Positions 1 through 64,000 of a stretch of 64,000 nt of DNA are shown here, one piece after another. The stretch's first letter is position 1, and the number at the start of each line of letters is the position of its first letter. The stretch lies in assembly GCF_000960475.2 (NCBI RefSeq), contig NZ_JZDQ02000029.1, forward strand, positions 1 through 64,000. The letters are read 5' to 3'. Origin of the DNA: Nocardioides luteus (GTDB taxonomy: Bacteria > Actinomycetota > Actinomycetes > Propionibacteriales > Nocardioidaceae). The translations under genes were made by a program, and so were the position numbers. Below the pieces are notes generated by a model that was given only the letters and a program-made list of their open reading frames with translations, had not been told where the DNA came from and did no database searches.

Positions 1-23
1 GGCGCTGGTGCTGTCAGAGTCAT
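1..23 (-). CDS. 5' end of a gene, probably sugar ABC transporter permease (partial)
   Basis: Only the first seven codons are inside the window (reading MTLTAPA), starting with ATG at 23-21. The start lies 37 bp after the stop of the sugar-binding protein gene on the same strand, where binding-protein-dependent ABC operons normally carry the first permease. The assignment to a permease is inference from position alone; the sequence seen is too short to identify a family. Confidence 0.4.
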
Positions 24-60
24 GAGATGACGTGGTCTTCCTGGCTCAGTCGGAACCGGG

Positions 61-1329
61 TCACTTGGAGAAGTCGGGCAGCAGGTCGGCGAAGGCCGTG
101 TCCAGCGTCGTGATGCCCTTGTCGAGGGTCTCGGCGCCGGAGGCGATCTTCGGCAGCTCCTGGTCCATCGGACCCCACAGCGAGGAGTACTCCGGCAGCT
201 CCGGTCGCGGCTGGGCGGCCGGGAGCACGGTCTGGAAGCCGGCGATGCCCGGATCGGCCTTGACCTCGTCGGTGTAGGCGTCGTCGCGGGTCGGGAGCGT
301 CGAGTTCTTCAGCGCGATCTGGGACTGGGTCTCGGCCGAGGTCATGAACTTCACGAACGTCGCCGAGGCCTCCTGGTGCGCCTCGTCGGAGCCGGCGTAG
401 ATCGACAGGTTGTGACCGCCGGTCGGGGCGCCGGCCTCGCCGGTCGAGCCGGCCGGGACGGTCGCGATGCCCAGGTTGGTCTTGTCCTGGAACGCCGAGC
501 CCTTGTAGAAGTTCGTGATCTCCCAGGGGCCCTGGATGATCGCGGCGACCTTGCCGTTGACGAAGGCGTCCTGGATGTGGGCGTACGCGTCGGCGGTGGT
601 GTCCGCCTTGTGCAGGCCCGCGCCGTCGAAGAGACCCTGCCAGGTGGTCAGGCCCTTCTTGGCCTCCGGGGAGGTGATGGTGATCTTCTTCCCCTCGGCG
701 TCGACCATGTTGGTGCCCTCGCCGTAGAGGAACGGGGTGGCGTAGTAGCCCGACGTCGAACCCCAGTAGCCGTCGACACCGGTCTTGGACTTGATCGTGG
801 CGGCGTCCTTCTTGAGGTCGTCCCAGGTCGCGGGGGCCTCGGTGATGCCGGCCTTCTCGAAGAGCGCCTTGTTGTAGACCAGCGCGAGGGTGTCGGTGAC
901 GAACGGGACGCCGTAGGTCTTGCCCTCGAACTGGGCCTGCTTGATCAGGTTGGGCTGGAAGGCGTCCTTCTCCTCGAGCGCCTCGGTGTCGTCGAGGGGC
1001 GCGAGGTAGCCCTTCTGGGCGAACGCGGGGGTCCAGCCGACCTCGGCGCGGAGCACGTCCGGGGCGCCGCTGGCACCGGCCGCGGTGTCGAACTTGTTCT
1101 GCGCCTGGTCGAACTGCACGTTGACGTACTTGACCTTGATGTCCGGGTTGGCCTTCTCGAAGTCCTTGACGAGGGCCTTGTACGTCGGGGCCTCGTTGGT
1201 CGCGTTCGAGGTGTCCCACCAGGTGATGGTGACCGGACCGTCGCTGCTGTCGCCGCTGCTACCGCCACATGCCGTTGCCGCGAGTGCGAGCGATGCCGCC
1301 ACTGCGGTGGCCACGATGCCACGTCGCAT
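61..1329 (-). CDS. Sugar ABC transporter substrate-binding lipoprotein
   Basis: A 422-residue family 1 extracellular solute-binding protein that would capture a sugar or oligosaccharide outside the membrane and pass it to an ABC importer. The N-terminus is a lipoprotein signal: two arginines, an Ala/Leu-rich core and a lipobox ending in Cys21 (AATAC), followed by a Gly/Ser linker. The mature start (VTITWWDTSN) and the segment ending FEKANPDIKVKYV are typical of maltose-type binding proteins. The ATG at 1329 is chosen because AAGGAGAAC sits just upstream; the same frame runs open further upstream but without a ribosome site. It is divergent from a LacI regulator and appears to head an operon continuing off the left edge. 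The ligand cannot be read from sequence. Confidence 0.9.
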   Translation of the reverse strand: MRRGIVATAVAASLALAATACGGSSGDSSDGPVTITWWDTSNATNEAPTYKALVKDFEKANPDIKVKYVNVQFDQAQNKFDTAAGASGAPDVLRAEVGWTPAFAQKGYLAPLDDTEALEEKDAFQPNLIKQAQFEGKTYGVPFVTDTLALVYNKALFEKAGITEAPATWDDLKKDAATIKSKTGVDGYWGSTSGYYATPFLYGEGTNMVDAEGKKITITSPEAKKGLTTWQGLFDGAGLHKADTTADAYAHIQDAFVNGKVAAIIQGPWEITNFYKGSAFQDKTNLGIATVPAGSTGEAGAPTGGHNLSIYAGSDEAHQEASATFVKFMTSAETQSQIALKNSTLPTRDDAYTDEVKADPGIAGFQTVLPAAQPRPELPEYSSLWGPMDQELPKIASGAETLDKGITTLDTAFADLLPDFSK

Positions 1330-1415
1330 GAGTTCTCCTTCGATATGGGGCCGGGCGAGGAATCCGCCCGGTGGTGTGACGAAGGTAACCCCGCGTCGAG
1401 GAGAATGTAAGAGCC

Positions 1416-1444
1416 TTTCAGCAAAAGTTGCAAACTTGCTGAAA
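1416..1444. promoter_or_regulatory. Palindromic operator, probably for the LacI-family regulator
   Basis: A 29-bp inverted repeat: TTTCAGCAA at 1416-1424 and its exact complement TTGCTGAAA at 1436-1444, with a second nested inverted repeat AAGTT/AACTT at 1425-1437. It lies in the divergent gap, 33 bp before the regulator start and about 87 bp before the binding-protein start. LacI-family proteins bind such dyads; assignment to the adjacent regulator is inference. Confidence 0.65.
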
Positions 1445-1477
1445 CTTCTTGCAGGCCGTGTAGGGAGGGGGCATGAT

Positions 1478-2527
1478 GTGACCGTGCCCATAACACCAGC
1501 CTCCGCCCGTCTTGCTGACATCGCGGCCCATGCGGGCGTCAGCGAGGCGACGGTCAGTCGCGTCCTCAACGGCAAGCCGGGTGTCGCAGCGGCGACGCGG
1601 GAGGCGGTGCTGGCGGCGATCGACGTCCACGGCTACGAGCGCCCGGTGAAGCTGCGCCAGCGCAGCGAGGGCCTGGTCGGGCTGATCACGCCCGAGCTCG
1701 ACAACCCGATCTTCCCCGCGCTCGCGCAGGTCATCGCGCAGGGGCTGACCCGGCAGGGCTACACCCCGGTGCTGGCGACGCAGACGCCCGGCGGCTCCAC
1801 CGAGGACGAGCTCACCGAGATGCTCGTCGACCGCGGCGTCACCGGGATCATCTTCGTCTCCGGCCTGCACGCGGACACCACCGCCGACATGACGCGCTAC
1901 GAGAAGCTGCGCGCCCAGGGCGTGCCGTACGTCCTCCTCGACGGTTTCAGCCCCGACATCAAGGCGCCGTTCATCTCGCCCGACGACCGCGAGGCGATGC
2001 AGTTGGCGGTCACCCACCTCGCCACGCTCGGCCACTCCAAGATCGGCCTGGTCGTCGGCCCCCGCCGCTTCGTGCCGGTCCAGCGCAAGATCGAGGGCTT
2101 CGTGGCGACGATGTCCGAGCGCTTCGGCCTGAGCGCCGACGAGGTCGAGAAGGGCCACATCCGCGACTCGCTGTTCACCCTCGAGGGCGGCCAGGCTGCC
2201 GCCTCCGCGCTCCTGGACGAGGGCTTCACCGCGATCGTCTGCGCCAGCGACATGATGGCGCTGGGCGCTATCCGGGCCGCCCGCTCGCGCGGTCTGCGGG
2301 TCCCCGAGGACGTCTCCGTCGTCGGCTACGACGACTCCCAGCTCATCGCCTTCACCGACCCGCCGCTGACCACCGTCCGCAAGCCGGTCCACGCGATGGG
2401 CCAGGCCGCCGTCCGCGCCATCCTCGACGAGATCGCCGGCACCGGCACGCCTCACTCCGAGTTCGTCTTCCACCCCGAGCTGGTGGTGAGGGGCTCGACA
2501 GCCTCCGGCCCGCGCGTCAACCCCTGA
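1478..2527 (+). CDS. LacI-family transcriptional regulator
   Basis: A 349-residue cytoplasmic repressor. The N-terminal helix-turn-helix reads LADIAAHAGVSEATVSRVLN, the canonical LacI motif, and the rest is a periplasmic-binding-protein-like effector domain (VGLITPELDNPIFPALAQ; SVVGYDDSQLIAFTDPPLTTV near the end). The GTG at 1478 is preferred over a much longer upstream extension of the frame because AGGGAGGGG lies 7 bp before it and because this start gives the usual family length. It is transcribed away from the sugar-binding protein gene and very probably represses that operon, and perhaps itself, through the palindrome at 1416-1444. The inducer is unknown but is expected to be the transported sugar. 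Confidence 0.92.
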   Translation: MTVPITPASARLADIAAHAGVSEATVSRVLNGKPGVAAATREAVLAAIDVHGYERPVKLRQRSEGLVGLITPELDNPIFPALAQVIAQGLTRQGYTPVLATQTPGGSTEDELTEMLVDRGVTGIIFVSGLHADTTADMTRYEKLRAQGVPYVLLDGFSPDIKAPFISPDDREAMQLAVTHLATLGHSKIGLVVGPRRFVPVQRKIEGFVATMSERFGLSADEVEKGHIRDSLFTLEGGQAAASALLDEGFTAIVCASDMMALGAIRAARSRGLRVPEDVSVVGYDDSQLIAFTDPPLTTVRKPVHAMGQAAVRAILDEIAGTGTPHSEFVFHPELVVRGSTASGPRVNP

Positions 2528-2531
2528 CCCC

Positions 2532-2594
2532 GCCGAGAAGTCAGAGTCTGACGCCGAGAGGTCGATTTCTGGCCTCGAAGAGTCGATTCTCGAG
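2532..2594 (+). repeat. Cluster 1 of a 21-bp tandem intergenic repeat (3 units)
   Basis: Three contiguous 21-bp units at 2532-2552, 2553-2573 and 2574-2594. The units begin GCCGAGAAGTCAGA, GCCGAGAGGTCGATT and CTCGAAGAGTCGATT, so each carries a CGARRRGTC core followed by a TCT near its end. They are diverged but keep exact period. Similar units occur in opposite orientation at 3670-3732 and in the same orientation at 30833-30874. The function is unknown. Confidence 0.7.
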
Positions 2595-2627
2595 GTCGGG
2601 ATATGCGAGCCTCCGGCCATCGATGAG

Positions 2628-3548
2628 TCACCAGCGACGGTTCGTCATCGCCGGCCTGAGAGCAGCGCGTAGCTCGCGCAGCCAGCGATCGAGATTGTCG
2701 CCAGTGAAGTCGCCGCGGCGTACGACGATCACGGTCCAGCCATGGTCTCGCAACCATCGGCGTCGTTCCGCGTCGTACCTGCGCTGCTCCGCCGTCAGGT
2801 CATGTGCGTCGATGCCGTCATACTCGACGCACACGCGAGCGTGTTCGTAGGCGAAGTCGAGTCGGAAGGTCGGCGCCCCGTCGATCTCGATCCAGAACTG
2901 GGGCCGCGGTGATGGCAGCCCGGCATCGTGGATGGCGAGGAGAGTCCAGGCCTCCCGCGCCGACTCGACCCTCGGTTCGACCAGCGGCGCGAGGTCCTTG
3001 AGCTGTCGTACGCCTCGCCGACCGCGGTAGCGCGGCAGCATGTGCAGGAAGTCGGCTGCCACCAGGCCGTGCTCCCGGGCCAGTGCACACATCGCAGCGA
3101 ACGCCTCTCGGCGACGGAGGTTGCATCCGAGGTCACAGCCTGTGCGGATCGGGACGGTGACTGTGACGCCGCCGATCGTCATGATGTCGGCCGGGACGAG
3201 GTCCCGGATGTGACCGTCGATCCCCGTACGCCGAGACCGGGTGTGCCCGCGCAGGGCACAGGTCTCGAGATCCACATCGAGGTCGAGCTCCGCGTAGGTG
3301 AGGACGTTGACTCCGTGGATGAGCGCGGCGGTGCGGTCGATCACCACATGATGGGGTGCCACGACCCGAGCGACTGCCGCAGCGCGCGTCTGCGGCGTGT
3401 CAGGTGTGCTCGCCGGGATGAACGCGCCGTGCACCACGCGGCGAACGACGCCGTTGTCGATCATGCGGTAGACGTCGTCTGCGCTGAGGCCGATCTCGGC
3501 AGCATCGGCAAGGCTGAATGGGCTGTCGGGCACGGTGAGAGTGGTCAT
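2628..3548 (-). CDS. AbiEi-antitoxin-like / DUF559 domain protein
   Basis: A 306-residue protein. The N-terminal part (MTTLTVPDSPFSLADAAEIG, then a segment ending RRVVHGAF) resembles the winged-helix region of type IV AbiEi-like antitoxins. The C-terminal part (FRLDFAYEHARVCVEYDG, then WTVIVVRRGDF) matches the DUF559/Vsr-like PD-(D/E)XK fold, with the Asp of LDF and the acidic pair of VEYDG as likely metal ligands. The frame is open upstream to 3665, but ATG at 3548 begins the conserved domain. No AbiEii-type nucleotidyltransferase toxin lies beside it, so it is not a standard toxin-antitoxin pair. It is bracketed by 21-bp repeat clusters in opposite orientations. Many such lone genes are found in actinobacteria, and their biochemical role is not established. 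Confidence 0.65.
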   Translation of the reverse strand: MTTLTVPDSPFSLADAAEIGLSADDVYRMIDNGVVRRVVHGAFIPASTPDTPQTRAAAVARVVAPHHVVIDRTAALIHGVNVLTYAELDLDVDLETCALRGHTRSRRTGIDGHIRDLVPADIMTIGGVTVTVPIRTGCDLGCNLRRREAFAAMCALAREHGLVAADFLHMLPRYRGRRGVRQLKDLAPLVEPRVESAREAWTLLAIHDAGLPSPRPQFWIEIDGAPTFRLDFAYEHARVCVEYDGIDAHDLTAEQRRYDAERRRWLRDHGWTVIVVRRGDFTGDNLDRWLRELRAALRPAMTNRRW

Positions 3549-3669
3549 GAGGCCAGCCTCGACGTGGCTGCCGACAGTTCTGAGCCCGTCGCCGGCGCCT
3601 GGGGATAACCGCGTCTTGAGCATCACCTGTGGATGGCAAACGGCCCGGAGCGCTCCGAGAGACACTCGG

Positions 3670-3732
3670 CCTCAAGAATCGACCTCTCGCGTTCGAAGAG
3701 TGACTCGTCGCGCCAGATTCTGACTCTTCGCG
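3670..3732 (-). repeat. Cluster 2 of the 21-bp tandem repeat (3 units, inverted)
   Basis: Read on the minus strand, three contiguous 21-bp units at 3732-3712, 3711-3691 and 3690-3670. They begin CGCGAAGAGTCAGAATCTGG, GCGACGAGTCACTC and GCGAGAGGTCGATT. The third shares the 13 bases CGAGAGGTCGATT with unit 2 of cluster 1, and the first shares the CAGA-TCTG core with unit 1. The cluster is therefore an inverted counterpart of the one at 2532-2594, on the other side of the DUF559 gene. Confidence 0.7.
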
Positions 3733-3785
3733 GTCAGGAAGTGACCGGTCGGGAGGAGGCGGCGCGCGGCTGGCAGGATGGGCGC

Positions 3786-4757
3786 GTGACGATTGTGGCT
3801 GCTGCTGATGGGTCGGCGCTCGGGAACCCGGGGCCTGCGGGGTGGGGTTGGTACGTGGACGAGTCCACGTGGGCCTGCGGCGGCTGGCCGCACGGGACCA
3901 ACAACCAGGGCGAGCTGACCGCGGTCCTCGACCTGCTGCGCCAGACGGCCCACACCGGCGAGCCGCTGCTCGTCTACTGCGACTCCAAGTACGTCATCAA
4001 CTCGGTCACCAAGTGGATGGCCGGCTGGAAGCGCAAGGGCTGGAAGAAGGCCGACGGCAAGCCCGTCCTCAACGTCGAGATCATGAAGGAGCTCGACGCG
4101 GCGATGCAGGGCCGCGACGTCCGGTTCGAGTGGATCAAGGGCCACTCCGGACATCCGCTGAACGAGGCCGCCGACAGGCTCGCGAACGGCGCCGCGCTGG
4201 CCTACCAGCAGGGGAGCGTGCCGGACCCCGGCCCGGGATTCGCGGGGGCCGTCGAGGCGCCCGCGGTCGCGCCGCAGGTCGCGCAGCCCGAGCCCGAGCC
4301 GGACGACCTGCTCGGCCTGCTGGACGCGGAGCCGACGGCGTCCGGGACGAGCCCGGCGTACACCTTCTCGGCCGACCAGAGCCGGATCGACCCCGACTGG
4401 GTGCACCGGATGCTCGCGCAGTCCTACTGGGCGAGCGACCGCACGCGCGAGGTGCAGGACGCGGCCAACAAGGGGTCGCGCTGCTACGGCGTCTACGACG
4501 CGGCGGGCAACCAGGTCGCCTTCGCCCGCGTGGTCAGCGACTTCGCCGCCTTCGCCTGGCTGTGCGACGTGATCGTCGACCCGGGCGTACGCGGCCAGGG
4601 GATCGGCAAGATGCTGATCGAGGGCGTCGTCGCCGACCTCGAGCCCTACCGAATCCGCCGCACCCTGCTGGCCACCGAGGACGCCCACGAGCTCTACGCG
4701 AAGTACGGCTGGGAGCCGCTGCCCGCGCCCGAGCGCTGGATGATCCGCACCCGCTAG
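3786..4757 (+). CDS. rnhA: Ribonuclease HI fused to a GNAT N-acetyltransferase
   Basis: A 323-residue two-domain protein. Residues 1-140 are RNase HI, which cleaves the RNA strand of RNA-DNA hybrids: the catalytic carboxylates are visible as Asp8 (AADGSALGNPGP), Glu43 (NNQGELTAV), Asp66 (YCDSKYV) and the Asp of NEAADRLANG, together with the GHSGHPLNE segment. A Pro/Glu-rich linker follows. The last 130 residues or so are a GNAT domain with the acetyl-CoA loop VDPGVRGQGIGKML. The GTG at 3786 begins the RNase H core exactly; the frame upstream runs through repeat DNA and is unlikely to be translated. The stop overlaps by 4 bp the convergent membrane-protein stop. The acetyl acceptor is unknown. 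Confidence 0.9.
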   Translation: MTIVAAADGSALGNPGPAGWGWYVDESTWACGGWPHGTNNQGELTAVLDLLRQTAHTGEPLLVYCDSKYVINSVTKWMAGWKRKGWKKADGKPVLNVEIMKELDAAMQGRDVRFEWIKGHSGHPLNEAADRLANGAALAYQQGSVPDPGPGFAGAVEAPAVAPQVAQPEPEPDDLLGLLDAEPTASGTSPAYTFSADQSRIDPDWVHRMLAQSYWASDRTREVQDAANKGSRCYGVYDAAGNQVAFARVVSDFAAFAWLCDVIVDPGVRGQGIGKMLIEGVVADLEPYRIRRTLLATEDAHELYAKYGWEPLPAPERWMIRTR

Positions 4758-5443
4758 GGGAGGGCCTCCGTGGTGGCGGGTTCGATCGCGGGGACGTCGC
4801 GGCGGCGACCGACGCTGACCACACCCCACGCCACCAGGGTGAAGGCCGCGGCGATGCCGGCGACGTAGAACGAGACGACCAGATAGCCGTCCTGCACGTG
4901 CGGGTTGAGGAACGGGTAGGGATACCACCAGCCCTCGCCGGTGAGCGGGGAGACGACGTTCTCGCCGCGCAGCAGGGTGTAGACCACCCACAGGATCGGC
5001 CACGAGATGATCACCGCGACCGTACGCCACGGCAGCCGGCGGCGCGGGGGAGCGAAGAGCAGGTCGACCACGAGGAAGACCGGCCCGATGAGATGCAGCA
5101 CCTCGTTGGCCCACGGCGTCGCGGCGAGGGCGATCCCGCGCAGCAGCAGGTTGTAGACGATCCCGGTGATGGTCATGAACGTCGTCGCCGCGGCGAGCAG
5201 GACGGCCGTCCACACCGGCTCCGGACCCTTCCGGGTCAGTGCCCACAGCGCTCCGGCCACCAGGGCGGCCAGGGCGAAGAGGTTCGACTCGATCGTGAAG
5301 TAGCTGAAGAAGTTCACCAGGACCGTCGCGGTGCTGGAGCCGTCTGCGGGCACCGTACGCAGCGCGTTGCGGAACTCGGCCAGGACGGCCGCGAGGATGA
5401 GCGCGGCCATGGCCAGGCGCAGGATCGACCAGGTCTTCGTCAC
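4754..5443 (-). CDS. Pr6Pr-family integral membrane protein
   Basis: A 229-residue protein with about six hydrophobic spans, including a first helix from residue 7 to 23 and segments around FFSYFTIESNLFALAALVAGAL, MTITGIVYNLLL and VAVIISWPILWVVYTLL. The FSYFT-ESN motif and the aromatic WWYPYPFLNPHVQDGY stretch match the bacterial Pr6Pr family, which is related to animal androgen-inducible FAR-17a/AIG1 membrane hydrolases. Activity in bacteria is not established. The tail after the last helix is short and charged. It converges with the RNase H fusion gene, the two stops overlapping. Confidence 0.8.
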   Translation of the reverse strand: MTKTWSILRLAMAALILAAVLAEFRNALRTVPADGSSTATVLVNFFSYFTIESNLFALAALVAGALWALTRKGPEPVWTAVLLAAATTFMTITGIVYNLLLRGIALAATPWANEVLHLIGPVFLVVDLLFAPPRRRLPWRTVAVIISWPILWVVYTLLRGENVVSPLTGEGWWYPYPFLNPHVQDGYLVVSFYVAGIAAAFTLVAWGVVSVGRRRDVPAIEPATTEALP

Positions 5444-5556
5444 GGACTCACCGTAAGCCTGGGGCCGGGCGATCGGGGCGGTAATCGGGGTGAACCGCGC
5501 CGTGTCCCCGTGCTAGCGTCGTCGCGATCGTGATTCGACGGCAGGAGGTGAGACCC

Positions 5557-5610
5557 GTGTACGCAACGACCACTGCGGGTGCTCCCCGCCTTCCACGATC
5601 CTGCGGCTGA
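5557..5610 (+). CDS. Possible 17-residue leader peptide ORF
   Basis: A GTG-initiated 17-codon ORF reading VYATTTAGAPRLPRSCG, preceded by the strong ribosome site AGGAGGTGAGACCC. It lies about 60 bp upstream of the patatin-like gene, which has a weaker site of its own (GAAAGGCGACTCCC). Such a good Shine-Dalgarno sequence in a 228-bp gap otherwise lacking a gene is the only evidence. It could be a translated leader or upstream ORF that affects the next gene, or chance. Confidence 0.3.
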   Translation: MYATTTAGAPRLPRSCG

Positions 5611-5671
5611 GCCCGATCCGGGCCGAGCCACCCGGGAGCGCCTGCGGAAACCCTTCCGAAAGGCGACTCCC

Positions 5672-6565
5672 ATGAACACGACGACACGAGCCCAGCTCAC
5701 CGGCGAGCGCGCCCTGGTCCTCGGCGGTGGCGGATCGGCGGGCAATGCCTGGCTTATCGGCGTCATCGCCGGCCTGCTCGAGGGCGGCCTGGATGTGACC
5801 GACGCCGATCTCGTCATCGGCACCTCCGCCGGTGCGACCGCCGCGGCCCAGATCAGCGGTGCCGGCCCGGCCGACCTGCTGGCCGCCGTCCTCTCGACAC
5901 CGACTCCCCAGGCTCCGTCAGGACCACGCGGCCCCATCTCCTTCGCCCATCTCGAGCGGACCGACGCCATCATCGCCGCCTCGGCCGACCTGGCCGACAT
6001 GCGGCGCCGGATCGGCGCGGACGCGATCGAGCTCGCCGAGGTATGGGGCGAGCAGGGCCGGGACCGCTGGCGGGAGACGGTTGCCGCCCGGCTGCCGAGC
6101 CCGCACTGGCCCGGGCGCAACATCCTGCTCACCGTGGTCGATGCCGACACCGGTGAGCCGGTCGCGCTCGACCGCGACAGCGGCGTCGACCTGGCCGACG
6201 CGGTCGCCGCCAGCTGTGCAGGCGGCCCGGCGTACGCGATCGGCGGACGCCGCTACATCGACGGCGGCTACCGGCGCTCGAGCGAGAACGCCGATCTGGC
6301 GGCAGGCTACGAGCGGGTGCTGGTCCTCTCGCCCCTCGGCGGCCGGACCCGGCATCCGGCCACGTGGCGCAGCGACCTCGCGACGCAGGTCGAGGAGCTG
6401 CGCGCCGGCGGCAGCACGGTCGAGACGGTTCTCCCCGACGGCGACTCCCTCGAAGCGTTCGGCGACAACATGATGAATCCGTCGACCCGGCCACCGGCGG
6501 CTCGGGCCGGTCACCGCCAGGGCCTACGCCTGGCGGGGGATATCGCCGGATTCTGGCGCCGATGA
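5672..6565 (+). CDS. Patatin-like phospholipase
   Basis: A 297-residue serine lipid acyl hydrolase of the patatin family. The oxyanion loop GGGGSAGNAW (residues 18-27), the nucleophile elbow IGTSAG (Ser52) and the Asp of YIDGG (about residue 197) form the Ser-Asp dyad arrangement of patatins. There is no signal peptide, so it should act inside the cell on membrane lipid or acyl esters. ATG at 5672 follows GAAAGG with suitable spacing and begins shortly before the conserved loop. A short SD-preceded ORF lies upstream. A second patatin-like gene is at 13286-14215, but the two are not close copies. Confidence 0.88.
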   Translation: MNTTTRAQLTGERALVLGGGGSAGNAWLIGVIAGLLEGGLDVTDADLVIGTSAGATAAAQISGAGPADLLAAVLSTPTPQAPSGPRGPISFAHLERTDAIIAASADLADMRRRIGADAIELAEVWGEQGRDRWRETVAARLPSPHWPGRNILLTVVDADTGEPVALDRDSGVDLADAVAASCAGGPAYAIGGRRYIDGGYRRSSENADLAAGYERVLVLSPLGGRTRHPATWRSDLATQVEELRAGGSTVETVLPDGDSLEAFGDNMMNPSTRPPAARAGHRQGLRLAGDIAGFWRR

Positions 6566-6651
6566 GGGCGGCCGCAGCGTAGGTTTCCTGTCGCAGCAGA
6601 GCGAGGGCAGGTCGAGACGGCGGCGCGCCCGCTTCGTGGAGAGGACCGAAG

Positions 6652-7833
6652 GTGGGCACGACCGGGGTCGTCGGCGGCGGGATCGTCGGACTGGCGGTGG
6701 CGCGGGAGATCCTGCGCCGCCGCCCCGCCGAGACGGTGATCGTCTTCGAGAAGGAGACCACGCTCGGTGCCCATCAGACCGGCCACAACTCCGGCGTGGT
6801 CCACGCGGGGATCTACTACCGGCCCGGCAGTCTCAAGGCCCGGCTGTGCACCCGCGGCCGCGGTCTGCTCGAGGAGTTCGCGGCCGAGCACCGGATCCCG
6901 TTCGAGGAGTGCGGCAAGCTCGTCGTCGCGGTCGAGGAGTCCGAGCTGGGCCGTTTCGACGCGCTGGAGAAGACGGCGACGGCCAACGGCGTCCCCGGCC
7001 TCAGACGCGTCGGTCCCGAGGAGATCAAGGAGATCGAGCCGTACACCGCGGGGCTGGCCGCCCTGCACTCGCCGCGGACGGCGATCATCGACTACGTGGC
7101 GGTGGCGCAGGCGCTCGGCCGGAGCATCCGCGAGACCGGGGGAGAGGTACGCCTCGGCGAGGAGGTCGTCGGCATCCACCGGGTCACCGGCGGGACCGAG
7201 GTCGAGACGGCCTCCGGCCGGACCCGGGTCGACCACCTGGTCGTGTGCGGTGGCCTGGAGTCCGACCGCCTCGGCGAGCTGACCGGTGGTCCGAAGGCGC
7301 CCCGGATCATCCCGTTCCGGGGCGAGTACATGCAGGTCAGCGAGGCGAAGCAGGACCTGGTCCGCGGCATGGTCTACCCGGTCCCCGACCCGCGCTACCC
7401 GTTCCTCGGCGTGCACTTCACCCGCCGGGTGGGCGGTGGCCTCGAGGTCGGGCCGAACGCCTTCCTGGCGCTCAGCCGCCGACGCTACGGCCGGACGTCG
7501 CTGACCCCGCGCGACGTCGTCGACACGCTCGCCTGGCCGGGCTTCTGGCGGTTCGCCGCCGAGCACTGGCGCACCGGCATCACCGAGCTTCGCGGCGTAC
7601 TGTCCAAGCAGGCCTACATGCGCGAGGCCCAGCGCTACGTGCCCGAGATCGGCGCCGCCGACGTCGAGCGGGCGGGCCTGGGGCTGCGGGCCCAGGCCGT
7701 CGAGCGCGACGGCTCGCTGGTCGACGACTTCGTCATCCACCACGCCGACGGCGTCACGTCAGTGCGCAACGCGCCCAGCCCGGCCGCGACCTCGAGCCTG
7801 GCCATCGCCGAGTACGTCGTGGACCGGATGTGA
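6652..7833 (+). CDS. lhgO: L-2-hydroxyglutarate oxidase
   Basis: A 393-residue FAD enzyme of the DAO superfamily that oxidises L-2-hydroxyglutarate to 2-oxoglutarate. The dinucleotide-binding motif VVGGGIVGLAVARE is at residues 6-19. HQTGHNSGVVHAGIYY is diagnostic for LhgO, as is the C-terminal part: GGGLEVGPNAFLAL, a YVPEIGAADVERAG segment, then VRNAPSPAATSSLAIAEYV. The protein is full length. GTG at 6652 is preceded by GAGGACCGAAG. It lies 86 bp after the patatin-like gene on the same strand, with no obvious functional link. Confidence 0.93.
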   Translation: MGTTGVVGGGIVGLAVAREILRRRPAETVIVFEKETTLGAHQTGHNSGVVHAGIYYRPGSLKARLCTRGRGLLEEFAAEHRIPFEECGKLVVAVEESELGRFDALEKTATANGVPGLRRVGPEEIKEIEPYTAGLAALHSPRTAIIDYVAVAQALGRSIRETGGEVRLGEEVVGIHRVTGGTEVETASGRTRVDHLVVCGGLESDRLGELTGGPKAPRIIPFRGEYMQVSEAKQDLVRGMVYPVPDPRYPFLGVHFTRRVGGGLEVGPNAFLALSRRRYGRTSLTPRDVVDTLAWPGFWRFAAEHWRTGITELRGVLSKQAYMREAQRYVPEIGAADVERAGLGLRAQAVERDGSLVDDFVIHHADGVTSVRNAPSPAATSSLAIAEYVVDRM

Positions 7834-7846
7834 CCAACGTGCCACG

Positions 7847-8194
7847 TCATGGGCGCTGCGTGCCGCGGAGCGCCTCTGCGAGCCGGGACATCATGTCCTC
7901 GTCACGCTTGTAGTGGATCCACTTGCCGATCCGCGTGGAGCGGACGAGACCCGCTCGCTCCAGCGTTGCCATATAGGACGAGACGGTTGACTGGGCCAGC
8001 CCTGACTTGGCCTGGATATGGCTGACGCAGACCCCGACCTCGTCCCGATCGGCGATGGGTTCCCACTGTGAGAACTCGCCGTGTGGGTCCAGCAGCCAGT
8101 TCATGATCTGCAGCCGCGCGGGGTTGGCCAGAGCCTTCAGGGCCTCGACCGTCTCCAGGGGGTCGGCGTTCGCCGGGTCTGTTGTGCGCGCCAT
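7847..8194 (-). CDS. ArsR-family transcriptional regulator
   Basis: A 115-residue winged-helix repressor. LKALANPARLQIMNWLL and SGLAQSTVSSYMATLERAGLVRSTRIGKWIHY are the typical ArsR helix-turn-helix and wing. The single Cys (VGVCVSH) is in the context ...EVGVCVSHIQAKSG seen in regulators of NmrA/quinone-reductase genes. The longest frame starts at a GTG at 8221, but AAGGAGGAGG at about 8203-8212 lies inside it and is correctly spaced for ATG at 8194, so that start is used. The gene is divergent from the NAD(P)-binding protein and probably represses it through the paired sites at 8229-8286. Confidence 0.88.
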   Translation of the reverse strand: MARTTDPANADPLETVEALKALANPARLQIMNWLLDPHGEFSQWEPIADRDEVGVCVSHIQAKSGLAQSTVSSYMATLERAGLVRSTRIGKWIHYKRDEDMMSRLAEALRGTQRP

Positions 8195-8228
8195 CGCCAC
8201 GGCCTCCTCCTTGTCATTCACACATCAT

Positions 8229-8286
8229 CATATCCCGATGTGGCGTACTGAGTCCGCGCTATGTATTTACATATCGCGATGTGACG
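8229..8286. promoter_or_regulatory. Two direct-repeat operator sites for the ArsR regulator
   Basis: CATATCCCGATGTGGCG at 8229-8245 and CATATCGCGATGTGACG at 8270-8286 match at 15 of 17 positions. Both lie in the 135-bp divergent gap, 41 bp apart, close to four helical turns. Each carries an imperfect dyad (CATATC/GATGTG). The pairing and location suggest binding by the adjacent ArsR protein, controlling both genes. Confidence 0.6.
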
Positions 8287-8329
8287 ATATGATGGTCTCC
8301 TGACCACGCCTGAGGTGAAGGAAAACACG

Positions 8330-9283
8330 ATGTCTGATGTCAGCAAGCCGTTGATCGTCGTCGCCGGTGCGACCAGCAAGCAGGGCAGGAGTGTCGTCAC
8401 CTCCCTGCTCGACAGCGGGCGGTTCCGTGTGCGAGCGCTGACCAGATCCGCCGACTCCGTCCAGGCCAAGAGCCTCGCGGAGATGGGCGCCCAGGTCGTC
8501 ACGGTTCCCCTGGAGCCGGGGCATCAGCGCGAGTTCGTGCGGGCGTTCGGATCGGCTGACGGGGCCTTCCTCATGACGCCGCCGGTCGCGCCGCCATCGA
8601 CCGACGAGTTCGTCCTCGGGTGTCAGCTCGCCGATGCCGCGGTCGAGGCCGGCGTGGGACACATCGTGTTCAGTGCGCTCGAGAACGTCGAGGAGAGGGC
8701 CTCGGGCACCAAGTACGCCCCACACTTCACGGACAAGGCGCTCGTCGCCGAGCACATTCGGACGTTGCCGATCGGGCACACCATCGTGATGCTCTCGTTC
8801 TTCTACACCAACGCGCTGGAGTACTACCCCCCGCGCATCGAAGGCGACAAGGTGCTCATGCCCTTCTACCTCCCCGAGGACTTCCGGGCCCCGTTCGTGG
8901 ACCCGCTCACCGCGACCGGTCCCGCAGTCCTGGAGGTGTTCTCCGATCCCGGCGCCTACCTGGGTGCCGTGCTGCCGATCGTCGGTGACGTCATCTCGCC
9001 GAGAGAGATGGTCGATGCCTTCTCGCGCGTCACCGGCCTCGAGGCCGAATACCGCAGCGCCTATTCCCGGGAGGACTTGCTGACGTACTTCCCTGAGCTC
9101 GGAGAGAACCCGCTGCTGGTCGACGAGACCCTCGGTATGGTCGAGTACGCGGTGGAGTACGGATACTTCGGCAACGGTCGCGACCTGGAGTGGAGCCGGC
9201 GGATCGACCCTGGCGCGCTGAGCTGGGAGCAGTTTCTCCGTAGGTACGACTGGCGCGGCGAGCGACTTTCCTTCGGTGCCTAG
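8330..9283 (+). CDS. NmrA-like NAD(P)-binding protein
   Basis: A 317-residue atypical short-chain dehydrogenase fold. The Rossmann motif is VVAGATSKQGRSVV (residues 10-23) and the context RVRALTRSADSVQAKSL is that of NmrA/HSCARG and QorB-like quinone reductase proteins, which sense redox state or reduce quinones with NAD(P)H. The active-site Tyr-x3-Lys of classical dehydrogenases is not evident. ATG at 8330 follows GTGAAGG with good spacing; a GTG 15 bp upstream is in frame but contains that site. Paired with a divergent ArsR regulator containing a cysteine, it may belong to an electrophile or quinone response. It converges with peptide deformylase, with overlapping stop codons. Confidence 0.82.
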   Translation: MSDVSKPLIVVAGATSKQGRSVVTSLLDSGRFRVRALTRSADSVQAKSLAEMGAQVVTVPLEPGHQREFVRAFGSADGAFLMTPPVAPPSTDEFVLGCQLADAAVEAGVGHIVFSALENVEERASGTKYAPHFTDKALVAEHIRTLPIGHTIVMLSFFYTNALEYYPPRIEGDKVLMPFYLPEDFRAPFVDPLTATGPAVLEVFSDPGAYLGAVLPIVGDVISPREMVDAFSRVTGLEAEYRSAYSREDLLTYFPELGENPLLVDETLGMVEYAVEYGYFGNGRDLEWSRRIDPGALSWEQFLRRYDWRGERLSFGA

Positions 9284-9894
9284 TCGACGGCTTCGCCGGC
9301 GGGCCAGTCGGCGGGGTAGTCCTTGGCCAGGCGGTCGTGCTCCTTGGTGAGCTTCTTGCGGGCCTTGGCGGAGATGCGGTCGCCGAAGACGGTGCCGTTG
9401 GTGTGGTCGGTCTCGTGCTGGAGGCAGCGCGCGAGCAGGCCGTTGCCCTCGAAGTGGACCGGTTGGCCGTCGAGGCCGAGGCCGTCGACGGCGGCCCAGT
9501 CGGGCCGGCCGCAGTCGATGAAGGCGCCGGGGAAGGAGAGGCAGCCCTCCAGGTCGACGTCGAGATGGCGGTCATCGCCCTCGGGCAGGGTCACCACCGG
9601 GTTGCAGACGACGCCGACGGTGCGCTGACCGGTGGCGTCGGGGCAGTCGAAGACGAAGAGCGCGACGTCCTCGCCGATCTGGTCGGCCGCCAGCCCGACG
9701 CCCTCGGCGGCGTACATCGTCGCGACCATGTCGGCGGCCAGCTCGGTCAGCGCGGCGTCGAAGACCTCGACCTGCTTCTTCGGCCGGTGCATGACCGGGG
9801 TGCCCCAACGCGTGATCGGCCGCACCTTCCCGCCCTCGGGCAGGGCGCCGTGGGGCGCGAGCGGGGCAGCGGATTCGAGCGAGGAGTCGGCCAT
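9280..9894 (-). CDS. def: Peptide deformylase
   Basis: A 204-residue metalloenzyme that removes the N-formyl group from nascent proteins. All three family motifs are intact: GVGLAADQIG (residues 65-74), EGCLSFPGA with metal ligand Cys118, and HETDHTNG with His160 and His164 as ligands and Glu161 as catalytic base. The N-terminal 25 residues before the conserved RWGTPVMHRP are a low-complexity extension common in actinobacteria. ATG at 9894. The stop overlaps the convergent NmrA-like stop by 3-4 bp. Confidence 0.95.
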   Translation of the reverse strand: MADSSLESAAPLAPHGALPEGGKVRPITRWGTPVMHRPKKQVEVFDAALTELAADMVATMYAAEGVGLAADQIGEDVALFVFDCPDATGQRTVGVVCNPVVTLPEGDDRHLDVDLEGCLSFPGAFIDCGRPDWAAVDGLGLDGQPVHFEGNGLLARCLQHETDHTNGTVFGDRISAKARKKLTKEHDRLAKDYPADWPAGEAVD

Positions 9895-9963
9895 GTGCCA
9901 AGTCTATGAACAAGCCGTACGTCGTTTGTTACCGCCATCACCACCCGCAAGTGTAGACCGCGT

Positions 9964-9980
9964 TGTAACTCCCAGTTACA
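9964..9980. promoter_or_regulatory. Palindromic operator TGTAACTcccAGTTACA
   Basis: A perfect inverted repeat with 7-bp arms and a 3-bp spacer, 9 bp before the start codon of the first acyl-CoA dehydrogenase. Its place directly over the transcription or ribosome-loading region suggests repression. The size and symmetry suit a TetR- or FadR-type fatty-acid regulator, but no such gene is adjacent, so the cognate protein would be elsewhere. Confidence 0.65.
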
Positions 9981-9989
9981 GTTCTACCC

Positions 9990-11354
9990 ATGAGTATCCT
10001 CCAAGGCCTACGTGGCGGGAACGCGAACGGCGTCCCGTCCGGCGAGTCGCGTGATCCGATCGGGTTCGCCGTGGCCGGTCTGCGCAAGCTCTCGCAGAGC
10101 CCTGCGCTCGACCGGCTCGGCGTCCGCAAGCAGACCGAGCAGGTCGTCTTCACGGTGACCCGCAGCGGGTTCAAGACGATGGCGGCGACCAGTCGCGCGT
10201 TCAAGAAGAAGGGCAAGCGAGGCGCCCCGGGCGTCCGCGTGCCCAACGCCATCCCCCACGGCGTCTTCGACCTGACCCCGACCGAGGACGAGCAGATGCT
10301 CGTCGACGTGGTCACCGAGTTCGCCGCGGAGGTCGTTCGTCCCGCGGCGGCCGAGGCCGACGAGGCCTGCGCTGCGCCCGAGGAGCTGCTCAAGTCGAGC
10401 CTGGAGATCGGGCTGCCGATCCTGGGTGTCCCCGAGGAGCTCGGCGGCATCTCCGAGACTCGCTCCGCGGTCGCCGGCACCCTGGTCGCCGAGGCGCTCG
10501 CCAAGGGTGACCTCGGTCTGGCCGTCGCCGCGCTCGCGCCCGGCTCGGTCGCCACCGCGCTCGGCCTGTGGGGCACCGACGAGCAGCAGCAGACCTACCT
10601 GCCGGCCTTCACCGAGGGATCGGTGCCGGCCGCCGCGTTCGCGCTCAACGAGGACAAGGTCCTCTTCGACGTGCTCTCCCCGGCCACCACCGCGACCCGC
10701 ACCGCCGACGGCTACACGATCAACGGCGCCAAGTCGCTGGTGGCGCGTGGTGCCGAGGCCGAGCTCTTCGTGGTCGGTGCCGCCCTCGACGGCAAGCCGG
10801 TCCTGTTCCTCATCGAGTCCTCGACCGACGGGCTGAGCATCGAGTCCGAGCCGGCGATGGGCGTCCGCGCCGCCTCGCTGACCAAGCTCACGCTCAACGA
10901 CGTGAAGGTCCCCGCCACCGCTGTCCTGGGCGAGACCGACGGCTCGACCTACACCGAGGCCGTGCGGCTCTCCCGCCTCGCCTGGTGCGCGCTCTCGATC
11001 GGTGTCGGCCAGGCCGTCCTCGACTACGTGACGCCCTACGTCAAGGAGCGCGAGGCCTTCGGCGAGCCGATCGCCCACCGCCAGTCGGTGGCGTTCATGG
11101 TCGCCAACATCGCGATCGAGCTGCAGGCGATGCGCCTGGTGACCTACAAGGCGGCCAGCCGGGTGGCGCAGGGGATCGACGCGTCCCGCGAGATCGCGCT
11201 CGCCCGCAAGCTGTGTGCCGACAAGGGCATGCAGATCGGCCTCGACGGCGTCCAGCTGCTCGGTGGTCACGGCTTCGTCAAGGAGCACCCGGTGGAGCGG
11301 TGGTACCGCGACCTGCGTGCGATCGGGATCATGGAAGGCACGGTGCTGGTCTGA
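9990..11354 (+). CDS. Acyl-CoA dehydrogenase, FadE24-like subunit
   Basis: A 454-residue flavoprotein of the acyl-CoA dehydrogenase family, catalysing alpha-beta dehydrogenation of an acyl-CoA. An unusual N-terminal segment of about 90 residues, with a basic patch FKKKGKRG, precedes the dehydrogenase core (TPTEDEQMLVDVVTEFAAEVVRP). The core shows AFALNE, LSRLAWCALSIGVGQAVLDY, the ...HRQSVAFMVANIAIELQAMRL helix and LLGGHGFVKEHPVERWYRDLRAIGIMEGT. The protein stops three residues after EGT, so the usual C-terminal helix is missing. It overlaps the next dehydrogenase gene by one base (TGATG). Size and order match the mycobacterial FadE24-FadE23 pair, so a heteromeric enzyme is likely. Confidence 0.88.
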   Translation: MSILQGLRGGNANGVPSGESRDPIGFAVAGLRKLSQSPALDRLGVRKQTEQVVFTVTRSGFKTMAATSRAFKKKGKRGAPGVRVPNAIPHGVFDLTPTEDEQMLVDVVTEFAAEVVRPAAAEADEACAAPEELLKSSLEIGLPILGVPEELGGISETRSAVAGTLVAEALAKGDLGLAVAALAPGSVATALGLWGTDEQQQTYLPAFTEGSVPAAAFALNEDKVLFDVLSPATTATRTADGYTINGAKSLVARGAEAELFVVGAALDGKPVLFLIESSTDGLSIESEPAMGVRAASLTKLTLNDVKVPATAVLGETDGSTYTEAVRLSRLAWCALSIGVGQAVLDYVTPYVKEREAFGEPIAHRQSVAFMVANIAIELQAMRLVTYKAASRVAQGIDASREIALARKLCADKGMQIGLDGVQLLGGHGFVKEHPVERWYRDLRAIGIMEGTVLV

Positions 11355-12568
11355 TGGCCATCAATCTGGAGGACCCCAAGAAGCTCAAGCCGCTGCGCGA
11401 GCAGATCCACCAGGTCGCGATGAACATGCTGCGACCGATCTCGCGCAAGTACGACAAGGCCGAGCACGAGTACCCCACCGAGCTCGACATGCTCGCCGCC
11501 ATGGCGGACGGTCTCTCGGAGTCGGGTCAGGGCGAGGGCGCGGGCGCCACCGGCGTACGCCGTGACTCCAAGCCCGACGACGGCAAGGTCAAGAACGGCG
11601 CCAACATGTCCTCGGTCCTCTCCGTCTCGGAGATGTGCTGGGGCGACGTCGGGCTCACGCTCGCGATGCCGCGTCAGGGCCTGGGCAACTCGGCGATCGC
11701 CTCGGTCGCCAACGACGAGCAGCACGAGCGCTTCGACGGCATCTGGGCCTCGATGGCGATCACCGAGCCCGGCACCGGCTCCGACTCGGCCAACATCAAG
11801 ACCACCGCCACCCTCGACGGCGACCACTACGTCCTCAACGGCGAGAAGATCTTCGTCACCTCCGGTGACCGCTCCGACGCGGTCGTGGTGTGGGCGACGC
11901 TCGACAAGGAGCTCGGCAAGGCGGCGATCAAGTCGTTCGTGGTCGAGAAGGGCACCCCCGGGATGAAGGTCGAGCGCCTCGAGCACAAGCTCGGGATCAA
12001 GGCCTCCGACACCGCCACGATCACCTTCACCGACTGCCGGGTGCCTGCCGAGAACCTGCTCGGAAGCCCGGAGATCAACGTCAAGGAGGGCTTCGCCGGC
12101 GCGATGGCCACCTTCGACAACACCCGTCCGCTGGTGGCGTCGATGGCGGTCGGCTGCGCCCGGGCCGCGCTCGACTACACCCGCGACCTGCTGGCCAAGG
12201 CCGGGGTGGAGATCGACTACGACCGCCCGGCTCACCTGCAGTCGGCGGCCGCGGCGAAGTTCATCCAGCTCGAGTCGGACTACGAGGGCGCCTACCTGCT
12301 GATGCTCCAGGCCGCCTGGATGGCCGACAACCGTCAGCCGAACTCCAAGGAGGCCTCGATGGCCAAGGCCAAGGCCGGCCGGATGGGCTCCGACGTGACC
12401 CTGTCCTGCGTCGAGCTGGCCGGCACCATCGGCTACTCCGAGGGTGAGCTGCTGGAGAAGTGGGCCCGCGACTCGAAGATCCTCGACATCTTCGAGGGCA
12501 CCCAGCAGATCCAGCAGCTGATCGTGGCTCGCCGGGTCCTGGGGCTCTCCTCCGCAGAGCTCAAGTAG
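11354..12568 (+). CDS. Acyl-CoA dehydrogenase, FadE23-like subunit
   Basis: A 404-residue acyl-CoA dehydrogenase. The FAD/substrate signature MAITEPGTGSDSANIKTTA lies in the middle, followed by YVLNGEKIFVTSG. The C-terminal KWARDSKILDIFEGTQQIQQ contains the EGT Glu (the catalytic base in medium-chain enzymes), then the full helix LIVARRVLG that its partner lacks. ATG overlaps the partner's TGA by one base, implying translational coupling and stoichiometric production. A strong hairpin terminator lies 37 bp downstream. The pair probably acts in beta-oxidation of a fatty acid or sterol side chain; the chain specificity cannot be read. Confidence 0.9.
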   Translation: MAINLEDPKKLKPLREQIHQVAMNMLRPISRKYDKAEHEYPTELDMLAAMADGLSESGQGEGAGATGVRRDSKPDDGKVKNGANMSSVLSVSEMCWGDVGLTLAMPRQGLGNSAIASVANDEQHERFDGIWASMAITEPGTGSDSANIKTTATLDGDHYVLNGEKIFVTSGDRSDAVVVWATLDKELGKAAIKSFVVEKGTPGMKVERLEHKLGIKASDTATITFTDCRVPAENLLGSPEINVKEGFAGAMATFDNTRPLVASMAVGCARAALDYTRDLLAKAGVEIDYDRPAHLQSAAAAKFIQLESDYEGAYLLMLQAAWMADNRQPNSKEASMAKAKAGRMGSDVTLSCVELAGTIGYSEGELLEKWARDSKILDIFEGTQQIQQLIVARRVLGLSSAELK

Positions 12569-12604
12569 AACCTGAGCCGAGTCGGCCCATCCTGACCGGA
12601 ATCC

Positions 12605-12642
12605 ACGCCGAGTCGGCGCGTTCGAAGGCGCCGACTCGGCGT
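12605..12642 (+). terminator. Strong hairpin after the acyl-CoA dehydrogenase operon
   Basis: Perfect 15-bp arms ACGCCGAGTCGGCGC (12605-12619) and its complement (12628-12642) around an 8-base loop. No long T run follows, as is common in high-GC actinobacteria. The core GCCGAGTCGGCGC recurs in the hairpin at 36700-36765. Confidence 0.75.
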
Positions 12643-12674
12643 CTGGGTCTCGGGCGGCGGTAGGGTCACCGGCC

Positions 12675-13211
12675 GTGAGCGTACTCGTGGTGTCGGCGAC
12701 CAAGGCCGAGGCGGCCCATGTTCCTTCCGGGCTCGAGGTGGTGATCACCGGGATGGGGAAGGTGGCGTCCGCCTCGGCCGTCTCGCGTGTGCTGGCGGCC
12801 GACAAGACCATCCGGCAGGTCGTCAACATCGGGTCCTGCGGCGCGCTGCGCGACGACCACACCGGGGTCTACGAGGTCGGGACGGTGATCAACCACGACT
12901 TCTCCTCCGCCGCCATCCGGGCGCTGGGCCACCGGGTCGAGGACGAGCTGCACGTGGGCGAGTCGGACATCGTCTGCGCCACCGGCGACCTCTTCGTCAC
13001 CGACCCGGTCGTACGCGCCGAGCTCGCCCGTCGGGCCCACCTGGTCGACATGGAGGCCTTCGCGGTCGCCTGGGCCTCCCGGGAGGCCGGCGTCCCGGCG
13101 CGCATCGTCAAGCACGTCTCGGACAACGCCGACGAGTCCGCGCTGGACTGGGCCAAGGTCGTCGACCGGTCGGCCCGCGACCTCGGCGCCTGGCTCGCCG
13201 CGAACGTGTGA
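12675..13211 (+). CDS. Nucleosidase of the nucleoside phosphorylase superfamily
   Basis: A 178-residue protein of the PNP_UDP_1/MTA-SAH nucleosidase type. Features seen are VITGMGKVASASAVS (phosphate or ribose region), NIGSCGALRD, the middle VYEVGTVINHDFS, and LVDMEAFAVAWASREAGVPARIVKHVSDNADES, which contains the family ribose-binding Met-Glu and the catalytic Asp region (SDNAD). It is shorter than MTA/SAH nucleosidase (about 230), lacking an N-terminal strand region. It probably hydrolyses a purine nucleoside or a modified one. GTG at 12675 is the only sensible start, 33 bp after the terminator hairpin. Confidence 0.82.
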   Translation: MSVLVVSATKAEAAHVPSGLEVVITGMGKVASASAVSRVLAADKTIRQVVNIGSCGALRDDHTGVYEVGTVINHDFSSAAIRALGHRVEDELHVGESDIVCATGDLFVTDPVVRAELARRAHLVDMEAFAVAWASREAGVPARIVKHVSDNADESALDWAKVVDRSARDLGAWLAANV

Positions 13212-13285
13212 CGTGCGCCCCTGTCCCGGCGTGTCGGAGCGACCCGATGCCAGGACCTACTCCTCGGTAGCACCACAATCCCGGT

Positions 13286-14215
13286 GTGGACGCAAAGCAA
13301 TCGGGAGTGGCGGAGCTGTTGCGCTCCCGCCTCGGTGGGAACGGTCGGAACGACGATGACGGGGCGACCCTGGCCCTCGTGATCGAGGGCGGCGGGATGC
13401 GGGGGATGCTGTCGGCGACGATGGCCTCGGTGCTCGCCGACCACGGCCTCGTGGACGCGGTCGACCTGGTGGTCGGCACCTCCGCCGGCGCGGCCAATGC
13501 GACCGCGGTCGCGGCGGGGACGATCGGCGCCTTCAGCGAGTCGTACGCCACGGTGTTCGCCTCGCCCGAGTACATCGGCGCCGGCCGGATGCTGCGGCGC
13601 AAGTCGATGGTGGACACCCGGGGGATCACCACCCGGTCCTCGGAGCTGTTCGAGTGGTCGCTGGCGCTGCGCGACGGCGCCCCGCGGCTGGCCGCGGTCG
13701 CCACCGACGTGGTCACCGCGAAGTCCGTACCGCTCACCGACTTCACCGACGCCACCGACCTCGCCGACTCGGTGATCGCCTCCAGCCAATTGCCCCTGGC
13801 GGGCGGCCTGCCCGTGACCGTACGCGGCCGCCGCTGGCTCGACGGCGGGCTGATCGAGGCGGTGCCGGTCGCCTCGGCGGCGGCGCTCGGGGCGACGCAC
13901 GCGATCGTGCTCGTGACCCGCCCGTTCGGGACGGCGCCGAGCTACGGTCCGGCCGACCGGGTCATCGAGCGCTACCTGCGCCGGGTGAACCCCGAGCTCG
14001 GCGACCTCTACCGGAGCCGGCCGGAGCGCTACCGCAGCACGGTCGCGGAGATGCGGGCCGGCAGCTACGCCGGTGTGCACACGCTGACGTTCGCACCCGG
14101 CGCGGACGACCCGATCCCGGGTCGCACCGAGACCCACGTCGACCTCTTGCGGGCCGCCCGTGAGGCCGCCGTGGCCACCGCGACCCGGGGGCTCGCCGAG
14201 GCGGATCTGGTCTGA
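13286..14215 (+). CDS. Patatin-like phospholipase (second)
   Basis: A 309-residue serine hydrolase. Oxyanion loop EGGGMRGML (residues 34-42), nucleophile motif VGTSAGAAN with Ser66, and catalytic Asp186 in RWLDGGLIEAVPV. It resembles the YjjU/RssA branch of bacterial patatins (GGGMRG and GTSAGA). No signal or membrane segment. GTG at 13286, 74 bp after the nucleosidase gene on the same strand. Convergent with galactokinase 22 bp downstream. It is distinct in sequence from the patatin at 5672-6565. Confidence 0.88.
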   Translation: MDAKQSGVAELLRSRLGGNGRNDDDGATLALVIEGGGMRGMLSATMASVLADHGLVDAVDLVVGTSAGAANATAVAAGTIGAFSESYATVFASPEYIGAGRMLRRKSMVDTRGITTRSSELFEWSLALRDGAPRLAAVATDVVTAKSVPLTDFTDATDLADSVIASSQLPLAGGLPVTVRGRRWLDGGLIEAVPVASAAALGATHAIVLVTRPFGTAPSYGPADRVIERYLRRVNPELGDLYRSRPERYRSTVAEMRAGSYAGVHTLTFAPGADDPIPGRTETHVDLLRAAREAAVATATRGLAEADLV

Positions 14216-14237
14216 GCCGGCGGGCCGGGCGGGATGC

Positions 14238-15398
14238 TCACCGAGTTACCTCGGTGAACATCGCGCCCGCCGACGGGCTGGCGATCAGGTGCCCCGGGGC
14301 GCCGTAGCCGGCCCCGGCGAAGGCCTTGTCGATGGCCGCGCTGACCGTCTCCACGGCCTCCGCGGGGAGGATCGAGACGATCGAGCCGCCGAAGCCGCCG
14401 CCGGTCATCCGGGCGCCGTCGGCACCGGCGGCGACCGCGGTCGCCACGGCCAGGTCGAGCTCGGGGACCGAGATCTCGAAGTCGTCGCGCATCGAGGCGT
14501 GCGAGGCGGCGAAGAGCTCGCCGATCGCCGCCCAGTCGCCGCCACCCAGGGCGTCGACCGTCGGCTCGACGCGCGCGATCTCGGTGACGATGTGGCGGGC
14601 CCGGCGGCGGACCACGTCGTCGCCGAGGGTCTCGACCTGGTCCAGGGTGGCCGCGCGCAGCGAGCGCAGGCCGAGGTCGGCGGCGGCCTTCTCGCACTGG
14701 GCGCGGCGGGAGGCGTAGCCGCCGTCGGTCAGCTGGTGCTTGACCCGGGTGTCGGTGACCAGGATGGTGCGCTCGCCCAGGGCCAGCGGCACGCTGCGGT
14801 GGGCGCCGGAGTCGAAGTCGATCAGCAGCGCGCCACCGGCCTCGGCGAAGACCGCGACCGACTGGTCCATCCCGCCGGTCGGCGCGTTGGCGACCTCGGT
14901 CTCGGCCCGGATCCCGGCCGCCACCACGGCACGCTGCAGCTCCTCGTCGAGCGTCCTGCCGGCGACACCGAGCGCCGCCATCGCGGTAGCGCACTCGACC
15001 GACGCCGACGACGACAGGCCGGCGCCGAGCGGGACCGATGACTCCAGGTGCATGTCCAGGCCACCGGTGAGGAGGCCGGCCTCGCGCAGGGTCCACAGCA
15101 CCCCCGCGACGTACGCCGCCCAGCCCTCGATCTGCGGCCCGAGCTCGTCGACGTGGCCGGTGAAGGGCTCCGGCTCCTGGGCCGAGGCGATCCGGATGAC
15201 GCCGTCGGTGCGCGGCGCGGCCGCGGCGTACGTCGCGTGGGGGAGCGCCACCGGCAGCACCAGCCCGGCGTTGTAGTCGGTGTGCTCGCCGATCAGGTTG
15301 ACCCGTCCCGGCGCCCTTCCGACCACCGTGGCCTCGGTGCCGAAGGTGGTGCGCAGCGCCGCGGTCGCGCGGCTGGTGAGGTCGGTCGGCTCGAGCAT
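14238..15398 (-). CDS. galK: Galactokinase
   Basis: A 386-residue GHMP kinase that phosphorylates galactose to galactose 1-phosphate in the Leloir pathway. The galactokinase signature GRVNLIGEHTDYN (31-43), the ATP loop PLGAGLSSSASVE, the catalytic-Asp segment PTGGMDQSVAVF and the third motif GARMTGGGFGGS are all intact. ATG at 15398. No galT or galE is adjacent in the window, so it appears to stand alone. The upstream gap of 44 bp separates it from a hypothetical gene on the same strand, so it may be the distal gene of that unit. Confidence 0.95.
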   Translation of the reverse strand: MLEPTDLTSRATAALRTTFGTEATVVGRAPGRVNLIGEHTDYNAGLVLPVALPHATYAAAAPRTDGVIRIASAQEPEPFTGHVDELGPQIEGWAAYVAGVLWTLREAGLLTGGLDMHLESSVPLGAGLSSSASVECATAMAALGVAGRTLDEELQRAVVAAGIRAETEVANAPTGGMDQSVAVFAEAGGALLIDFDSGAHRSVPLALGERTILVTDTRVKHQLTDGGYASRRAQCEKAAADLGLRSLRAATLDQVETLGDDVVRRRARHIVTEIARVEPTVDALGGGDWAAIGELFAASHASMRDDFEISVPELDLAVATAVAAGADGARMTGGGFGGSIVSILPAEAVETVSAAIDKAFAGAGYGAPGHLIASPSAGAMFTEVTR

Positions 15399-15442
15399 GG
15401 GGCAAGTCTGCCGGGTGGGCGCCGCCCGCGCCGCGCCGGGTC

Positions 15443-16264
15443 TCAGTAGACGGCGATCACCCGGACGGTCGCGGTCCGGTCGGCGGTGCTGAGGCTGCGG
15501 AGCACGCCGACCACGACGACGTTCTCGCGGTGCTCCAGCTCGTCGAAGTCCTCCTGCTTCCCGCGGCTGCCGACGTGCAGGGTGATGGTGAGACCGTGGC
15601 TCTTCTGCTCCAGGGTCCCGGTGTTGTCCGGCTCGTTCCCGGCAGGCGCGGGGACGTCGAGCACCGCCTGGCGCAGGTCGGGACCGGCGACGTGGAACTG
15701 CAGGAACTGGTCGTCGCTGTCGGTCCGCGAGACCATCGCGGCCACCCGGTGGAGGTCCCCGTCGGGCTCGTGCAGCAGCCCGCGGAGCTGCAGGGCGGCG
15801 AGCACGTCACCGACCAGCGTCTCCCGGGTGGGCTGGGCCTCCTCGGTGTACTTCTTGGCGATCTCGCGGGCGTACCTCGTCACCGCCTTGACCGGTGGGA
15901 CGTCGATGCCCGCCTCGGCGCCGCCGGAGGACGTCCTGACGATCTCGCGCAGACGCGTCCCGACCTTGCCCCGGAAGAGCTGGGCGTGGAGCATCGCGAT
16001 CCGGGTCTCGGAGAGGAAGTAGTAGGTGTGGATCGGCCTCCCCTCGGGTCCGCGTGGCGGGGCGGGCTCGTGCCCGCGATCCCGGGAGCCGAGCGCGGCG
16101 GTGCCGGAGCCCAGCGCGAGCGCGGCGACCGCACCGGCCGCCCAGCCCCAGGCGCCGGTGGCGACCGCCACCCCGGCCAGTGGGACCGCGGCGACGGCCC
16201 CGGCGGCGGCCCAGCCGGAGTTGATGATCGTGGTGAGCCTCGAGCCCGGCCTACTGGTAGTCAC
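15443..16264 (-). CDS. Hypothetical protein with two N-terminal membrane helices
   Basis: A 273-residue protein not recognised with confidence. Residues 13-56 contain two hydrophobic, Ala/Gly-rich segments, followed by a soluble domain of about 200 residues beginning IHTYYFLSETRIAMLHAQLFRG. The domain has alternating charged and hydrophobic strands, including FLQFHVAGPDLRQAVLDV, and ends VVGVLRSLSTADRTATVRVIAVY. The start GTG at 16264 overlaps the end of the binding-protein/VWA gene by 14 bp, which implies translational coupling and a shared function. The opening YYFLSETRIAML has the look of actinobacterial proteins that begin with a Tyr-x-Ser-Asp/Glu-Thr motif, but I cannot name a family. 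Confidence 0.7.
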   Translation of the reverse strand: MTTSRPGSRLTTIINSGWAAAGAVAAVPLAGVAVATGAWGWAAGAVAALALGSGTAALGSRDRGHEPAPPRGPEGRPIHTYYFLSETRIAMLHAQLFRGKVGTRLREIVRTSSGGAEAGIDVPPVKAVTRYAREIAKKYTEEAQPTRETLVGDVLAALQLRGLLHEPDGDLHRVAAMVSRTDSDDQFLQFHVAGPDLRQAVLDVPAPAGNEPDNTGTLEQKSHGLTITLHVGSRGKQEDFDELEHRENVVVVGVLRSLSTADRTATVRVIAVY

Positions 16265-17927
16265 GGATCTCCTGGAAGATCTTGCGGAGGTCGGCGGCGT
16301 CCTCGGCGACGACCTCGCGGCCGCCGGTGTGCTCGGCGAAGCCGACCAGCTGGTCGATGCTCGCGTCGTCCGACGTGGCGGCCTCGCCGACGAGCACCAC
16401 GTAGAGCGGCACCCCGAGGTCGCGGTAGGCCGACTCGTACGTCGTCATGAGCTGGGCATACGACTGCCCGCCGTTCTGCTCGCCGTCGGTCATCAGCACG
16501 ATCGAGGTGGTCGCGCCCTCCTCGGGCGAGGCGGCGAGGTCGGCGTAGGCGGCATCGATGGCGTCGTAGTAGGCGGTGCCGCCGTGGCCGGCCAGCTCGC
16601 CGACGCGGTCGATGAGGTTGTCGAGGGCCTGGTCCCGCTCCGGCTGGTCCCGGACGACGACGGAGCCGAGCGGCCTCGCCTTGTCGGCGTAGGTGTAGAC
16701 CGAGATCCGCTCGCCCTTGCGGAAGCGCTTGAACTGGCCGCTGATCGAGGTGTCGTCGCCGGCCAGGCCCTCGAAGGCACGCCGCAGCTGGTTCATCTTG
16801 ATCTCGTCCATCGACGCGGAGGTGTCGAGCAGATAGGTCGTCCGGGTCTTGGGCGCGAACTCGTCGAAGTAGGTGAAGATCAGCTCGTCGATGGTGCCGA
16901 GATCGTCGGGCAGCGGGAGGGTCTTCACGTCGTTGTCCGGTACGCCGGGGGAGGCCGCCACGCTCGCGCGGCCCGGGCGGCGCCCGCTGGTCGCGCTCAG
17001 CTCCTCCTGGACCTCGGCCGTACGCAGCCACGCGACCGCCGCTTCGTACGCCTTCTGCTTCTCGGGGTCGACGAGCGTGAGCGGGTAGGTGGCCTCGGTG
17101 GTGCCGTCGCTGGGGTAGACGATGTCGAGGTCCTGGACCTGCTTGGCGAGCGCGAGCAGCTCCGACTCGTAGTTGAAGATCGCGTCGTAGGCCGACGGCT
17201 TCTCCCGGAACGTGTCCGAGAGCCATCCCGAGCTGGCCGCGCGGCCGAGCTGGCCGCTGAACAGCTGGCGTACGTCCTCGGCGACCACGCCCACGTCCTC
17301 GCTCTGCAGCGGCGGCTCGGCGTCGAAGGCGGTGGCGACGCCGGCGAGTGTGGAGAGGCCGGAGTTGGAGGAGGCGGGGCTGGTCATCAGGAACCCGAGC
17401 TCGCCGTCGGCGGCGCGGCGGGCGATCTCCTCCCAGGAGACCGGGGTGTCGCCGGTCCAGCCCAGCCTGGTCGCGACGTCGTGGTGCACTCCGAGCACGA
17501 CGGGTGAGCGCATGATCGGAGCGGAGGAGGTCAGGTCGTCGGTGCCCTTGGCGGCCAGCGCCAGGCGGAGGTAGTCGTCGGAGGCGAACCAGGCGGCGTC
17601 GTAGCGGTCCGGGTCGGCGACGATCGCGTCGGCGGCCTCGAGGGTGCCGATGAACTCCGGCCGGAGCTCGACGTTCGTCTCCTTCTTCAGCCGCTTCACC
17701 AGCTCGCTGGGCTCGCAGCGCACCGGGGTGCCGGTCGACTCCTCGGCCCTGCTGGTGCCGCCGGCGCACAGGACGTCGTCGAGCTCGGAGCCGGCGGCGA
17801 CCTTCAGGGTCACCGGTTCGGGCAGCCTGTCGGGCCCGGCCGGGAGCAGGCTCGCGACCACGAACCACGCGAGCAGGGCCAGCCCGAGACCGCCTGCGAC
17901 GACGGTCGTCCACCCCGTGCGGTTCAC
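16251..17927 (-). CDS. Substrate-binding-like protein fused to a von Willebrand A domain
   Basis: A 558-residue membrane-anchored protein. Residues 9-30 form one transmembrane helix. Residues 38-330 resemble a type 2 periplasmic binding fold: VTLKVAAGSELDD at the start, the central VVLGVHHDVATRLGWTGD and MTSPASSNSGLSTLAGV. The C-terminal 200 residues are a VWA domain with the MIDAS metal site DTSASMDE near residue 368, the Thr of GHGGTAYYDAID and the Asp of LMTDGEQNGGQSY. The domain should therefore bind a divalent cation and a protein partner outside the cell. A hypothetical membrane protein overlaps its 3' end by 14 bp. Such fusions occur in actinobacteria, but their ligand and role are not known to me. 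Confidence 0.85.
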   Translation of the reverse strand: MNRTGWTTVVAGGLGLALLAWFVVASLLPAGPDRLPEPVTLKVAAGSELDDVLCAGGTSRAEESTGTPVRCEPSELVKRLKKETNVELRPEFIGTLEAADAIVADPDRYDAAWFASDDYLRLALAAKGTDDLTSSAPIMRSPVVLGVHHDVATRLGWTGDTPVSWEEIARRAADGELGFLMTSPASSNSGLSTLAGVATAFDAEPPLQSEDVGVVAEDVRQLFSGQLGRAASSGWLSDTFREKPSAYDAIFNYESELLALAKQVQDLDIVYPSDGTTEATYPLTLVDPEKQKAYEAAVAWLRTAEVQEELSATSGRRPGRASVAASPGVPDNDVKTLPLPDDLGTIDELIFTYFDEFAPKTRTTYLLDTSASMDEIKMNQLRRAFEGLAGDDTSISGQFKRFRKGERISVYTYADKARPLGSVVVRDQPERDQALDNLIDRVGELAGHGGTAYYDAIDAAYADLAASPEEGATTSIVLMTDGEQNGGQSYAQLMTTYESAYRDLGVPLYVVLVGEAATSDDASIDQLVGFAEHTGGREVVAEDAADLRKIFQEIRDYQ

Positions 17928-18048
17928 CCGACAACGCCTGCCTTCTGGTCTGGATCGGCCAGAGTCTAGGGACGCGCGCCGACACCGCTGGGCGGAATCG
18001 GACCGGGGCGGCCAGATGTCGCCAGGCGTTCACCCGGCATTTGCTCGC

Positions 18049-18624
18049 TCAGCTGCGTGAGGAGTTCCGCGACCGGCCGCGGACGATGCCGATGAAGGTC
18101 TGCACCCGCTCGTCGTCGTTGTCGATCAGCCAGGCCAGGCCGACGGTGGTGGGCTCGAGGCCGGCAACGGGCCGGAACACGGCGTCCTTGCGGTGGTAGA
18201 GCCGGGCGATCGACATCGGCACGATCGCGACGCCCGTGCCGGCGGCGACCGTCTCGACGGCGTCCTTCTCGCTCATCGGCGGCCAGTCCAGCTGCTCGGC
18301 GGTCGGCGTCCAGCCGCCGCGCTCGGGGAGGACCAGCTGCTCCTCGGCGAGGTCGTCGAGGGTGACCTCCTCCAGCAGGGAGAGCAGGTGCTCGTGGCCC
18401 ATCACCGCGACCGGCTGCTCCTCGTAGAGCGGGATGCAGTGGAGGCCGTCGCGGTCCACGGGGAGGCGGACGAGACACATGTCGAGCTCGCCCTCGCGCA
18501 GCAGCCGCTCCTGGTCCTCCTCGGTGACCGGCACCAGCTCGAGCCGTTCGCGGCTGCGGTCACGCCAGATCCGGGCCCACTTGTCGGGGGTGGCTCCGGT
18601 GACGAAGCCGACGGTGAAAGTCAC
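18049..18624 (-). CDS. LysR-type effector-binding domain without DNA-binding domain
   Basis: A 191-residue protein matching only the substrate-binding half of LysR regulators: TFTVGFVTGATPDKWARIW at the start, then ELDMCLVRLPVDRDGLHCIPLYEEQPVAVMGHEH, the classic inducer-domain strand and hinge pattern, and VAAGTGVAIVPMSIARLY. No helix-turn-helix precedes it; upstream of GTG at 18624 is the promoter region of the guanidinium exporter. GAGAGGATG lies just before the start. It may sense a small molecule, or act through protein contacts. The gene is divergent from the riboswitch-exporter unit. Confidence 0.8.
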   Translation of the reverse strand: MTFTVGFVTGATPDKWARIWRDRSRERLELVPVTEEDQERLLREGELDMCLVRLPVDRDGLHCIPLYEEQPVAVMGHEHLLSLLEEVTLDDLAEEQLVLPERGGWTPTAEQLDWPPMSEKDAVETVAAGTGVAIVPMSIARLYHRKDAVFRPVAGLEPTTVGLAWLIDNDDERVQTFIGIVRGRSRNSSRS

Positions 18625-18731
18625 CCGCGCATCCTCTCATCACCCAGCCCCGATCCCGTGATGAAGAATGCGCCGTTCTCTACCATCGTCAAGTTTCTAT
18701 CGAGTGACAGTTTTGCTAAGGTCGAAGACGT

Positions 18732-18787
18732 CAGCCGAGACCGGCTGCCGGACGAGGGAGCCGTACCCGGAGGCGCGACAAGACGGC
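18732..18787 (+). promoter_or_regulatory. Guanidine-III riboswitch (ykkC-III) with a preceding hairpin
   Basis: The segment 18748-18787 begins CCGGACGAGG, continues GCCGTACCCGG and ends GACAAGACGGC, which are the conserved blocks of the guanidine-III aptamer. The two CCGG elements (18748-18751, 18767-18770) and the GCCGT/ACGGC helix (18760-18764, 18783-18787) form the known pseudoknot. A separate perfect hairpin CAGCCG-AGAC-CGGCTG (18732-18747) sits directly 5'. The ribosome site TGGAG follows the aptamer by 4 bases, so translation control by guanidine is expected. Confidence 0.9.
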
Positions 18788-18801
18788 CGTCTGGAGTGGT
18801 C

Positions 18802-19116
18802 ATGTCCTGGCTCTTTCTTGTTGGTTCCGGCGTCCTCGAGGCCGTGTGGGCGCTCGCCCTCGGTCGCGCCGAGGGGTTCTCGCGGCTGGTCCCGTCGATC
18901 GTCTTCGGCGTCGCCCTGATCGGCAGCCTGGTGGGCCTGGCGATGGCCATGCGCACGCTGCCGATCGGCACCGCCTACGCGGTCTGGGTCGGGATCGGCG
19001 CCGCGCTCACCGTCGGCTACTCGATGGTGGCGGGGGAGGAGGCGATCAGCCCCGTACGCGTGGTGCTGATCGTCGCGCTCGTGGGCTGCGTCGTCGGCCT
19101 CAAGCTCACGCACTGA
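18802..19116 (+). CDS. gdx: Small multidrug resistance protein, Gdx-type guanidinium exporter
   Basis: A 104-residue inner-membrane antiporter with four transmembrane helices that exports guanidinium in exchange for protons. The central carboxylate Glu13 (GVLEAVWALAL) and the signature TLPIGTAYAVWVGIGA, ending in VGLKLTH, match guanidinium-specific Gdx/SugE rather than the EmrE drug type. ATG at 18802 is spaced correctly from TGGAG. The upstream guanidine-III riboswitch independently supports the substrate. The neighbouring LysR-like effector domain and the TetR gene are separate units. Confidence 0.93.
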   Translation: MSWLFLVGSGVLEAVWALALGRAEGFSRLVPSIVFGVALIGSLVGLAMAMRTLPIGTAYAVWVGIGAALTVGYSMVAGEEAISPVRVVLIVALVGCVVGLKLTH

Positions 19117-19193
19117 CGGGTTTGCGGTCGGACACGTCGCTCAGCGCTTGACTCTTTCGATATGAGTGCGAAACTTGCCCTCTCCTAGGTTAT

Positions 19194-19207
19194 CTATCGT
19201 ACGACAG
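19194..19207. promoter_or_regulatory. Palindrome, candidate TetR operator
   Basis: CTATCGTACGACAG is a near-perfect 14-bp palindrome centred on TCGTACGA, 18 bp upstream of the TetR start. It also follows a possible promoter (TTGACT at 19149). Position suggests autoregulation by the TetR protein. Confidence 0.5.
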
Positions 19208-19224
19208 AAAAAGGCGATGCCACG

Positions 19225-19908
19225 GTGTCACAGATCTCGCCGCGCCCGGGCCGCGGCCGTCCACGGCTGCTCCCCGGCAAGATTGCGGCGAACCCCCGAG
19301 ATCAGATCCTCGCTGCCGCCGCAGAGCTCTTCGTGAGCCGCGGCTACGCCGGCACCACCACCCGCGAGATCGCGGAGGGTGCCGGCCTGAGGCAGGCCTC
19401 CATCTACTACCACTTCGGCAGCAAGGAGGAGATCCTCGCGGTGCTGCTCGAGCGCTCGGTCCAGGACCGGGTCGAGCAGGCCGGGAAGGTCGAGGCCGGG
19501 ATGGGGTCGGTCACCCCCGACGTGGGCCTCTACGCCCTCGCCGTCAGCGACATGAGCGCCCTGGTCGCGATGCCTTACAACATCGGCATGCTCTACCGGC
19601 TCCCCGACGTCATCGCCTCACCGGTCTACGACCGCTACGGCCACCTCCGTGGTGACCTGGTCGACCGCTACGGGCGCGTCGCACAGCGCGCCGCGGAGGA
19701 GCGGGTCTCGGCGAGCACCGGCGAGCCCGGTCTCGGCGAGCTCCTCGTGCAGATGGTCGAGAGCGTGGTCAGCCTCCGTCGCGACGACCGGGTCGGCAGC
19801 TCGACCGTCGCCACGATCGCCGCGGCGTGCCTGCGGCTGTGCGGGGTCGCCGAGGACGCGATCGAGCAGGCGCGCGAGGCGGCGCTCAGCGCGCTGGCGC
19901 GGGCCTGA
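19225..19908 (+). CDS. TetR/AcrR-family transcriptional regulator
   Basis: A 227-residue regulator. The DNA-binding domain is RDQILAAAAELFVSRGYAGTTTREIAEGAGLRQASIYYHFGSKEEILAVLL; the rest is a divergent ligand-binding domain with MSALVAMPYNIGMLYRLPDV, a stretch seen in regulators next to amine or amino acid catabolism genes. GTG at 19225 gives a short basic N-terminal arm (PRPGRGRPRLLPG). The stop lies 4 bp before the stop of the small membrane protein gene, convergent. Likely regulon: the amine oxidase and permease operon, by neighbourhood only. Confidence 0.9.
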   Translation: MSQISPRPGRGRPRLLPGKIAANPRDQILAAAAELFVSRGYAGTTTREIAEGAGLRQASIYYHFGSKEEILAVLLERSVQDRVEQAGKVEAGMGSVTPDVGLYALAVSDMSALVAMPYNIGMLYRLPDVIASPVYDRYGHLRGDLVDRYGRVAQRAAEERVSASTGEPGLGELLVQMVESVVSLRRDDRVGSSTVATIAAACLRLCGVAEDAIEQAREAALSALARA

Positions 19909-19912
19909 GTCC

Positions 19913-20467
19913 TCACCGCACGCACATCGCGGCCATCGCGACGAGCGAGACGGACGAGGCGCCGAGCTCGAGCCGGCCGAGGAGCGGCGTCCGGTCGCAG
20001 CAGCCCTCCCGGACCGCGTACGCGAGGAACGCTCCGGCGACGACGACGGCCACGGGTGCGACCGGGCCGCCGCCTGCCATCTGAGCGTGCGCCCCGGCCG
20101 AGTGGTTCAGGTGATGCTCGAGGCCCGGGGGTGCCATCGCCACGGCGAGGGCTGCCATCGCGATCAGGTGGAGCCCACGAGGCAGCCGATCGGGGTGGAC
20201 GCGGCGCGTCGCGACGAGCCCGGCTCCGAGCACGCCGAGGACGAGCGCCCAGGACGTCGCCGGGAGGACCGCGGACCTGCCGACCGTCCCGCCCATCCCG
20301 CCCATCCCGAGCAGCATCGTGTCGGCCATCGCAACCAGCATCAGCGCCATCGCGCCGAGGGCGCTGACGTCGACGCCGCCCGGGCATGCCCTCCGGCCGG
20401 CGCCGGCCGCACAGCAGCCGGCGCCGACCACGGCAGGCACCATCGAGAGCACCACCAGCGCGGTCAT
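19913..20467 (-). CDS. Small membrane protein rich in Met, His and Cys, coupled to amine oxidase
   Basis: A 184-residue protein with about five hydrophobic segments. I do not recognise a named family. Met-rich MLVAMADTMLLGMGGMGG, HHLNHSAGAHAQM between helices and several Cys (GAGCCAAGAGRRAC, REGCCDRTP, AAMCVR) are suggestive of copper or other soft-metal handling. The start ATG follows the amine oxidase TGA after one base, so translation is probably coupled. A role in supplying or sensing copper for the amine oxidase is inference from composition and coupling; an alternative is a generic unknown-function membrane protein. Confidence 0.6.
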   Translation of the reverse strand: MTALVVLSMVPAVVGAGCCAAGAGRRACPGGVDVSALGAMALMLVAMADTMLLGMGGMGGTVGRSAVLPATSWALVLGVLGAGLVATRRVHPDRLPRGLHLIAMAALAVAMAPPGLEHHLNHSAGAHAQMAGGGPVAPVAVVVAGAFLAYAVREGCCDRTPLLGRLELGASSVSLVAMAAMCVR

Positions 20468-20468
20468 C

Positions 20469-22487
20469 TCATCCCTCGTGGTGACAGCACGCGTCTCCCG
20501 AGGACGGCTCGGAGGACGGCTCGGAGGACGACTCCGAGGACGGCTTCGACGACGGTGCGCAGTGGGCCGCCGCGCTCGCCGGCACGTTGAGCGTCGGGTT
20601 CCGGTCGAAGAAGCCGTACGGCACCAGCTTGAAGCCCGCGTAGTCGACCGGCATCACCGGCCAGTCCTCGGGTCGCGGGAAGTGGGTCAGCCCGAACGTG
20701 TGCCACAGGACGACGTCGGCCCCGTCCAGCGGTCGGTCGGCCGCCATGTAGGCGGGGAGCCCGTCGCCGCCCGGGTTCTGGTTGACCAGGTCACCGGCCG
20801 GGTAGCGCTCCGAGGGTGAGTAGGCGGTGACGAAGAGCTCCTTGGTGGTGAAGCCCGCTCGCGCCGCGACCGAGGAGGACGGGTCCGCGAGCAGCGTCGG
20901 GTTCTGCTCGGCGTGGAGTGCGTAGCCGGTCGGCCGGCCGTACGCGTTCGTACGCTCCGTGGAGACGACGTGCCAGGTGCGGCCGAGTGCGGAGTCGGCC
21001 GAGCGGGCGCCCTCGGCCTCCGAGGCCAGGCGGGTCGAGGAGTAGGTGAACGCGTTGCCGTACGGGTTCGTCTCCGAGACGGGCAGCCGGACCGCCTCGA
21101 CCTCCTCGACCGCGTTGCTGACGCCGTCGACCATCATGTCCAGGCGGGCACTGAACAGATGCTGGTGGAACGGCGCGCCGACGCCGGGCGCGACCTCGGT
21201 GGCGTACGGCCATTCCTCCATGCCCTTGTAGGAGGACGGGAACAGGATGCCGGTGAGCTTGGCCTCGCACTCGATCTTGCCGTCGAGGTAGAGGTACCAG
21301 TAGAAGCCGTAGTCGTAGTTGCCGACCGTCGTGAAGAACGAGATCACCAGGCGGCGCTGGCGGCGCACCTCGGAGACGCCCTCGACGAAGAGATCGGTGT
21401 GCTTCCACAGCGTGCCGAAGTCCTCCTCGTGCATGCAGATCGCGTTCGGGATGACCTGCGGGTTGCCGAACTCGTCGGCGAGGGTCGCGTCGAAGTAGCG
21501 GATCTCGCCGAGGCAGTCGCAGCCGAGCTTCAGGGAGTTGGCGAAGCGGCCGAAGATGTACTCGCCGGTGTCGAAGTAGTTCTGCCAGAAGCGGGTGGGA
21601 GACGGGTCGGCGTACGGCACCACCATCTCGGCGATCGAGGCCCGATAGACGACCGGACGGACCTCGCCGTCCTTGTCGGGGTCGCTGTAGGCGAGGTTGT
21701 GCAGGACGAGACCCTCGCGGGCGTCGAAGCCCAGGCTGAAGCTCCAGTTCGCCCAGGTCACGGAGTCGCCGTCCACCTGGAAGGACGGGCCCTCGGGCTG
21801 GGTGATCTCGATCGGCTTGAGGCCCTCCAGCGGCGCCGGGCGACCCTTGTCCAGGTGGAACTGCGAGGGTTCGGCCGGCACCGGGAGCACCTCGTTGTCG
21901 ATCAGCTCGATGACCTCGCCCGCGATGATGTCGACGTAGGCGCACAGCCCGTCGATCGGGTGCGCCCAGGGATGGTCCGTGGGGTCGGTGAAGCCGAACG
22001 GGAAGACCCGGATGATCCGCTTCCCCTCCTCGCCGGGGTTCTCGTAGTAGCCCGGCGAGAGCGGCGCGGTGACCACGTCGGTGACGGCGTAGCCACGCTT
22101 CGCCAGCGCGGCCGCCCACGCCGGGTCGGCCTGGACGATCGGGTCGATCGCCTCGAACTCCTCGACGAGGATCGGCAGCTGTCCCCGGGAGCCGTCGACC
22201 GCCCTCACCGTGACCGTGCCGGCGGTGAGGTCCACCAGCGTGTCCAGGCCTGCTCCGGTGGCGGTGTCGAGGAGCAGAGCCCGTACGCAGCGGGCCGGTG
22301 TCGGCCCGCCGGCCAGCGCCGCGAGGACCTCGGCCTTCGCGGGCTCGTCGAGACCGACGTACGCGAATCTCGTCTTCTCGCTCACGTGCCCGGCCTCGTG
22401 GAGGAGCTTGCTGGCCGCGGTGATCTCGGCGGCGGCCAGCGAGGAGACGGGGTTGGTCCGCACGGTGGGTGACATCTGCAGGGTCAT
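20469..22487 (-). CDS. Copper-containing primary amine oxidase
   Basis: A 672-residue quinoprotein that oxidises primary amines to aldehydes, ammonia and hydrogen peroxide. The topaquinone precursor is Tyr391 in TVGNYDYGF, the catalytic base is the Asp of YFDTGEYIFGR, and copper is bound by HQHLFSARLD and the later His of GLTHFPRPEDWPVMP. Length and motif spacing match Arthrobacter phenylethylamine and histamine oxidases. There is no signal peptide, so it is cytoplasmic. The C-terminal tail after FFDRNPTLNVP is unusual: AAHC, then SSEPSSEPSS repeats, ending DACCHHEG. ATG at 22487 follows GAGGAACCCC. It is in an operon with an APC permease upstream and a small membrane protein downstream. Confidence 0.94.
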   Translation of the reverse strand: MTLQMSPTVRTNPVSSLAAAEITAASKLLHEAGHVSEKTRFAYVGLDEPAKAEVLAALAGGPTPARCVRALLLDTATGAGLDTLVDLTAGTVTVRAVDGSRGQLPILVEEFEAIDPIVQADPAWAAALAKRGYAVTDVVTAPLSPGYYENPGEEGKRIIRVFPFGFTDPTDHPWAHPIDGLCAYVDIIAGEVIELIDNEVLPVPAEPSQFHLDKGRPAPLEGLKPIEITQPEGPSFQVDGDSVTWANWSFSLGFDAREGLVLHNLAYSDPDKDGEVRPVVYRASIAEMVVPYADPSPTRFWQNYFDTGEYIFGRFANSLKLGCDCLGEIRYFDATLADEFGNPQVIPNAICMHEEDFGTLWKHTDLFVEGVSEVRRQRRLVISFFTTVGNYDYGFYWYLYLDGKIECEAKLTGILFPSSYKGMEEWPYATEVAPGVGAPFHQHLFSARLDMMVDGVSNAVEEVEAVRLPVSETNPYGNAFTYSSTRLASEAEGARSADSALGRTWHVVSTERTNAYGRPTGYALHAEQNPTLLADPSSSVAARAGFTTKELFVTAYSPSERYPAGDLVNQNPGGDGLPAYMAADRPLDGADVVLWHTFGLTHFPRPEDWPVMPVDYAGFKLVPYGFFDRNPTLNVPASAAAHCAPSSKPSSESSSEPSSEPSSGDACCHHEG

Positions 22488-22495
22488 GGGGTTCC

Positions 22496-23977
22496 TCACT
22501 CGGAGATGGTGTCGATGACGTTCGCGTACGTCTGCGGGCGCCTGCGCCTCAGGACGTACGCCTGGACGATCCCGAGCACCGGGAAGGCGGCCATCACGAT
22601 CAGGAAGGTGACCGTGAGGGTGCCGAAGCGCGGCGCGCCCGCGGCGTCGACGTCGCCCAGCAGCAGCGGGAAGTTGGCGAACAGGACGGCGGTGACCGCG
22701 ACCAGGCCGACGAGCCCGATCCCGGGCGCGACCCAGGTGTGCCAGAGCCCGGCGCCGACCCGGTTGCTCGCCAGGTAGACGATCACCGCGAGGCAGGTCA
22801 GCGCCATCAGGACCACGATCGCGAAGGTGGCCACGCCGGAGAACCAGGTGAAGACCTCGAGGAAGGGGTCCAGACCGAGCACGGCGAAGGCGATGGTGAA
22901 GAGCGCCGCGGTGACGGTCTGCGCGAGCGAGGACAGGTGCGGCGACCCGTGGCTGCCGTGAACCTTGCCCACCGCTGCGGGCAGCAGCGAGGCGTGTGCC
23001 ATCGAGTGCTGGTAGCGGCTGATGACGTTGTGGAAGGAGAGCACGCAGGCGAACAGGCTGGTCATCAGCAGGATCGCGACGATCTCGGCGCCCGCGCCGC
23101 CGAGGTAGCGCGCGGTCGTGGTGCCGATGAAGCCCTCGTAGTCGGACTGGATCTCCTCGGTGAAGCCGTCGCCCCATCCCTGGACCAGGGCCCACGAGGT
23201 GAAGGTGTAGAAGACGGCGATGATCGCGACCGCGGCGTACGTCGCCAGCGGGATCGTCCGCTCCGGGTCCCGGGCCTCGTCGCGAAAGATCGCGGTCGAC
23301 TCGAACCCGATGAAGCCGGCCATGCAGAACATCAGCGCCAGCGCGGGGGTGCCGGAGGTGATCACCGACGGCGTGAACGAGGAGACGCTGATCCCGTCGG
23401 CGCCGCCCTGCACGAGGATCACGACGGAGAGCACCATGACGATCCCGACCTCGGCGGCGAGCAGCGCGCCGAGCACCTTCGCCGACAGCTCGACGTGGCG
23501 GTAGCCGAGCACCCCGACGGCGGCGACCATCGCCAGCGCCCAGGCCCACCAGGGCAGCGTCAGCCCGGTCTTGTCCTCGACCCACCCGGCGAGGGTGAGG
23601 CCGAGGAAGCCGTAGACCGCGATCTGAACGGCGGTGTAGGTCAGCATCGCGAGCCACGCCGCCGCGATCCCGCCCGGGCGGCCAAGGCCGTAGCCGACAT
23701 AGGTGAAGAAGGCGCCGGGGCGGGCGACGTACCGGCTCATCGTCGACAGGCCGACGGCGAAGAAGAGCAGGATCACCCCGCCGATGGCGAACATCGCGGG
23801 AACGCCGGCACCGTTGCCCAGCAGGGCGGCCAGCGGGAACCCGCCGCCGATGACGGTCAGCGGTGCGGCGGCGGCGACGACCATGAAGACGATCGATCCG
23901 GCTCCGAGCTTTCCGGACAGCCGCCTGGTGGCGGGTGGGGCGGCCGTTGCGACGGTCGCCGGCTGAGCGGTGGTCAT
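22496..23977 (-). CDS. APC-family amino acid/amine permease
   Basis: A 493-residue importer with about 12 transmembrane helices, LeuT fold. The family opening LSGKLGAGSIVFMVVAAAAPLTVIGGGFP and FSVGLSTMSRYVARPGAFFTYVGYGLGRPGGIAAAW-like sequence is present, with GFIGFESTAIFRDEARDPERTIPLATY, the standard APC signature of TM6-TM7. It probably imports an amine that the downstream copper amine oxidase consumes (stop 8 bp before the oxidase start). AGGAG lies 5 bases upstream of ATG at 23977. An in-frame extension to 24052 lacks a ribosome site. Confidence 0.9.
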   Translation of the reverse strand: MTTAQPATVATAAPPATRRLSGKLGAGSIVFMVVAAAAPLTVIGGGFPLAALLGNGAGVPAMFAIGGVILLFFAVGLSTMSRYVARPGAFFTYVGYGLGRPGGIAAAWLAMLTYTAVQIAVYGFLGLTLAGWVEDKTGLTLPWWAWALAMVAAVGVLGYRHVELSAKVLGALLAAEVGIVMVLSVVILVQGGADGISVSSFTPSVITSGTPALALMFCMAGFIGFESTAIFRDEARDPERTIPLATYAAVAIIAVFYTFTSWALVQGWGDGFTEEIQSDYEGFIGTTTARYLGGAGAEIVAILLMTSLFACVLSFHNVISRYQHSMAHASLLPAAVGKVHGSHGSPHLSSLAQTVTAALFTIAFAVLGLDPFLEVFTWFSGVATFAIVVLMALTCLAVIVYLASNRVGAGLWHTWVAPGIGLVGLVAVTAVLFANFPLLLGDVDAAGAPRFGTLTVTFLIVMAAFPVLGIVQAYVLRRRRPQTYANVIDTISE

Positions 23978-24072
23978 GGGGACTCCTGGGTCGGGGGACA
24001 GGGTGGTCCTACCGTTTCCGCACGCGCTTTCGTCCCCGTCACCACGACGCAAACATCCGGCGCCGACCGAAC

Positions 24073-24087
24073 GGGAACGCTGTTCTC
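24073..24087. promoter_or_regulatory. Candidate operator dyad in the divergent permease promoter
   Basis: GGGAACGCTGTTCTC is a near palindrome (GAAC/GTTC inner arms) in the 222-bp gap between the two divergent APC permease genes, 86 bp before one start and 113 bp after the other. IclR-type regulators bind similar dyads and an IclR-like gene follows the second permease, so control by it is possible. Confidence 0.35.
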
Positions 24088-24150
24088 ATCTGGTGCGTCG
24101 CCCGGTGTGACGGCCGCGTAACCGGTCCGAAACCGTCGGGCCCCTAGCCT

Positions 24151-24185
24151 GGTCCGAACCTCGCGAACCGGACGCGAGGCGGACC
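24151..24185 (+). promoter_or_regulatory. Leader hairpin before the second APC permease
   Basis: Two stacked helices, GGTCCG/CGGACC and CCTCGCG/CGCGAGG, enclose a 7-base loop and are separated by an AA bulge on the left side only. The structure ends 14 bp before the start codon and contains the sequence GGTCCGAA, which repeats at 24124. It may affect ribosome loading; no riboswitch class is recognised. Confidence 0.45.
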
Positions 24186-24199
24186 GAAAGCAGACACCG

Positions 24200-25672
24200 A
24201 TGAGCGCACTCGACCGGGCGATCGTCGACCCACCGCGGGTCGCCGGAGTGGGCGAGCGGTCGCCGATGGCAGGCCTGGAGCGGCGTACGGTCGGGTTCGT
24301 CGACGTGCTCGCGCAGTCGGTCGGAGCCACCGCCCCGGCGGCCGCCGCCGCGACCCTTCCGGCACTGATCGCGGTCCGCTCGGGGCACTCGCTGCTGGTC
24401 TGTCTCGTGCTGGCGTGGGTCCTGGTGGCCGGTGTCGGCGGGGCGGTCGGTCAGTTCACCCGCCGGATGGCGGCACCCGGCTCGCTCTACACGTTCGTGA
24501 CCAAGGGGATCGGGCCGAGCGCCGGGTTCGTGACCGCTGCCGGACAGGCCGTCGGGTACGCCTTCGTGGCGATGTTCGGGCTGGTCGGAGCGGCCTTGTC
24601 AGTGCAGACGTTCCTTGCCTCGGTCGGCGCTGCGGCCTCCTCGGCGGCGGTGACCGGTCTCGGTGTGGTGGCCCTCGGCGCGGTCTGCTTCGTGGTGCTG
24701 CGGCGAGGCATCCGGATCTCGGCGCGGGTCACCCTCGTGGTCGAGGTGGTCTCGGTCGCCCTGCTGCTGGTGCTGCTGGTGACCGTGCTGTCCCGGGCCG
24801 GGGCCGAGGCGCTGGCAGCACCGTTCCGGGCCGGGCTGCCGGGGCCGGACGGGCTGGTCGCGGGCACCGCGGTCGCGATCACCGCCTTCGTCGGCTTCGA
24901 GACCGCGGCGTCCCTGGGCCGGGAGGCGGAACGCCCGTTCCTGACCGTGCCGCGCACGATGCGCTGGACCCTGATCGTGGTCGGGTTCGCCTACCTGCTC
25001 TCCGCCTACACGCAGGAGGCGGGCGGGGTCTCCTTCGGCCTGCAGCTCGCCGACAACGACGTCGCGCTCAGTGCGCTCTCCGACGGGGCCGGCGTGCCGC
25101 TGCTGGGCCGGCTGCTCGATCTCGGTCAGGCCACCTCGTTCCTGGCCTGCGCGATCGCGTCGCTGACCGCGTTGGCGCGCGTGGTCTTCAGCCTCGGCCG
25201 CGAGGGCGTGCTGCCCCGGGCGGTCGGGTTCACTGACCCGCTGCGCAGCACTCCGCTCGGCGCGCTGGCCGTCGTCGTACCCGTCACGGTGGCACTGCCG
25301 CTGGTGCTGCTCGCCGGCGGCCTCTCGCCCTGGCGGGCGATGAGCGTCCTGATCGCGGTCTCCGCGGTCGGCTACATCGTCGCGTACGTCCTGGTGGCGG
25401 TCGCCGCGCCCGCCTTCCTGCACAGGATCGGGGAGCTGACCCGTTCGGCGTTGTGGGGTTGCGGCGCCGTGGCAGTTGCTCTCACCGGGGTGCTGGGGGT
25501 CTATCTCGCCGTCGTAGGTGGCACCGACCCGCTGGCTCTGAGCCTGGTCGGTGTGGTCGTGCTGGGCGGCGGGTCCGGCTATCTGTACGTCCGGATGCGG
25601 CAGCCCGAGGGGTTCGCCCGGATGGGCCTGTTCGACGAGCCGATCTCGGACGATCTGCTGGGTGGCCGGTGA
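24200..25672 (+). CDS. APC-family permease (second)
   Basis: A 490-residue membrane transporter with about 12 helices. The opening RRTVGFVDVLAQSVGATAPAAAAA and the central AITAFVGFETAASLGREAERPFLTVPRTM are APC superfamily features; GAPGSLYTFVTKGIGP-like residues (MAAPGSLYTFVTKGIGP) line the first gated helices. It differs from the permease at 22496 and is read in the opposite direction. Its stop overlaps the IclR-like start by 4 bp (GTGA). The substrate is likely an amino acid or amine given the locus, but that is inference. Confidence 0.88.
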   Translation: MSALDRAIVDPPRVAGVGERSPMAGLERRTVGFVDVLAQSVGATAPAAAAATLPALIAVRSGHSLLVCLVLAWVLVAGVGGAVGQFTRRMAAPGSLYTFVTKGIGPSAGFVTAAGQAVGYAFVAMFGLVGAALSVQTFLASVGAAASSAAVTGLGVVALGAVCFVVLRRGIRISARVTLVVEVVSVALLLVLLVTVLSRAGAEALAAPFRAGLPGPDGLVAGTAVAITAFVGFETAASLGREAERPFLTVPRTMRWTLIVVGFAYLLSAYTQEAGGVSFGLQLADNDVALSALSDGAGVPLLGRLLDLGQATSFLACAIASLTALARVVFSLGREGVLPRAVGFTDPLRSTPLGALAVVVPVTVALPLVLLAGGLSPWRAMSVLIAVSAVGYIVAYVLVAVAAPAFLHRIGELTRSALWGCGAVAVALTGVLGVYLAVVGGTDPLALSLVGVVVLGGGSGYLYVRMRQPEGFARMGLFDEPISDDLLGGR

Positions 25673-26328
25673 GCCCCGGCGGCGACGCCGGCGGCCGTCA
25701 GCCGCATGCCGTACGCAGCGCCCTCTCGGTTCTCGAGGAGGTTGCGCGGGCCGGGCCGGGCATCACCGCCAAGCAGATATCGGCGGCGCTCGGGCTGCCG
25801 CGGGCCACGACCTACAGGCTGGTCAACCTGCTGGTGCAGGACGAGTACCTGGTCCGGTTGCCCGACCTGTCCGGGTTCGCGCTGGGCCACCGGGTGACGC
25901 TGCTGGCATCCAACGCGGTCCCGGACCGCGAGCGCGAGACCGCGGAGATCCTGGCCGGGATGCGCGCCCGGATCCGGGCGGGCGTTCACCTGGCCTCGTT
26001 CCGGCACGGGCACCTGGAGCTGGTCGATGTCGATCCCGACTTCCCGTTGACCGCCGCCGCGCTGGCGGAGCCGCCGGAGATCGGCGCGGACCCGGGTGCT
26101 GCGGCGCTCGGCCTGCTGCGGGCGGCGGGTGCCGTGGAACGCTATGTCGTCTGCGCCGCTCAGCCGGGGTACGGATCTCTGGCCGCGGCGGTCCGCGACG
26201 ACGCCGGCGTGCTGGTCGCCGGCGTCGCGCTGGCGGTCCCGGCGCCGCGGCTCGAAGACCCCGCGGGTCTCTTCGCCCTGATCCATGACGACGTCGAGCG
26301 GTTGCGGGCGGTGCTGACCCGGGGCTGA
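25669..26328 (+). CDS. IclR-like transcriptional regulator
   Basis: A 219-residue protein. The N-terminal winged helix is HAVRSALSVLEEVARAGPGITAKQISAALGLPRATTYRLVNLLVQDEYLVRL, typical of IclR. The effector domain is shorter and less conserved than usual (about 145 residues), with FALGHRVTLLASN and a final VAGVALAVPAPRL corresponding to the IclR C-terminal strands. GTG at 25669 overlaps the permease stop; AGGAGG-like sequence is absent, consistent with coupled translation. It probably controls the permease, perhaps through the dyad at 24073. Confidence 0.82.
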   Translation: MSPGGDAGGRQPHAVRSALSVLEEVARAGPGITAKQISAALGLPRATTYRLVNLLVQDEYLVRLPDLSGFALGHRVTLLASNAVPDRERETAEILAGMRARIRAGVHLASFRHGHLELVDVDPDFPLTAAALAEPPEIGADPGAAALGLLRAAGAVERYVVCAAQPGYGSLAAAVRDDAGVLVAGVALAVPAPRLEDPAGLFALIHDDVERLRAVLTRG

Positions 26329-26336
26329 CCCGCCGC

Positions 26337-27242
26337 TCAGTGCATCCCCGGCTCGTGGGCCAGGTGGGTCTCCGGCTCGAGCTGGAAGGTCGAGTGCTCG
26401 ACGTCGAAGTGGCCGGCCAGGCAGGCCTGGACCCGGTCGAGCACCTTCGGCGCGCTGCCGTCGAGGAAGCACTCGGGACGCAGGGTCAGGTGGGCGGAGA
26501 CCGTCGGCAGGCCGGAGGTGACCGTCCACGCGTGCAGGTCGTGCACCTCGACCACGTCCTCGACCTCGAGCAGGTGCTGGCGCAGGTCCTCGACGACGAC
26601 CTCCGCCGGTGCGCCTTCGAGCAGGATCCGGCCGCTGTCGCGGAGCAGACAGACACCGGCGTACGTCATCAGGGCGACGACCACGAGCGAGGCCACCGGG
26701 TCGGCCCGGGTCCAGCCGGTGAGCAGGATGACGACGGCGGCGACGAGGGTGCCGATGAAGCCGTAGAGGTCGGAGAGGACGTGCTGGTAGGCGCCCTCGA
26801 CGTTGAGCGAGGTGCGGTTGGCGCGCGCCATCAGCGCGGCCGCGAGGATGTTCACCGCACAGCCGACGACCGCGACCACGAACATCGGCCAGCCCTCCGC
26901 GTCGGGCGGGTGGATCAGGCGCCGGACCGCCTCCACGCCCACGACCGCGGCGAAGACCAGCAGGGTGATCCCGTTGAGCGCCGCGGAGAGGATCTCGGCG
27001 CGCTTCCAGCCGTAGGTCCACTGGCCCTGGGCCGGCCGTGCGGCCAGCCGCATCGCCCACAGCGCCGCGGCGATCGCGCCGACGTCGGTGAGCATGTGGC
27101 CCGCGTCGGCCAGCAGCGCGAGCGAGTCGGCGAGGATCGCGACCGTCACCTCGCCGAGCAGGAACACGCTCAGCAGCGACATCGCGGCGATCAGGTAGCG
27201 CCGGTCCGCCGCGGGAGAGATGTGGTCATGATCGTGGCCCAT
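26337..27242 (-). CDS. Cation diffusion facilitator, zinc-type exporter
   Basis: A 301-residue six-helix CDF transporter that exports a divalent metal against protons. The transport site is seen as LLADAGHMLTDVGA (His-Asp pair in helix 2) and HVLSDLYGFIGT in helix 5. The C-terminal cytoplasmic domain has VHDLHAWTVTSG, and the tail is His-containing (HLAHEPGMH). An N-terminal MGHDHDH and these motifs place it in the ZitB/CzcD-like zinc group. ATG at 27242; a longer in-frame extension exists but contains the start of the divergent gene. It shares a 64-bp divergent promoter region with the next gene. Confidence 0.92.
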   Translation of the reverse strand: MGHDHDHISPAADRRYLIAAMSLLSVFLLGEVTVAILADSLALLADAGHMLTDVGAIAAALWAMRLAARPAQGQWTYGWKRAEILSAALNGITLLVFAAVVGVEAVRRLIHPPDAEGWPMFVVAVVGCAVNILAAALMARANRTSLNVEGAYQHVLSDLYGFIGTLVAAVVILLTGWTRADPVASLVVVALMTYAGVCLLRDSGRILLEGAPAEVVVEDLRQHLLEVEDVVEVHDLHAWTVTSGLPTVSAHLTLRPECFLDGSAPKVLDRVQACLAGHFDVEHSTFQLEPETHLAHEPGMH

Positions 27243-27306
27243 GTCGATTGATCCTAGGCGGGAAATCCGGTTCTCGGTTGCGCCGTCCCGTGGCAGGGTG
27301 GCCGGC

Positions 27307-28098
27307 ATGTCGCTCGCTGAGAACTTCCTGTCGCTGCACCTTCCCGGACGCCCGCTGCTGATGCCCAACGCCTGGGACGCCGGCTCGGCGAAGCTCCTGG
27401 CCTCGCTGGGCTTCTCGGCGCTGGCCACCACCAGCAGCGGGTACGCCGCGACCCTGGGCCGCCTCGACGGCCATGTCACCCGCGACGAGGTGATCGCCCA
27501 CGCGACCGCGCTGGTCGAGGCGGTCGAGGTGCCCGTCTCGGCCGACCTGGAGGCCGGCTTCGGGGGTTCGATCGACGAGGTGGCGGAGACGTTCCGGCTC
27601 GCCGTCGCCGCCGGGCTGGCGGGCGGGTCGATCGAGGACTACACCGGCGTCGAGAAGGACACCCTCTACTCCGTCGAGGAGGCCGCCGAGCGGGTCGCCG
27701 CCGCGGCCGCGGCCGCCGGCGACGGCTTCGTCCTCACCGCCCGTGCCGAGAACCACATCCGCGGCCGCGACGACCTCGACGACACCATCGCCCGCCTGCA
27801 GGCCTACCAGGAGGCCGGCGCCGACGTGCTCTTCGCGCCCGGCGTCATCGCCGTCGAGGACGTACGCCGCCTGGTCGACGCGGTCGACCGCCCGGTCAAC
27901 GTCCTGCTGCTCCCGGGCGGACCCTCGGTCCCCGAGCTGGCCGAGGCGGGGGCGGCACGGATCTCGGTCGGTGGCGCCTTCGCCTTCGCCGCCCTCGGCG
28001 CGGCCAAGCGCGCCGCGGAGGAGCTGCTCGGCGCCGGCACGACCGGCTACACCGAGCTGGCGGCCGAGGGTGCGAAGGCTTTTCGCAACGCTGGTTGA
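27307..28098 (+). CDS. Isocitrate lyase / PEP mutase family enzyme
   Basis: A 263-residue protein of the PEP mutase/isocitrate lyase superfamily. LLMPNAWDAGSAKLLASLGFSALATTSSGYAATLG, VSADLEAGFG (metal-binding DxE), GGSIEDYTG and LTARAENHIRG are the usual landmarks. These proteins cleave or form C-C or C-P bonds next to a carboxylate; many actinobacterial members are annotated 2-methylisocitrate lyase-like or carboxyphosphonoenolpyruvate mutase-like without proof. The typical catalytic KKCGH motif is absent, so it is not isocitrate lyase itself. ATG at 27307 is followed directly by the conserved region; an upstream in-frame ATG at 27241 overlaps the divergent CDF start. Confidence 0.85.
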   Translation: MSLAENFLSLHLPGRPLLMPNAWDAGSAKLLASLGFSALATTSSGYAATLGRLDGHVTRDEVIAHATALVEAVEVPVSADLEAGFGGSIDEVAETFRLAVAAGLAGGSIEDYTGVEKDTLYSVEEAAERVAAAAAAAGDGFVLTARAENHIRGRDDLDDTIARLQAYQEAGADVLFAPGVIAVEDVRRLVDAVDRPVNVLLLPGGPSVPELAEAGAARISVGGAFAFAALGAAKRAAEELLGAGTTGYTELAAEGAKAFRNAG

Positions 28099-28106
28099 CT
28101 GGGGCC

Positions 28107-28868
28107 GTGACCGATGAGCTGACGGTGGTGCGCGCGGGGTTCGCGCCGATCAAGGGGACCAGGCACCTGGCCCACGACCGGGTGATGCTCGACGCCCAGG
28201 GGCCGGTGGGTGACCGTGGGTTCGCCCTGGTGTCGGTCGACCCCGAGGATCCGGCTCGCGGCCGGGTGCTGCGCACCGTCCAGAACCCGCTGCTGGTCGC
28301 GGTGCGGGCGGAGGTGACCGGCGACCGGCTCGAGGTCGAGCTGCCCGGCGGGGAGACCGTCTCAGCGGAGCCGGCGGCGACGGGGGAGCGCATCACCTGC
28401 GACTACTGGGGCCGCGACGTCGAGCTGGAGCTGGTCGACGGCCCGCACGCCGAGCTGTTCTCGAGCTGGCTCGACCGGCCCGTGCGGCTGGCCCGTGCCC
28501 GCCGGGGCGACGTCGTCTTCGCCGGTCCGGTGTCGCTGGTGACCACGGCGTCGCTGCACGACCTCGCCCGGCACGTGGACCGCGACGCCGTGGACCCGGC
28601 GCGGTTCCGGCCGACCCTGGTGGTCGAGACCGACGAGCCCTATGCCGAGGACACCTGGCTCGGCCGGGAGATCCGGGTCGGGGAGGCGACGCTCCGGATC
28701 GGCGTACCGATCCCGAGGTGTGCCGTGATCGACATCCGTCCGGAGACGGGGGAGCGCGACGTACGGCTGCTGAAGACGCTCGCCACGCACCGGCCGTTGA
28801 ACCGGGCCGGCGAGCCGGCGTTCGGCGTCTTCGCGGAGGTGGTCGTGCCTGGGGCCGTGGGCGGATAG
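28107..28868 (+). CDS. MOSC-domain protein (mARC/YcbX-like)
   Basis: A 253-residue protein with an N-terminal MOSC_N beta-barrel region (VVRAGFAPIKGTRHLAHDRVMLDAQGPVGDRGFALV) and a C-terminal MOSC domain (ARFRPTLVVET, then IPRCAVIDIRPETGERD). The Cys of PRCAVID is the conserved residue that binds the molybdenum cofactor sulfur in mARC-like enzymes, which reduce N-hydroxylated compounds. There is no ferredoxin domain, unlike E. coli YcbX. GTG at 28107, 8 bp after the preceding stop; an in-frame TTG at 28095 is an alternative. Confidence 0.85.
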   Translation: MTDELTVVRAGFAPIKGTRHLAHDRVMLDAQGPVGDRGFALVSVDPEDPARGRVLRTVQNPLLVAVRAEVTGDRLEVELPGGETVSAEPAATGERITCDYWGRDVELELVDGPHAELFSSWLDRPVRLARARRGDVVFAGPVSLVTTASLHDLARHVDRDAVDPARFRPTLVVETDEPYAEDTWLGREIRVGEATLRIGVPIPRCAVIDIRPETGERDVRLLKTLATHRPLNRAGEPAFGVFAEVVVPGAVGG

Positions 28869-28934
28869 CCGGCACACAGGCGAGGCACAGGAAGGCGAGG
28901 GCGCGGACTCAGGTGCGCTGCGTACGCTCCTGAT

Positions 28935-29900
28935 GTGGATATGCAATCGCTGTTGTCGCGCGACTCCGTGAAGGTCGCCCTCGTCGTCAACGCCGGCTCG
29001 CGCCGGGGACAGGACGCGTTGGCGTCCTCCGAGGAGATGCTCAGGTCCGCGGGGATCGACGACGTCCGCTCCCACGCAGTCCATTCGGGGGAGGAGCTGG
29101 AGGCCACGCTCGACGAGGTCGCCGAGGAGATGCCCGACCTGCTCGTCGTCGGCGGCGGCGACGGCTCGGTCGGGGCCGCGGCGGCCCGGATCGCCGGCAC
29201 CGACGTCGTGCTCGCGGTGCTGCCGCTCGGCACGGCCAACGACTTCGCCCGCACGCTCGAGCTCGACCAGGACCCGCAGACCGCGGTGCAGCAGATGCTC
29301 GAGGGGAAGGTCATCAACGTCGACGTCGGCCGGGCCAACGGACACGCCTACCTCAACGTCGCCTCCTTCGGCCTCTCCGTCGCGGTGACCAAGGCCCTGG
29401 ACCCACGTCTGAAGAAGCTGATCGGGCCGGCGGCCTACCCGGTGGCGACGCTGCAGGCCTACCGCCACCACAAGCCGTTCACCGCGCGGCTGGAGTTCCC
29501 CGAGGGCGACCACGAGACGATGGAGCTCGACGACCTGCTCCAAGTTGCCGTCGGCAACGGCCGCCACTACGGTGGCGGCAACACGGTCTCGCCCACCGCC
29601 TCGGTCGACGACGACCTGCTCGACGTCTATGCCATCGTCCGCGGCCGCATGCGCGACCACGTCTCGATCGCGCGGCTGCTCCGCAGCGGCCACTTCATCG
29701 AGCACGAGCAGGTGCACCACGTGACCACCTCGGCGGTGCGGATCACCACCGACGAGGCGATGCCGGTCAACCTCGACGGCGAGATCCTCACCGAGACCCC
29801 GACCGACTTCACCCTCGAGAGCAACGCGCTCCACGTGGCCGTCCCGATCCGCAGCCGCGCCGGCCGCCTCGACGGGCCGCCGCCGGACGTCCAGAGCTGA
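28935..29900 (+). CDS. Diacylglycerol kinase-family lipid kinase
   Basis: A 321-residue soluble lipid kinase. The nucleotide-binding loop is LLVVGGGDGSVGAAA (residues 69-83) and the second signature is LPLGTANDFARTL; the C-terminal VAVGNGRHYGGGNTVSPTASVDDDLLDVY and DGEILTETP are the YegS/DgkB features. It phosphorylates diacylglycerol or a related lipid at the membrane face. GTG at 28935 follows GCGTACGCTCCTGAT with no clear SD. The gene is followed 5 bp later by the convergent stop of the SMP-30-like gene. Confidence 0.9.
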   Translation: MDMQSLLSRDSVKVALVVNAGSRRGQDALASSEEMLRSAGIDDVRSHAVHSGEELEATLDEVAEEMPDLLVVGGGDGSVGAAAARIAGTDVVLAVLPLGTANDFARTLELDQDPQTAVQQMLEGKVINVDVGRANGHAYLNVASFGLSVAVTKALDPRLKKLIGPAAYPVATLQAYRHHKPFTARLEFPEGDHETMELDDLLQVAVGNGRHYGGGNTVSPTASVDDDLLDVYAIVRGRMRDHVSIARLLRSGHFIEHEQVHHVTTSAVRITTDEAMPVNLDGEILTETPTDFTLESNALHVAVPIRSRAGRLDGPPPDVQS

Positions 29901-29905
29901 ACGGC

Positions 29906-30799
29906 TCAGGGACGTCCCGCCCGGGGCACGTCGACCCGGATCGCCAGCAGCCGCGCCTCGGCGCTGGCCTTGCGGGGCTCCTCGAAGAAGTCGGGCGCGG
30001 CACAGGCGTACAGCGTCTTCCCGTCGCTGCCGCCCAGCATGCAGGCGAAGACGCCACCGCCGGGCTCGATCTGCTCGAGGATCTCGCCGCCCTCGGCGAC
30101 CCTGACCAGGCGGCCGAAGACGGCGTCGGCGGTCCACACCGCGCCCTCGGCGTCCAGGCAGCAGCCGTCGGGAGCCAGGACCGCGTCGCCCATCGCCTCG
30201 GCGAACGCGGTGTGGGTGGTGAGCTCGCCGAACTTCGCCCAGGTGCGTCGGTTGGTCAGCGACCCGTCCTCGGCGATATCGAACGCGCTGATCCGATTGC
30301 CGCAGGTCTCGTCGACGATCAGCGTGCCGTCGTCGGTGATCACGCTGCCGTTGGGGAACCACAGGTCGTCGGCGACCTCGGTCACCGTCCCGTCCGGGTC
30401 GACCCGCAGCAGCACCGTCGATGCCACGTCGGCGCCCGCCATGATGTCGAAACCGAAGTTCCCGACGTACGCCCGGCCCTGCTCGTCCACCACCATGTCG
30501 TTGAGGTGGTGGCTGACGTGGCCGCTGAGGTCGGCGTGGGTCACCAGCGAGCCGTCGGACTCGCGGCGCAGGATCCGGCGGTCGTTCATCGACACGACCA
30601 GCAGATGGCCGTCGGGGAGCCAGCCCAGCCCCGAGGGCTGCCCCGGCACCTCCGCCTCGACCTTGAGGTCCGACCCGTCCTCCCGGGCCGAGTAGACCTT
30701 GTAGGAGTAGAAGTCCACGAACCAGATCCGGTCCTCATGCCATCGCGGGCACTCCAGGAAGTGCAGGTCCTTCACGACGGTGCTGATCTCTCGGGCCAC
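29906..30799 (-). CDS. SMP-30/gluconolactonase/LRE-like protein
   Basis: A 297-residue six-bladed beta-propeller of the SMP-30 type. Repeated blade strands are visible, such as FLECPRWHEDRIWFVDFYSYKVY, GLGWLPDGHLLVVSMNDRRILR, LNDMVVDEQGRAYVGNFGFD and FPNGSVITDDGTLIVDETCGNRISAFD. These supply the Glu, Asn and Asp ligands for the divalent metal in lactonases. It probably hydrolyses a sugar lactone. GTG at 30799 is chosen for GAGAGGATCTACC before it; an in-frame ATG is 33 bp upstream. The 21-bp repeat cluster at 30833-30874 lies just upstream. Confidence 0.88.
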   Translation of the reverse strand: MAREISTVVKDLHFLECPRWHEDRIWFVDFYSYKVYSAREDGSDLKVEAEVPGQPSGLGWLPDGHLLVVSMNDRRILRRESDGSLVTHADLSGHVSHHLNDMVVDEQGRAYVGNFGFDIMAGADVASTVLLRVDPDGTVTEVADDLWFPNGSVITDDGTLIVDETCGNRISAFDIAEDGSLTNRRTWAKFGELTTHTAFAEAMGDAVLAPDGCCLDAEGAVWTADAVFGRLVRVAEGGEILEQIEPGGGVFACMLGGSDGKTLYACAAPDFFEEPRKASAEARLLAIRVDVPRAGRP

Positions 30800-30832
30800 G
30801 GTAGATCCTCTCTGATCGACTGACCCCATCAT

Positions 30833-30874
30833 GCCGAGAAGTCACCCCCGTCGCGCGAGAAGTCACGTACGCGA
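30833..30874 (+). repeat. Cluster 3 of the 21-bp tandem repeat (2 units)
   Basis: Two adjacent 21-bp units at 30833-30853 and 30854-30874, beginning GCCGAGAAGTCAC and CGCGAGAAGTCAC. They lie in the 104-bp gap between the ABC permease stop and the lactonase start. A flanking inverted pair GTCACCCC (30841-30848) and GGGGTGAC (30889-30896) could fold the second unit into a loop. Confidence 0.6.
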
Positions 30875-30903
30875 ATCGAGATGGCACCGGGGTGACGCCT
30901 CGG

Positions 30904-32103
30904 CTACTCCTCCAGTCGCCAGGCGGCCTTGAGGGAGAGCTGGCCACCGGTCTGGAGCAGGGCGCGGCTGTAGAGGCGCTCGGCGAGGCGTACCAGCGCG
31001 ATGCCGAAGGCGAGGAGCAGGAGGACGGCGATGATCGGCTCCCACCATGCCGCGCTGCCGTCGACCAGGCGCATCGGCATGAGGACGGCGGACAGCGGTG
31101 GGACGTACGAGCCGACGACCTCGCCGACACCGTCGAGGTAGAGGGCGCCGAAGAACATCACCATGAGGAGCATCGTGATCGGGGTGGAGGAGGACTGCAG
31201 GTCCTCGGTGCGGGAGGCGAGCGCGCCCGCGACCGCCCACAGGGTGGAGAGCACGACGAAGCCGATCAGGAAGAAGACGACGAACCAGCCGATCGCGCTG
31301 GAGAGCGCCGGGAGGGCGAAGCTGAAGTCGGTCAGGCTCAGCCCGACCAGCCCGACGGCCACGTAGATGAGCATCTGTCCTACGGCGATGACGGCGTTGC
31401 CGATGATCTTGCCGGCGAGCAGCTGCCGCAGCGGCACCGCGGCGGCGATCATCTCCACGATCCGCGACTGCTTCTCCTCCACGACGCTGTTGGCCAGGGT
31501 CATGCCGAACATGATCGAGGCGAAGTAGAAGACGATCGCGAGCGCGTAGCCGACGACGTAGCGGATCGCGGTCAGCTCGCTGTCGCCCTCGAGCTGGTCG
31601 ATCGCGACCTCCGACCCCTTGGTCAGCTCGGCCGCGGTGGTGCCGGCGGCGTCGGCGTTGCCGGCTAGGACGATCGCCTCGACCGCCTGGCTGACCACGT
31701 CGCGCAGCTCGGAGTCGGGATCCTCGAGCGTGACCAGCGTCCAGCCCTTGGCGCTCGAGTGCAGGTACGCATCGGCCTGCTCCTCCTCGAGCGCGCGCCG
31801 GGCGGCGTCGGCGTCGTCGACGGCGACCGGTTCGATGCTCACTTTCTCGTCGATGTCGGTGGCGCGTTCGGCGATGCCCTCGGCCATCGCCCGGGCGATC
31901 GCCGAGGAGTAGGCGAGGTCGTAGGTCTTCTCCCGGCTCTCGCTCCACGCGGTGAAGCCGAGCACGCCGACGATGACGGCGAGCATCACCGCGGTGCCGA
32001 TCAGGGTCGACCTGTCGGTGGCGCGGACGGCGATCTCGCGGCGGGCGACGATCTGCCACACCGGCTGGCCCTTGGGCTGGGTCCTGGCTTTCGGAGTCGT
32101 CAT
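30904..32103 (-). CDS. ABC-2 type exporter permease (NatB-like)
   Basis: A 399-residue membrane protein with one N-terminal helix (LIGTAVMLAVIVGVLGFTAWSE), a large extracytoplasmic domain of about 150 residues, then five or six helices. The QIVARREIAVRATDRS opening and NSVVEEKQSRIVEMIAAAVPLRQLLAGKIIGNA are the NatB/ABC-2 coupling-helix region. With the ATPase it should export sodium, a drug or a peptide. ATG overlaps the ATPase stop by 4 bp. Confidence 0.9.
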   Translation of the reverse strand: MTTPKARTQPKGQPVWQIVARREIAVRATDRSTLIGTAVMLAVIVGVLGFTAWSESREKTYDLAYSSAIARAMAEGIAERATDIDEKVSIEPVAVDDADAARRALEEEQADAYLHSSAKGWTLVTLEDPDSELRDVVSQAVEAIVLAGNADAAGTTAAELTKGSEVAIDQLEGDSELTAIRYVVGYALAIVFYFASIMFGMTLANSVVEEKQSRIVEMIAAAVPLRQLLAGKIIGNAVIAVGQMLIYVAVGLVGLSLTDFSFALPALSSAIGWFVVFFLIGFVVLSTLWAVAGALASRTEDLQSSSTPITMLLMVMFFGALYLDGVGEVVGSYVPPLSAVLMPMRLVDGSAAWWEPIIAVLLLLAFGIALVRLAERLYSRALLQTGGQLSLKAAWRLEE

Positions 32104-32981
32104 GCGGTGACCTCCCGGTAGATCTCGGACAGGCGGGGCACGACGCGGTGGAAGTCGAGCACGCCTCCGCGGGTGACGGCCTCGCTGAGCAGCTTCTGCT
32201 CGGCGCCTTCGGAGACGACCTCGATCTCGGCCTCGGGCCCGGAGACGTCGCGTACGTGGAGGCCGGGCAGGTCGCGTACCCAGCCGGCGTCGCCGTCGAG
32301 GACGAGCCGGTAGCGCAGCGCGGCCTCCGCGCGCAGCTCCTCACCCGTGCCCTGGATGACGACCCGGCCACGGGCCATCACCACGAGCCGGTCGCACAGC
32401 CGGTCGACGAGGTCGAGCTGGTGGGAGGAGAAGACGACGGGTACACCGTCGCGGGCATGCTCGCGCAGGAGGTCCGCCATCGCCTCGATGGCGTCGGGAT
32501 CGAGCCCGGAGAACGGCTCGTCGAGGATCAGCGCCATCGGCGCCGGGACGAGTGCGGCGATGATCTGCACGCGCTGCTGGTTGCCGAGGGAGAGCTTCTC
32601 GAGCGGGTCCTTGGTGCGACCGCCGAGCCCGAACCGCTCCAGCAGCGTGCCGATCTCGCGGCGCGCGTCGGCGGTGGTCATGCCCCGCAGCCGGGCGAGG
32701 TAGACCAGCTGGTCCAGGATCGGCTGCTTCGGGTAGAGGCCGCGCTCCTCGGGCATGTAGCCGAACCGGCGCCGGTCCTCCCGGGTGACCTCGTGCCCCT
32801 GCCAGGAGACCGTCCCGGCATGTGCGGCCAGCACACCCATGATCATCCGCATGGTGGTGGTCTTGCCGGCGCCGTTGCCGCCGACGAACCCGGTGAGCCC
32901 ACCGGACGGGACCGGGAAGGACACGTCGTCGACGGCGACCATGTCGCCGAAGCGACGGGTCAACCCGCTGACCTTGAGCAT
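32100..32981 (-). CDS. ABC exporter ATP-binding protein (NatA-like)
   Basis: A 293-residue ATPase: Walker A GGNGAGKTTT, Q-loop region YMPEERGLYPKQPI, signature LSLGNQQRVQI, Walker B LILDEPFSGLDPD and H-loop SSHQLD. The replacement of the usual LSGGQ by LSLGNQQ is common in NatA-type exporters. The C-terminal 90 residues (ALRYRLVLDGDAG onward) form an extra domain. ATG at 32981 follows AGGAGTTTCG. It is downstream of nothing on its strand except a two-component pair 86 bp before; expression may be linked to that pair. Confidence 0.92.
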   Translation of the reverse strand: MLKVSGLTRRFGDMVAVDDVSFPVPSGGLTGFVGGNGAGKTTTMRMIMGVLAAHAGTVSWQGHEVTREDRRRFGYMPEERGLYPKQPILDQLVYLARLRGMTTADARREIGTLLERFGLGGRTKDPLEKLSLGNQQRVQIIAALVPAPMALILDEPFSGLDPDAIEAMADLLREHARDGVPVVFSSHQLDLVDRLCDRLVVMARGRVVIQGTGEELRAEAALRYRLVLDGDAGWVRDLPGLHVRDVSGPEAEIEVVSEGAEQKLLSEAVTRGGVLDFHRVVPRLSEIYREVTA

Positions 32982-33067
32982 CGAAACTCCTCTGTCTCGG
33001 TTACGAACGGGACCCACGCTATTTCAGCGGCGGGCCCGGCGGATCCGTCGCGAGGATGAGCCCCTGC

Positions 33068-33733
33068 TCACCCGTTGGGAGGGCCTGCCGGGAGCAGCCC
33101 GTGGCGGTGGATGAAGACCACCGTCTGCACCCGGTCGCGCAGCTGCAGCTTGGCCAGGCAGGCCGAGACATGGGTCTTCACGGTCGCCTCGGTGAGGAAC
33201 AGCCGGCGCGCGATCTCGTTGTTGCTGAGCCCCTCACCGATCAGCAGGAGCACCTCGCGCTCGCGGGCGGTGAGCAGGTCGAGCTCCTTGGGTGGCTTCG
33301 GAGCCGGAGCCGCCGGGGCGTTGGTGACCCTGCCGATCACGCGCATGGTGACCTCCGGGGCGAGCAGCGCGTGACCGTCCGCGGCGGCCCGCACGGCCTC
33401 GGCCAGCGAGTCGGGGTCAGCGTTCTTGAGGAGGAAGCCGCTGGCGCCGGCGGCGAGCGCGTCGAAGAGGTAGTCGTCGCGGTCGAAGGTGGTCAGGATG
33501 ATGACCTTGGCGTGCCCCTCGGCGACGACCGTACGCGTCGCCTCGATGCCGTCGGTGCCGGGCATCTGCACATCCATCAGCACCACGTCGGGCCGCAGCT
33601 CGCGCGCCTTCGCGATCGCGTCGGCGCCGTCGGAGGCCTCTCCGACGACGGTGATGTCGTCCTCCATCGAGAGGATGAGACGGAACCCCGAACGCAGCAG
33701 CTGCTGGTCGTCGGCGAGCAGCACCCGGATCAT
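33068..33733 (-). CDS. NarL/FixJ-family response regulator
   Basis: A 221-residue regulator. Receiver residues are Asp8/Asp9, phospho-acceptor Asp54 (LMDVQMPGTDG), Thr in ILTTFD and Lys in FLLKNADP. The LuxR-type DNA-binding domain is LTAREREVLLLIGEGLSNNEIARRLFLTEATVKTHVSACLAKLQLRDRVQTVVF. Its ATG overlaps the sensor stop by 4 bp, so the two are coupled. It may activate the ABC exporter 86 bp downstream on the same strand. Confidence 0.93.
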   Translation of the reverse strand: MIRVLLADDQQLLRSGFRLILSMEDDITVVGEASDGADAIAKARELRPDVVLMDVQMPGTDGIEATRTVVAEGHAKVIILTTFDRDDYLFDALAAGASGFLLKNADPDSLAEAVRAAADGHALLAPEVTMRVIGRVTNAPAAPAPKPPKELDLLTAREREVLLLIGEGLSNNEIARRLFLTEATVKTHVSACLAKLQLRDRVQTVVFIHRHGLLPAGPPNG

Positions 33734-35100
33734 CGCGCCGCTCCCGCCGACGGGACGGCGGAGTCGAGCGGGAACCGCACCCGCACCCGGAACCCCTGCA
33801 CGGCCCGGGGCCCGATGTCGACCTCCGCCTTCCGGACGGCCGCCCGCTCCCGGACACCGAGCAGGCCGAGACCGCTGCCCGAGGTGCCGTGCCGGGGCCG
33901 GCCGTTGTCGGTGATCTCCACCTCGGCATAGGGCGCCGCCGCGGTCCGGTCGACGCGCAGGACGACCTGGGCGCGGTCGGCGGTGGAGTGGCGGCGGACG
34001 TTGGCCAGCGCCTCCTGGACGATCCGGTAGACGGAGTGGGCCAGGGGGAGCGGCAGGTCTGATACCGGACCGACGGCCTCGTAGTCGACCCGCAGCCCGC
34101 TCTCGCGGACCTCGTCCAGCAGCGCGGGCAGATCCGCCAGGCGCGGCTCGGGGCTGCGTACGCCATCGGGTTCCGAGTCCGCGTCACCCGCCGGGTCGCG
34201 CAGGGTGCCGAGCAGGGAACGCATCTGGGTGACCCCTTCGCGGGCGGAGGCCTCGACGTTGCCGAGCGCCTCGGTGGCGCCCTCGATGTCGCCGGGGCGA
34301 CCGCGCTCGAGCAGCTTGCGCCCGGCGGCCGCCTGGACCCCGACGACCGCGACGTGGTGGGCGACGACGTCGTGCAGCTCGCGGGCGATCCGCAGGCGTT
34401 CCTCGATCACGGCGCGGCGCTGGAGCTGCCCGGACTGGGCCGCGATGGTCGCCGCCTGCGCGGCGAGCTCGGCCTTCTGCCGCGCGCCCCGCCAGGCGAC
34501 CTGGCCGCCGACGATCGCGCCGATGAAGTAGAGGAGGTTCATCAAGGTGGTGAGCAGCACGTAGGCGGTCACCGGCCCGACCAGCGCCGAGCCCTCCGCG
34601 TCCGCGGTCGACTCGCGGATCTCGTCGATGCCGCTGCCGACCGCGTACTGCCAGGACAGCCAGGCGAACATGAACAGCGTGATCAGCCCCATCACGACCA
34701 CCATGTCCCGCCTGCTCCGCGCCCAGGCGGCGCCGGCGAAGAACGCGACGAAGTAGATGATCTGCATGGGCAGCAGCCCCATCACCATCGGCAGCCACAC
34801 GCCGGTGACGAACATGTGGAGCCCGGCCAGGAGGGCGATCGTGAGCGGGAACCGGCGCCGGAAGACGAGCAGGGCGGCACCGGTGATCACCGCGATCCAC
34901 TCGACCCAGGTCGGTGCGTCGCTGCTGTCGAGCGTGCCGACGCCACGGATCAGCTCCAGGGTGATCAGGCTCGCGACCAGCACGACCGCACCGACCAGCC
35001 AGTCGCCGAGGCCGATCGACCCCTTCCGCTCCCAGTCGTCGTCGGTCGCGAAGAAGGTCGCCAGCCGGCCCGGGGAGCCGGCGTCGTCGTGCACAGTCAC
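33730..35100 (-). CDS. HisKA_3-type sensor histidine kinase
   Basis: A 456-residue membrane sensor. About five hydrophobic helices in residues 30-205 are followed by a dimerisation region with the phospho-acceptor His (RIARELHDVVAHHVAVVGVQ) and an HATPase_c domain with N-box YRIVQEALANVRRHS and G-box TDNGRPRHGTSGSGLGLLGVRERA. The N-terminal part resembles DUF7134-type sensors. GTG at 35100 is chosen with AGGG upstream; the open frame continues to 35196 across a hairpin region and is not likely translated. Confidence 0.9.
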   Translation of the reverse strand: MTVHDDAGSPGRLATFFATDDDWERKGSIGLGDWLVGAVVLVASLITLELIRGVGTLDSSDAPTWVEWIAVITGAALLVFRRRFPLTIALLAGLHMFVTGVWLPMVMGLLPMQIIYFVAFFAGAAWARSRRDMVVVMGLITLFMFAWLSWQYAVGSGIDEIRESTADAEGSALVGPVTAYVLLTTLMNLLYFIGAIVGGQVAWRGARQKAELAAQAATIAAQSGQLQRRAVIEERLRIARELHDVVAHHVAVVGVQAAAGRKLLERGRPGDIEGATEALGNVEASAREGVTQMRSLLGTLRDPAGDADSEPDGVRSPEPRLADLPALLDEVRESGLRVDYEAVGPVSDLPLPLAHSVYRIVQEALANVRRHSTADRAQVVLRVDRTAAAPYAEVEITDNGRPRHGTSGSGLGLLGVRERAAVRKAEVDIGPRAVQGFRVRVRFPLDSAVPSAGAAR

Positions 35101-35168
35101 CCGGCCAACCCTAGGTCCGCCGGAGGGCGGAGTCCTCAGTCTCGAGTCGGAGCCTGGCGGGCGGCTGG

Positions 35169-35237
35169 CGGGGTAGTCCGGGAGCGAACTGCCCATTTAC
35201 TGGCGAGTAATAGGCAGCTCGCTCCCGGACTACCCCG
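35169..35237 (-). terminator. Long near-perfect hairpin after the DEAD-box helicase gene
   Basis: Arms of 25 bp at 35169-35193 and 35213-35237 pair with a single mismatch (stem core GGGGTAGTCCGGGAGCGA). The 19-base loop contains its own perfect 5-bp inverted repeat TTACT-GGCG-AGTAA (35197-35210). It begins 3 bp after the helicase stop. The position suits a terminator; its size and nested loop are more elaborate than usual. Confidence 0.7.
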
Positions 35238-35239
35238 GT

Positions 35240-36538
35240 TCAGCGCGAGCCGGTGGCCCGCTGACGCTTGCGGGCGCGCGAGCCGGGACGGCTCTTCCGG
35301 TTGCCGGTGCCCTCGCCGGCGGGGCGGCGCGGGGGCTGGGTCACGACCGGGACGTACGGGCCCGGGCGGCTGCGCTCACCGGGAGCCAGCTCGACGAGGA
35401 TCGGGTGGCTCGGGCCGTCGACGCGCGTGGTGGTGGGCTTGATCCCGGCGGCACGGGCGAGGCTGCGTACGTCCTTGACCTGGTCGGGCAGCATCAGCGT
35501 CACCACGGTGCCGGAGGCGCCGGCGCGGGCGGTGCGCCCGGAGCGGTGCAGGTAGGCCTTGTGCTCGGCGGGCGGGTCGGCGTGGACCACGAGGGCGACG
35601 TCGTCGACGTGGATCCCGCGGGCCGCGATGTCGGTGGCCACCAGGGTGGTCGCCCGGCCGGAGTGGAAGGCCTCCAGGTTGCGCACCCGGGCGTTCTGGG
35701 AGAGGTCGCCGTGGAGCTCGACGGCCGGGATGCCGGCGCGGCCGAGCTGGCGGGCGACGCCCTTGGCGCCGTGCTTGGTGCGGGTGAAGACGACCGTGCG
35801 GCCCGGAGCCGCCGCCAGGTCCGCGAGCACAGGGATGCGCTGCTCGCGGGCGGAGAGGTGAAGGACGTGGTGCTCCATCTCGGCGACCGGCGACTGCGCC
35901 GAGTCGGCCTCGTGCACGACCGGGGCGGAGAGGAACTGCTTGACCAGCACGTTGATGCCCTTGTCGAGCGTCGCGCTGAACAGCAGGCGCTGGCCGTCCT
36001 TCGGGGTCGCGGACATGAGTCGCTTCACCGCCGGCAGGAAGCCGAGGTCGGCCATGTGGTCGGCCTCGTCGAGCACGGTGATCTCGATCGCGGACAGGTC
36101 GGCGTGACGCTGCGCGATCAGGTCCTCGAGCCGGCCGGGGCAGGCCAGGACGACGTCGGCGCCCTTGCGCAGGCCGATGACCTGCGGGTTCTGCCCCACG
36201 CCGCCGAAGACGGTCTGCACGCTCAGTCCGGCCTCCGTGGCCAGCGGCCGCAGCGACTCCTCGATCTGGCGGACCAGCTCACGGGTCGGCGCGAGCACCA
36301 GCGCCCGCGGCTTGCCGGCCTTGGCCTTCGGGCCACCCGCGAGGCGGGCGACGAGCGGAAGCAGGAAGGCGTACGTCTTGCCCGACCCGGTCCGCCCGCG
36401 GCCGAGCACGTCGCGGCCGGCGAGGGAGTCCGGCAGGGTCGCGGCCTGGATCGGGGTCGGAGAGGTGATGCCGTGGTGATCGAGGACGGCGGTGAGGTCT
36501 GCGGGCACGCCGAGCGCGCTGAAGCTCTGCTGAGACAA
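35240..36538 (-). CDS. DEAD-box RNA helicase
   Basis: A 432-residue ATP-dependent RNA helicase. The Q motif GITSPTPIQAATLPDSLAGRD, motif I GRTGSGKTYAF, PTRELVRQ, motif II VLDEADHM, SAT and the C-terminal HGDLSQNARVRNLEAFHSGRATTLVATDIAARGIHVDDVALVVHADPP and HRSGRTARAG are complete. A basic tail RPAGEGTGNRKSRPGSRARKRQRATGSR probably binds RNA. Translation seems to start at a TTG at 36538 without an SD, after a leader hairpin, as in cold-response helicases. It is the RhlE-like group. Confidence 0.92.
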   Translation of the reverse strand: MSQQSFSALGVPADLTAVLDHHGITSPTPIQAATLPDSLAGRDVLGRGRTGSGKTYAFLLPLVARLAGGPKAKAGKPRALVLAPTRELVRQIEESLRPLATEAGLSVQTVFGGVGQNPQVIGLRKGADVVLACPGRLEDLIAQRHADLSAIEITVLDEADHMADLGFLPAVKRLMSATPKDGQRLLFSATLDKGINVLVKQFLSAPVVHEADSAQSPVAEMEHHVLHLSAREQRIPVLADLAAAPGRTVVFTRTKHGAKGVARQLGRAGIPAVELHGDLSQNARVRNLEAFHSGRATTLVATDIAARGIHVDDVALVVHADPPAEHKAYLHRSGRTARAGASGTVVTLMLPDQVKDVRSLARAAGIKPTTTRVDGPSHPILVELAPGERSRPGPYVPVVTQPPRRPAGEGTGNRKSRPGSRARKRQRATGSR

Positions 36539-36544
36539 GGAGTC

Positions 36545-36582
36545 AACTTTTCAAGCGAGGTGTCTCGCCATAGGTGAAAGTT
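36545..36582 (-). promoter_or_regulatory. Leader hairpin at the helicase start
   Basis: An outer pair AACTTTTCA/TGAAAGTT (one bulge) and an inner perfect GCGAG-TGT-CTCGC stem lie directly upstream of the TTG start, the 3' arm ending 7 bp before it. No SD is visible. The hairpin probably influences initiation, for example with temperature or helicase autoregulation (inference). Confidence 0.5.
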
Positions 36583-36699
36583 GCTACCGAGAGCGGCCGG
36601 GGGCAAGACCGGAACGGGCCGCTGTTGAATCAGATACTAGCGGTAGGTGACCCATCCACCAGAATCCTCGGCCCGCTCGCGGGGTCTAGATGATCACGC

Positions 36700-36765
36700 G
36701 CCGAGTCGGCGCAACCGCACGCCTCGCTCGCTTCGCTCCAAGGCATGCAGTTGCGCCGACTCGGC
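36700..36765 (-). terminator. Long hairpin after the zinc alcohol dehydrogenase gene
   Basis: Perfect 16-bp arms GCCGAGTCGGCGCAAC (36700-36715) and complement (36750-36765), with partial pairing continuing inside and a CTCGCTCGCTTCGCTCC loop. It lies 14 bp after the stop on the minus strand. The arm core matches the terminator at 12605-12642. Confidence 0.7.
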
Positions 36766-36778
36766 TTCACCACGACGC

Positions 36779-37933
36779 TCACGCCCACGGATCGACCAGG
36801 ATCTTCGCGTGGGTCTCCGGATCGGCGAGGTCCGAGAATGCCTGGGCGACGCCGTCCAGCCCGACGGTGCCCGTGTGCAGCGGCGAGGGGTCCACCTTCC
36901 CGCCGGCGATGAGCTCGAGCGTGCGCGCGAACTCCGCCGGGTCGTAGCCGAAGACGAACCGCAGGTCGATCTCCTTGTGGATCGCGATCGCCGGCCGGAT
37001 CGTGTCAGGCTCCATGCACACCCCGACCACCACGACGCGCGTGTGCAGCGGTGCGGCGGTCATGATCTGCTCCAGCATCCCGGGCACGCCGACGCACTCG
37101 AAGACGACCGGGCCGGTCGGGGACTGCCCGAGGCGGTCGGCGTTGAGCAGCACGGTCTCCCACGGCAGCAGCGGGATGCGGCGGACGACCTGCATCGCGT
37201 CGATCCCGAAGCCCAGGTAGTCGGTCAGCGAGCTCACCGGACCACGCTGCTTGTAGGCGTCCCACGGCGGGGACTCGCGCGGGTCGACGACCACGTCGGC
37301 ACCGCACTCCACCGCCAGCGCGCGACGCGCGGGGGAGAGGTCGGAGGCGACCACCTTCTTCACCCCCTGCGCCTTGAGCATGAGGATGACGGCCAGTCCG
37401 ATCGGGCCGCAGCCGATGACCACGGCCGGGCGTCGCGCCGAGACCGCGCCGCGGCGTACGGCGTGGAAGGCGACGGCCAGGGGCTCGGTGAAGACCGCCT
37501 GGTCCGGCTTCACGCCGTCGGGGACGGGGAAGGTGAACGCCTCCTGGACGACGCAGTACTCCGCGAAGCCGCCGGGGGAGTCGACGTCGAAGCCGACCAT
37601 GTGGATGGCCCCGTCCGTACGCAGCACCGGCAGCGCCGCCACCGAGGTGCCCGGCTCCCATCGACCCCGGGTCTCCGGGCCGTAGGCGACGACCTCGCCG
37701 AGGAGCTCGTGGCCCAGCACGATCTCCTGCTCGGGCGTCATCGCGGTGGTGTAGCCGAGCTCGGTGACCACCTCGTTGAGCTCGCTGCTGTGCTCGCGGA
37801 CGTGCAGGTCGGAGCCGCAGATCCCGGCGCGCAGCACCTTGATCAGCAGCTGACCCGGCCCGGGCTCGGGACGCGGGACCGACCGCACCGAGAGCTCGCC
37901 GTTGTGGACCACGGTTGCGCGCATCTGGTTCAT
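36779..37933 (-). CDS. Zinc-dependent alcohol dehydrogenase
   Basis: A 384-residue medium-chain dehydrogenase. The catalytic zinc region is GICGSDLHVREH with Cys39-equivalent and GHELLGEV; the NAD(P)-binding site is AVVIGCGPIGLAVILMLKAQGVKKVVASD. The stretch DAYKQRGPVSSLTDYLGFGIDAMQ is an insertion not seen in typical Adh, and the structural-zinc four-Cys loop is missing. It probably oxidises a sugar alcohol or aldehyde. ATG at 37933 (MNQMRAT) or the internal ATG at 37924 is possible. It is followed on its strand by a terminator hairpin. Confidence 0.85.
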   Translation of the reverse strand: MNQMRATVVHNGELSVRSVPRPEPGPGQLLIKVLRAGICGSDLHVREHSSELNEVVTELGYTTAMTPEQEIVLGHELLGEVVAYGPETRGRWEPGTSVAALPVLRTDGAIHMVGFDVDSPGGFAEYCVVQEAFTFPVPDGVKPDQAVFTEPLAVAFHAVRRGAVSARRPAVVIGCGPIGLAVILMLKAQGVKKVVASDLSPARRALAVECGADVVVDPRESPPWDAYKQRGPVSSLTDYLGFGIDAMQVVRRIPLLPWETVLLNADRLGQSPTGPVVFECVGVPGMLEQIMTAAPLHTRVVVVGVCMEPDTIRPAIAIHKEIDLRFVFGYDPAEFARTLELIAGGKVDPSPLHTGTVGLDGVAQAFSDLADPETHAKILVDPWA

Positions 37934-37949
37934 CGGCGCTGACGCTACC

Positions 37950-38960
37950 TCACTCCAGGGGCAGCGATCCGGCAGAGGTGATCCGGTGCAGGTGAGCGGT
38001 GAACGAGTGCACGTGGTCGACGCGCGGCAGTCGCAGCGCGGCGCCGGTGACCAGGTGCAAGGTGACGTCGATGCGCGGGTTGGCCTTCCGCTCGTCGACG
38101 ACACCGGTGCCGATGCCGGTCACGTCCTCCCAGAGGATGACGTCGGTGTGCCGGGCGTGCTCCAGGACCAGGCCGCCCTCGTAGAGCCCGAGGTCCACCG
38201 CGACCGGGCGCTGCAGCCCGAGCCAGGTCAGCCGGAACCCGAGGATGAGCCCGCCGAGCGCGACCAGTACCCCGGCCAGCACGAGCACCGTCGGCAGGTG
38301 CGGCCGAGCGGCGACCCAGGCGCCGAGCGCAATGATCGCCGGGCCGAGGACCAGCCCGACGGGCACCAGCCACGCCCGTCCGTGCGCGGGATGGGTGCTC
38401 AGCCGGATACCGAGGTCCTCGGTGAGCGTCTCCTCGCCCGGCGTACGCAGCCACGCCCGCCGCGTCGGCAGCACCACCAGCCCGAGGACCACGAGCGCGA
38501 GCCCACCCCAGAGCACCGGGTCGCGGCCCATCCCGACGAGGCGGGCCGGCCACGGGTTGATCGCGTGCTCCCCGTACGCATCGGTGTCGACCACCCACAT
38601 CCGGAAGGTCGCCTTCGAGGGGTCGGGGTCGCGGCCGATGTCGCGCAGGGTGCCGTGGATGCTTCCGGTGACCTGCTCGCCGTCGACGCGCCACCGGCCC
38701 CGGCAGGAGATGATCTCGCCGGTGCCGCCGTCGAACTCGCACCGCTCCACCACGCTCACCTTCGCCCACTGACCGCTGTTCCACCGGTCGGTGGCCTGCT
38801 GCGCCACGACGGTGGCCGGGAACAGCATCGCCAACGCGCCCAGGCCCAGGGTGATCAGGACGGTCGCGATCGACGTACGTCGACGTAAGCGGACGATCCG
38901 GCGAGACGGTTCGATGAGACGGGACTTGGGGCCGGTGGTGGGAAGCACGGGGCCTTTCAC
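37950..38960 (-). CDS. Hypothetical four-helix membrane protein, DUF6585-like C-terminus
   Basis: A 336-residue protein: helix at TSIATVLITLGLGALAML, a periplasm-like domain with four Cys (VVERCEFDGG, ISCRGRWR), then three helices (LVVLGLVVLP, LVPVGLVLGPAIIALGAW, VLAGVLVALGGLILG) and a C-terminal beta domain LGLYEGGLVLEHARHTDVILWEDVTGIGTGV. The last is similar to the DUF6585 fold seen in actinobacterial membrane proteins. Function is unknown. GTG at 38960 is the longest start; a GTG at 38948 after AAAGG is an alternative. It ends 16 bp before the dehydrogenase start on the same strand. Confidence 0.65.
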   Translation of the reverse strand: MKGPVLPTTGPKSRLIEPSRRIVRLRRRTSIATVLITLGLGALAMLFPATVVAQQATDRWNSGQWAKVSVVERCEFDGGTGEIISCRGRWRVDGEQVTGSIHGTLRDIGRDPDPSKATFRMWVVDTDAYGEHAINPWPARLVGMGRDPVLWGGLALVVLGLVVLPTRRAWLRTPGEETLTEDLGIRLSTHPAHGRAWLVPVGLVLGPAIIALGAWVAARPHLPTVLVLAGVLVALGGLILGFRLTWLGLQRPVAVDLGLYEGGLVLEHARHTDVILWEDVTGIGTGVVDERKANPRIDVTLHLVTGAALRLPRVDHVHSFTAHLHRITSAGSLPLE

Positions 38961-39008
38961 ATCAAGGACTGGAAGGAGGTCGAGGCGTCGGAGATCCTAG
39001 TCGCATGC

Positions 39009-39028
39009 CCCTGCGGGTTTCCGCAGGG
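39009..39028. promoter_or_regulatory. Short hairpin in a divergent gap
   Basis: CCCTGCGG-GTTT-CCGCAGGG, a perfect 8-bp stem with a 4-base loop, midway between the divergent membrane-protein and arginase-family genes. It is too far from a gene end to be a usual terminator, so it may be a leader structure or operator. Nothing else is seen in this 125-bp gap. Confidence 0.4.
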
Positions 39029-39085
39029 CGAGCCTGATCCAGTGATACCTGCACGGCCAAGGCCCGACCCAGTACGTTGGGCGGC

Positions 39086-39871
39086 ATGCGGCTGCTGGCT
39101 CCGTACCACCAGGACGACCTTCTCCCGACTCTCGCCGAGGAACTGCCACCGGACTGGGCCGACGCGATCATCACCGCGGATCTCCCCGCGGGCGGGGACG
39201 GGTGGGAGCGGTTGGCGCCGATCTACGCGGCGGTCGCGGACGCCGTGGCGGACGCTCAGGTGAGCCCGACGGTGGTGTCCGGGTGCTGCTGCGTCAGTCT
39301 CGGCACGCTGGCCGGACTTCAGCGGGCGGGGATCGACCCGGCGGTCGTGTGGATCGACGCGCACGGGGACGTACAGACGATGGAGACCTCGGCGTCCGGT
39401 TATCTCGGCGGGATGCCGCTGCGGGTGATGGCGGGCTACCGGCCGGACCTGGTCGCCGACGAGATCGGCCTCCGGCCGGTCCAGGAGGACCGACTCGTCC
39501 TCGTCGACGCGCGTGACCTCGACGAGCCCGAGGCCGCCTACCTGGAGACAGCGCGGATCCGTCGTACCAGCCTCGCGGGGCTCGACGAGAGTGCCCTTCC
39601 CGACGGCCCGCTGCTGCTCCACATCGACCTCGACGTGATCGACCCGACCGATCTGCCCGGCCTTCGGTTCCCCGCCGACGCAGGACCGTCGGCAGCGCAG
39701 GCCGTGGAGGCCGTACGCAGGGTGCAGGCCACCGGACGGGTGGCGGCCTTCGACGTCGCGGCGACCTGGGATCCGGCCGCGCCCGACCCCGGCGGGGCAC
39801 GAAGAAGCATTGCGGCGGAGCTGCTCGACCACGACGCGAGCTGGGCGGGAGCGACCCTCGATTGGCGGTAG
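39086..39871 (+). CDS. Arginase/agmatinase-family hydrolase
   Basis: A 261-residue protein of the ureohydrolase fold. Two manganese ligand clusters are present: WIDAHGDVQT (Asp91, His93, Asp95) and LLHIDLDVIDP (Asp181, Asp183). The N-terminal ligand, usually GGDHS, is replaced by VVSGCCCVSLG, so the third metal ligand is not seen. It is shorter than arginase (about 300). It may hydrolyse a guanidino or formimino compound; substrate unknown. ATG at 39086. Divergent from a membrane protein gene, with no amino acid operon beside it. Confidence 0.78.
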   Translation: MRLLAPYHQDDLLPTLAEELPPDWADAIITADLPAGGDGWERLAPIYAAVADAVADAQVSPTVVSGCCCVSLGTLAGLQRAGIDPAVVWIDAHGDVQTMETSASGYLGGMPLRVMAGYRPDLVADEIGLRPVQEDRLVLVDARDLDEPEAAYLETARIRRTSLAGLDESALPDGPLLLHIDLDVIDPTDLPGLRFPADAGPSAAQAVEAVRRVQATGRVAAFDVAATWDPAAPDPGGARRSIAAELLDHDASWAGATLDWR

Positions 39872-39933
39872 TCGCCGTTGCGCCGTCCTGCCGTGAGCCT
39901 GAGGTTGCCGGAAGCCGGCGAAGGCGCGGAGCA

Positions 39934-40795
39934 TCACGCAGCTCGAGTCCCGTCCTCGGTCTCATTCAGGCTCCTTGCCCCGAGCTGCTCGAGGGTCCCA
40001 TCCGGGTACCGCACAAAGGACCTGCCCAGGGGCGAGCGCCACACATACGTCCCCGGGGAAGTCTGCTCATAACGCCAGCCACCATGCGTCTTCAACCGAT
40101 GATGGCTGCGGCACAGCTTCGCGAGATTGCGGGTCGACGTCTTCCCGCCGGAGTCGTATGCGGTGATGTGATCGGTGTCGGCGTGCCACGCCGAACGCGT
40201 GCACCCCGGGAACACGCAAGTCCCGCCGGCGAGCAGGACCGCCTGCTCGTGCTGTAGTGCGGAGGGCTCGTACCCGGCGCGGGTGATCTCGCTGTTCAAG
40301 TCGATCACCTTCACGGGACGCACCACGGTTCCTGGCGTCTGCGCCCACTCGTCGACGCGCTCGACCGGCACGAGCGCACCGAAGTTGTCCACCGAGACCA
40401 AGCCAGTGCCACGTAGGTCCCCCTGATCGACATGGCAGTAGATGTGCAGGATCCGAGCCGCCCTAGAGCCTTCACCGTCGGGAGGCGGTGGGCTACCTCG
40501 ACCACGTCGGCCGCCAGGCGGCGCGCGGCTCCCAAGCTCGTTCCGAGCCGAGGCTCATCACGGCGAACTCCGAGACCGGAGGAGCGCCCTCACCCGCGAT
40601 GGGAATGGACCGGTCTCCAAGCAGACACGGATCCTCGTCCATCGCCACGTCGTCCGGACCACGCGGTGGCCGATCCGCGAGATATTCAGCGACCAGGATC
40701 AGGCGATCATTGGCTGCTCGAACCTCATCGACGCGGGTCTGGGAAAGTGCATCGAGCAGGTCTCGCGAGGTGCTTTCATCGGATCCCGGGAACAT
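39934..40795 (-). pseudogene. Broken DUF222/HNH endonuclease gene (13E12-repeat family)
   Basis: The C-terminal HNH domain is intact in one frame: HIYCHVDQGDLRGTG, then TCVFPGCTRSAWHADTDHITAYDSGGKTSTRNLAKLCRSHHRLKTHGGW. The N-terminal part (MFPGSDESTSRDLL, LSQTRVDEVRAANDRLILVAEYL, VSEFAVMSLG) is in another frame, and a middle piece (LGAARRLAADVVEVAHRLP) in a third. Much of the DUF222 region of usual 400-450 residue members is deleted. Two frame disruptions plus an internal deletion mean no full product can be made; the HNH part could be made alone from 40401. These genes multiply in actinobacterial genomes. Confidence 0.78.
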
Positions 40796-40937
40796 GTCTA
40801 ATTGTACCTCTGACCTGCAGAAACGGACAGATTCTAGCCAGCCTTTCGGGGAACGTCCTGGTGACATTCAGGGTGTCTGGCCGGCGGGTAGGAGCGGTCG
40901 TCGGACGTAGCCGAGGGGTGGCACTATCTTTGGTCGC

Positions 40938-41456
40938 ATGGGGACCCGATTCGGCGCTACCGACGTCGACTACCCAGCCGTCGGTGGAGCACACGTTGCT
41001 CTTCTGGTGAGCGCGAGCGCAGACTTCGCGACGATCGATGAGCGGCACACCAGCCGTCTCGACGATGTGGCTGACTACGTACCGGGCCGTTTCTACGAAC
41101 GCGAGCTCCCGGCGATCGAGGCCGTGCTCGCGCATGCCGACCCGCTCGACGTACTCGTCATCGACGGGTACGTCGACCTCGACCCGACCGGTCGCGCCGG
41201 TCTTGGCCAGCGTGTCTGGGAGGCAGGTCTCGCACCGGTCGTGATCGGCGTCGCCAAGTCCCGGTTCCGCGCCGCCACGCATGCGATTCCGGTCATCCGG
41301 GGCATCTCGACCAGGCCCCTTTACATCACCGCGGCAGGTATGCCCCAGGATGAGGCCGCGGACCTCGTACGCGCCATGGCCGGCGACGCGCGGATCCCTG
41401 ATGCGCTGAGGCTTGTCGACCGGTTGGCGCGCGGCGTGCCTGCCGATTGGATCTAG
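40938..41456 (+). CDS. Endonuclease V family protein, divergent
   Basis: A 172-residue protein resembling endonuclease V, which nicks DNA next to deoxyinosine. Matching features are [18 protein letters not shown] (first catalytic Asp strand), [18 protein letters not shown] (the P-G-x-L-x-F-R-E helix region with Glu) and [19 protein letters not shown] (second Asp, DG). The family His after the DG motif appears replaced by Asp, and the protein is about 50 residues shorter than E. coli Nfi. It may be an inactive or altered-specificity homologue. ATG at 40938 has no SD and a TATCTT sequence sits 12 bp before it, so it may be leaderless. Confidence 0.72.
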
Positions 41457-41529
41457 GTGTCAGTGCGGCGGATACGATCAGGTGTCTGCCGAACACGGCC
41501 GAAGACCCAAGCTGACCACAGGAGAGATC

Positions 41530-43509
41530 GTGTCCGAGATCAAGATCGCCGTACTCACCCCCGACGGGCGCGAGGAACGGACGGTCACTACGGGCACGAA
41601 GGCGTGGGAGCTCTTCGCGGACAACCCCGACGTGATCGCCGCGCGCGTGGGGGAGGACCTCAAGGACCTCTCCTACGAGCTCGCCGACGGCGACGAGGTC
41701 GAGGGCGTCCTGATCGACTCCAAGGACGGCCACGACATCCTGCGTCACTCGACCGCGCACGTGATGGCGCAGGCGGTGCAGGAGCTCTTCCCCGAGGCCA
41801 AGCTGGGCATCGGCCCGCCGGTGACCGACGGCTTCTACTACGACTTCGACGTCGAGACCCCGTTCGTGCCCGAGGACCTGGTCAAGATCGAGTCCCGGAT
41901 GAAGAAGATCATCAAGGCCAACCAGAAGTTCTCCCGCCGGGTCACCACCGACGACGACGCCCGCGTCGAGCTGGCCGACGAGCCCTACAAGCTCGAGCTG
42001 ATCGGCCTCAAGGGTTCGGCCGCCGACGCGGCCGAGGGAGCCGACGCCGAGGTCGGCGGCGGTGAGCTGACCATCTACGACAACCTCGACCGCAACGGCG
42101 AGATCGCCTGGAAGGACCTCTGCCGAGGCCCGCACCTGCCGACCACCAAGCGGATCCCCGCCTTCAAGCTGATGCGCAGCGCAGCGGCGTACTGGCGAGG
42201 TGACGAGAAGAACAAGCAGCTCCAGCGCATCTACGGCACCGCCTGGGAGTCCAAGGAGGCGCTCGACGCCCACCTGGCCCGGATCGAGGAGGCCGAGCGC
42301 CGCGACCACCGCAAGCTCGGCCGCGAGCTCGACCTCTACTCCTTCCCCGACGAGCTCGGCTCCGGCCTGCCGGTCTTCCACCCCAAGGGTGGCGTGATCA
42401 AGCGGGAGATGGAGGACTACGTACGCCGCCGGCACATCGAGGAGGGCTTCTCCTACGTCGGCACCCCGCACATCTCCAAGGACGGCCTCTTCCACACCTC
42501 CGGCCACCTTCCCTACTACGCCGACACGATGTTCCCGCCGATGGAGCTCGAGGGCGCGAAGTACCAGCTCAAGGCCATGTCGTGCCCGATGCACAACCTG
42601 ATCTACAAGGCCAAGGGCCGCTCCTACCGTGAGCTGCCGCTGCGCCTGTTCGAGTTCGGCACGGTCTACCGCTACGAGAAGTCGGGCGTGGTCCACGGGC
42701 TGACCCGCGTGCGCGGCCTGACCCAGGACGACTCCCACTCCTACGTCACCAAGGAGCAGGCGCCGGCCGAGATCAAGCACCTGCTCGACTTCGTGCTCGG
42801 TGTCCTCAAGGACTTCGGCCTCGACGACTTCTACCTCGAGCTGTCGACCCGCGACGCCGACAACGCCAAGTTCATCGGCTCCGACGAGCAGTGGGAGACC
42901 GCGACCAAGATCCTCGAGGACGTAGCCACCGAGTCCGGTCTCGAGCTGGTGGCCGACCCGGGCGGTGCCGCCTTCTACGGCCCGAAGATCTCCGTCCAGG
43001 CCCGTGACGCGATCGGCCGCACCTGGCAGATGTCGACGATCCAGTACGACTTCAACCAGCCCGCCCGCTTCGGGCTGGAGTACCAGGCCGCCGACGGCAC
43101 CCGGCAGGAGCCGGTGATGATCCACTCGGCCAAGTTCGGCTCCATCGAGCGCTTCCTCGGTGTGCTCGTCGAGCACTACGCCGGCGCGATGCCGCCGTGG
43201 CTCGCCCCGGTCCAGGTCGTCGGAATCCCCGTCGCCGACGCGTTCACCGACTACCTCTACGAGGTCGCCGGCAAGCTGAAGGCCCAGGGCATCCGGGTCG
43301 AGGTCGACGAGTCCGACGACCGCTTCCAGAAGAAGATCCGCAACGCCCAGCTGCAGAAGATCCCGTTCATGCTGATCGCCGGTGGCGAGGACGTCGAGAA
43401 GGGTGCGGTCAGCTTCCGCTACCGCGACGGCCGCCAGGAGAACGGCATCCCGGTCGACGAGGCGATCGAGCGGATCGTGGCCGCCGTGGAGTCTCACGAG
43501 CAGGTCTGA
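41530..43509 (+). CDS. thrS: Threonyl-tRNA synthetase
   Basis: A 659-residue class II synthetase charging tRNA-Thr. An N-terminal TGS domain ([16 protein letters not shown]) is followed by the editing domain with HSTAHVMAQ, then the catalytic core with motif 2 FRYEKSG-type ([21 protein letters not shown]), the zinc-site Cys and His ([12 protein letters not shown] and [12 protein letters not shown]) and the C-terminal anticodon-binding domain ([21 protein letters not shown]). GTG at 41530 follows AGGAGAGATC. No T-box or attenuator is seen in the 73-bp gap upstream. A strong terminator follows. Confidence 0.96.
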
Positions 43510-43520
43510 TCCAGACTGAT

Positions 43521-43561
43521 CCGCGAGGGCGGTGCGTGCATGTCACGCACCGCCCTCGCGG
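43521..43561 (+). terminator. Perfect 18-bp-stem terminator after thrS
   Basis: Arms CCGCGAGGGCGGTGCGTG (43521-43538) and complement (43544-43561) flank a 5-base loop. A short T-containing tail (CATTTCC) follows. This is one of the strongest hairpins in the window, 11 bp after the stop. Confidence 0.85.
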
Positions 43562-43593
43562 CATTTCCGGGCCTTCCCCGCGGGGCGGAGAAC

Positions 43594-43641
43594 TACGCGC
43601 GACACAAAGTCGCGCGTACTCTTGTTATCGAGACACGTGTC
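43594..43641. promoter_or_regulatory. Two palindromes upstream of the diiron oxygenase
   Basis: TACGCGCGAC-ACAAA-GTCGCGCGTA (43594-43618) has perfect 10-bp arms, and GACACGTGTC (43632-43641) is a perfect 10-bp palindrome. Both lie 65-110 bp before the oxygenase start, where a promoter is expected. The first may also be a hairpin or binding site; the second is a common TetR-like core. The TetR gene at 46465 is a candidate partner. Confidence 0.55.
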
Positions 43642-43705
43642 CGGGTAACGTGGGTCACGTCGTTAGCAGCTCAACGTAGAACTCAACGGTGAAGGAGCGA
43701 TCGTC

Positions 43706-44701
43706 ATGACCGCCGTTCAGGATGAGAAGTCCACCGGATACGTCCGCCAGGGCAAGCAGGCCTACCTCGACACGCTTCGTACGCTGTCCGAGGCCTCGGT
43801 CGAGGTGCACTTCGATCCGTTCAAGGACATCGACTGGGACTCCGACGAGCTCGCGGTGCGGCCGGACGACGAGCGCTGGATCCTCAACGACGCCGACGAG
43901 ATCGGCGCCCACCCGTGGTACAAGGCGCTGCCCAAGCAGCGCCAGATCGAGATCGGGATGTACCGCTGGGCCCAGGTCGCCAAGGTCGGCCTGCAGTTCG
44001 AGCAGCTGCTCATCGGCGGCGTCATGAACCACCTGGTCTGGTCGGAGAACAACAACCCGGAGTTCCGCTACGCGACTCACGAGGTGACCGAGGAGACCCA
44101 CCACACCCAGATGTTCCAGGAGTTCGTCAACCGGGTGAACCCCGACGTGGCGGGCGCACCGACCTACTTCAAGGTCCTGGTGCCGCTGATGGCCTCGGCC
44201 GGCGCCTGGTTCCCCGAGGCGTTCTTTACCGGCATCCTGGCGGGCGAGGAGCCGATCGACCACCTGCAGAAGGGCGCGATGCGCTCCGGCGGCAGCCACC
44301 CCGCGGCCAACCGGATCATGCAGATCCACATCGCCGAGGAGGCCCGCCACATCGGCTTCGCCCACCAGTACCTCGAGCAGCACGTGCCCGAGCTCGGCCG
44401 GGTGAAGAAGACCCTGCTGGCCTACGTCTTCCCGGTCATCATGCGACTGCTCTGCGACGTGATCATGGTCCCGAGCAAGCAGGCCCGCTACGACATGGGC
44501 ATCCCGGACGAGGTCGCGAAGGAGATCTGGTGGAAGTCGGAGGAGTCCGAGAAGCTGCTGCGTGACCTCTTCGGCGACGTACGCCTCCTGGCCGACAACC
44601 TGGGCATCCGCAAGGGCCCGGCCAAGCTGCTGTGGAAGCTGACCGGCATCGACGGGCGCGCCTCGCGCTTCCGTGCCGAGCCGCGCGCGGCCTCCTACTG
44701 A
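43706..44701 (+). CDS. AurF-like diiron oxygenase
   Basis: A 331-residue protein of the p-aminobenzoate N-oxygenase (AurF) diiron family. Ferritin-like helices carry iron ligands: FEQLLIGGVMNHLVW, EVTEETHHTQMF (Glu-x2-His), EAFFTGILAGEEPIDH and IHIAEEARHIGFA. Such enzymes oxygenate amines or alkyl groups using two electrons from a ferredoxin system. The ferredoxin reductase FprB follows 46 bp later, a plausible electron donor. ATG at 43706 follows GGTGAAGGAGCGATCG. The substrate is unknown. Confidence 0.88.
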   Translation: MTAVQDEKSTGYVRQGKQAYLDTLRTLSEASVEVHFDPFKDIDWDSDELAVRPDDERWILNDADEIGAHPWYKALPKQRQIEIGMYRWAQVAKVGLQFEQLLIGGVMNHLVWSENNNPEFRYATHEVTEETHHTQMFQEFVNRVNPDVAGAPTYFKVLVPLMASAGAWFPEAFFTGILAGEEPIDHLQKGAMRSGGSHPAANRIMQIHIAEEARHIGFAHQYLEQHVPELGRVKKTLLAYVFPVIMRLLCDVIMVPSKQARYDMGIPDEVAKEIWWKSEESEKLLRDLFGDVRLLADNLGIRKGPAKLLWKLTGIDGRASRFRAEPRAASY

Positions 44702-44747
44702 TCCCGTCAGATCCCTCAGCCCCGTGGTCCTAGAACGGTAGTCACCA

Positions 44748-46424
44748 GTGCCTCACGTCGTCACCCAGTCGTGCTGTGCCGACGCCTCGTGCGTCGTCGC
44801 CTGCCCGGTCAATTGCATCCACCCCGCCCCCGGCGAGCCCGGCTTCGGTGAGGCCGAGATGCTCTACGTCGACGCCAAGAGCTGCGTCGACTGCGGAGCC
44901 TGCGTCACGGCCTGCCCGGCCGACGCGATCGTGCCGCACACGACCCTGAGCGCCGCGCAGCAGCCGTTCCTGGCGATCAACGCGGAGTACTTCGAGGTCT
45001 TCCCGCACCAGGACCGCACCCCGCTGGCCCTGGTCCACCCCCAGCGCCGGCTGACCCGCACCGGACCGTTCCGGGTCGCGGTCGTCGGTGCCGGGCCGGC
45101 GGGGATGTACGCCGCCGACGAGCTGCTCAAGCACCCCGAGATCACCGTCGACGTCTTCGACCGGCTGCCGACGCCGTACGGCCTGGTGCGGGCCGGCGTC
45201 GCTCCCGACCACCAGAGCACCAAGCAGGTCGAGAAGCTCTTCGCGCAGATCGAGTCGCAGCCCGGCTTCCGCTACTTCCTGGGCGTCGAGGTCGGCAAGG
45301 ACGTCTCCCACGCCGAGCTGACCGCCCGCTACGACGCCGTCGTCTACACGGTCGGCGCGGCGAGCGACCGGCCCCTCGGGATCGACGGCGACGACCTGCC
45401 CGGCTCGCTCAGCGCGACCGACTTCGTGGGCTGGTACAACGGCCACCCCGACAAGCAGGACCTGCCCGTCCACCTCGGCGCCGAGTCGATCCCCTCGGGA
45501 CGGGTCGTCCTCGTCGGCAACGGCAACGTGGCGCTCGACTGCGCCCGGATCCTCGCCGAGGACCCCGAGCGGCTGGCCGGCACCGACATCGCCGACGGGC
45601 CGCTGGCGGTGCTGCGCGACAGCGCGGTGCGTGAGGTCGTCGTCCTCGGGCGCAGGGGGCCCGGGGAGGCGGCGTTCACCGTGCCGGAGCTGGTCGGCCT
45701 GATGGGCCACACCGGCGTCAACGTCGTCGTGGACACCGGCGATCTTCCGCTCGAGGAGGCCGGTGACGGCACCACCACCCGGCTGCTGCGTGAGCTCGCC
45801 GGCCGCGAGGTGCGGCCGGAGCTGCGTACGATCGTGCTCCGCTTCCTCAGCTCGCCCGTTCGCGTGCTGGGCGAGGACCGGGTCACCGGCGTCGAGGTGG
45901 GCCGCAACCGGCTCCAGCGCGACGAGAACGGCGTCGTCCGGGCGGTCCCCACCGGCGAGACCGAGGTCGTGGAGACCGGGATGCTGCTGCGCGCGGTCGG
46001 CTACAAGGGCCTGCCCGTGGCCGATCTTCCCTACGACGCCGCGACCGGCACCGTCCCCAACGAGCGCGGCCGGGTGCTCCCGGGCGTCTACGTGGCGGGC
46101 TGGGTCAAGCGCGGCCCGAACGGCTTCATCGGCACCAACAAGACCGATGCCACAGAGACCGTCGAGCAGCTGCTCGACGACCTCGACGCGGACCGGATCC
46201 CGGCCCCGGTCGGCGACACCCGGGAGATCACCGCGATCGTCCGCAGCCGCCAGCCCGGGATGGTCGACCTGGCCGGCTGGCAGGCGATCGACCGCGAGGA
46301 GAAGCGCCGCGGCGCCGAGTCGGCCCGCCCGCGGGTGAAGATCACCGATGTCGAGGAGATGAGGGGCATCGCCGCGAAGTCGCGGAAACCCCGATACGCT
46401 CTGGGACGTCGCAAGCAGCGCTGA
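44748..46424 (+). CDS. fprB: Ferredoxin/ferredoxin-NADP reductase fusion (FprB-like)
   Basis: A 558-residue flavoprotein. Residues 1-75 are a seven-iron ferredoxin with the CxCys pattern CCADASCVVACPVNCIHP and CVDCGACVTACPADAI. Residues 95-540 are an adrenodoxin-reductase-type FprA domain: AVVGAGPAGMYAADELL, DRLPTPYGLVRAGVAPDHQ, VLVGNGNVALDCARIL and YVAGWVKRGPNGFIGTNKTDA. It moves electrons from NADPH to its own ferredoxin and on to oxygenases. GTG at 44748. It follows the diiron gene and precedes a TetR gene by 40 bp, forming a probable transcription unit. Confidence 0.94.
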   Translation: MPHVVTQSCCADASCVVACPVNCIHPAPGEPGFGEAEMLYVDAKSCVDCGACVTACPADAIVPHTTLSAAQQPFLAINAEYFEVFPHQDRTPLALVHPQRRLTRTGPFRVAVVGAGPAGMYAADELLKHPEITVDVFDRLPTPYGLVRAGVAPDHQSTKQVEKLFAQIESQPGFRYFLGVEVGKDVSHAELTARYDAVVYTVGAASDRPLGIDGDDLPGSLSATDFVGWYNGHPDKQDLPVHLGAESIPSGRVVLVGNGNVALDCARILAEDPERLAGTDIADGPLAVLRDSAVREVVVLGRRGPGEAAFTVPELVGLMGHTGVNVVVDTGDLPLEEAGDGTTTRLLRELAGREVRPELRTIVLRFLSSPVRVLGEDRVTGVEVGRNRLQRDENGVVRAVPTGETEVVETGMLLRAVGYKGLPVADLPYDAATGTVPNERGRVLPGVYVAGWVKRGPNGFIGTNKTDATETVEQLLDDLDADRIPAPVGDTREITAIVRSRQPGMVDLAGWQAIDREEKRRGAESARPRVKITDVEEMRGIAAKSRKPRYALGRRKQR

Positions 46425-46464
46425 GACGCTCTCGACACGAGCACGGGAGCAGGGGGAGACGCGG

Positions 46465-47172
46465 GTGGCCGGTGAGAAGCGCGATGGTCGGCAGGAACGG
46501 TGGAGCAAGCACAACGAGCAGCGCCGCCAGCAGATCATCGATGCCGCCATCGCGGTGATCGAGGCCGGTGAGCCGGGCGCCGACGTCCAGGTGCAGCAGA
46601 TCGCGGTGCGCGCCGGACTGTCCCGCACGGTCATCTACCGCCACTTCGAGGACCGCGCCGACCTCGACCGGGCCGTGCAGCAGGCGATCCTCGACGGGCT
46701 CTGGTCCGACCTGATGCCCGGGATCACCCTCGACGGCACCGTGCCGCAGATCATCGAGCGGATCATCGGCACCTACGTACGCTGGGCCCGGGCCCATCCC
46801 GCGCTCCACCTCGCCGCCGACCACGACATCGAAGGCGGCGACAACGGCCCTCTCCAGCAGGGGATGGAGCAGCTCGCCGGCCGGATCTCGACCATCGTCG
46901 GCACGGCCGTCATCGCTCTCGGGGGCAACCCCACCGAGGAGGAGGCCGAGGCGCTCGATCCGCTGATCTACGGCCTCGTCGGGGCGGTCTTCGGTGCCGT
47001 ACGCCGCTGGCTGACCCGCACCGGCGAGCGGCTGCCCGCCGAGACGCTGGAGCGGCTCACCGCCCAGTCCATCTGGTTCGTGATCGACGGTCACGCACGC
47101 GGGTTCGGGATCGAGCTCGACCCCGACCTTCCTCTGGAAGAACTCCTGTCCAAGGACGTCCTCGCGGTATAG
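46465..47172 (+). CDS. TetR/AcrR-family regulator
   Basis: A 235-residue regulator. The HTH is RRQQIIDAAIAVIEAGEPGADVQVQQIAVRAGLSRTVIYRHFEDRADLDRAVQQ, with a C-terminal domain containing WARAHPALHLAADHD and DPLIYGLVGAVFGAVRRWL, as in the mycobacterial regulators next to FprB-type genes. GTG at 46465 follows AGGGGGAGACGC. The gene is downstream of the reductase and likely part of the same unit; it could bind the palindromes upstream of the diiron gene. Confidence 0.9.
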   Translation: MAGEKRDGRQERWSKHNEQRRQQIIDAAIAVIEAGEPGADVQVQQIAVRAGLSRTVIYRHFEDRADLDRAVQQAILDGLWSDLMPGITLDGTVPQIIERIIGTYVRWARAHPALHLAADHDIEGGDNGPLQQGMEQLAGRISTIVGTAVIALGGNPTEEEAEALDPLIYGLVGAVFGAVRRWLTRTGERLPAETLERLTAQSIWFVIDGHARGFGIELDPDLPLEELLSKDVLAV

Positions 47173-47220
47173 CCTCCCGGTATCACCCGGCCGCACGGCC
47201 GTTCATTCCAGGAGAAGACC

Positions 47221-48282
47221 ATGCCCCACATGCGCAGACTCTCGATCGCCGTCACCGCCGGCCTCGCAGCCACCGCGGGCCTCGCCGTCCCGCTGAGTCA
47301 GGCCACCGCGGCCCCCGGCAGCGGCTCGTCCGAGGGCACCGCCCGCGTCTTCATGGTCAACCCGGTCCAGTCCAGCAATGACCAGGACCTGACCGACCAG
47401 AAGGACGCCGCGAGCGCCGTGCCGGACAGCGCCTACGCCGAGGTGCCGCTCAGCCACCTGGACGGCTCGGGCTACCTCCGCGGTGACTACGCCGTCGTCG
47501 AGTCGAGCACCGGCACGCCGGCGTACTCCACCACCAACAGCTACTCCTACGACCGCCACGAGGACCAGTTCGAGCAGGTCATGGGCTACTTCTGGGTGAC
47601 CCGCGCGCAGACCTACCTGCACACCCTCGGCTTCGGCGAGACGCTCCCGGGCGTCCTGAACGAGCCGTTCTCGGTCAAGATCAACCAGTACGGCGGCGAC
47701 AACTCCTACCAGACCGACAAGCCGTTCCGGATCCGGCTGGGCAAGGGTGGTGTCGACGACGCCGAGGACGCCGAGGTGATCGTCCACGAGTACGGCCACG
47801 CCGTGCACGCCAGCCAGGTGCCCGGCTACGGCAGCAGCCTCGACGCGGGCTCGATCGGGGAGGCGTTCGGCGACTACCTCGCCGTGACGGTCGGCCTCGA
47901 CGCCGCCTCGGAGTTCGGCTGGCCGGTCGCCGCCGACCCGTCCTGCCCGATGGACTGGGACGCGACCTCCTACACCAAGGCCCCGCACTGCATCCGCAGC
48001 TTCCACACCGGCCTGACCGTCGCGGACCGTCGCGGCGAGGTCCACTACGACGGCCAGATCTGGAGCCAGGCGCTGTGGGAGATCCGTGAGGGCTACGAGG
48101 CCCTCGGCCTCTCCACCCGCGACTGGGACAGCACCCTGATCTACTCGCAGTTCTCCTACGCCCCGGACACCAGCTTCCAGGACGCCGCCGCCGAGACGTA
48201 CGCCGCGGCCGTGGCTCGCGACGGCCAGGCGGCCGCCGACCTGGTCCGCGACCGGTTCGCCGCGCGGGGGATCACCTTCTGA
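47221..48282 (+). CDS. Secreted M36/fungalysin-like metallopeptidase
   Basis: A 353-residue extracellular zinc peptidase. An N-terminal signal peptide (residues 1-30, ending SQATA-AP) precedes the catalytic region EVIVHEYGHAVHASQ with zinc ligands His189 and His193, catalytic Glu190, and the third ligand Glu214 in GEAFGDYLAVTVG. Downstream CPMDWDATSYTKAPHCIRSFHTG contains two Cys likely to form a disulfide. Length is shorter than fungalysin because the propeptide is short. ATG at 47221 follows AGGAGAAG. Confidence 0.85.
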   Translation: MPHMRRLSIAVTAGLAATAGLAVPLSQATAAPGSGSSEGTARVFMVNPVQSSNDQDLTDQKDAASAVPDSAYAEVPLSHLDGSGYLRGDYAVVESSTGTPAYSTTNSYSYDRHEDQFEQVMGYFWVTRAQTYLHTLGFGETLPGVLNEPFSVKINQYGGDNSYQTDKPFRIRLGKGGVDDAEDAEVIVHEYGHAVHASQVPGYGSSLDAGSIGEAFGDYLAVTVGLDAASEFGWPVAADPSCPMDWDATSYTKAPHCIRSFHTGLTVADRRGEVHYDGQIWSQALWEIREGYEALGLSTRDWDSTLIYSQFSYAPDTSFQDAAAETYAAAVARDGQAAADLVRDRFAARGITF

Positions 48283-48374
48283 CCATCGCGCCGGCCGCTC
48301 GCACGGGGTGGGGGCCGGGACGATGAGGACGCAGCGCACGACCCGGTCCGCGGGCCCTGGACGTGATGGTCGGG

Positions 48375-49808
48375 TCAACCGCTGCGATCGGTCGGCAGCA
48401 GCACGGTGACGGTCATCTCCGGCCCGTGGGCGCACGCCACCGGCGCGGGCGAGCCGTGGGTGGCGTGGCGGCCGTCGTGACACAGCCTGAGCTCGCCGCC
48501 GGCGCGGGTGACCAGGGTGCTGACCAAGGACAGCCCGAGGCCTGAACCGGGGCGCGAGCGCGCCTCCTCGGCCCGGGCGAAGCGCTGCGTCGCCGTGGTC
48601 AGCAGCCCGGGAGGCATCCCGGGTCCGGCGTCGGCGACCAGCAGGCGCGCCCGACCGGTGGCGGGTTCGTCGACGCTCACCTGGACGGGTGGGGCACCGT
48701 GGACGACCGCGTTGTCGAGGAGGTTGGTGACCACTCGCTCGAGCTCGAAGTCGGCCATCCGGACCGGAACCGGCCCTTCGGGGACCGCGACGGTGAGGGC
48801 GGTGGCGTGGTCGGGATCGGCGAGACGCCGGTGGTTGACCGTACGCGTCGTGACGGTCACCAGGTCGCCGTGCCCGGCCGGGTGGCTGCCCTCGGCACGG
48901 CCGAGCTGGAGCAGCTGCTCCGAGAGCGCGGCGAGCCGGTCCAGGTCGACGGTGAGCTCGGCGAGGATCCGCTCGTGCTCGGCCGCGGTGCGGGGTCGCC
49001 GCAGGGCGAGCTGGATGCGGCTGGTCAGCAGCGTGATCGGCGTACGCAGCTCGTGACTGGCCTCGGTGACGAACTGCCGCTCCCGTTCCAGTGCGGCCTC
49101 GAGGCTGGTGAGCATGTCGTTGAAGGTGTCGCCGAGGCGGGTGATCTCGTCGTCGCGCTGGGGCGGCACGTCGAGGCGGAGGCTGGTGTTGCCGGCGGTG
49201 ATCGCGGCGGCCTGGCGCCGGTAGCACTCGACCGGCCGCAGGGCGGCGCGGGCCAGCCGGTCGCCGACCAGGGCGGTGACGAGCAGGGCGCCGATCCCGG
49301 CCAGGCTGAGCTGGAGGAGGAGCTCGCGCAGCGCCTCGTCGCGGTGGTCGCGCCTCACCCCGACCAGCAGATAGCGCCGGGGAGAGGGTGAGAGCCGGAC
49401 CGCCTGCAGGCGGTAGGGCTTGTCGGCGACGGGCAGGAAGTCGCCGACGTTGACGGTGCGCGGTGTCGTGGTCACCCCGGCCAACCGGGAGGTGGTGAGC
49501 AGGGGAGTGGTGCCGGCGGGGCCACCGCGGTCGATCACCGTGCCGTCCCCGTCCAGCACCTGCCACGGAACACCGGTGGCGTCGGCCGCCGACCGGCTGC
49601 GGATGCGGCCGTCGGGTCCGACCAGAGGCTCGAGCGCGTGGCGGGCGTGGGTGAGCTCGGTGTCGAGCCCGCGGTCCAGCGCGTAGTCGACGCGCCAGTA
49701 GACGAAGATCCCCGCGACGACGAGGACGACGAGGCTCGCGAGGGAGAAACCGGCGACGAGACGTACCCGTAGCGGCAGCCGCGACAGACGCGTGGTCAGC
49801 GGGCTCAT
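48375..49808 (-). CDS. HisKA sensor histidine kinase (EnvZ/OmpR class)
   Basis: A 477-residue sensor with a first helix (VRLVAGFSLASLVVLVVAGIFVYWRVDY), a periplasmic domain of about 110 residues, a second helix (LSLAGIGALLVTALVGDRL), a HAMP domain, the phospho-acceptor box EASHELRTPITLL and an HATPase_c with VTNLLDNAVVHG and GPGMPPGLLTTATQRFARA, then RPGSGLGLSLVSTLV. ATG overlaps the response regulator stop by 4 bp, and the next gene upstream is a GT-C-like protein, so all three are one operon. The signal is unknown. Confidence 0.93.
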   Translation of the reverse strand: MSPLTTRLSRLPLRVRLVAGFSLASLVVLVVAGIFVYWRVDYALDRGLDTELTHARHALEPLVGPDGRIRSRSAADATGVPWQVLDGDGTVIDRGGPAGTTPLLTTSRLAGVTTTPRTVNVGDFLPVADKPYRLQAVRLSPSPRRYLLVGVRRDHRDEALRELLLQLSLAGIGALLVTALVGDRLARAALRPVECYRRQAAAITAGNTSLRLDVPPQRDDEITRLGDTFNDMLTSLEAALERERQFVTEASHELRTPITLLTSRIQLALRRPRTAAEHERILAELTVDLDRLAALSEQLLQLGRAEGSHPAGHGDLVTVTTRTVNHRRLADPDHATALTVAVPEGPVPVRMADFELERVVTNLLDNAVVHGAPPVQVSVDEPATGRARLLVADAGPGMPPGLLTTATQRFARAEEARSRPGSGLGLSLVSTLVTRAGGELRLCHDGRHATHGSPAPVACAHGPEMTVTVLLPTDRSG

Positions 49809-50491
49809 CGGTTCGCCGGGGTGGTCTCGAGGCGATAGCCGGCACCGCGCAGGGTGGTGATCGTGTCGGTGCCGAAGGGCTTGTCGATCTTGCCGCGGAT
49901 GGCGGCGACGTGGACGTCGATGACGTTGCTGCGCAGGTCGGTCTCGCCGTCCCAGACCTCGTCGAGTATCCGCAGCCGGGTGACGACCTGCCCGGCGTGG
50001 GAGGCCAGCAGGTAGAGGATGTCGAACTCGCGGGTGGACAGGGTGATCTCGACCCCGCGACGGGTGACCCGGCGGGACCCCGGATCGACCACGAGGTCGC
50101 CGATCTGAGCGGGGGCCTCGCCGCTGAAGCCACCGCGCCGGTAGAGCGCCCTCAGACGGGCCAGCAGCTCGTCGAGGTCGAACGGCTTGGGCAGGTAGTC
50201 GTCGGCGCCGGCGTCGAGCCCGATGATCCGGTCGCGTACGTCGCCGCGGGCGGTGAGCATGAGGATCGGCGTCGCCAGCCCGAGGTCGCGCAGCCGCCGG
50301 GCGACGGTGACACCGTCGAGACCCGGCAGCATCCAGTCCAGGAGCGCGACGTCGTAGCCGGCATCGCCGAGCAGGCGCTCGTGGGCGACGCGCCCGTTGT
50401 GGACGACGTCGACCCGCCACCCGGCCTCGGCCAGCGACTGCTCGAGCAGGCCGGCGAGGCGTACGTCGTCCTCGGCGACGAGAATCCTCAT
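49805..50491 (-). CDS. OmpR/PhoB-family response regulator
   Basis: A 228-residue regulator: receiver with Asp8/Asp9, Asp52 (LLDWMLPGLDG), Thr of LTARGD and Lys of LPKPFDLDELLARLRAL, then a winged-helix domain GVEITLSTREFDILYLLASHAGQVVTRLRILDEVWDGETDLRSNVIDVHVAAIRGKID. It is sandwiched between GT-C-like and sensor genes with 4-bp overlaps at both ends, so translation is coupled across the operon. Confidence 0.94.
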   Translation of the reverse strand: MRILVAEDDVRLAGLLEQSLAEAGWRVDVVHNGRVAHERLLGDAGYDVALLDWMLPGLDGVTVARRLRDLGLATPILMLTARGDVRDRIIGLDAGADDYLPKPFDLDELLARLRALYRRGGFSGEAPAQIGDLVVDPGSRRVTRRGVEITLSTREFDILYLLASHAGQVVTRLRILDEVWDGETDLRSNVIDVHVAAIRGKIDKPFGTDTITTLRGAGYRLETTPANR

Positions 50492-52002
50492 CGGCGCTCC
50501 CAGACCTGCCAGCTGTCGTAGCTCACCCTCTCAACGTAGTGCCGCAGGAGATACTGCTGCGCGTCGTCGGCGTCCACGCCCCACGTGTCCAGGCCGCCAC
50601 CGTCCACGACGACCCACCGCGGGGCCGAAGGCCCCGCCAGCACTCCGAGCAGCCGCGCCAGGTGCGGGTCGCGGACCCGCACCGGCAGGCTCCACAGATA
50701 CTCATAGGGGCTGTGCAGGCCGCTCGCGGCGACGATCTCGGCGTGACCGAAGCCGACCACGACGCCGTCCGTGGGGCGGTGCGAGTGCTCACGCAGGTAG
50801 GTGGAGACCTGGGCCTCGGGCGAGGGCGGGGGCGGGGCGGCGACCCGATAGGTCCACACGGTGAGGGTGGCCGCGACGGCGTAGGTCACGGCCCGAGCCA
50901 GGGCACGCCCCGACCGCGCCGGGGCGATGGCGACCAGCAGGACCAGGCCGGGAACGACGCCGGTCAGGTAGTGCAGCCAGTAGCTGCCACCCGCGGCGAT
51001 CGCGAACACCTCCCAGCCGATCATCGCGAGCGCCGGCCGGGCGAGGCGGGTCCGGTGCCCGAGGACGGCCGCCGCCCCGACGACGAGCACCACCGCGGCG
51101 CCGGTGGCCACCGACGCCGCGGCCAGCTCCGCCCCACGGAGGAGGGTTGCCCCTGAGGCAGAGGCGTCGATCACCTCGGAGGCCTGCCCGCGGAAGAGCA
51201 CGACGGCGTGCCACAGCCCGGCGAAGGTGGTGCCGTGGGTCCAGGCCCCGGCGAGCACCGCTCCGAGGACGGTGGTCGCGCCACCGGCGAACGCGCCGAC
51301 CCGTCTCCCCAGCCGAGGCACCCGGCCGAGGGAGACCACGGCGAGGACCGCACCGAACACGAACACGTCCAGGACGTTCTGCTTGACCAGGACCGCCGAC
51401 ATGCCGGCCGCGCCGGCCCCGGCGGCGAGCCCGGCCGTACGCCATCCCCAGGCCCCACGCATCCCTGCGACCAGGCACACCAGCCCGGCCAGGACGAACG
51501 GCACCGCGAGCAGCTCGCCGTCGACCTCGGGCATCGCCGTCAACGGGCTGGAGAGCAGCGCGGCGGACAGCACGACAGCGGCGATCCGGCCGCGTCGGGT
51601 CGGCGCGACCAACCCGGCCAGGAGTCCGGCCAACGCCACCGACACCACGCCGGCGAGGGCGCCGAGGACCTTGACCCCGGGCGCCACGAACCCGGCCGCC
51701 GTCGCCCCGCTCGGTCCGAGTTGGCCGGCCACGGCGAACAGCCACAGCAGCAGCGGTGGCCGGTCGACCCAGTAGCTCCCGTACAGCGAATGGCCCGGCC
51801 GCCACTGCTGCGCGAGCATCAGGAACCCTGCCTCGTCCGAGGTGAGCGGTCGGTGGAGGAACGGCAGCCATGCGGCCGTCGTCACCAGAGAAGCCAGAAG
51901 CACGGCGGCGTACGCCATGCCTCGGCCGGCCGGGCGTGCGCCGCCGTCGCCGGGCCTCGTGGGCGCCGACACCGAGGTGCGGTCGCTGACGGGAGTGGTC
52001 AC
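50488..52002 (-). CDS. GT-C-like polytopic membrane protein
   Basis: A 504-residue protein with about 11-12 hydrophobic segments. The early RPLTSDEAGFLMLAQQWRPGHSLYGSYWVDRPPLLLWLFA has the Asp-Glu and RPP pattern of ArnT/PMT-type GT-C glycosyltransferases that use a polyprenyl-phosphate sugar. The C-terminal soluble part (STYLREHSHRPTDGVVVGFGHAEIV... VVVDGGGLDTW) is Rossmann-like. It is in one operon with a two-component system, so it may be a target or reporter of cell envelope state. GTG at 52002 lacks an obvious SD. No sugar can be assigned. Confidence 0.72.
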   Translation of the reverse strand: MTTPVSDRTSVSAPTRPGDGGARPAGRGMAYAAVLLASLVTTAAWLPFLHRPLTSDEAGFLMLAQQWRPGHSLYGSYWVDRPPLLLWLFAVAGQLGPSGATAAGFVAPGVKVLGALAGVVSVALAGLLAGLVAPTRRGRIAAVVLSAALLSSPLTAMPEVDGELLAVPFVLAGLVCLVAGMRGAWGWRTAGLAAGAGAAGMSAVLVKQNVLDVFVFGAVLAVVSLGRVPRLGRRVGAFAGGATTVLGAVLAGAWTHGTTFAGLWHAVVLFRGQASEVIDASASGATLLRGAELAAASVATGAAVVLVVGAAAVLGHRTRLARPALAMIGWEVFAIAAGGSYWLHYLTGVVPGLVLLVAIAPARSGRALARAVTYAVAATLTVWTYRVAAPPPPSPEAQVSTYLREHSHRPTDGVVVGFGHAEIVAASGLHSPYEYLWSLPVRVRDPHLARLLGVLAGPSAPRWVVVDGGGLDTWGVDADDAQQYLLRHYVERVSYDSWQVWERR

Positions 52003-52094
52003 CCGGGCGACGCTAGAAGGATCTGGATGAAGGGGCGGTTAAGCCACTGCCCTGGTGACCACCGGAGCCAGGACTCCTGGGAGAATCAACCCAC

Positions 52095-53378
52095 GTGACG
52101 CAGACACCGCCCAGCCACGACGCAACCCCCGCTGCCGGGCCCACGACCTGGACCCCGTGGCGTGCGGTCTTCGCCTTCGGGCTCGTCAGTCTCTGCGCCG
52201 ACATGGTCTACGAGGGCATGCGGGCGATGGCGGGTCCGTTCCTGGGCAGCCTGGGCGCCTCCGCGCTGACCGTCGGCCTGATCACCGGGGCCGGCGAGGG
52301 GATCGCGCTCGTGCTGCGGCTGGTCACCGGCGTGTGGGCCGACCGCAGCCACAACCACTGGCGGCTGACCGTGCTCGGCTACGGCATGACCGCGGTCTGC
52401 GTACCGCTGCTCGCGGTCGCGCCGTTCATCGGCGGTGCCGGGCTCGCGGTCGCGGCGACCCTGATCCTGCTCGAGCGCACCGGGAAGGCCATCCGGAGCC
52501 CGGCGAAGTCGGCCCTGCTGGCCCGGATGGCCACCTCCACCGGCCGGGGCAAGGGTTTCGCCGTCCACAAGGCGATGGACCAGGTGGGTGCGTTCTCCGG
52601 ACCGCTCCTGCTCGCCGGCGTCGCCGCCGCGACCGGGCTGATCTGGCCGGGCTTCGCCCTCCTCGCCGTCCCCGGTGCGCTCTCGCTCCTGCTGCTGGCC
52701 CAGCTGCGCCGCCGCGCGCCGATCGTGACCGAGCCGGAGGACGATCCCGCCGACGGCCCCGAGACCGCCGCCCCGGCGTCGAGCGCGCTGGCTGCGCTGG
52801 GCAGAGCCGTGACGGGCAGCGACCTGCCGCGTACGTTCCACCTCTTCTCCCTGGCCGCCGCGCTGATGACCGCCGGGCTGATGACGTTCGGCGTCATCTC
52901 CTTCCGGATGGTCGACGACGGTCTCCTCCTCGCGGCCGCCGTCCCCCTCGTCTACGCGCTCGCGATGGCGGTCGAGGCCGTCGCCGCGCTCGGCACGGGC
53001 CACCTCTTCGACCGCCGGGGCAGCCGCATCCTCCTGATCGTCCCGGTCCTGGTCGCCGTGGTGCCGCTGTGCGTCTTCGCCTCCCAGCTCTGGCTGGTGC
53101 TGGCCGGCGTGGTGGTGTGGGGCGTGGCGTACGGGATCCAGGACTCGACGGTCAAGGCGTACGTCGCCGACCTCGTCCCGGCGCCTCGCCGGGCCACGGC
53201 CTACGGGGTCTTCGCCGCCGTCCAGGGGATCGGCGCGCTCGCCGGCGGCGGCCTGGCCGGTGCGCTGGTCACCGGTCACGTCCCGGTCCTGGCCGCGGTG
53301 ATCGGTGGGCTGCAGATCGCCGCCTTCGCGCTGCTCGTCCACGTCACCCGTCGCCGGCCTGGTCCGGCCCAGGTCTAG
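52095..53378 (+). CDS. Major facilitator superfamily transporter
   Basis: A 427-residue protein with 12 predicted helices. The motif between helices 2-3 is LRLVTGVWADRSHNHW, and the second-half equivalent is GHLFDRRGSRILL. The middle loop is acidic and Pro-rich (EPEDDPADGPETAAP). LVSLCADMVYEGMRAMAGPFLGSLGASA resembles the YfcJ/arabinose-exporter-like group seen in actinobacteria. GTG at 52095 follows GGGAGAATCAAC. It is divergent from the GT-C-like gene and converges with the next regulator, stops overlapping by 4 bp. Confidence 0.88.
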   Translation: MTQTPPSHDATPAAGPTTWTPWRAVFAFGLVSLCADMVYEGMRAMAGPFLGSLGASALTVGLITGAGEGIALVLRLVTGVWADRSHNHWRLTVLGYGMTAVCVPLLAVAPFIGGAGLAVAATLILLERTGKAIRSPAKSALLARMATSTGRGKGFAVHKAMDQVGAFSGPLLLAGVAAATGLIWPGFALLAVPGALSLLLLAQLRRRAPIVTEPEDDPADGPETAAPASSALAALGRAVTGSDLPRTFHLFSLAAALMTAGLMTFGVISFRMVDDGLLLAAAVPLVYALAMAVEAVAALGTGHLFDRRGSRILLIVPVLVAVVPLCVFASQLWLVLAGVVVWGVAYGIQDSTVKAYVADLVPAPRRATAYGVFAAVQGIGALAGGGLAGALVTGHVPVLAAVIGGLQIAAFALLVHVTRRRPGPAQV

Positions 53379-54037
53379 GCCTCGCGCAGGTAGGCGAGGA
53401 CGGCGGAGACCCGCCGGTCGGTGGTGGGGTCGAGCCGGAGCTTGGCGAAGATGTTGCCGACGTGCTTGCGCACGGCGGCCTCGGAGACGAAGAGCGCGGT
53501 GGCGATGCTGCCGTTGGTGCGTCCCTCGGCCATCAGGGCCAGGACCTCGCGCTCGCGCTCGGAGAGCACGTCGAGCGGACCGTCGGGCTGGTGCCGGTTG
53601 AGCAGGCCGCGTACGACCTGGGGATCGACGACCGTCTCACCACCGGCGACCCGGTCCAGGCTGTCGAGGAAGTCCCGGACGTGGCCGACCCGGTCCTTGA
53701 GGAGGTATCCGATGCCGCCGCCACCGGTGGTGTCGAGGAGCTCGGCGAGGTAGGCGTCGGCGACGTAGGCCGAGAGCACCAGGACGGCCAGGTCACGGTG
53801 CCGCCGGCGGAGCTCGGCGGCGGCGCGCAGCCCCTCGTCGGTGTGGGTCGGCGGCATCCGGATGTCGGTGATGACGACGTCGGGGCGGGTGTGGTCGGTG
53901 AAGGCGAGCAGCGCATCGGCGTCGCCGACGGCGGCGATGACCTCGTGGCCGGCCCGTTCGAGGATGGCGAGGAGCCCCTCGCGCAGCAGCGCGGCGTCCT
54001 CGGCGAGGACGATCCTCAGGGGAGCGCGGTCGGGCAC
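53375..54037 (-). CDS. NarL-family response regulator (second)
   Basis: A 220-residue regulator with Asp58 phospho-site (VVITDIRMPPTHTDEGL), which carries the extra THTDEG typical of this actinobacterial subgroup, and a LuxR-type domain LSEREREVLALMAEGRTNGSIATALFVSEAAVRKHVGNIFAKLRLD. It overlaps the sensor gene by 22 bp (GTG at 54037), so coupled. The divergent FtsX-type ABC transporter beyond the sensor is a likely target. Confidence 0.92.
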   Translation of the reverse strand: MPDRAPLRIVLAEDAALLREGLLAILERAGHEVIAAVGDADALLAFTDHTRPDVVITDIRMPPTHTDEGLRAAAELRRRHRDLAVLVLSAYVADAYLAELLDTTGGGGIGYLLKDRVGHVRDFLDSLDRVAGGETVVDPQVVRGLLNRHQPDGPLDVLSEREREVLALMAEGRTNGSIATALFVSEAAVRKHVGNIFAKLRLDPTTDRRVSAVLAYLREA

Positions 54038-55290
54038 GTCATCCTCACTTCCGTCGGTCCGCCCGGTGGGCTGGTGACCTCCAGTCGGCCGTCCAGGGCG
54101 GCCAGCCGGGTGGCCAGGCCCGCGAGCCCGCCCCCGGGACGCACGGTGGCGCCGCCGGCCCCATCATCGCGTACGCCGACCTCCAGCCGGTCACCGCTCA
54201 CCTGCCCCTCGACGCTGGCCGAGCGGGCACCGGCGTGGCGGACCGCGTTGGTGAGCGCCTCGGCGACCACGAAGTACGCCGCGGCCTCGACCGGCGCCGG
54301 CAGCCGGCCGTCCACGCGCAGGTCGACGGAGACCGGCAGCCCGGCGGCGTCGGCGAGCTCGTGGACGGCGGCGGTGAGCCCATGGTCGACCAGCACCCGC
54401 GGATGGATCCCGCGGACGGTGGCGCGAAGCTCGGCCAGCGCCGTCTCGGCCTGGGCATGGGCCTGCCGGACGAGGTCGAGCCCGGCACCCTCGGGCACCT
54501 CCAGCTCGGCCAGGCCGAGCGTCATGGTCAGCGCGACCAGCCGCTGCTGGGCGCCGTCGTGGAGGTCGCGCTCGATCCGGCTGCGTTCGGTCTCGAAGGC
54601 GTCGACGAGGTCGACGCGGGAGCGGCGCAGGTCGGCGACGGCGGCTGCCATCCGGGTCTGGGCCGGTTCGAGCAGGAGCCGCGCCAGGCTGGCCTGGGCG
54701 GCGGCGAGGAGCGTGGCGGCGTACAGGCCGGCGATCAGCAGCACCAGCCCCGGCGCCACCGCGATCCAGGCCTCGGTGGGCGTGGTCAGCTGCCAGGGGC
54801 CGACGGCGATCGGAGCGTCGAGCCGGACCAGCACCGGGGCGAGCACGAGCACGCCGGGGATGGTGATGATCAGGTTGAGCGCGACGGCGTCGACCAGCCA
54901 CAGCACGGTGGCGAGCAGGACGGTGTAGCCGACCTCGGGGCCGGAGATCCGCAGCCGGCGCAGCGCCCGGAGCCGGTCGGCCCAGGCGATCGGCTCCGGC
55001 CGTTCGGCCGGCGCCCGACCGACGTCGGGGAGGACCAGGCGGAGGCGTACCCGCTCGACGTCGGCGACGAAGGCCGCCAGCAACGGGATCCCGGCCAGGA
55101 CGAGCACTCCGACGAGGACGATCAGGGTGAGCAGCCCGACGCCGACCAGCAGGAACAGCAGGACGGCGACGACGAGACCGACCAGGGCACCGGAGGCCAG
55201 GTAGGCCAGAGCGCGCCACGGCCAGCTGGAGCCGAGCAGGCGCCAGGGGGAGGAGCGCAGCGCCGCCCAGACGTCGGAGGGAGGTCTCAT
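54016..55290 (-). CDS. HisKA_3 sensor histidine kinase (second)
   Basis: A 424-residue membrane sensor. Two helices near residues 28-75, further helices around VGYTVLLATVLWLVDAVALNLIITIPGVLVLAPVL and IAVAPGLVLLIAGLYAATLLAAA, then the box IERDLHDGAQQRLVALTM with the phospho-acceptor His and a degenerate HATPase with VVAEALTNAVRHAGARSAS and GGGLAGLATRLAALDGRLEV. ATG at 55290. The gene is divergent from the FtsX ABC operon with a perfect palindrome in the 110-bp gap, indicating a regulated pair. Confidence 0.92.
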   Translation of the reverse strand: MRPPSDVWAALRSSPWRLLGSSWPWRALAYLASGALVGLVVAVLLFLLVGVGLLTLIVLVGVLVLAGIPLLAAFVADVERVRLRLVLPDVGRAPAERPEPIAWADRLRALRRLRISGPEVGYTVLLATVLWLVDAVALNLIITIPGVLVLAPVLVRLDAPIAVGPWQLTTPTEAWIAVAPGLVLLIAGLYAATLLAAAQASLARLLLEPAQTRMAAAVADLRRSRVDLVDAFETERSRIERDLHDGAQQRLVALTMTLGLAELEVPEGAGLDLVRQAHAQAETALAELRATVRGIHPRVLVDHGLTAAVHELADAAGLPVSVDLRVDGRLPAPVEAAAYFVVAEALTNAVRHAGARSASVEGQVSGDRLEVGVRDDGAGGATVRPGGGLAGLATRLAALDGRLEVTSPPGGPTEVRMTCPTALP

Positions 55291-55320
55291 GACTCCGGAG
55301 CCTAGGCACTCACCACCCCT

Positions 55321-55350
55321 CGGCGGGGTAGCGCACGCGCTACCCCGCCG
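55321..55350. promoter_or_regulatory. Perfect 30-bp palindrome between sensor kinase and ABC operon
   Basis: CGGCGGGGTAGCGC (55321-55334) and its exact complement (55337-55350) with a 2-bp AC spacer. It lies 30 bp from the kinase start and 51 bp from the ABC start, so it can serve both promoters. Candidate operator of the response regulator encoded at 53375. Confidence 0.7.
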
Positions 55351-55400
55351 TCGCGTCTGCGCCCGTGTGCGTGCCGCGTGCGAGGCGTTTGCTGGAGGAC

Positions 55401-56171
55401 ATGACCGCCACCGTCGCGCCCACTGTCGCGCCCGCCGTCGTCCTGGACGGCGTCACCCGCACCTACCGGTCCCGCTCCGGCAGGGTCCACGCCCTGCGCG
55501 GCGTGAGCCATGCCTTCGCCGCCGGGACGTTCACCGCCATCATGGGTCCGTCGGGATCGGGCAAGTCCACGCTGATGCAGATCGCCGCCGGCCTCGACCG
55601 GCCCACCGGTGGCAGCGTCCGGGTTGCCGGGACCGGCCTGGCCGGCCTGAACCGGACGACCCTGACGAAGCTGCGGCGCGAGCTCATGGGCTTCGTGTTC
55701 CAGCAGTACAACCTGCTCGACGCGCTCACCGCCTACGACAACGTCGCGCTGCCGGCGCGTCTGGCCGGACGGCGCGCGGATCGCGCCGAGGTGATCGCAG
55801 CCCTCGAGGCGGTCGGTCTGCACGGGCTCGCCAGGAGGCGGCCGCCGGAGCTCTCCGGCGGCCAGCAGCAGCGGGTCGCCATCGCGCGTGCCCTGCACAC
55901 CCGGCCCGCGGTGCTCTTCGCCGACGAGCCGACCGGCGCGCTGGACCGTCACGCCGGGCGTGAGGTGCTCGAGCTGCTGCGTGACCTCGTCGACGCCCCG
56001 GGCGTTCACGGGCCGGCGCAGACCATCGTGATGGTCACCCACGACCCGCTCGCCGCCTCGTACGCCGACAGCGTGCTGTTCCTCGCCGACGGCCGGGTGG
56101 TCGGGCAGATGGAGCGCAGCGACCCGGTCCGGATCGGTGCGCGGATGGCCGAGCTCGAGGCCGCCCGATGA
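55401..56171 (+). CDS. ABC transporter ATP-binding protein (FtsX/MacB type)
   Basis: A 256-residue ATPase: Walker [14 protein letters not shown], signature [15 protein letters not shown], Walker [14 protein letters not shown] and H-loop MVTHDP. The [24 protein letters not shown]-loop region is typical of the MacB/LolD class that drives mechanotransmission. ATG at 55401 follows GGAGGAC; a longer frame upstream lacks an SD. It overlaps the permease start by 4 bp. Confidence 0.94.
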
Positions 56172-58048
56172 GTGTCCTTGTGATGGTCTCGCACAGCCTG
56201 AAGACCCTGCGCCAGTCCTGGCCGCCGTACGCCGGGGCCGCCGTCGCCCTCGCCGGCGGGATCGCCCTGGTCACCCTCGCCACCAACATGCTGGGAGCGC
56301 TCGGCACCGTCAGCGACGGGCTCGACCAGCAGACCCGGTCGCAGATCGACGATCTCGGCTCGCTGTTCGGGATCATGGCCGGCATCTCGCTCTTCCTGGC
56401 GCTCTTCGTGGTCTCCTCGACCTTCGGGTTCGTGGTGGCCACGCGGCGCCGCGAGCTGGGCCTGCTCCGTCTGCTCGGCGCGACACCACGCCAGGTGCGG
56501 ACGCTGCTGCTCGGTGAGGCGGTCGCGGTCGCGGCCGTGGGCACGGTGGCCGGCTGTCTGCTCGGCACCGCGGTCACGGTGCCGGTGCTGCACGTCCTGC
56601 ATCGGGCCGGGGTCACCCCCGTCCTGCTCACGATGCCCGGCCAGGGCGCGGGATGGGCGATCGCCGCGTCCTGCGGCGTCGGCGTCGCTCTCGTCGGAGC
56701 CTGGCGTGCGGGCGCCCGCGCGGGACGTACGCAGCCGGTCGAGGCACTGCGCGACGCGGTCCTCGAGCGCCGGCGGCCCACGGTGGTCCAAGGGCTGGTC
56801 GCGCTCACCGCGGCCGCCGCGCTGATCGCCACCGCCTGGTTCGCTCCCGGGATGCCGCTGCTGTTCGCCCTGCTCGTGGGCATGTTCCTCCCGATCGTCG
56901 CCGTGATCGGGGCCAATGCCGTCGGCGGCCTGCTCTACACCGAGCTCGCTGCCGTCGCCGGTGCCGCGATGGCGCGACGGGACCCGGCGGCCCACCTGGC
57001 CCGCGATCTCGCCCGCACCAGCGGCCGGATGACCTCCGCCGTGGCGGCGCCGGTGGTGGCCATCATGGCGGTGGCCGGCTCGATGGTCCTCGCGGTCGGT
57101 GCCACCGCCGACTGGAGCGAGGGAGCCGACCGGTCCGCGCTCCATTCGGAGCTGGTCGTCGAGGCGGCGCACCCCGAGCGGATCCGGGACGTACCCGGGG
57201 TCGAGGTGAGCGATGTCCGCCGCACCGCTCGTGTCGGGTTCTGGGACGGTCCCACCGAGGTCGAGGTGGTCGATGTCGCCGACGCGGCCGCGACGCGGAG
57301 CCTGCAGGCGACGCGGGGGAGCCTGGCCGACCTGCACGGCCGGGCGGTGGCGGTCACCGCCTCCTACGTGACCGACCTCGGCGGCCGGATCGGTCAGACC
57401 CGCCGGATGCGCATCGGCGACCGGCCCGTCGAGGTGCGCCTGGTCGCGGTCGTCCCCGACGCCCCGAACCTGTGGGCCGACGTCATCGTGCCCGACGACC
57501 TGCCGGGCATCGGCAAGGTCGCCCGCGACACCGGAACGGTCTTCGTGCGCACCGACGCCGGCGCGGACGTCGCCGTGACGGCACGCTCGATCCGGGACAC
57601 CGGCGCGCAGGTGAGCACCGCCGCCGCGTGGGTCGGCACCGTCTCCGCCGAGGCCCGCGCCACGAACACGGTCGTCCTGTGGGTGATGCTCGGCCCGGCC
57701 GGGGTCTACGCCGCGATCGCGGCCGTCAACGCTGTCCTGATCGGGATGAGCCAGCGCCGCCGCCAGACCGCCACCGCCCGGCTCCTCGGTGCCACCCCGG
57801 CACAGGTGCGCCGGACCACGCTCTGGGAGACGGTGTTCACCGGCGCCGGCGCCCTGCTGGTCGGCGGCGCGATCGCCGCCTTCACCGGCTGGCTGGTCCG
57901 GCAGGCAGTCGTACGCGACGTGCCGGACGCGCCGCTGACGGTGCCTTGGCAGGCGCTGTCCGGGATCACCGCGGCCTGCCTGGTCGTGCTGCTCGCCGCG
58001 GCCGTCGCCGGGGCGTACGCGCTGCGGGGCGGGGAAGCGCCCGACTGA
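56168..58048 (+). CDS. FtsX-like ABC transporter permease
   Basis: A 626-residue membrane protein with FtsX domains at both ends. Helices occur at YAGAAVALAGGIALVTLA, GIMAGISLFLALFVVSSTFGFVV (then RRRELGLLRLLGATPRQVR, a classic FtsX motif), in the middle and near the C-terminus (AGVYAAIAAVNAVLIGMSQRRRQTATARLLGATPAQVRRTTLWE). Extracytoplasmic domain between residues 320 and 500. With the ATPase it forms a MacB/LolCDE-like machine for export of lipids or peptides, or for drug sensing. The adjoining two-component system suggests antimicrobial-response regulation. Confidence 0.93.
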   Translation: MSVLVMVSHSLKTLRQSWPPYAGAAVALAGGIALVTLATNMLGALGTVSDGLDQQTRSQIDDLGSLFGIMAGISLFLALFVVSSTFGFVVATRRRELGLLRLLGATPRQVRTLLLGEAVAVAAVGTVAGCLLGTAVTVPVLHVLHRAGVTPVLLTMPGQGAGWAIAASCGVGVALVGAWRAGARAGRTQPVEALRDAVLERRRPTVVQGLVALTAAAALIATAWFAPGMPLLFALLVGMFLPIVAVIGANAVGGLLYTELAAVAGAAMARRDPAAHLARDLARTSGRMTSAVAAPVVAIMAVAGSMVLAVGATADWSEGADRSALHSELVVEAAHPERIRDVPGVEVSDVRRTARVGFWDGPTEVEVVDVADAAATRSLQATRGSLADLHGRAVAVTASYVTDLGGRIGQTRRMRIGDRPVEVRLVAVVPDAPNLWADVIVPDDLPGIGKVARDTGTVFVRTDAGADVAVTARSIRDTGAQVSTAAAWVGTVSAEARATNTVVLWVMLGPAGVYAAIAAVNAVLIGMSQRRRQTATARLLGATPAQVRRTTLWETVFTGAGALLVGGAIAAFTGWLVRQAVVRDVPDAPLTVPWQALSGITAACLVVLLAAAVAGAYALRGGEAPD

Positions 58049-58079
58049 CCTTTCCAGGGGATTAAGTAGTCTTTGCCGC

Positions 58080-58625
58080 GTGACGGAGATGGACGGCGTA
58101 CTCACCCAGGACGGCATCGGCGAGGGCGACGGGCTGGAGCGGCTGTGGACGCCCTACCGGATGGCCTACATCCGTGGGGAGAACAAGCCCAGCGACCCGT
58201 CGGAGACGAAGTGCCCGTTCTGCCGGGTGCCGACGCTCGAGGATGCCGAGGGCCTGGTCGTCCACCGCGGCGAGACCTGCTTCGTCGTGCTCAACCTCTA
58301 TCCGTACGCCCCGGGCCACATGATGGTGTGCCCCTACCGTCACGTCGCCGGCTACGTCGAAACCACGGACGAGGAGGCCGCCGAGATGGCGGTGCTGACC
58401 AAGCAGGCCGTACGCACCCTCGCCGGCGTCTCGCGCGCCGAGGGCTTCAACATCGGCATGAACCAGGGCACCGCCGGTGGCGCGGGCATCGCCGCCCATC
58501 TGCACCAGCACATCGTGCCCCGCTGGGTCGGCGACCAGAACTTCATGCCGATCATCGGGCGCACCAAGACCCTGCCGCAGCTGCTCACCGACACCCGGCA
58601 GCTGCTCGCCGACGCCTGGGGTTAG
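58080..58625 (+). CDS. HIT-domain nucleotide hydrolase or phosphorylase
   Basis: A 181-residue protein with the histidine triad HLHQHIVPRW and the family block CPFCRVPTLEDAEGLVVHRGETCFVVLNLYPYAPGHMMVCPYRHV (two Cys near residue 46 may bind zinc). Close in layout to the mycobacterial Ap4A phosphorylase Rv2613c, so it may degrade dinucleotide polyphosphates. GTG at 58080 or ATG at 58089 could start it. It is convergent with the S41-like gene, with only 11 bp between the stops. Confidence 0.9.
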   Translation: MTEMDGVLTQDGIGEGDGLERLWTPYRMAYIRGENKPSDPSETKCPFCRVPTLEDAEGLVVHRGETCFVVLNLYPYAPGHMMVCPYRHVAGYVETTDEEAAEMAVLTKQAVRTLAGVSRAEGFNIGMNQGTAGGAGIAAHLHQHIVPRWVGDQNFMPIIGRTKTLPQLLTDTRQLLADAWG

Positions 58626-58636
58626 TCACCGCGTCG

Positions 58637-59473
58637 TCACAGCACGAGCGCGGCCTCGAGGGCATCCTCGGACGGGCAGGGGCGATCCGGGACGACACCG
58701 ACACCTTCCCAGTTGGTCCCGGTGACGGCGTTGACGGACCGTGCGACGGGGACATGCAGCTGGAGGTGCTCGGTGAGGTCGAACGCCTCACGCGGATGCG
58801 CCCCGCCGCCGGTGGTCTCTCCGACGACCACGGCGCGACCGAGCGACTGGAGGTCGTAGGCCAGCTCCTCTCCGCCGCTGAAGGTGCACGCACTGGTGAG
58901 GACGACGACCGGCACGTCCGGCAGCCGTGGGGAGACCTCAGGGGTCGTGATCGAGGACTCGGTGGTGCCGTCTCTGTGCACCAGATCCTGCAGGTGCACA
59001 GGGTCCGCACCCATCAGGTGGCTGACCAGGAGCGCGACCGACTCGGGCACACCGCCGAGACAGCCGCGCAGGTCGAGGATCAGCCGGTCGACGCCCTCGA
59101 GAAGCAGGTACGCCGCAGCGGCCGCCGGTCCGGCATGCTCCGGGGGCGGAATGACGGGCCCGATCGTCATCAGGCCGACGTTGCCCTCGAGACGCCGCAC
59201 CTCGGTGATCCCGGGACCGTCGACGCGGCTCACGGCAGCGAAGTGGGCACGGATCGCCTCCTCGTCCGCCTCCGGAGGGACCCCCTCGGGGTAGTGCCTC
59301 ACCCGGAGATGGAGATCGCCGTTGACCGACTGCAGCGCCGCGGTGAGCGTCGCGGCGGCTTCCGGTCCGTCGCCGTCGAGGGTGACGTCCGCCAGCGTGG
59401 CGGCGATCCGGTCGGCCACGTCGGGAAAGACGTAGTGGGAGCGGACGAGGTCCTGGATACGTGTGATGAGCAT
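58637..59473 (-). CDS. S41-family peptidase-like protein
   Basis: A 278-residue cytoplasmic protein with the IRBP-like S41 fold. An N-terminal helical cap (LITRIQDLVRSHYVFPDVADRIAATL) precedes the peptidase core: YLLLEGVDRLILDLRGCLGGVPES and the nucleophile region VVLTSACTFSGGEELAYDLQSLGRAVVVGETTGGGAHP, where the Ser after TF is the likely catalytic residue. There is no PDZ domain or signal. ATG at 59473 begins the conserved cap. Such proteins may be carboxyl-terminal processing-like or non-peptidase hydrolases. Divergent from an ArsR-like regulator across a palindrome. Confidence 0.82.
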   Translation of the reverse strand: MLITRIQDLVRSHYVFPDVADRIAATLADVTLDGDGPEAAATLTAALQSVNGDLHLRVRHYPEGVPPEADEEAIRAHFAAVSRVDGPGITEVRRLEGNVGLMTIGPVIPPPEHAGPAAAAAYLLLEGVDRLILDLRGCLGGVPESVALLVSHLMGADPVHLQDLVHRDGTTESSITTPEVSPRLPDVPVVVLTSACTFSGGEELAYDLQSLGRAVVVGETTGGGAHPREAFDLTEHLQLHVPVARSVNAVTGTNWEGVGVVPDRPCPSEDALEAALVL

Positions 59474-59494
59474 GGTCAGAGTCGACCGCACCCC

Positions 59495-59509
59495 TTGACG
59501 AAGCGTCAA
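59495..59509. promoter_or_regulatory. Palindrome TTGACGaagCGTCAA, shared operator/promoter
   Basis: A perfect inverted repeat with 6-bp arms in the 57-bp divergent gap. It contains a -35-like TTGACG in each direction, and TTGACG repeats at 59516. A regulator bound here would block both promoters. Confidence 0.6.
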
Positions 59510-59530
59510 AGGTTCTTGACGCTTGATTTC

Positions 59531-60040
59531 ATGGAGCCACCGATCACCCAGGCGACGCCCGCACAGGTGCAGGCGCTCGCGCACCCGACACGACACCGGA
59601 TATGGCGTGCCAGCGGCAACGAGGGAGCCACCGTCAGCCAGCTCAGCCATCGGCTGAAGGTCAACAAGGGCAACGTCGCCCATCACGTGAAGGTGCTGGT
59701 CGAGGTGGGTCTGCTGCGCCCGGACCGCACCAGGACCGTGCGAGGCGGAACCGAGCAGTACTACGTCACCACGGCACGCCGCATCAGCGTCGATGACGAC
59801 CAGGATGCCGTCCGGGCGATGTTCGCATCGATCGCCGAGGACCTTGTCGGCGCCGAGGCCCCGCTGATCAACCACCGCACCATCCGGCTCACCCGACGCC
59901 AGGCCAAGGCACTGGCCGAGCACCTCGACCGCGTGGTGAACGACCTCCACCCGGCCTCGCCCGACGAGCCGGCCCATGGCGTGCTGGTGAGCGTCTACCG
60001 ACATCAGCCGACGATGCGGGTCGGCTCCTCGCCGAGGTAG
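59531..60040 (+). CDS. ArsR-like winged-helix regulator
   Basis: A 169-residue DNA-binding protein. The N-terminal helix-turn-helix (PAQVQALAHPTRHRIWRASGNEGATVSQLSHRLKVNKGNVAHHVKVLVEVGLLRPDRTRTVRGGTEQYYV) is of the ArsR type with a long wing. The C-terminal 70 residues form a separate helical domain (MFASIAEDLVG, TRRQAKALAEHLDRVVNDL). ATG at 59531 has no SD and lies 5 bp after TTGAT, so the mRNA may be leaderless. It likely controls itself and the divergent S41-like gene. Confidence 0.85.
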   Translation: MEPPITQATPAQVQALAHPTRHRIWRASGNEGATVSQLSHRLKVNKGNVAHHVKVLVEVGLLRPDRTRTVRGGTEQYYVTTARRISVDDDQDAVRAMFASIAEDLVGAEAPLINHRTIRLTRRQAKALAEHLDRVVNDLHPASPDEPAHGVLVSVYRHQPTMRVGSSPR

Positions 60041-60112
60041 GGAGCCATGCTGCGGACGTCCTGGCAGAAGAGGTGGGAGTCGCCGGCCATCAGCTGCTGG
60101 CCGACACCCGCT

Positions 60113-60144
60113 CGGGGGGCTGGACCCAGGAGTCCAGACCCCCG
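60113..60144. terminator. Bidirectional hairpin between converging genes
   Basis: CGGGGGGCTGGAC (60113-60125) pairs with GTCCAGACCCCCG (60132-60144), a 13-bp stem with one mismatch and a 6-base loop. It lies between the ArsR-like gene and the GntP-type permease stop, and probably stops transcription from both sides. Confidence 0.75.
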
Positions 60145-60150
60145 GCCGGA

Positions 60151-61545
60151 TCAGACGATCGCCCAGGCCACGGCGGCGGCCGCGAAGCCGGTGACCGAGA
60201 GCACGGTCTCCAGCACGGTCCAGGTCGCCAGGGTCTGCTTCACGGTGAGGTTGAAGTAGCGCGAGACGATCCAGAAGCCGCCGTCGTTGACGTGGCTGAG
60301 GATGATCGAGCCGGCGGCGATCGCGACCGCGATCACGGCGAGCTCGGGCTGCGAGTAGCCGTCGCCCAGGGTGGGCGCGACGATGCCGCCGGTGGTCACG
60401 ATCGCCACGGTCGCGGAGCCCTGGGCGATCCGGAGGCCGCAGGAGATGACGTAGGCCAGCAGCAGGACCGGGAGGCCGGCGTCGGCGAGCACCTCGGCGA
60501 GGGCGGCGCCCACGCCGGTCGCGGAGATGACGGAGCCGAAGAACGCGCCGGCACCGACGACGAGCAGGATCATGCCGACCGGTCGCAGCGAGGCGCCGGT
60601 GAACTCCGAGATCTCCTCGAGCCTCATGCCGCGGCGGATGCCGAGCAGCCAGAAGGCGAGCAGCACGGCGATGGTGAGCGCGATCGCCGGGTTGCCGAGG
60701 AAGGTGAGCACGCTGAGCAGCCGGCCCGGGTCGAGCAGCATCGTGCCGAAGGTCGCGCCCAGGATCAGGACCAGCGGCACCGCGATCACCCCGAGGACCA
60801 GGGCGAGCGAGACCGGGGCGACCGGCGTCCTGTCCTGCTCCTGCTCAGCCTCGGTCTCGGCGACCAGCATCTCCTCGGGCACCGAGACCTGGACCCGCGG
60901 CGCGATCCACATCGGGAAGAGGATCCCGGCCGCGGCGAACGCCGGCAGGCCGCAGAGCAGACCCATGATGATCAGCCAGCCGAGGTCGACACCGAGGAGT
61001 CCGCCCAGGGCCGTCGGGCCGGGGTGGGGCGGTAGGAACGCGTGGGTCATCGACAGACCCGCGAGGACGGGGAGGGCGTAGAGGACGAGCGAGCGACCGC
61101 CTCGGTGGGCCGCGACGTACACCAGCGGGGCGAGGACGAAGATGCCGATGTCGAAGAAGACCGGGATGCCGAAGATCAGGCCGACCAGGCCCATCGCGAC
61201 CGGGGTGCCGCGCTCGCCGAAGATGCCGATCAGCTTGGAGGCGAGCACGTCGGCGCCGCCGGACCGCTCGAGCAGCGAGCCCAGCACGGTGCCGAGACCG
61301 ATGATGAGCGCGATGTGGCCGAGCACGCCGCCGAAGCCGGTCTCGATGAGCGACTCCTTCGAGGCGAGGGCCGTGCCGACCATCTGCTCGACGGAGAGAC
61401 CGGCCGCGACGGCCAGGCCGATGCCGCTGATGAAGAGGGCGATGAAGGGTTCGAGCTTCACCTTGATGATCAAGAAGAGGAGCACGGCGATCGCCACTGC
61501 GCAGAGCAGCAGCAGCCCGGTCGTGCTTGTCTGGAGCCAATGCAT
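60151..61545 (-). CDS. GntP-family permease (gluconate or D-serine type)
   Basis: A 464-residue transporter with 12 or more helices. IKVKLEPFIALFISGIGLAVAAGL, FGGVLGHIALIIGLGTVLGSLLERSGGADVLA, MTHAFLPPHPGPTA and AQGSATVAIVTTGGIVAPTL are the GntP signature. The family includes gluconate (GntP), D-serine (DsdX) and other carboxylate symporters. The operon neighbours process D-amino acids, so a DsdX-like role is plausible even though many would call it gluconate permease. ATG at 61545; a terminator follows. It is the last gene of the operon. Confidence 0.92.
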   Translation of the reverse strand: MHWLQTSTTGLLLLCAVAIAVLLFLIIKVKLEPFIALFISGIGLAVAAGLSVEQMVGTALASKESLIETGFGGVLGHIALIIGLGTVLGSLLERSGGADVLASKLIGIFGERGTPVAMGLVGLIFGIPVFFDIGIFVLAPLVYVAAHRGGRSLVLYALPVLAGLSMTHAFLPPHPGPTALGGLLGVDLGWLIIMGLLCGLPAFAAAGILFPMWIAPRVQVSVPEEMLVAETEAEQEQDRTPVAPVSLALVLGVIAVPLVLILGATFGTMLLDPGRLLSVLTFLGNPAIALTIAVLLAFWLLGIRRGMRLEEISEFTGASLRPVGMILLVVGAGAFFGSVISATGVGAALAEVLADAGLPVLLLAYVISCGLRIAQGSATVAIVTTGGIVAPTLGDGYSQPELAVIAVAIAAGSIILSHVNDGGFWIVSRYFNLTVKQTLATWTVLETVLSVTGFAAAAVAWAIV

Positions 61546-61579
61546 GGTCGGTTCTCCTGTGGGTCAGGTGGGGGACGGT

Positions 61580-62224
61580 TCAGCGCAGAGCAGCGCGGAA
61601 CCGGGCGGCGTTGGTGGTGATCTGCTCCCACCGGGCCTCGTCGACGTCGGCGGGCTTCACCACCGACGTCCCGGCGGTCACGGCGATGGCGCCGGCCCGT
61701 AGGAACTCCGCGGCGTTGTCGTCGTCGACTCCGCCGGAAGGGATCAGGGCGACCTCGGGGAACGGCCCCCGCAGGTCGGAGAAGTAGCGCGGGCCGACGG
61801 CCCGGGCCGGGAAGATCTTGACCGCGTCGGCGCCGAGTGCGGTCGCGGTCAGGACCTCGGTCGGGGTGAGCGCGCCGAGGACGACGGCGGCACCGGCGGC
61901 ATGACCCGCGGCGACGATCTCCGCGGCCTCCGCCGGCAGACCCGGCGTGACCAGGAACCTCGCCCCGGCGGCGAGGGCGGCGCGAGCCTGGTCGACGGTC
62001 AGCACCGTCCCGGCGCCGATGACGATGTCGTCCTCGGCCCGGGCGGTGACGTCGGCGAGGAGATTGGTCAGGCCCGGCGTCGTGTAGGTCAGCTCCACGG
62101 TCCGGATGCCGCCGGCCGCCAGGGCGTGGCACAGCGCGACCGGATCCTCGAGCCGGGAGGCGCGTACGACGACCAGCGCCCGGTCGGCGCGGAGCGTGTC
62201 GATCACGGGGTTGCTGGCGTTCAT
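61580..62224 (-). CDS. KDPG/KHG-aldolase family protein
   Basis: A 214-residue class I aldolase of the 2-keto-3-deoxy-6-phosphogluconate family. The Schiff-base Lys is in DAVKIFPAR, the catalytic Glu in TVELTYTTPG, and the phosphate loop is PSGGVDDDNAAEFLRAG. It cleaves a 2-keto-3-deoxy sugar acid to pyruvate and an aldehyde. Its ATG overlaps the D-aminoacylase stop by 4 bp. In a D-amino acid setting the substrate may be a hydroxy-keto acid rather than KDPG. Confidence 0.92.
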   Translation of the reverse strand: MNASNPVIDTLRADRALVVVRASRLEDPVALCHALAAGGIRTVELTYTTPGLTNLLADVTARAEDDIVIGAGTVLTVDQARAALAAGARFLVTPGLPAEAAEIVAAGHAAGAAVVLGALTPTEVLTATALGADAVKIFPARAVGPRYFSDLRGPFPEVALIPSGGVDDDNAAEFLRAGAIAVTAGTSVVKPADVDEARWEQITTNAARFRAALR

Positions 62225-63831
62225 CGGGGTCGGGTTCCTTCCTCGGTGCGGCGCAGCGCCCGGCCGGGCAGCGCGTCGGTGCGGTGGCCGTCCTCGATGA
62301 CGGCGGTGCCGTTGACCAGCACCCAGTCGATGCCGCGCGCCTGCTGCTGCGGCTCCTCGAAGGTGGCGGTGTCCTGGACGGTGTCGGGGTCGAAGAGCAC
62401 CAGGTCGGCGGCGTACCCCTCGCGGACCAGACCGCGCTCGCGCAGCCGCAGCCGGGAGGCGGGGCGGCCGGTCAGGTGGTGGACGCAGTCGACCAGGTCG
62501 AGCACGCCGAGGTCGCGTACGTAGCGGGCCAGGTAGCGGGGAAAGGTGCCCCACGCGCGCGGGTGCGGGCGCTCGCCGACGAGGATGGCGTCGCTGCCCC
62601 CGCAGTGGGTGCGGTGCCGCATGATCGTCTGCACGTTCTCCTCGTGGCCGACGTGCTGCAGGATCGTGGTGGCCATCCGGTCGCGGACGAGCAGGTCGAA
62701 GAAGACCTCGGTGGCCACCTGGCCGGACTCCTCGGCGATCTCGGCGACGGTGCGGCCGACGTGGCGCGACAGCTCGGGGTTGCGTACGCCGCTGATCTGG
62801 ATCGTGCGCCAGTCGGTGACGCAGCCGTGGCAGCCGTCGGTGCCGACGTGGTCGAGCTCGTGCGCTATCCGGGCACGGTCGGTCGGGTCCGCGATCCGGG
62901 CGAGCAGGGCGTCCGGGCCGCCCGCGGTCGACCAGCTGGGCAGCACCGCGCTGAGCGTGGTGGCGCCGGGGAGGTAGGGGTAGGTGTCGAGGGTGATGTC
63001 GACGCCGTCGGCCAGGCCGGCCTCGATGAGGTCGACCAGCTCACCGGCACGCCCGCGGTTGGGCTCGAAGTTCATGGTCGCGTGGGTGAGGTGGAGGGCG
63101 CACCCGGAGGTGCGGGCGACCTCGATCATCTCCGCGTACGCGTCGAGGGCCCCGGCCCCGTAGGACCGGTGGTGCGGGCTGTAGTAGCCGCCCGCCTCGG
63201 CGACGACCCGGCACAGCGTGGCCAGCTCCTCGTCGTCGGCGAACATGCTCGGCGGGTAGGTCAGCCCGCTGCTCATCCCGACCGCGCCCTCCTCGAGACC
63301 GACCCGGAGCAGCCGGGCCATCTCGGCGACCTCGGCGGAGGTCGCGGGCCGGTTGTCCGGGCCGACGACCATCAGCCGCAGCGTCCCCTGCGGCACGAGG
63401 TACGCCGCGTTGCACGCGATCCCGCGGTCGAGCCGGTCCAGGTAGCCGGCGACGGTGTCCCAGTCGAAGTCGAAGTCGTCGGGCTCACCGTTCCAGCCTG
63501 CGATCTGCCGGCGCAGCTGGGCCCGCGCGGCGGCGTCGGCCGGCGCGAACGAGAGTCCGTCCTGTCCGACGACCTCGAGCGTGACGCCCTGGCTCACCTT
63601 GGCGGTATGGTCGGGGTTCACCAGGATCTGCAGGTCCGAGTGGGCGTGCATGTCGATGAACCCCGGGGTCAGCGCCCGCCCGGCGGCGTCGATGGTGCGC
63701 CCCGCGGCCGGCACCGAACCGTCGGTGTGGATGCCGGTGATCCGGCCCGCGTCGATGCTGACGTGGGCGGGGAAGGCCGGGGCGCCGCTGCCGTCGATGA
63801 CGGTCGCGTCCCTGATCAGCAGGTCGGTCAT
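62221..63831 (-). CDS. N-acyl-D-amino acid deacylase family protein
   Basis: A 536-residue amidohydrolase. The zinc motif is FIDMHAHSD (His62, His64), with HLTHATMNF and HHRSYGAGALDAY in the right places. A notable change is EVVGQDGLSFAP, where classical D-aminoacylases have GNCG and the Cys binds zinc; this variant group is common in actinobacteria. It probably removes an acyl or carbamoyl-like group from a D-amino acid or hydantoin-type substrate. ATG at 63831 follows GAGAGGAACGACC. Operon with an upstream D-serine dehydratase-like gene, 11 bp gap. Confidence 0.88.
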   Translation of the reverse strand: MTDLLIRDATVIDGSGAPAFPAHVSIDAGRITGIHTDGSVPAAGRTIDAAGRALTPGFIDMHAHSDLQILVNPDHTAKVSQGVTLEVVGQDGLSFAPADAAARAQLRRQIAGWNGEPDDFDFDWDTVAGYLDRLDRGIACNAAYLVPQGTLRLMVVGPDNRPATSAEVAEMARLLRVGLEEGAVGMSSGLTYPPSMFADDEELATLCRVVAEAGGYYSPHHRSYGAGALDAYAEMIEVARTSGCALHLTHATMNFEPNRGRAGELVDLIEAGLADGVDITLDTYPYLPGATTLSAVLPSWSTAGGPDALLARIADPTDRARIAHELDHVGTDGCHGCVTDWRTIQISGVRNPELSRHVGRTVAEIAEESGQVATEVFFDLLVRDRMATTILQHVGHEENVQTIMRHRTHCGGSDAILVGERPHPRAWGTFPRYLARYVRDLGVLDLVDCVHHLTGRPASRLRLRERGLVREGYAADLVLFDPDTVQDTATFEEPQQQARGIDWVLVNGTAVIEDGHRTDALPGRALRRTEEGTRPR

Positions 63832-63842
63832 GGTCGTTCCTC

Positions 63843-64000
63843 TCAGAACCAGGTCCGGACGAGGTCCACGACGACCGGGTCGTCGGCGTCGGCGTCGTCG
63901 AGGACCGGGACGAGGCCCCACTTGTCGAAGGCGGTGCACGGGTGCGAGAGCCCGAGGCGGAGCTCGTCGCCGATCACGACGGGCGCCTCGACGGCGGCGG
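63843..64000 (-). CDS. D-serine dehydratase-like / D-threonine aldolase-type protein (3' part)
   Basis: Only the last 52 codons are in the window. The reading GLSHPCTAFDKWGLVPVLDD is the C-terminal zinc site (His-x-Cys) and DKW motif of the alanine-racemase-fold D-serine dehydratase and D-threonine aldolase group, which uses PLP plus a metal to deaminate or cleave D-amino acids. It is the first gene seen of the operon running to GntP. The N-terminus lies off the right edge. Confidence 0.8.
   Translation of the reverse strand, partial: AAVEAPVVIGDELRLGLSHPCTAFDKWGLVPVLDDADADDPVVVDLVRTWF

Follow-up and report, generated by a model that had tools for sequence, protein, structure and literature searches.

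A DUF559 gene bracketed by inverted arrays of 21-bp units, and dispersed palindromes resembling its flanks, in Nocardioides and related actinobacteria: a candidate single-gene nuclease element

The ends of Tn7 carry several repeated sites in inverted orientation. Short repeats also accompany single enzyme genes. In the REP/RAYT (TnpA-REP) systems, or REPtrons, RAYT genes are flanked by REPs, and gene-less REPs are dispersed. For the genomes covered in the sections of two reports drawn on here, most REPs are placed no more than 20 bp from the 3′ end of a gene, and some are described as supplying stop codons (PMC3733652, PMC8266576). The EDxHD homing endonuclease I-Bth0305I, in the portion of its description used here, joins a reader region to a cutting domain and is encoded by a gene that interrupts a palindrome (PMC3943268). 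AbiEi proteins, of the AbiE type IV toxin–antitoxin systems, are described in the excerpted source as binding 23-bp inverted repeats, with four in tandem in one case (PMC7319586). DUF559, by comparison, is a Pfam family named as one of unknown function.

A DUF559 gene that shares features with each of these systems lies in a 64,000-nucleotide stretch of Nocardioides luteus DNA, the whole of which was analyzed and is here called the window. As the original prediction had it, two clusters of 21-bp units facing in opposite directions flank one intact gene; the right cluster, however, comprises four units reaching about 3753, not three ending at 3732 (Table 1). In the left arm, position weight matrix (PWM) matches fall at 2533, 2554, and 2575, giving a period of exactly 21 bp, and in the right arm minus-strand units were scored at 3671, 3712, and 3733, the spacings of 41 and 21 bp reflecting one degenerate unit between the first two. 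The gene to the left is assigned to a LacI-type regulator by a Pfam Peripla_BP_3 match (1.9e-34) for 1607–2524. A chance repeat can be ruled out both by genome-wide matches against a reversed control and by cross-flank scores against control genes: CGARRRGTCRGAWTCTNGC, at up to two mismatches, is matched 11 times in the genome, three of them in the window, and its reversed control not at all, while the cross-flank inverted-repeat score is 26 for the DUF559 gene versus at most 18 for 54 other scored genes of the window. Within the 64-kb window alone, a related pattern is only weakly above chance, its three matches being equaled in 9 of 100 shuffles.

Table 1. Positions of the DUF559 locus, its neighbors, and two gene-less hairpin-like stretches in the window
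Feature	Position	Strand	Basis or remark
LacI-type regulator gene, stop codon	2525..2527	+	Read from sequence; left array begins 4 bp further on
Left arm of three 21-bp units in tandem (last one degenerate)	2532..2594	+	Sequence and PWM
DUF559 gene, 306 aa	2628..3548	-	PF04480; residues 1-191 modeled as AbiEi-antitoxin-like, 196-302 as Vsr/I-Bth0305I-like nuclease
Right arm of four units in tandem (one of them degenerate), in opposite orientation to left arm	3670..3753 (about)	-	Sequence and PWM
RNase H-acetyltransferase (GNAT) fusion gene, outside the element	3786..4757	+	Same flanks found in G038
Gene-less hairpin-like stretch, related to second repeat family	30833..30905		Adjoins stop of minus-strand gene, 3′ end 30904
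Gene-less hairpin, third family	35169..35237		Adjoins stop of minus-strand gene, 3′ end 35240

The label AbiEi/DUF559 first given to the gene can be refined, in that the gene belongs to DUF559 by its Pfam match and it is the first half of the product that is AbiEi-like, a half that both PADLOC and Pfam models label AbiEi. In the structure model (pLDDT 90.5, built from a 25-sequence alignment), the protein is modeled as an AbiEi-antitoxin-like half fused to a homing-endonuclease/Vsr-like nuclease. Residues 1–191 of the model are similar to the AbiEi antitoxin (Foldseek E 1e-5, prob 1.00; Z 9.9 over 173 residues, rmsd 9.0), and residues 196–302 resemble the catalytic domain of I-Bth0305I (3r3p; Z 11.5, rmsd 2.6 over 97 residues), Vsr (1cw0; Z 9.3, rmsd 3.4 over 102), and TnsA (Z 8.1); the fold lists also contain unrelated rows, namely mitoribosome chains. 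Furthermore, D231, E242, D244, H249, and D259 are invariant in all 36 aligned rows (two loci being entered twice) and at least 90% conserved in a 25-row alignment with distant members; to judge from the predicted fold, these residues form a putative active site.

With Tn7, the locus would share the nuclease fold of TnsA, as modeled, and ends bearing repeated sites in inverted orientation; unlike Tn7, it has a single gene, and no transposase partner is encoded between the arms of the window locus. With AbiE, it would share the AbiEi-like first 191 residues of the model, along with repeats similar in size to those that the excerpted account (PMC7319586) describes as bound by AbiEi, but the nuclease fused to this half and the presence of repeats on both sides and in dispersed copies set it apart. 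An AbiE toxin–antitoxin pair was ruled out for the window, where no nucleotidyltransferase toxin gene lies beside the DUF559 gene, the neighbors being the LacI-type regulator and RNase H–GNAT genes.

Bracketing was scored by comparing the upstream flank of a gene with the reverse complement of its downstream flank, a score of at least 22 being counted as a pass. A second DUF559 gene of the window genome (G000), 53% identical to the first, is flanked on both sides by another 21-bp unit, GCCGAGGCGTCACCCCCGTCG, and scores 34. Among the paralogues in this genome, L089 (57) and L092 (33) pass and L090 (L005) fails at 18; paralogue L091 and locus L100 received no score in the test of close homologues. 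In that test, based on 27 relatives from a scan of named genomes (mostly Nocardioides, the remainder near kin), 20 of 22 close homologues were bracketed, versus maximum scores of 19 for non-adjacent neighbors (n = 76), 16 for adjacent neighbors (n = 53), and 18 for window genes (n = 54). Four distant relatives, at about 30% identity, failed with scores of 12–14. L112 scored 10 with a mis-called gene start and 57 with the start corrected, and L111 scored 16 although its units are visible.

The same arrangement was found in larger samples. Across 15 Nocardioides genomes, the profile gave 56 matches, of which 54 were fetched and 52 had both flanks; 33 of these 52 DUF559 genes were bracketed (37 under a looser choice of start). 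In the controls, passes numbered 71 among 2482 mispaired flanks and none among 49 neighbor genes. Scores of mispaired flanks reach 129 in this set, for which our guess is that neighbors are shared in opposite orientation. At the level of the class, a DUF559 profile match (E ≤ 1e-8) was detected in 57 of 79 genomes, and 17 of 27 best-match genes were bracketed versus 13 of 702 mispaired flanks, the remaining 10 failing; these loci were taken one per genome, three being from Nocardioides, and two of the original 29 (L125 and L144) were dropped when their frame was not found. Mispaired flanks served as the class-wide control, the neighbor-gene control (maximum 57) being contaminated by genes that share the arms. 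As a side observation, the most profile matches per genome in the class scan came from three genomes of one genus, G100, G145, and G161, with 13, 14, and 10, respectively.

Taking Nocardioides and near kin together, 54 of 75 scored genes are bracketed, or 51 of 72 distinct loci, three loci occurring twice. In 38 of the 54 (36 of 51 distinct loci), only the arms are present, as one palindrome split by the gene; a full hairpin stands on one side in 15 (14 distinct) and on both sides in one. Full hairpins on either side of the gene were also seen in G138, a member of another family (L141). The 21 of 75 genes that have no matching flanks are mostly distant relatives, and include the close ones L111, L184, L186, and L187. 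Terminal inverted repeats, a MITE- or IS-like feature, are present, with unit sequences that differ between DUF559 lineages and agree on both sides of one gene. The early reading of the window, that DUF559/AbiEi genes are regularly bracketed by such repeats, with period and orientation kept while sequence drifts, was borne out across Nocardioides and other actinobacterial genomes.

In its split palindrome and its modeled catalytic fold, the arrangement resembles that of EDxHD homing endonucleases such as I-Bth0305I, with the palindrome as the presumed target. It differs from them in that the predicted DNA-binding half is AbiEi-like, the sites are multi-copy intergenic palindromes, and cutting is putative.

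The units of the window locus (family 1) occur well beyond it. A search model of 42 nt, two units long, gave at E < 0.01 at least 22 matches in at least eight loci of the window genome, with 150 of 5603 candidates scored, so that the pattern is not confined to the window gene. At least seven further family-1 loci lie outside the window, several of them uninterrupted hairpins beside stop codons, and four that were read base by base consist of plus units, a short loop, and then minus units. One family-1 hairpin has a folding energy of −116.6 kcal/mol (z −8.98). The copy in the window has the appearance of a hairpin of this type that is split by the DUF559 gene. Whether the repeat always brackets single genes, DUF559/AbiEi genes in particular, had been asked at the outset, and this is not the case. 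Most of the family-1 loci that were read consist of a hairpin or array with no gene inside, next to a stop codon. Nor is the bracketed gene always DUF559, as arms enclose a response regulator gene (L051), a gene with weak similarity to PemK (L076), and a small open reading frame (L084), in the last case with one weak unit. Rfam gave no match in 13 loci at the gathering threshold.

Placement of the family-1 copies is closely tied to gene ends. Six other loci of the window genome, read with gene calls, are all at gene ends, and units stand at or just past stop codons, often between convergent genes. Indeed, in 29 of 51 gene-end/unit pairs, defined by gene calls made in the present analysis, the stop codon falls at two of the 21 possible unit phases: at the position of the unit-ending TGA in 19 pairs (TAA in two) and at a TAG within a unit such as GCCGAGTAGTC in 10. 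Two family-1 arrays lie in frame inside genes. At L066 (11639–11742), five in-frame 21-bp units form a linker of heptad repeats that joins the lipoyl domain to the E3-binding domain in a 2-oxoacid dehydrogenase E2 acyltransferase, and at L050 (5953–5993), two units lie within the coding region of a DUF255 protein with the frame unbroken.

In a survey of 98 genomes of the genus, a family-1 match was found in eight, including the window genome, with 50 matches in G038 and 20 in G000 under the same filters. Four of eight family-1 loci of G000 have a counterpart in G038 with the same flank, on both sides in three cases and on a single side at L083. For the other four, loss as well as gain could be responsible, and weak copies in G038 may be missed. 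Separately, comparison of L048 (5502–6160) with L082 showed a HepT-like/nucleotidyltransferase gene pair between a gene end and the hairpin in G038 that is absent at the G000 locus.

An enzyme gene flanked by short palindromes, with cognate gene-less palindromes dispersed and, for family 1, situated at gene ends, recalls the REPtrons. Nevertheless, the enzyme here is AbiEi plus Vsr-like rather than HUH Y1, the GTAG tag at the foot of the REP palindrome is absent from the family-1 unit consensus, and the units are tandem, about 21 bp long, and set in inverted arms. The RAYT transposase domain PF01797 (HUH Y1) was detected in none of seven genomes, a control search being positive in 5 of 14 known genomes, which rules out RAYT as the mobilizer in those seven. 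Because of this result and the lack of GTAG in the family-1 unit, the locus is not considered a member of the REPtrons.

A pairing of DUF559 genes with their own dispersed repeats was also apparent in a second family, the pattern of which was counted at up to three mismatches. It occurs 377 times in G000, 341 times in G038, and 274 times in G051, and in all three the orthologous DUF559 gene bears the unit. Elsewhere, it was found 128 times in G071, 30 times in G001 (where the gene has a variant), and 0–4 times in seven other genomes, with reversed controls giving 0–3. The distribution of the gene-less repeats largely follows that of DUF559 genes bearing the matching unit. At the orthologous locus of G071, the DUF559 gene bears a GTAGTT unit, not the second-family unit; matches to the GTAGTT unit number 46 in G071, 12 in G051, 9 in G000, and 0–1 elsewhere. 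We interpret the G071 case as suggesting that repeats may outlive their enzyme. In addition, outside this family, the half-hairpin TTGATCATGGAGAAATCGG has 14, 27, and 3 matches in three genomes of one genus of a different family, at two per full hairpin, and none in nine other genomes.

Arm similarity was found to rise with protein identity among 48 bracketed genes of 57 scored, duplicates removed (rho 0.457, a value reached in none of 2000 permutations; 0.42 when pairs above 80% identity are removed). Shared ancestry of gene and flank could account for part of this co-variation. The orphan hairpins between relA and DUF349 genes provide a further comparison. Such hairpins, picked by eye in eight genomes, were scored against flanks from 54 DUF559 genes; for five of the eight, a clear match (scores 37, 111, 50, 38, and 48) is present beside a DUF559 gene in their own genome, which is the best flank overall for four of them and for the fifth is second to a close variant in G011. 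The hairpins of G008, G020, and G039 have no cognate flank in their own genomes (16, 18, and 12). A score of 50 between the G008 hairpin and a DUF559 flank of G066 was discarded as due to the shared DUF349 coding end, the interval alone giving at most 17. Overall, there is good evidence that gene and repeat are paired.

The relA–DUF349 site is itself occupied in different ways. Among 36 loci inspected (relA and DUF349 being named by Pfam), of which the interval was measured in 32, six intervals have no repeats and span −4 to 22 bp; stop codons blur the junction, and these intervals are too short to show clean excision or target duplication. The remaining intervals contain gene-less hairpins of differing sequence, AbiEi-like genes, or unrelated genes, and a bracketed DUF559 gene lies beside apparently the same relA end in three named genomes (L096, L103, and L110). 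Two smaller observations concern this site. In G011 (L157 and L194), a 31-bp tandem unit, GCCGAGCGGGCACTTCGTCGCGCTGGATCAC, occurs at the relA site, and a related unit occurs in the arms with the highest bracketing score (128) under the looser choice of start. In L161 and L175, AbiEi-like genes with an LDF...EFDG-type second half occupy the relA interval beside palindromes of their own, the gene at L175 having a weak Pfam AbiEi_4 match only.

The explanation that we consider probable is a nuclease element of one gene, accompanied by a family of palindromic repeats specific to it and working in the manner of a REPtron with an unrelated enzyme. The AbiEi-like half would bind the units, one site per unit, and the nuclease half would cut at the palindrome. 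Repair of the cut could then copy palindromes into new sites, with or without the gene, and most of the copies that survive would be those at gene ends, where a unit can provide the stop codon (TGA or TAG). The gene itself would be seated in the palindrome loop, as a homing gene is in its own target. The 23-bp inverted repeats to which AbiEi proteins bind, in one instance as a tandem of four, would fit one unit per reader domain. No movement of this candidate element was observed.

Binding of the units could also serve regulation, with the AbiEi-like half as a repressor, the units as its operators, and the dispersed hairpins as regulon sites or chance descendants. The excerpted source (PMC7319586) describes 23-bp inverted repeats in the promoters of AbiEi and Rv2827c as binding sites for these same proteins, and the right arm does lie upstream of the window gene. 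However, arrays are also present on the downstream side, family-1 copies are placed at the 3′ ends of genes and not at promoters, the second family has hundreds of copies, and the nuclease domain has been kept with its invariant residues; we consider the operator explanation unlikely. Binding for autoregulation and binding for mobility are not exclusive; the original prediction offered either a cassette boundary or a protein-binding array, and with an AbiEi-like half in the protein and 23-bp inverted repeats bound by AbiEi antitoxins, both may be right.

A role of the hairpins as 3′-end terminators or mRNA stabilizers adopted by the host, with DUF559 as a passenger in the intergenic gap, is highly improbable: the position of family-1 units at or after stop codons, often between convergent genes, and the strong folding of the hairpin examined are what it would lead one to expect, but it leaves unexplained both a repeat that varies with DUF559 lineage and matches on the two sides of the gene and the resemblance of five of eight orphan relA-site hairpins to a DUF559 flank of the same genome, and REPs, which share the 3′-end placement, are thought to be mobile in the part of the literature consulted (PMC3733652). 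Movement of the repeats by another transposase, with DUF559 as cargo or as a co-traveling domesticated or defense nuclease, would suit the AbiEi calls by PADLOC and Pfam and the membership of AbiEi in a toxin–antitoxin family of phage defense (as far as the source excerpt goes), yet we give it very little credence, given that PF01797, the transposase searched for, is absent from all seven genomes, that a DUF559 gene lies between the arms at the bracketed sites read, and that different repeat families recur beside DUF559 genes.

Extending the single-gene nuclease element beyond the loci described is a claim on which we are evenly divided: a widespread, unrecognized class of mobile elements in Actinomycetia may combine an AbiEi-type reader with a homing-endonuclease-type cutter, and may inhabit, copy, and diversify its own palindrome family. 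Such a class would stand beside the REPtrons as their non-HUH counterpart and would be one origin of the intergenic hairpin families at actinobacterial gene ends, its reader domain and its repeat shifting specificity in step. Searches of an open-access library, outside of which lie preprints and most subscription papers, turned up no description of repeats accompanying DUF559. The pairing of DUF559 genes with repeat families gives the common AbiEi–DUF559 genes a testable function and some intergenic hairpins an origin; it also provides natural reader–site pairs from which DNA-binding specificity could be learned. Moreover, it would point to more than one origin of dispersed-palindrome systems, the enzymes being unrelated.

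The third-family hairpin of the window is a strong 29-bp inverted repeat (93%), and it resembles both flanks of a DUF559 locus in another Nocardioides genome (L219), with scores of 33 and 27, the next-best locus scoring 17.
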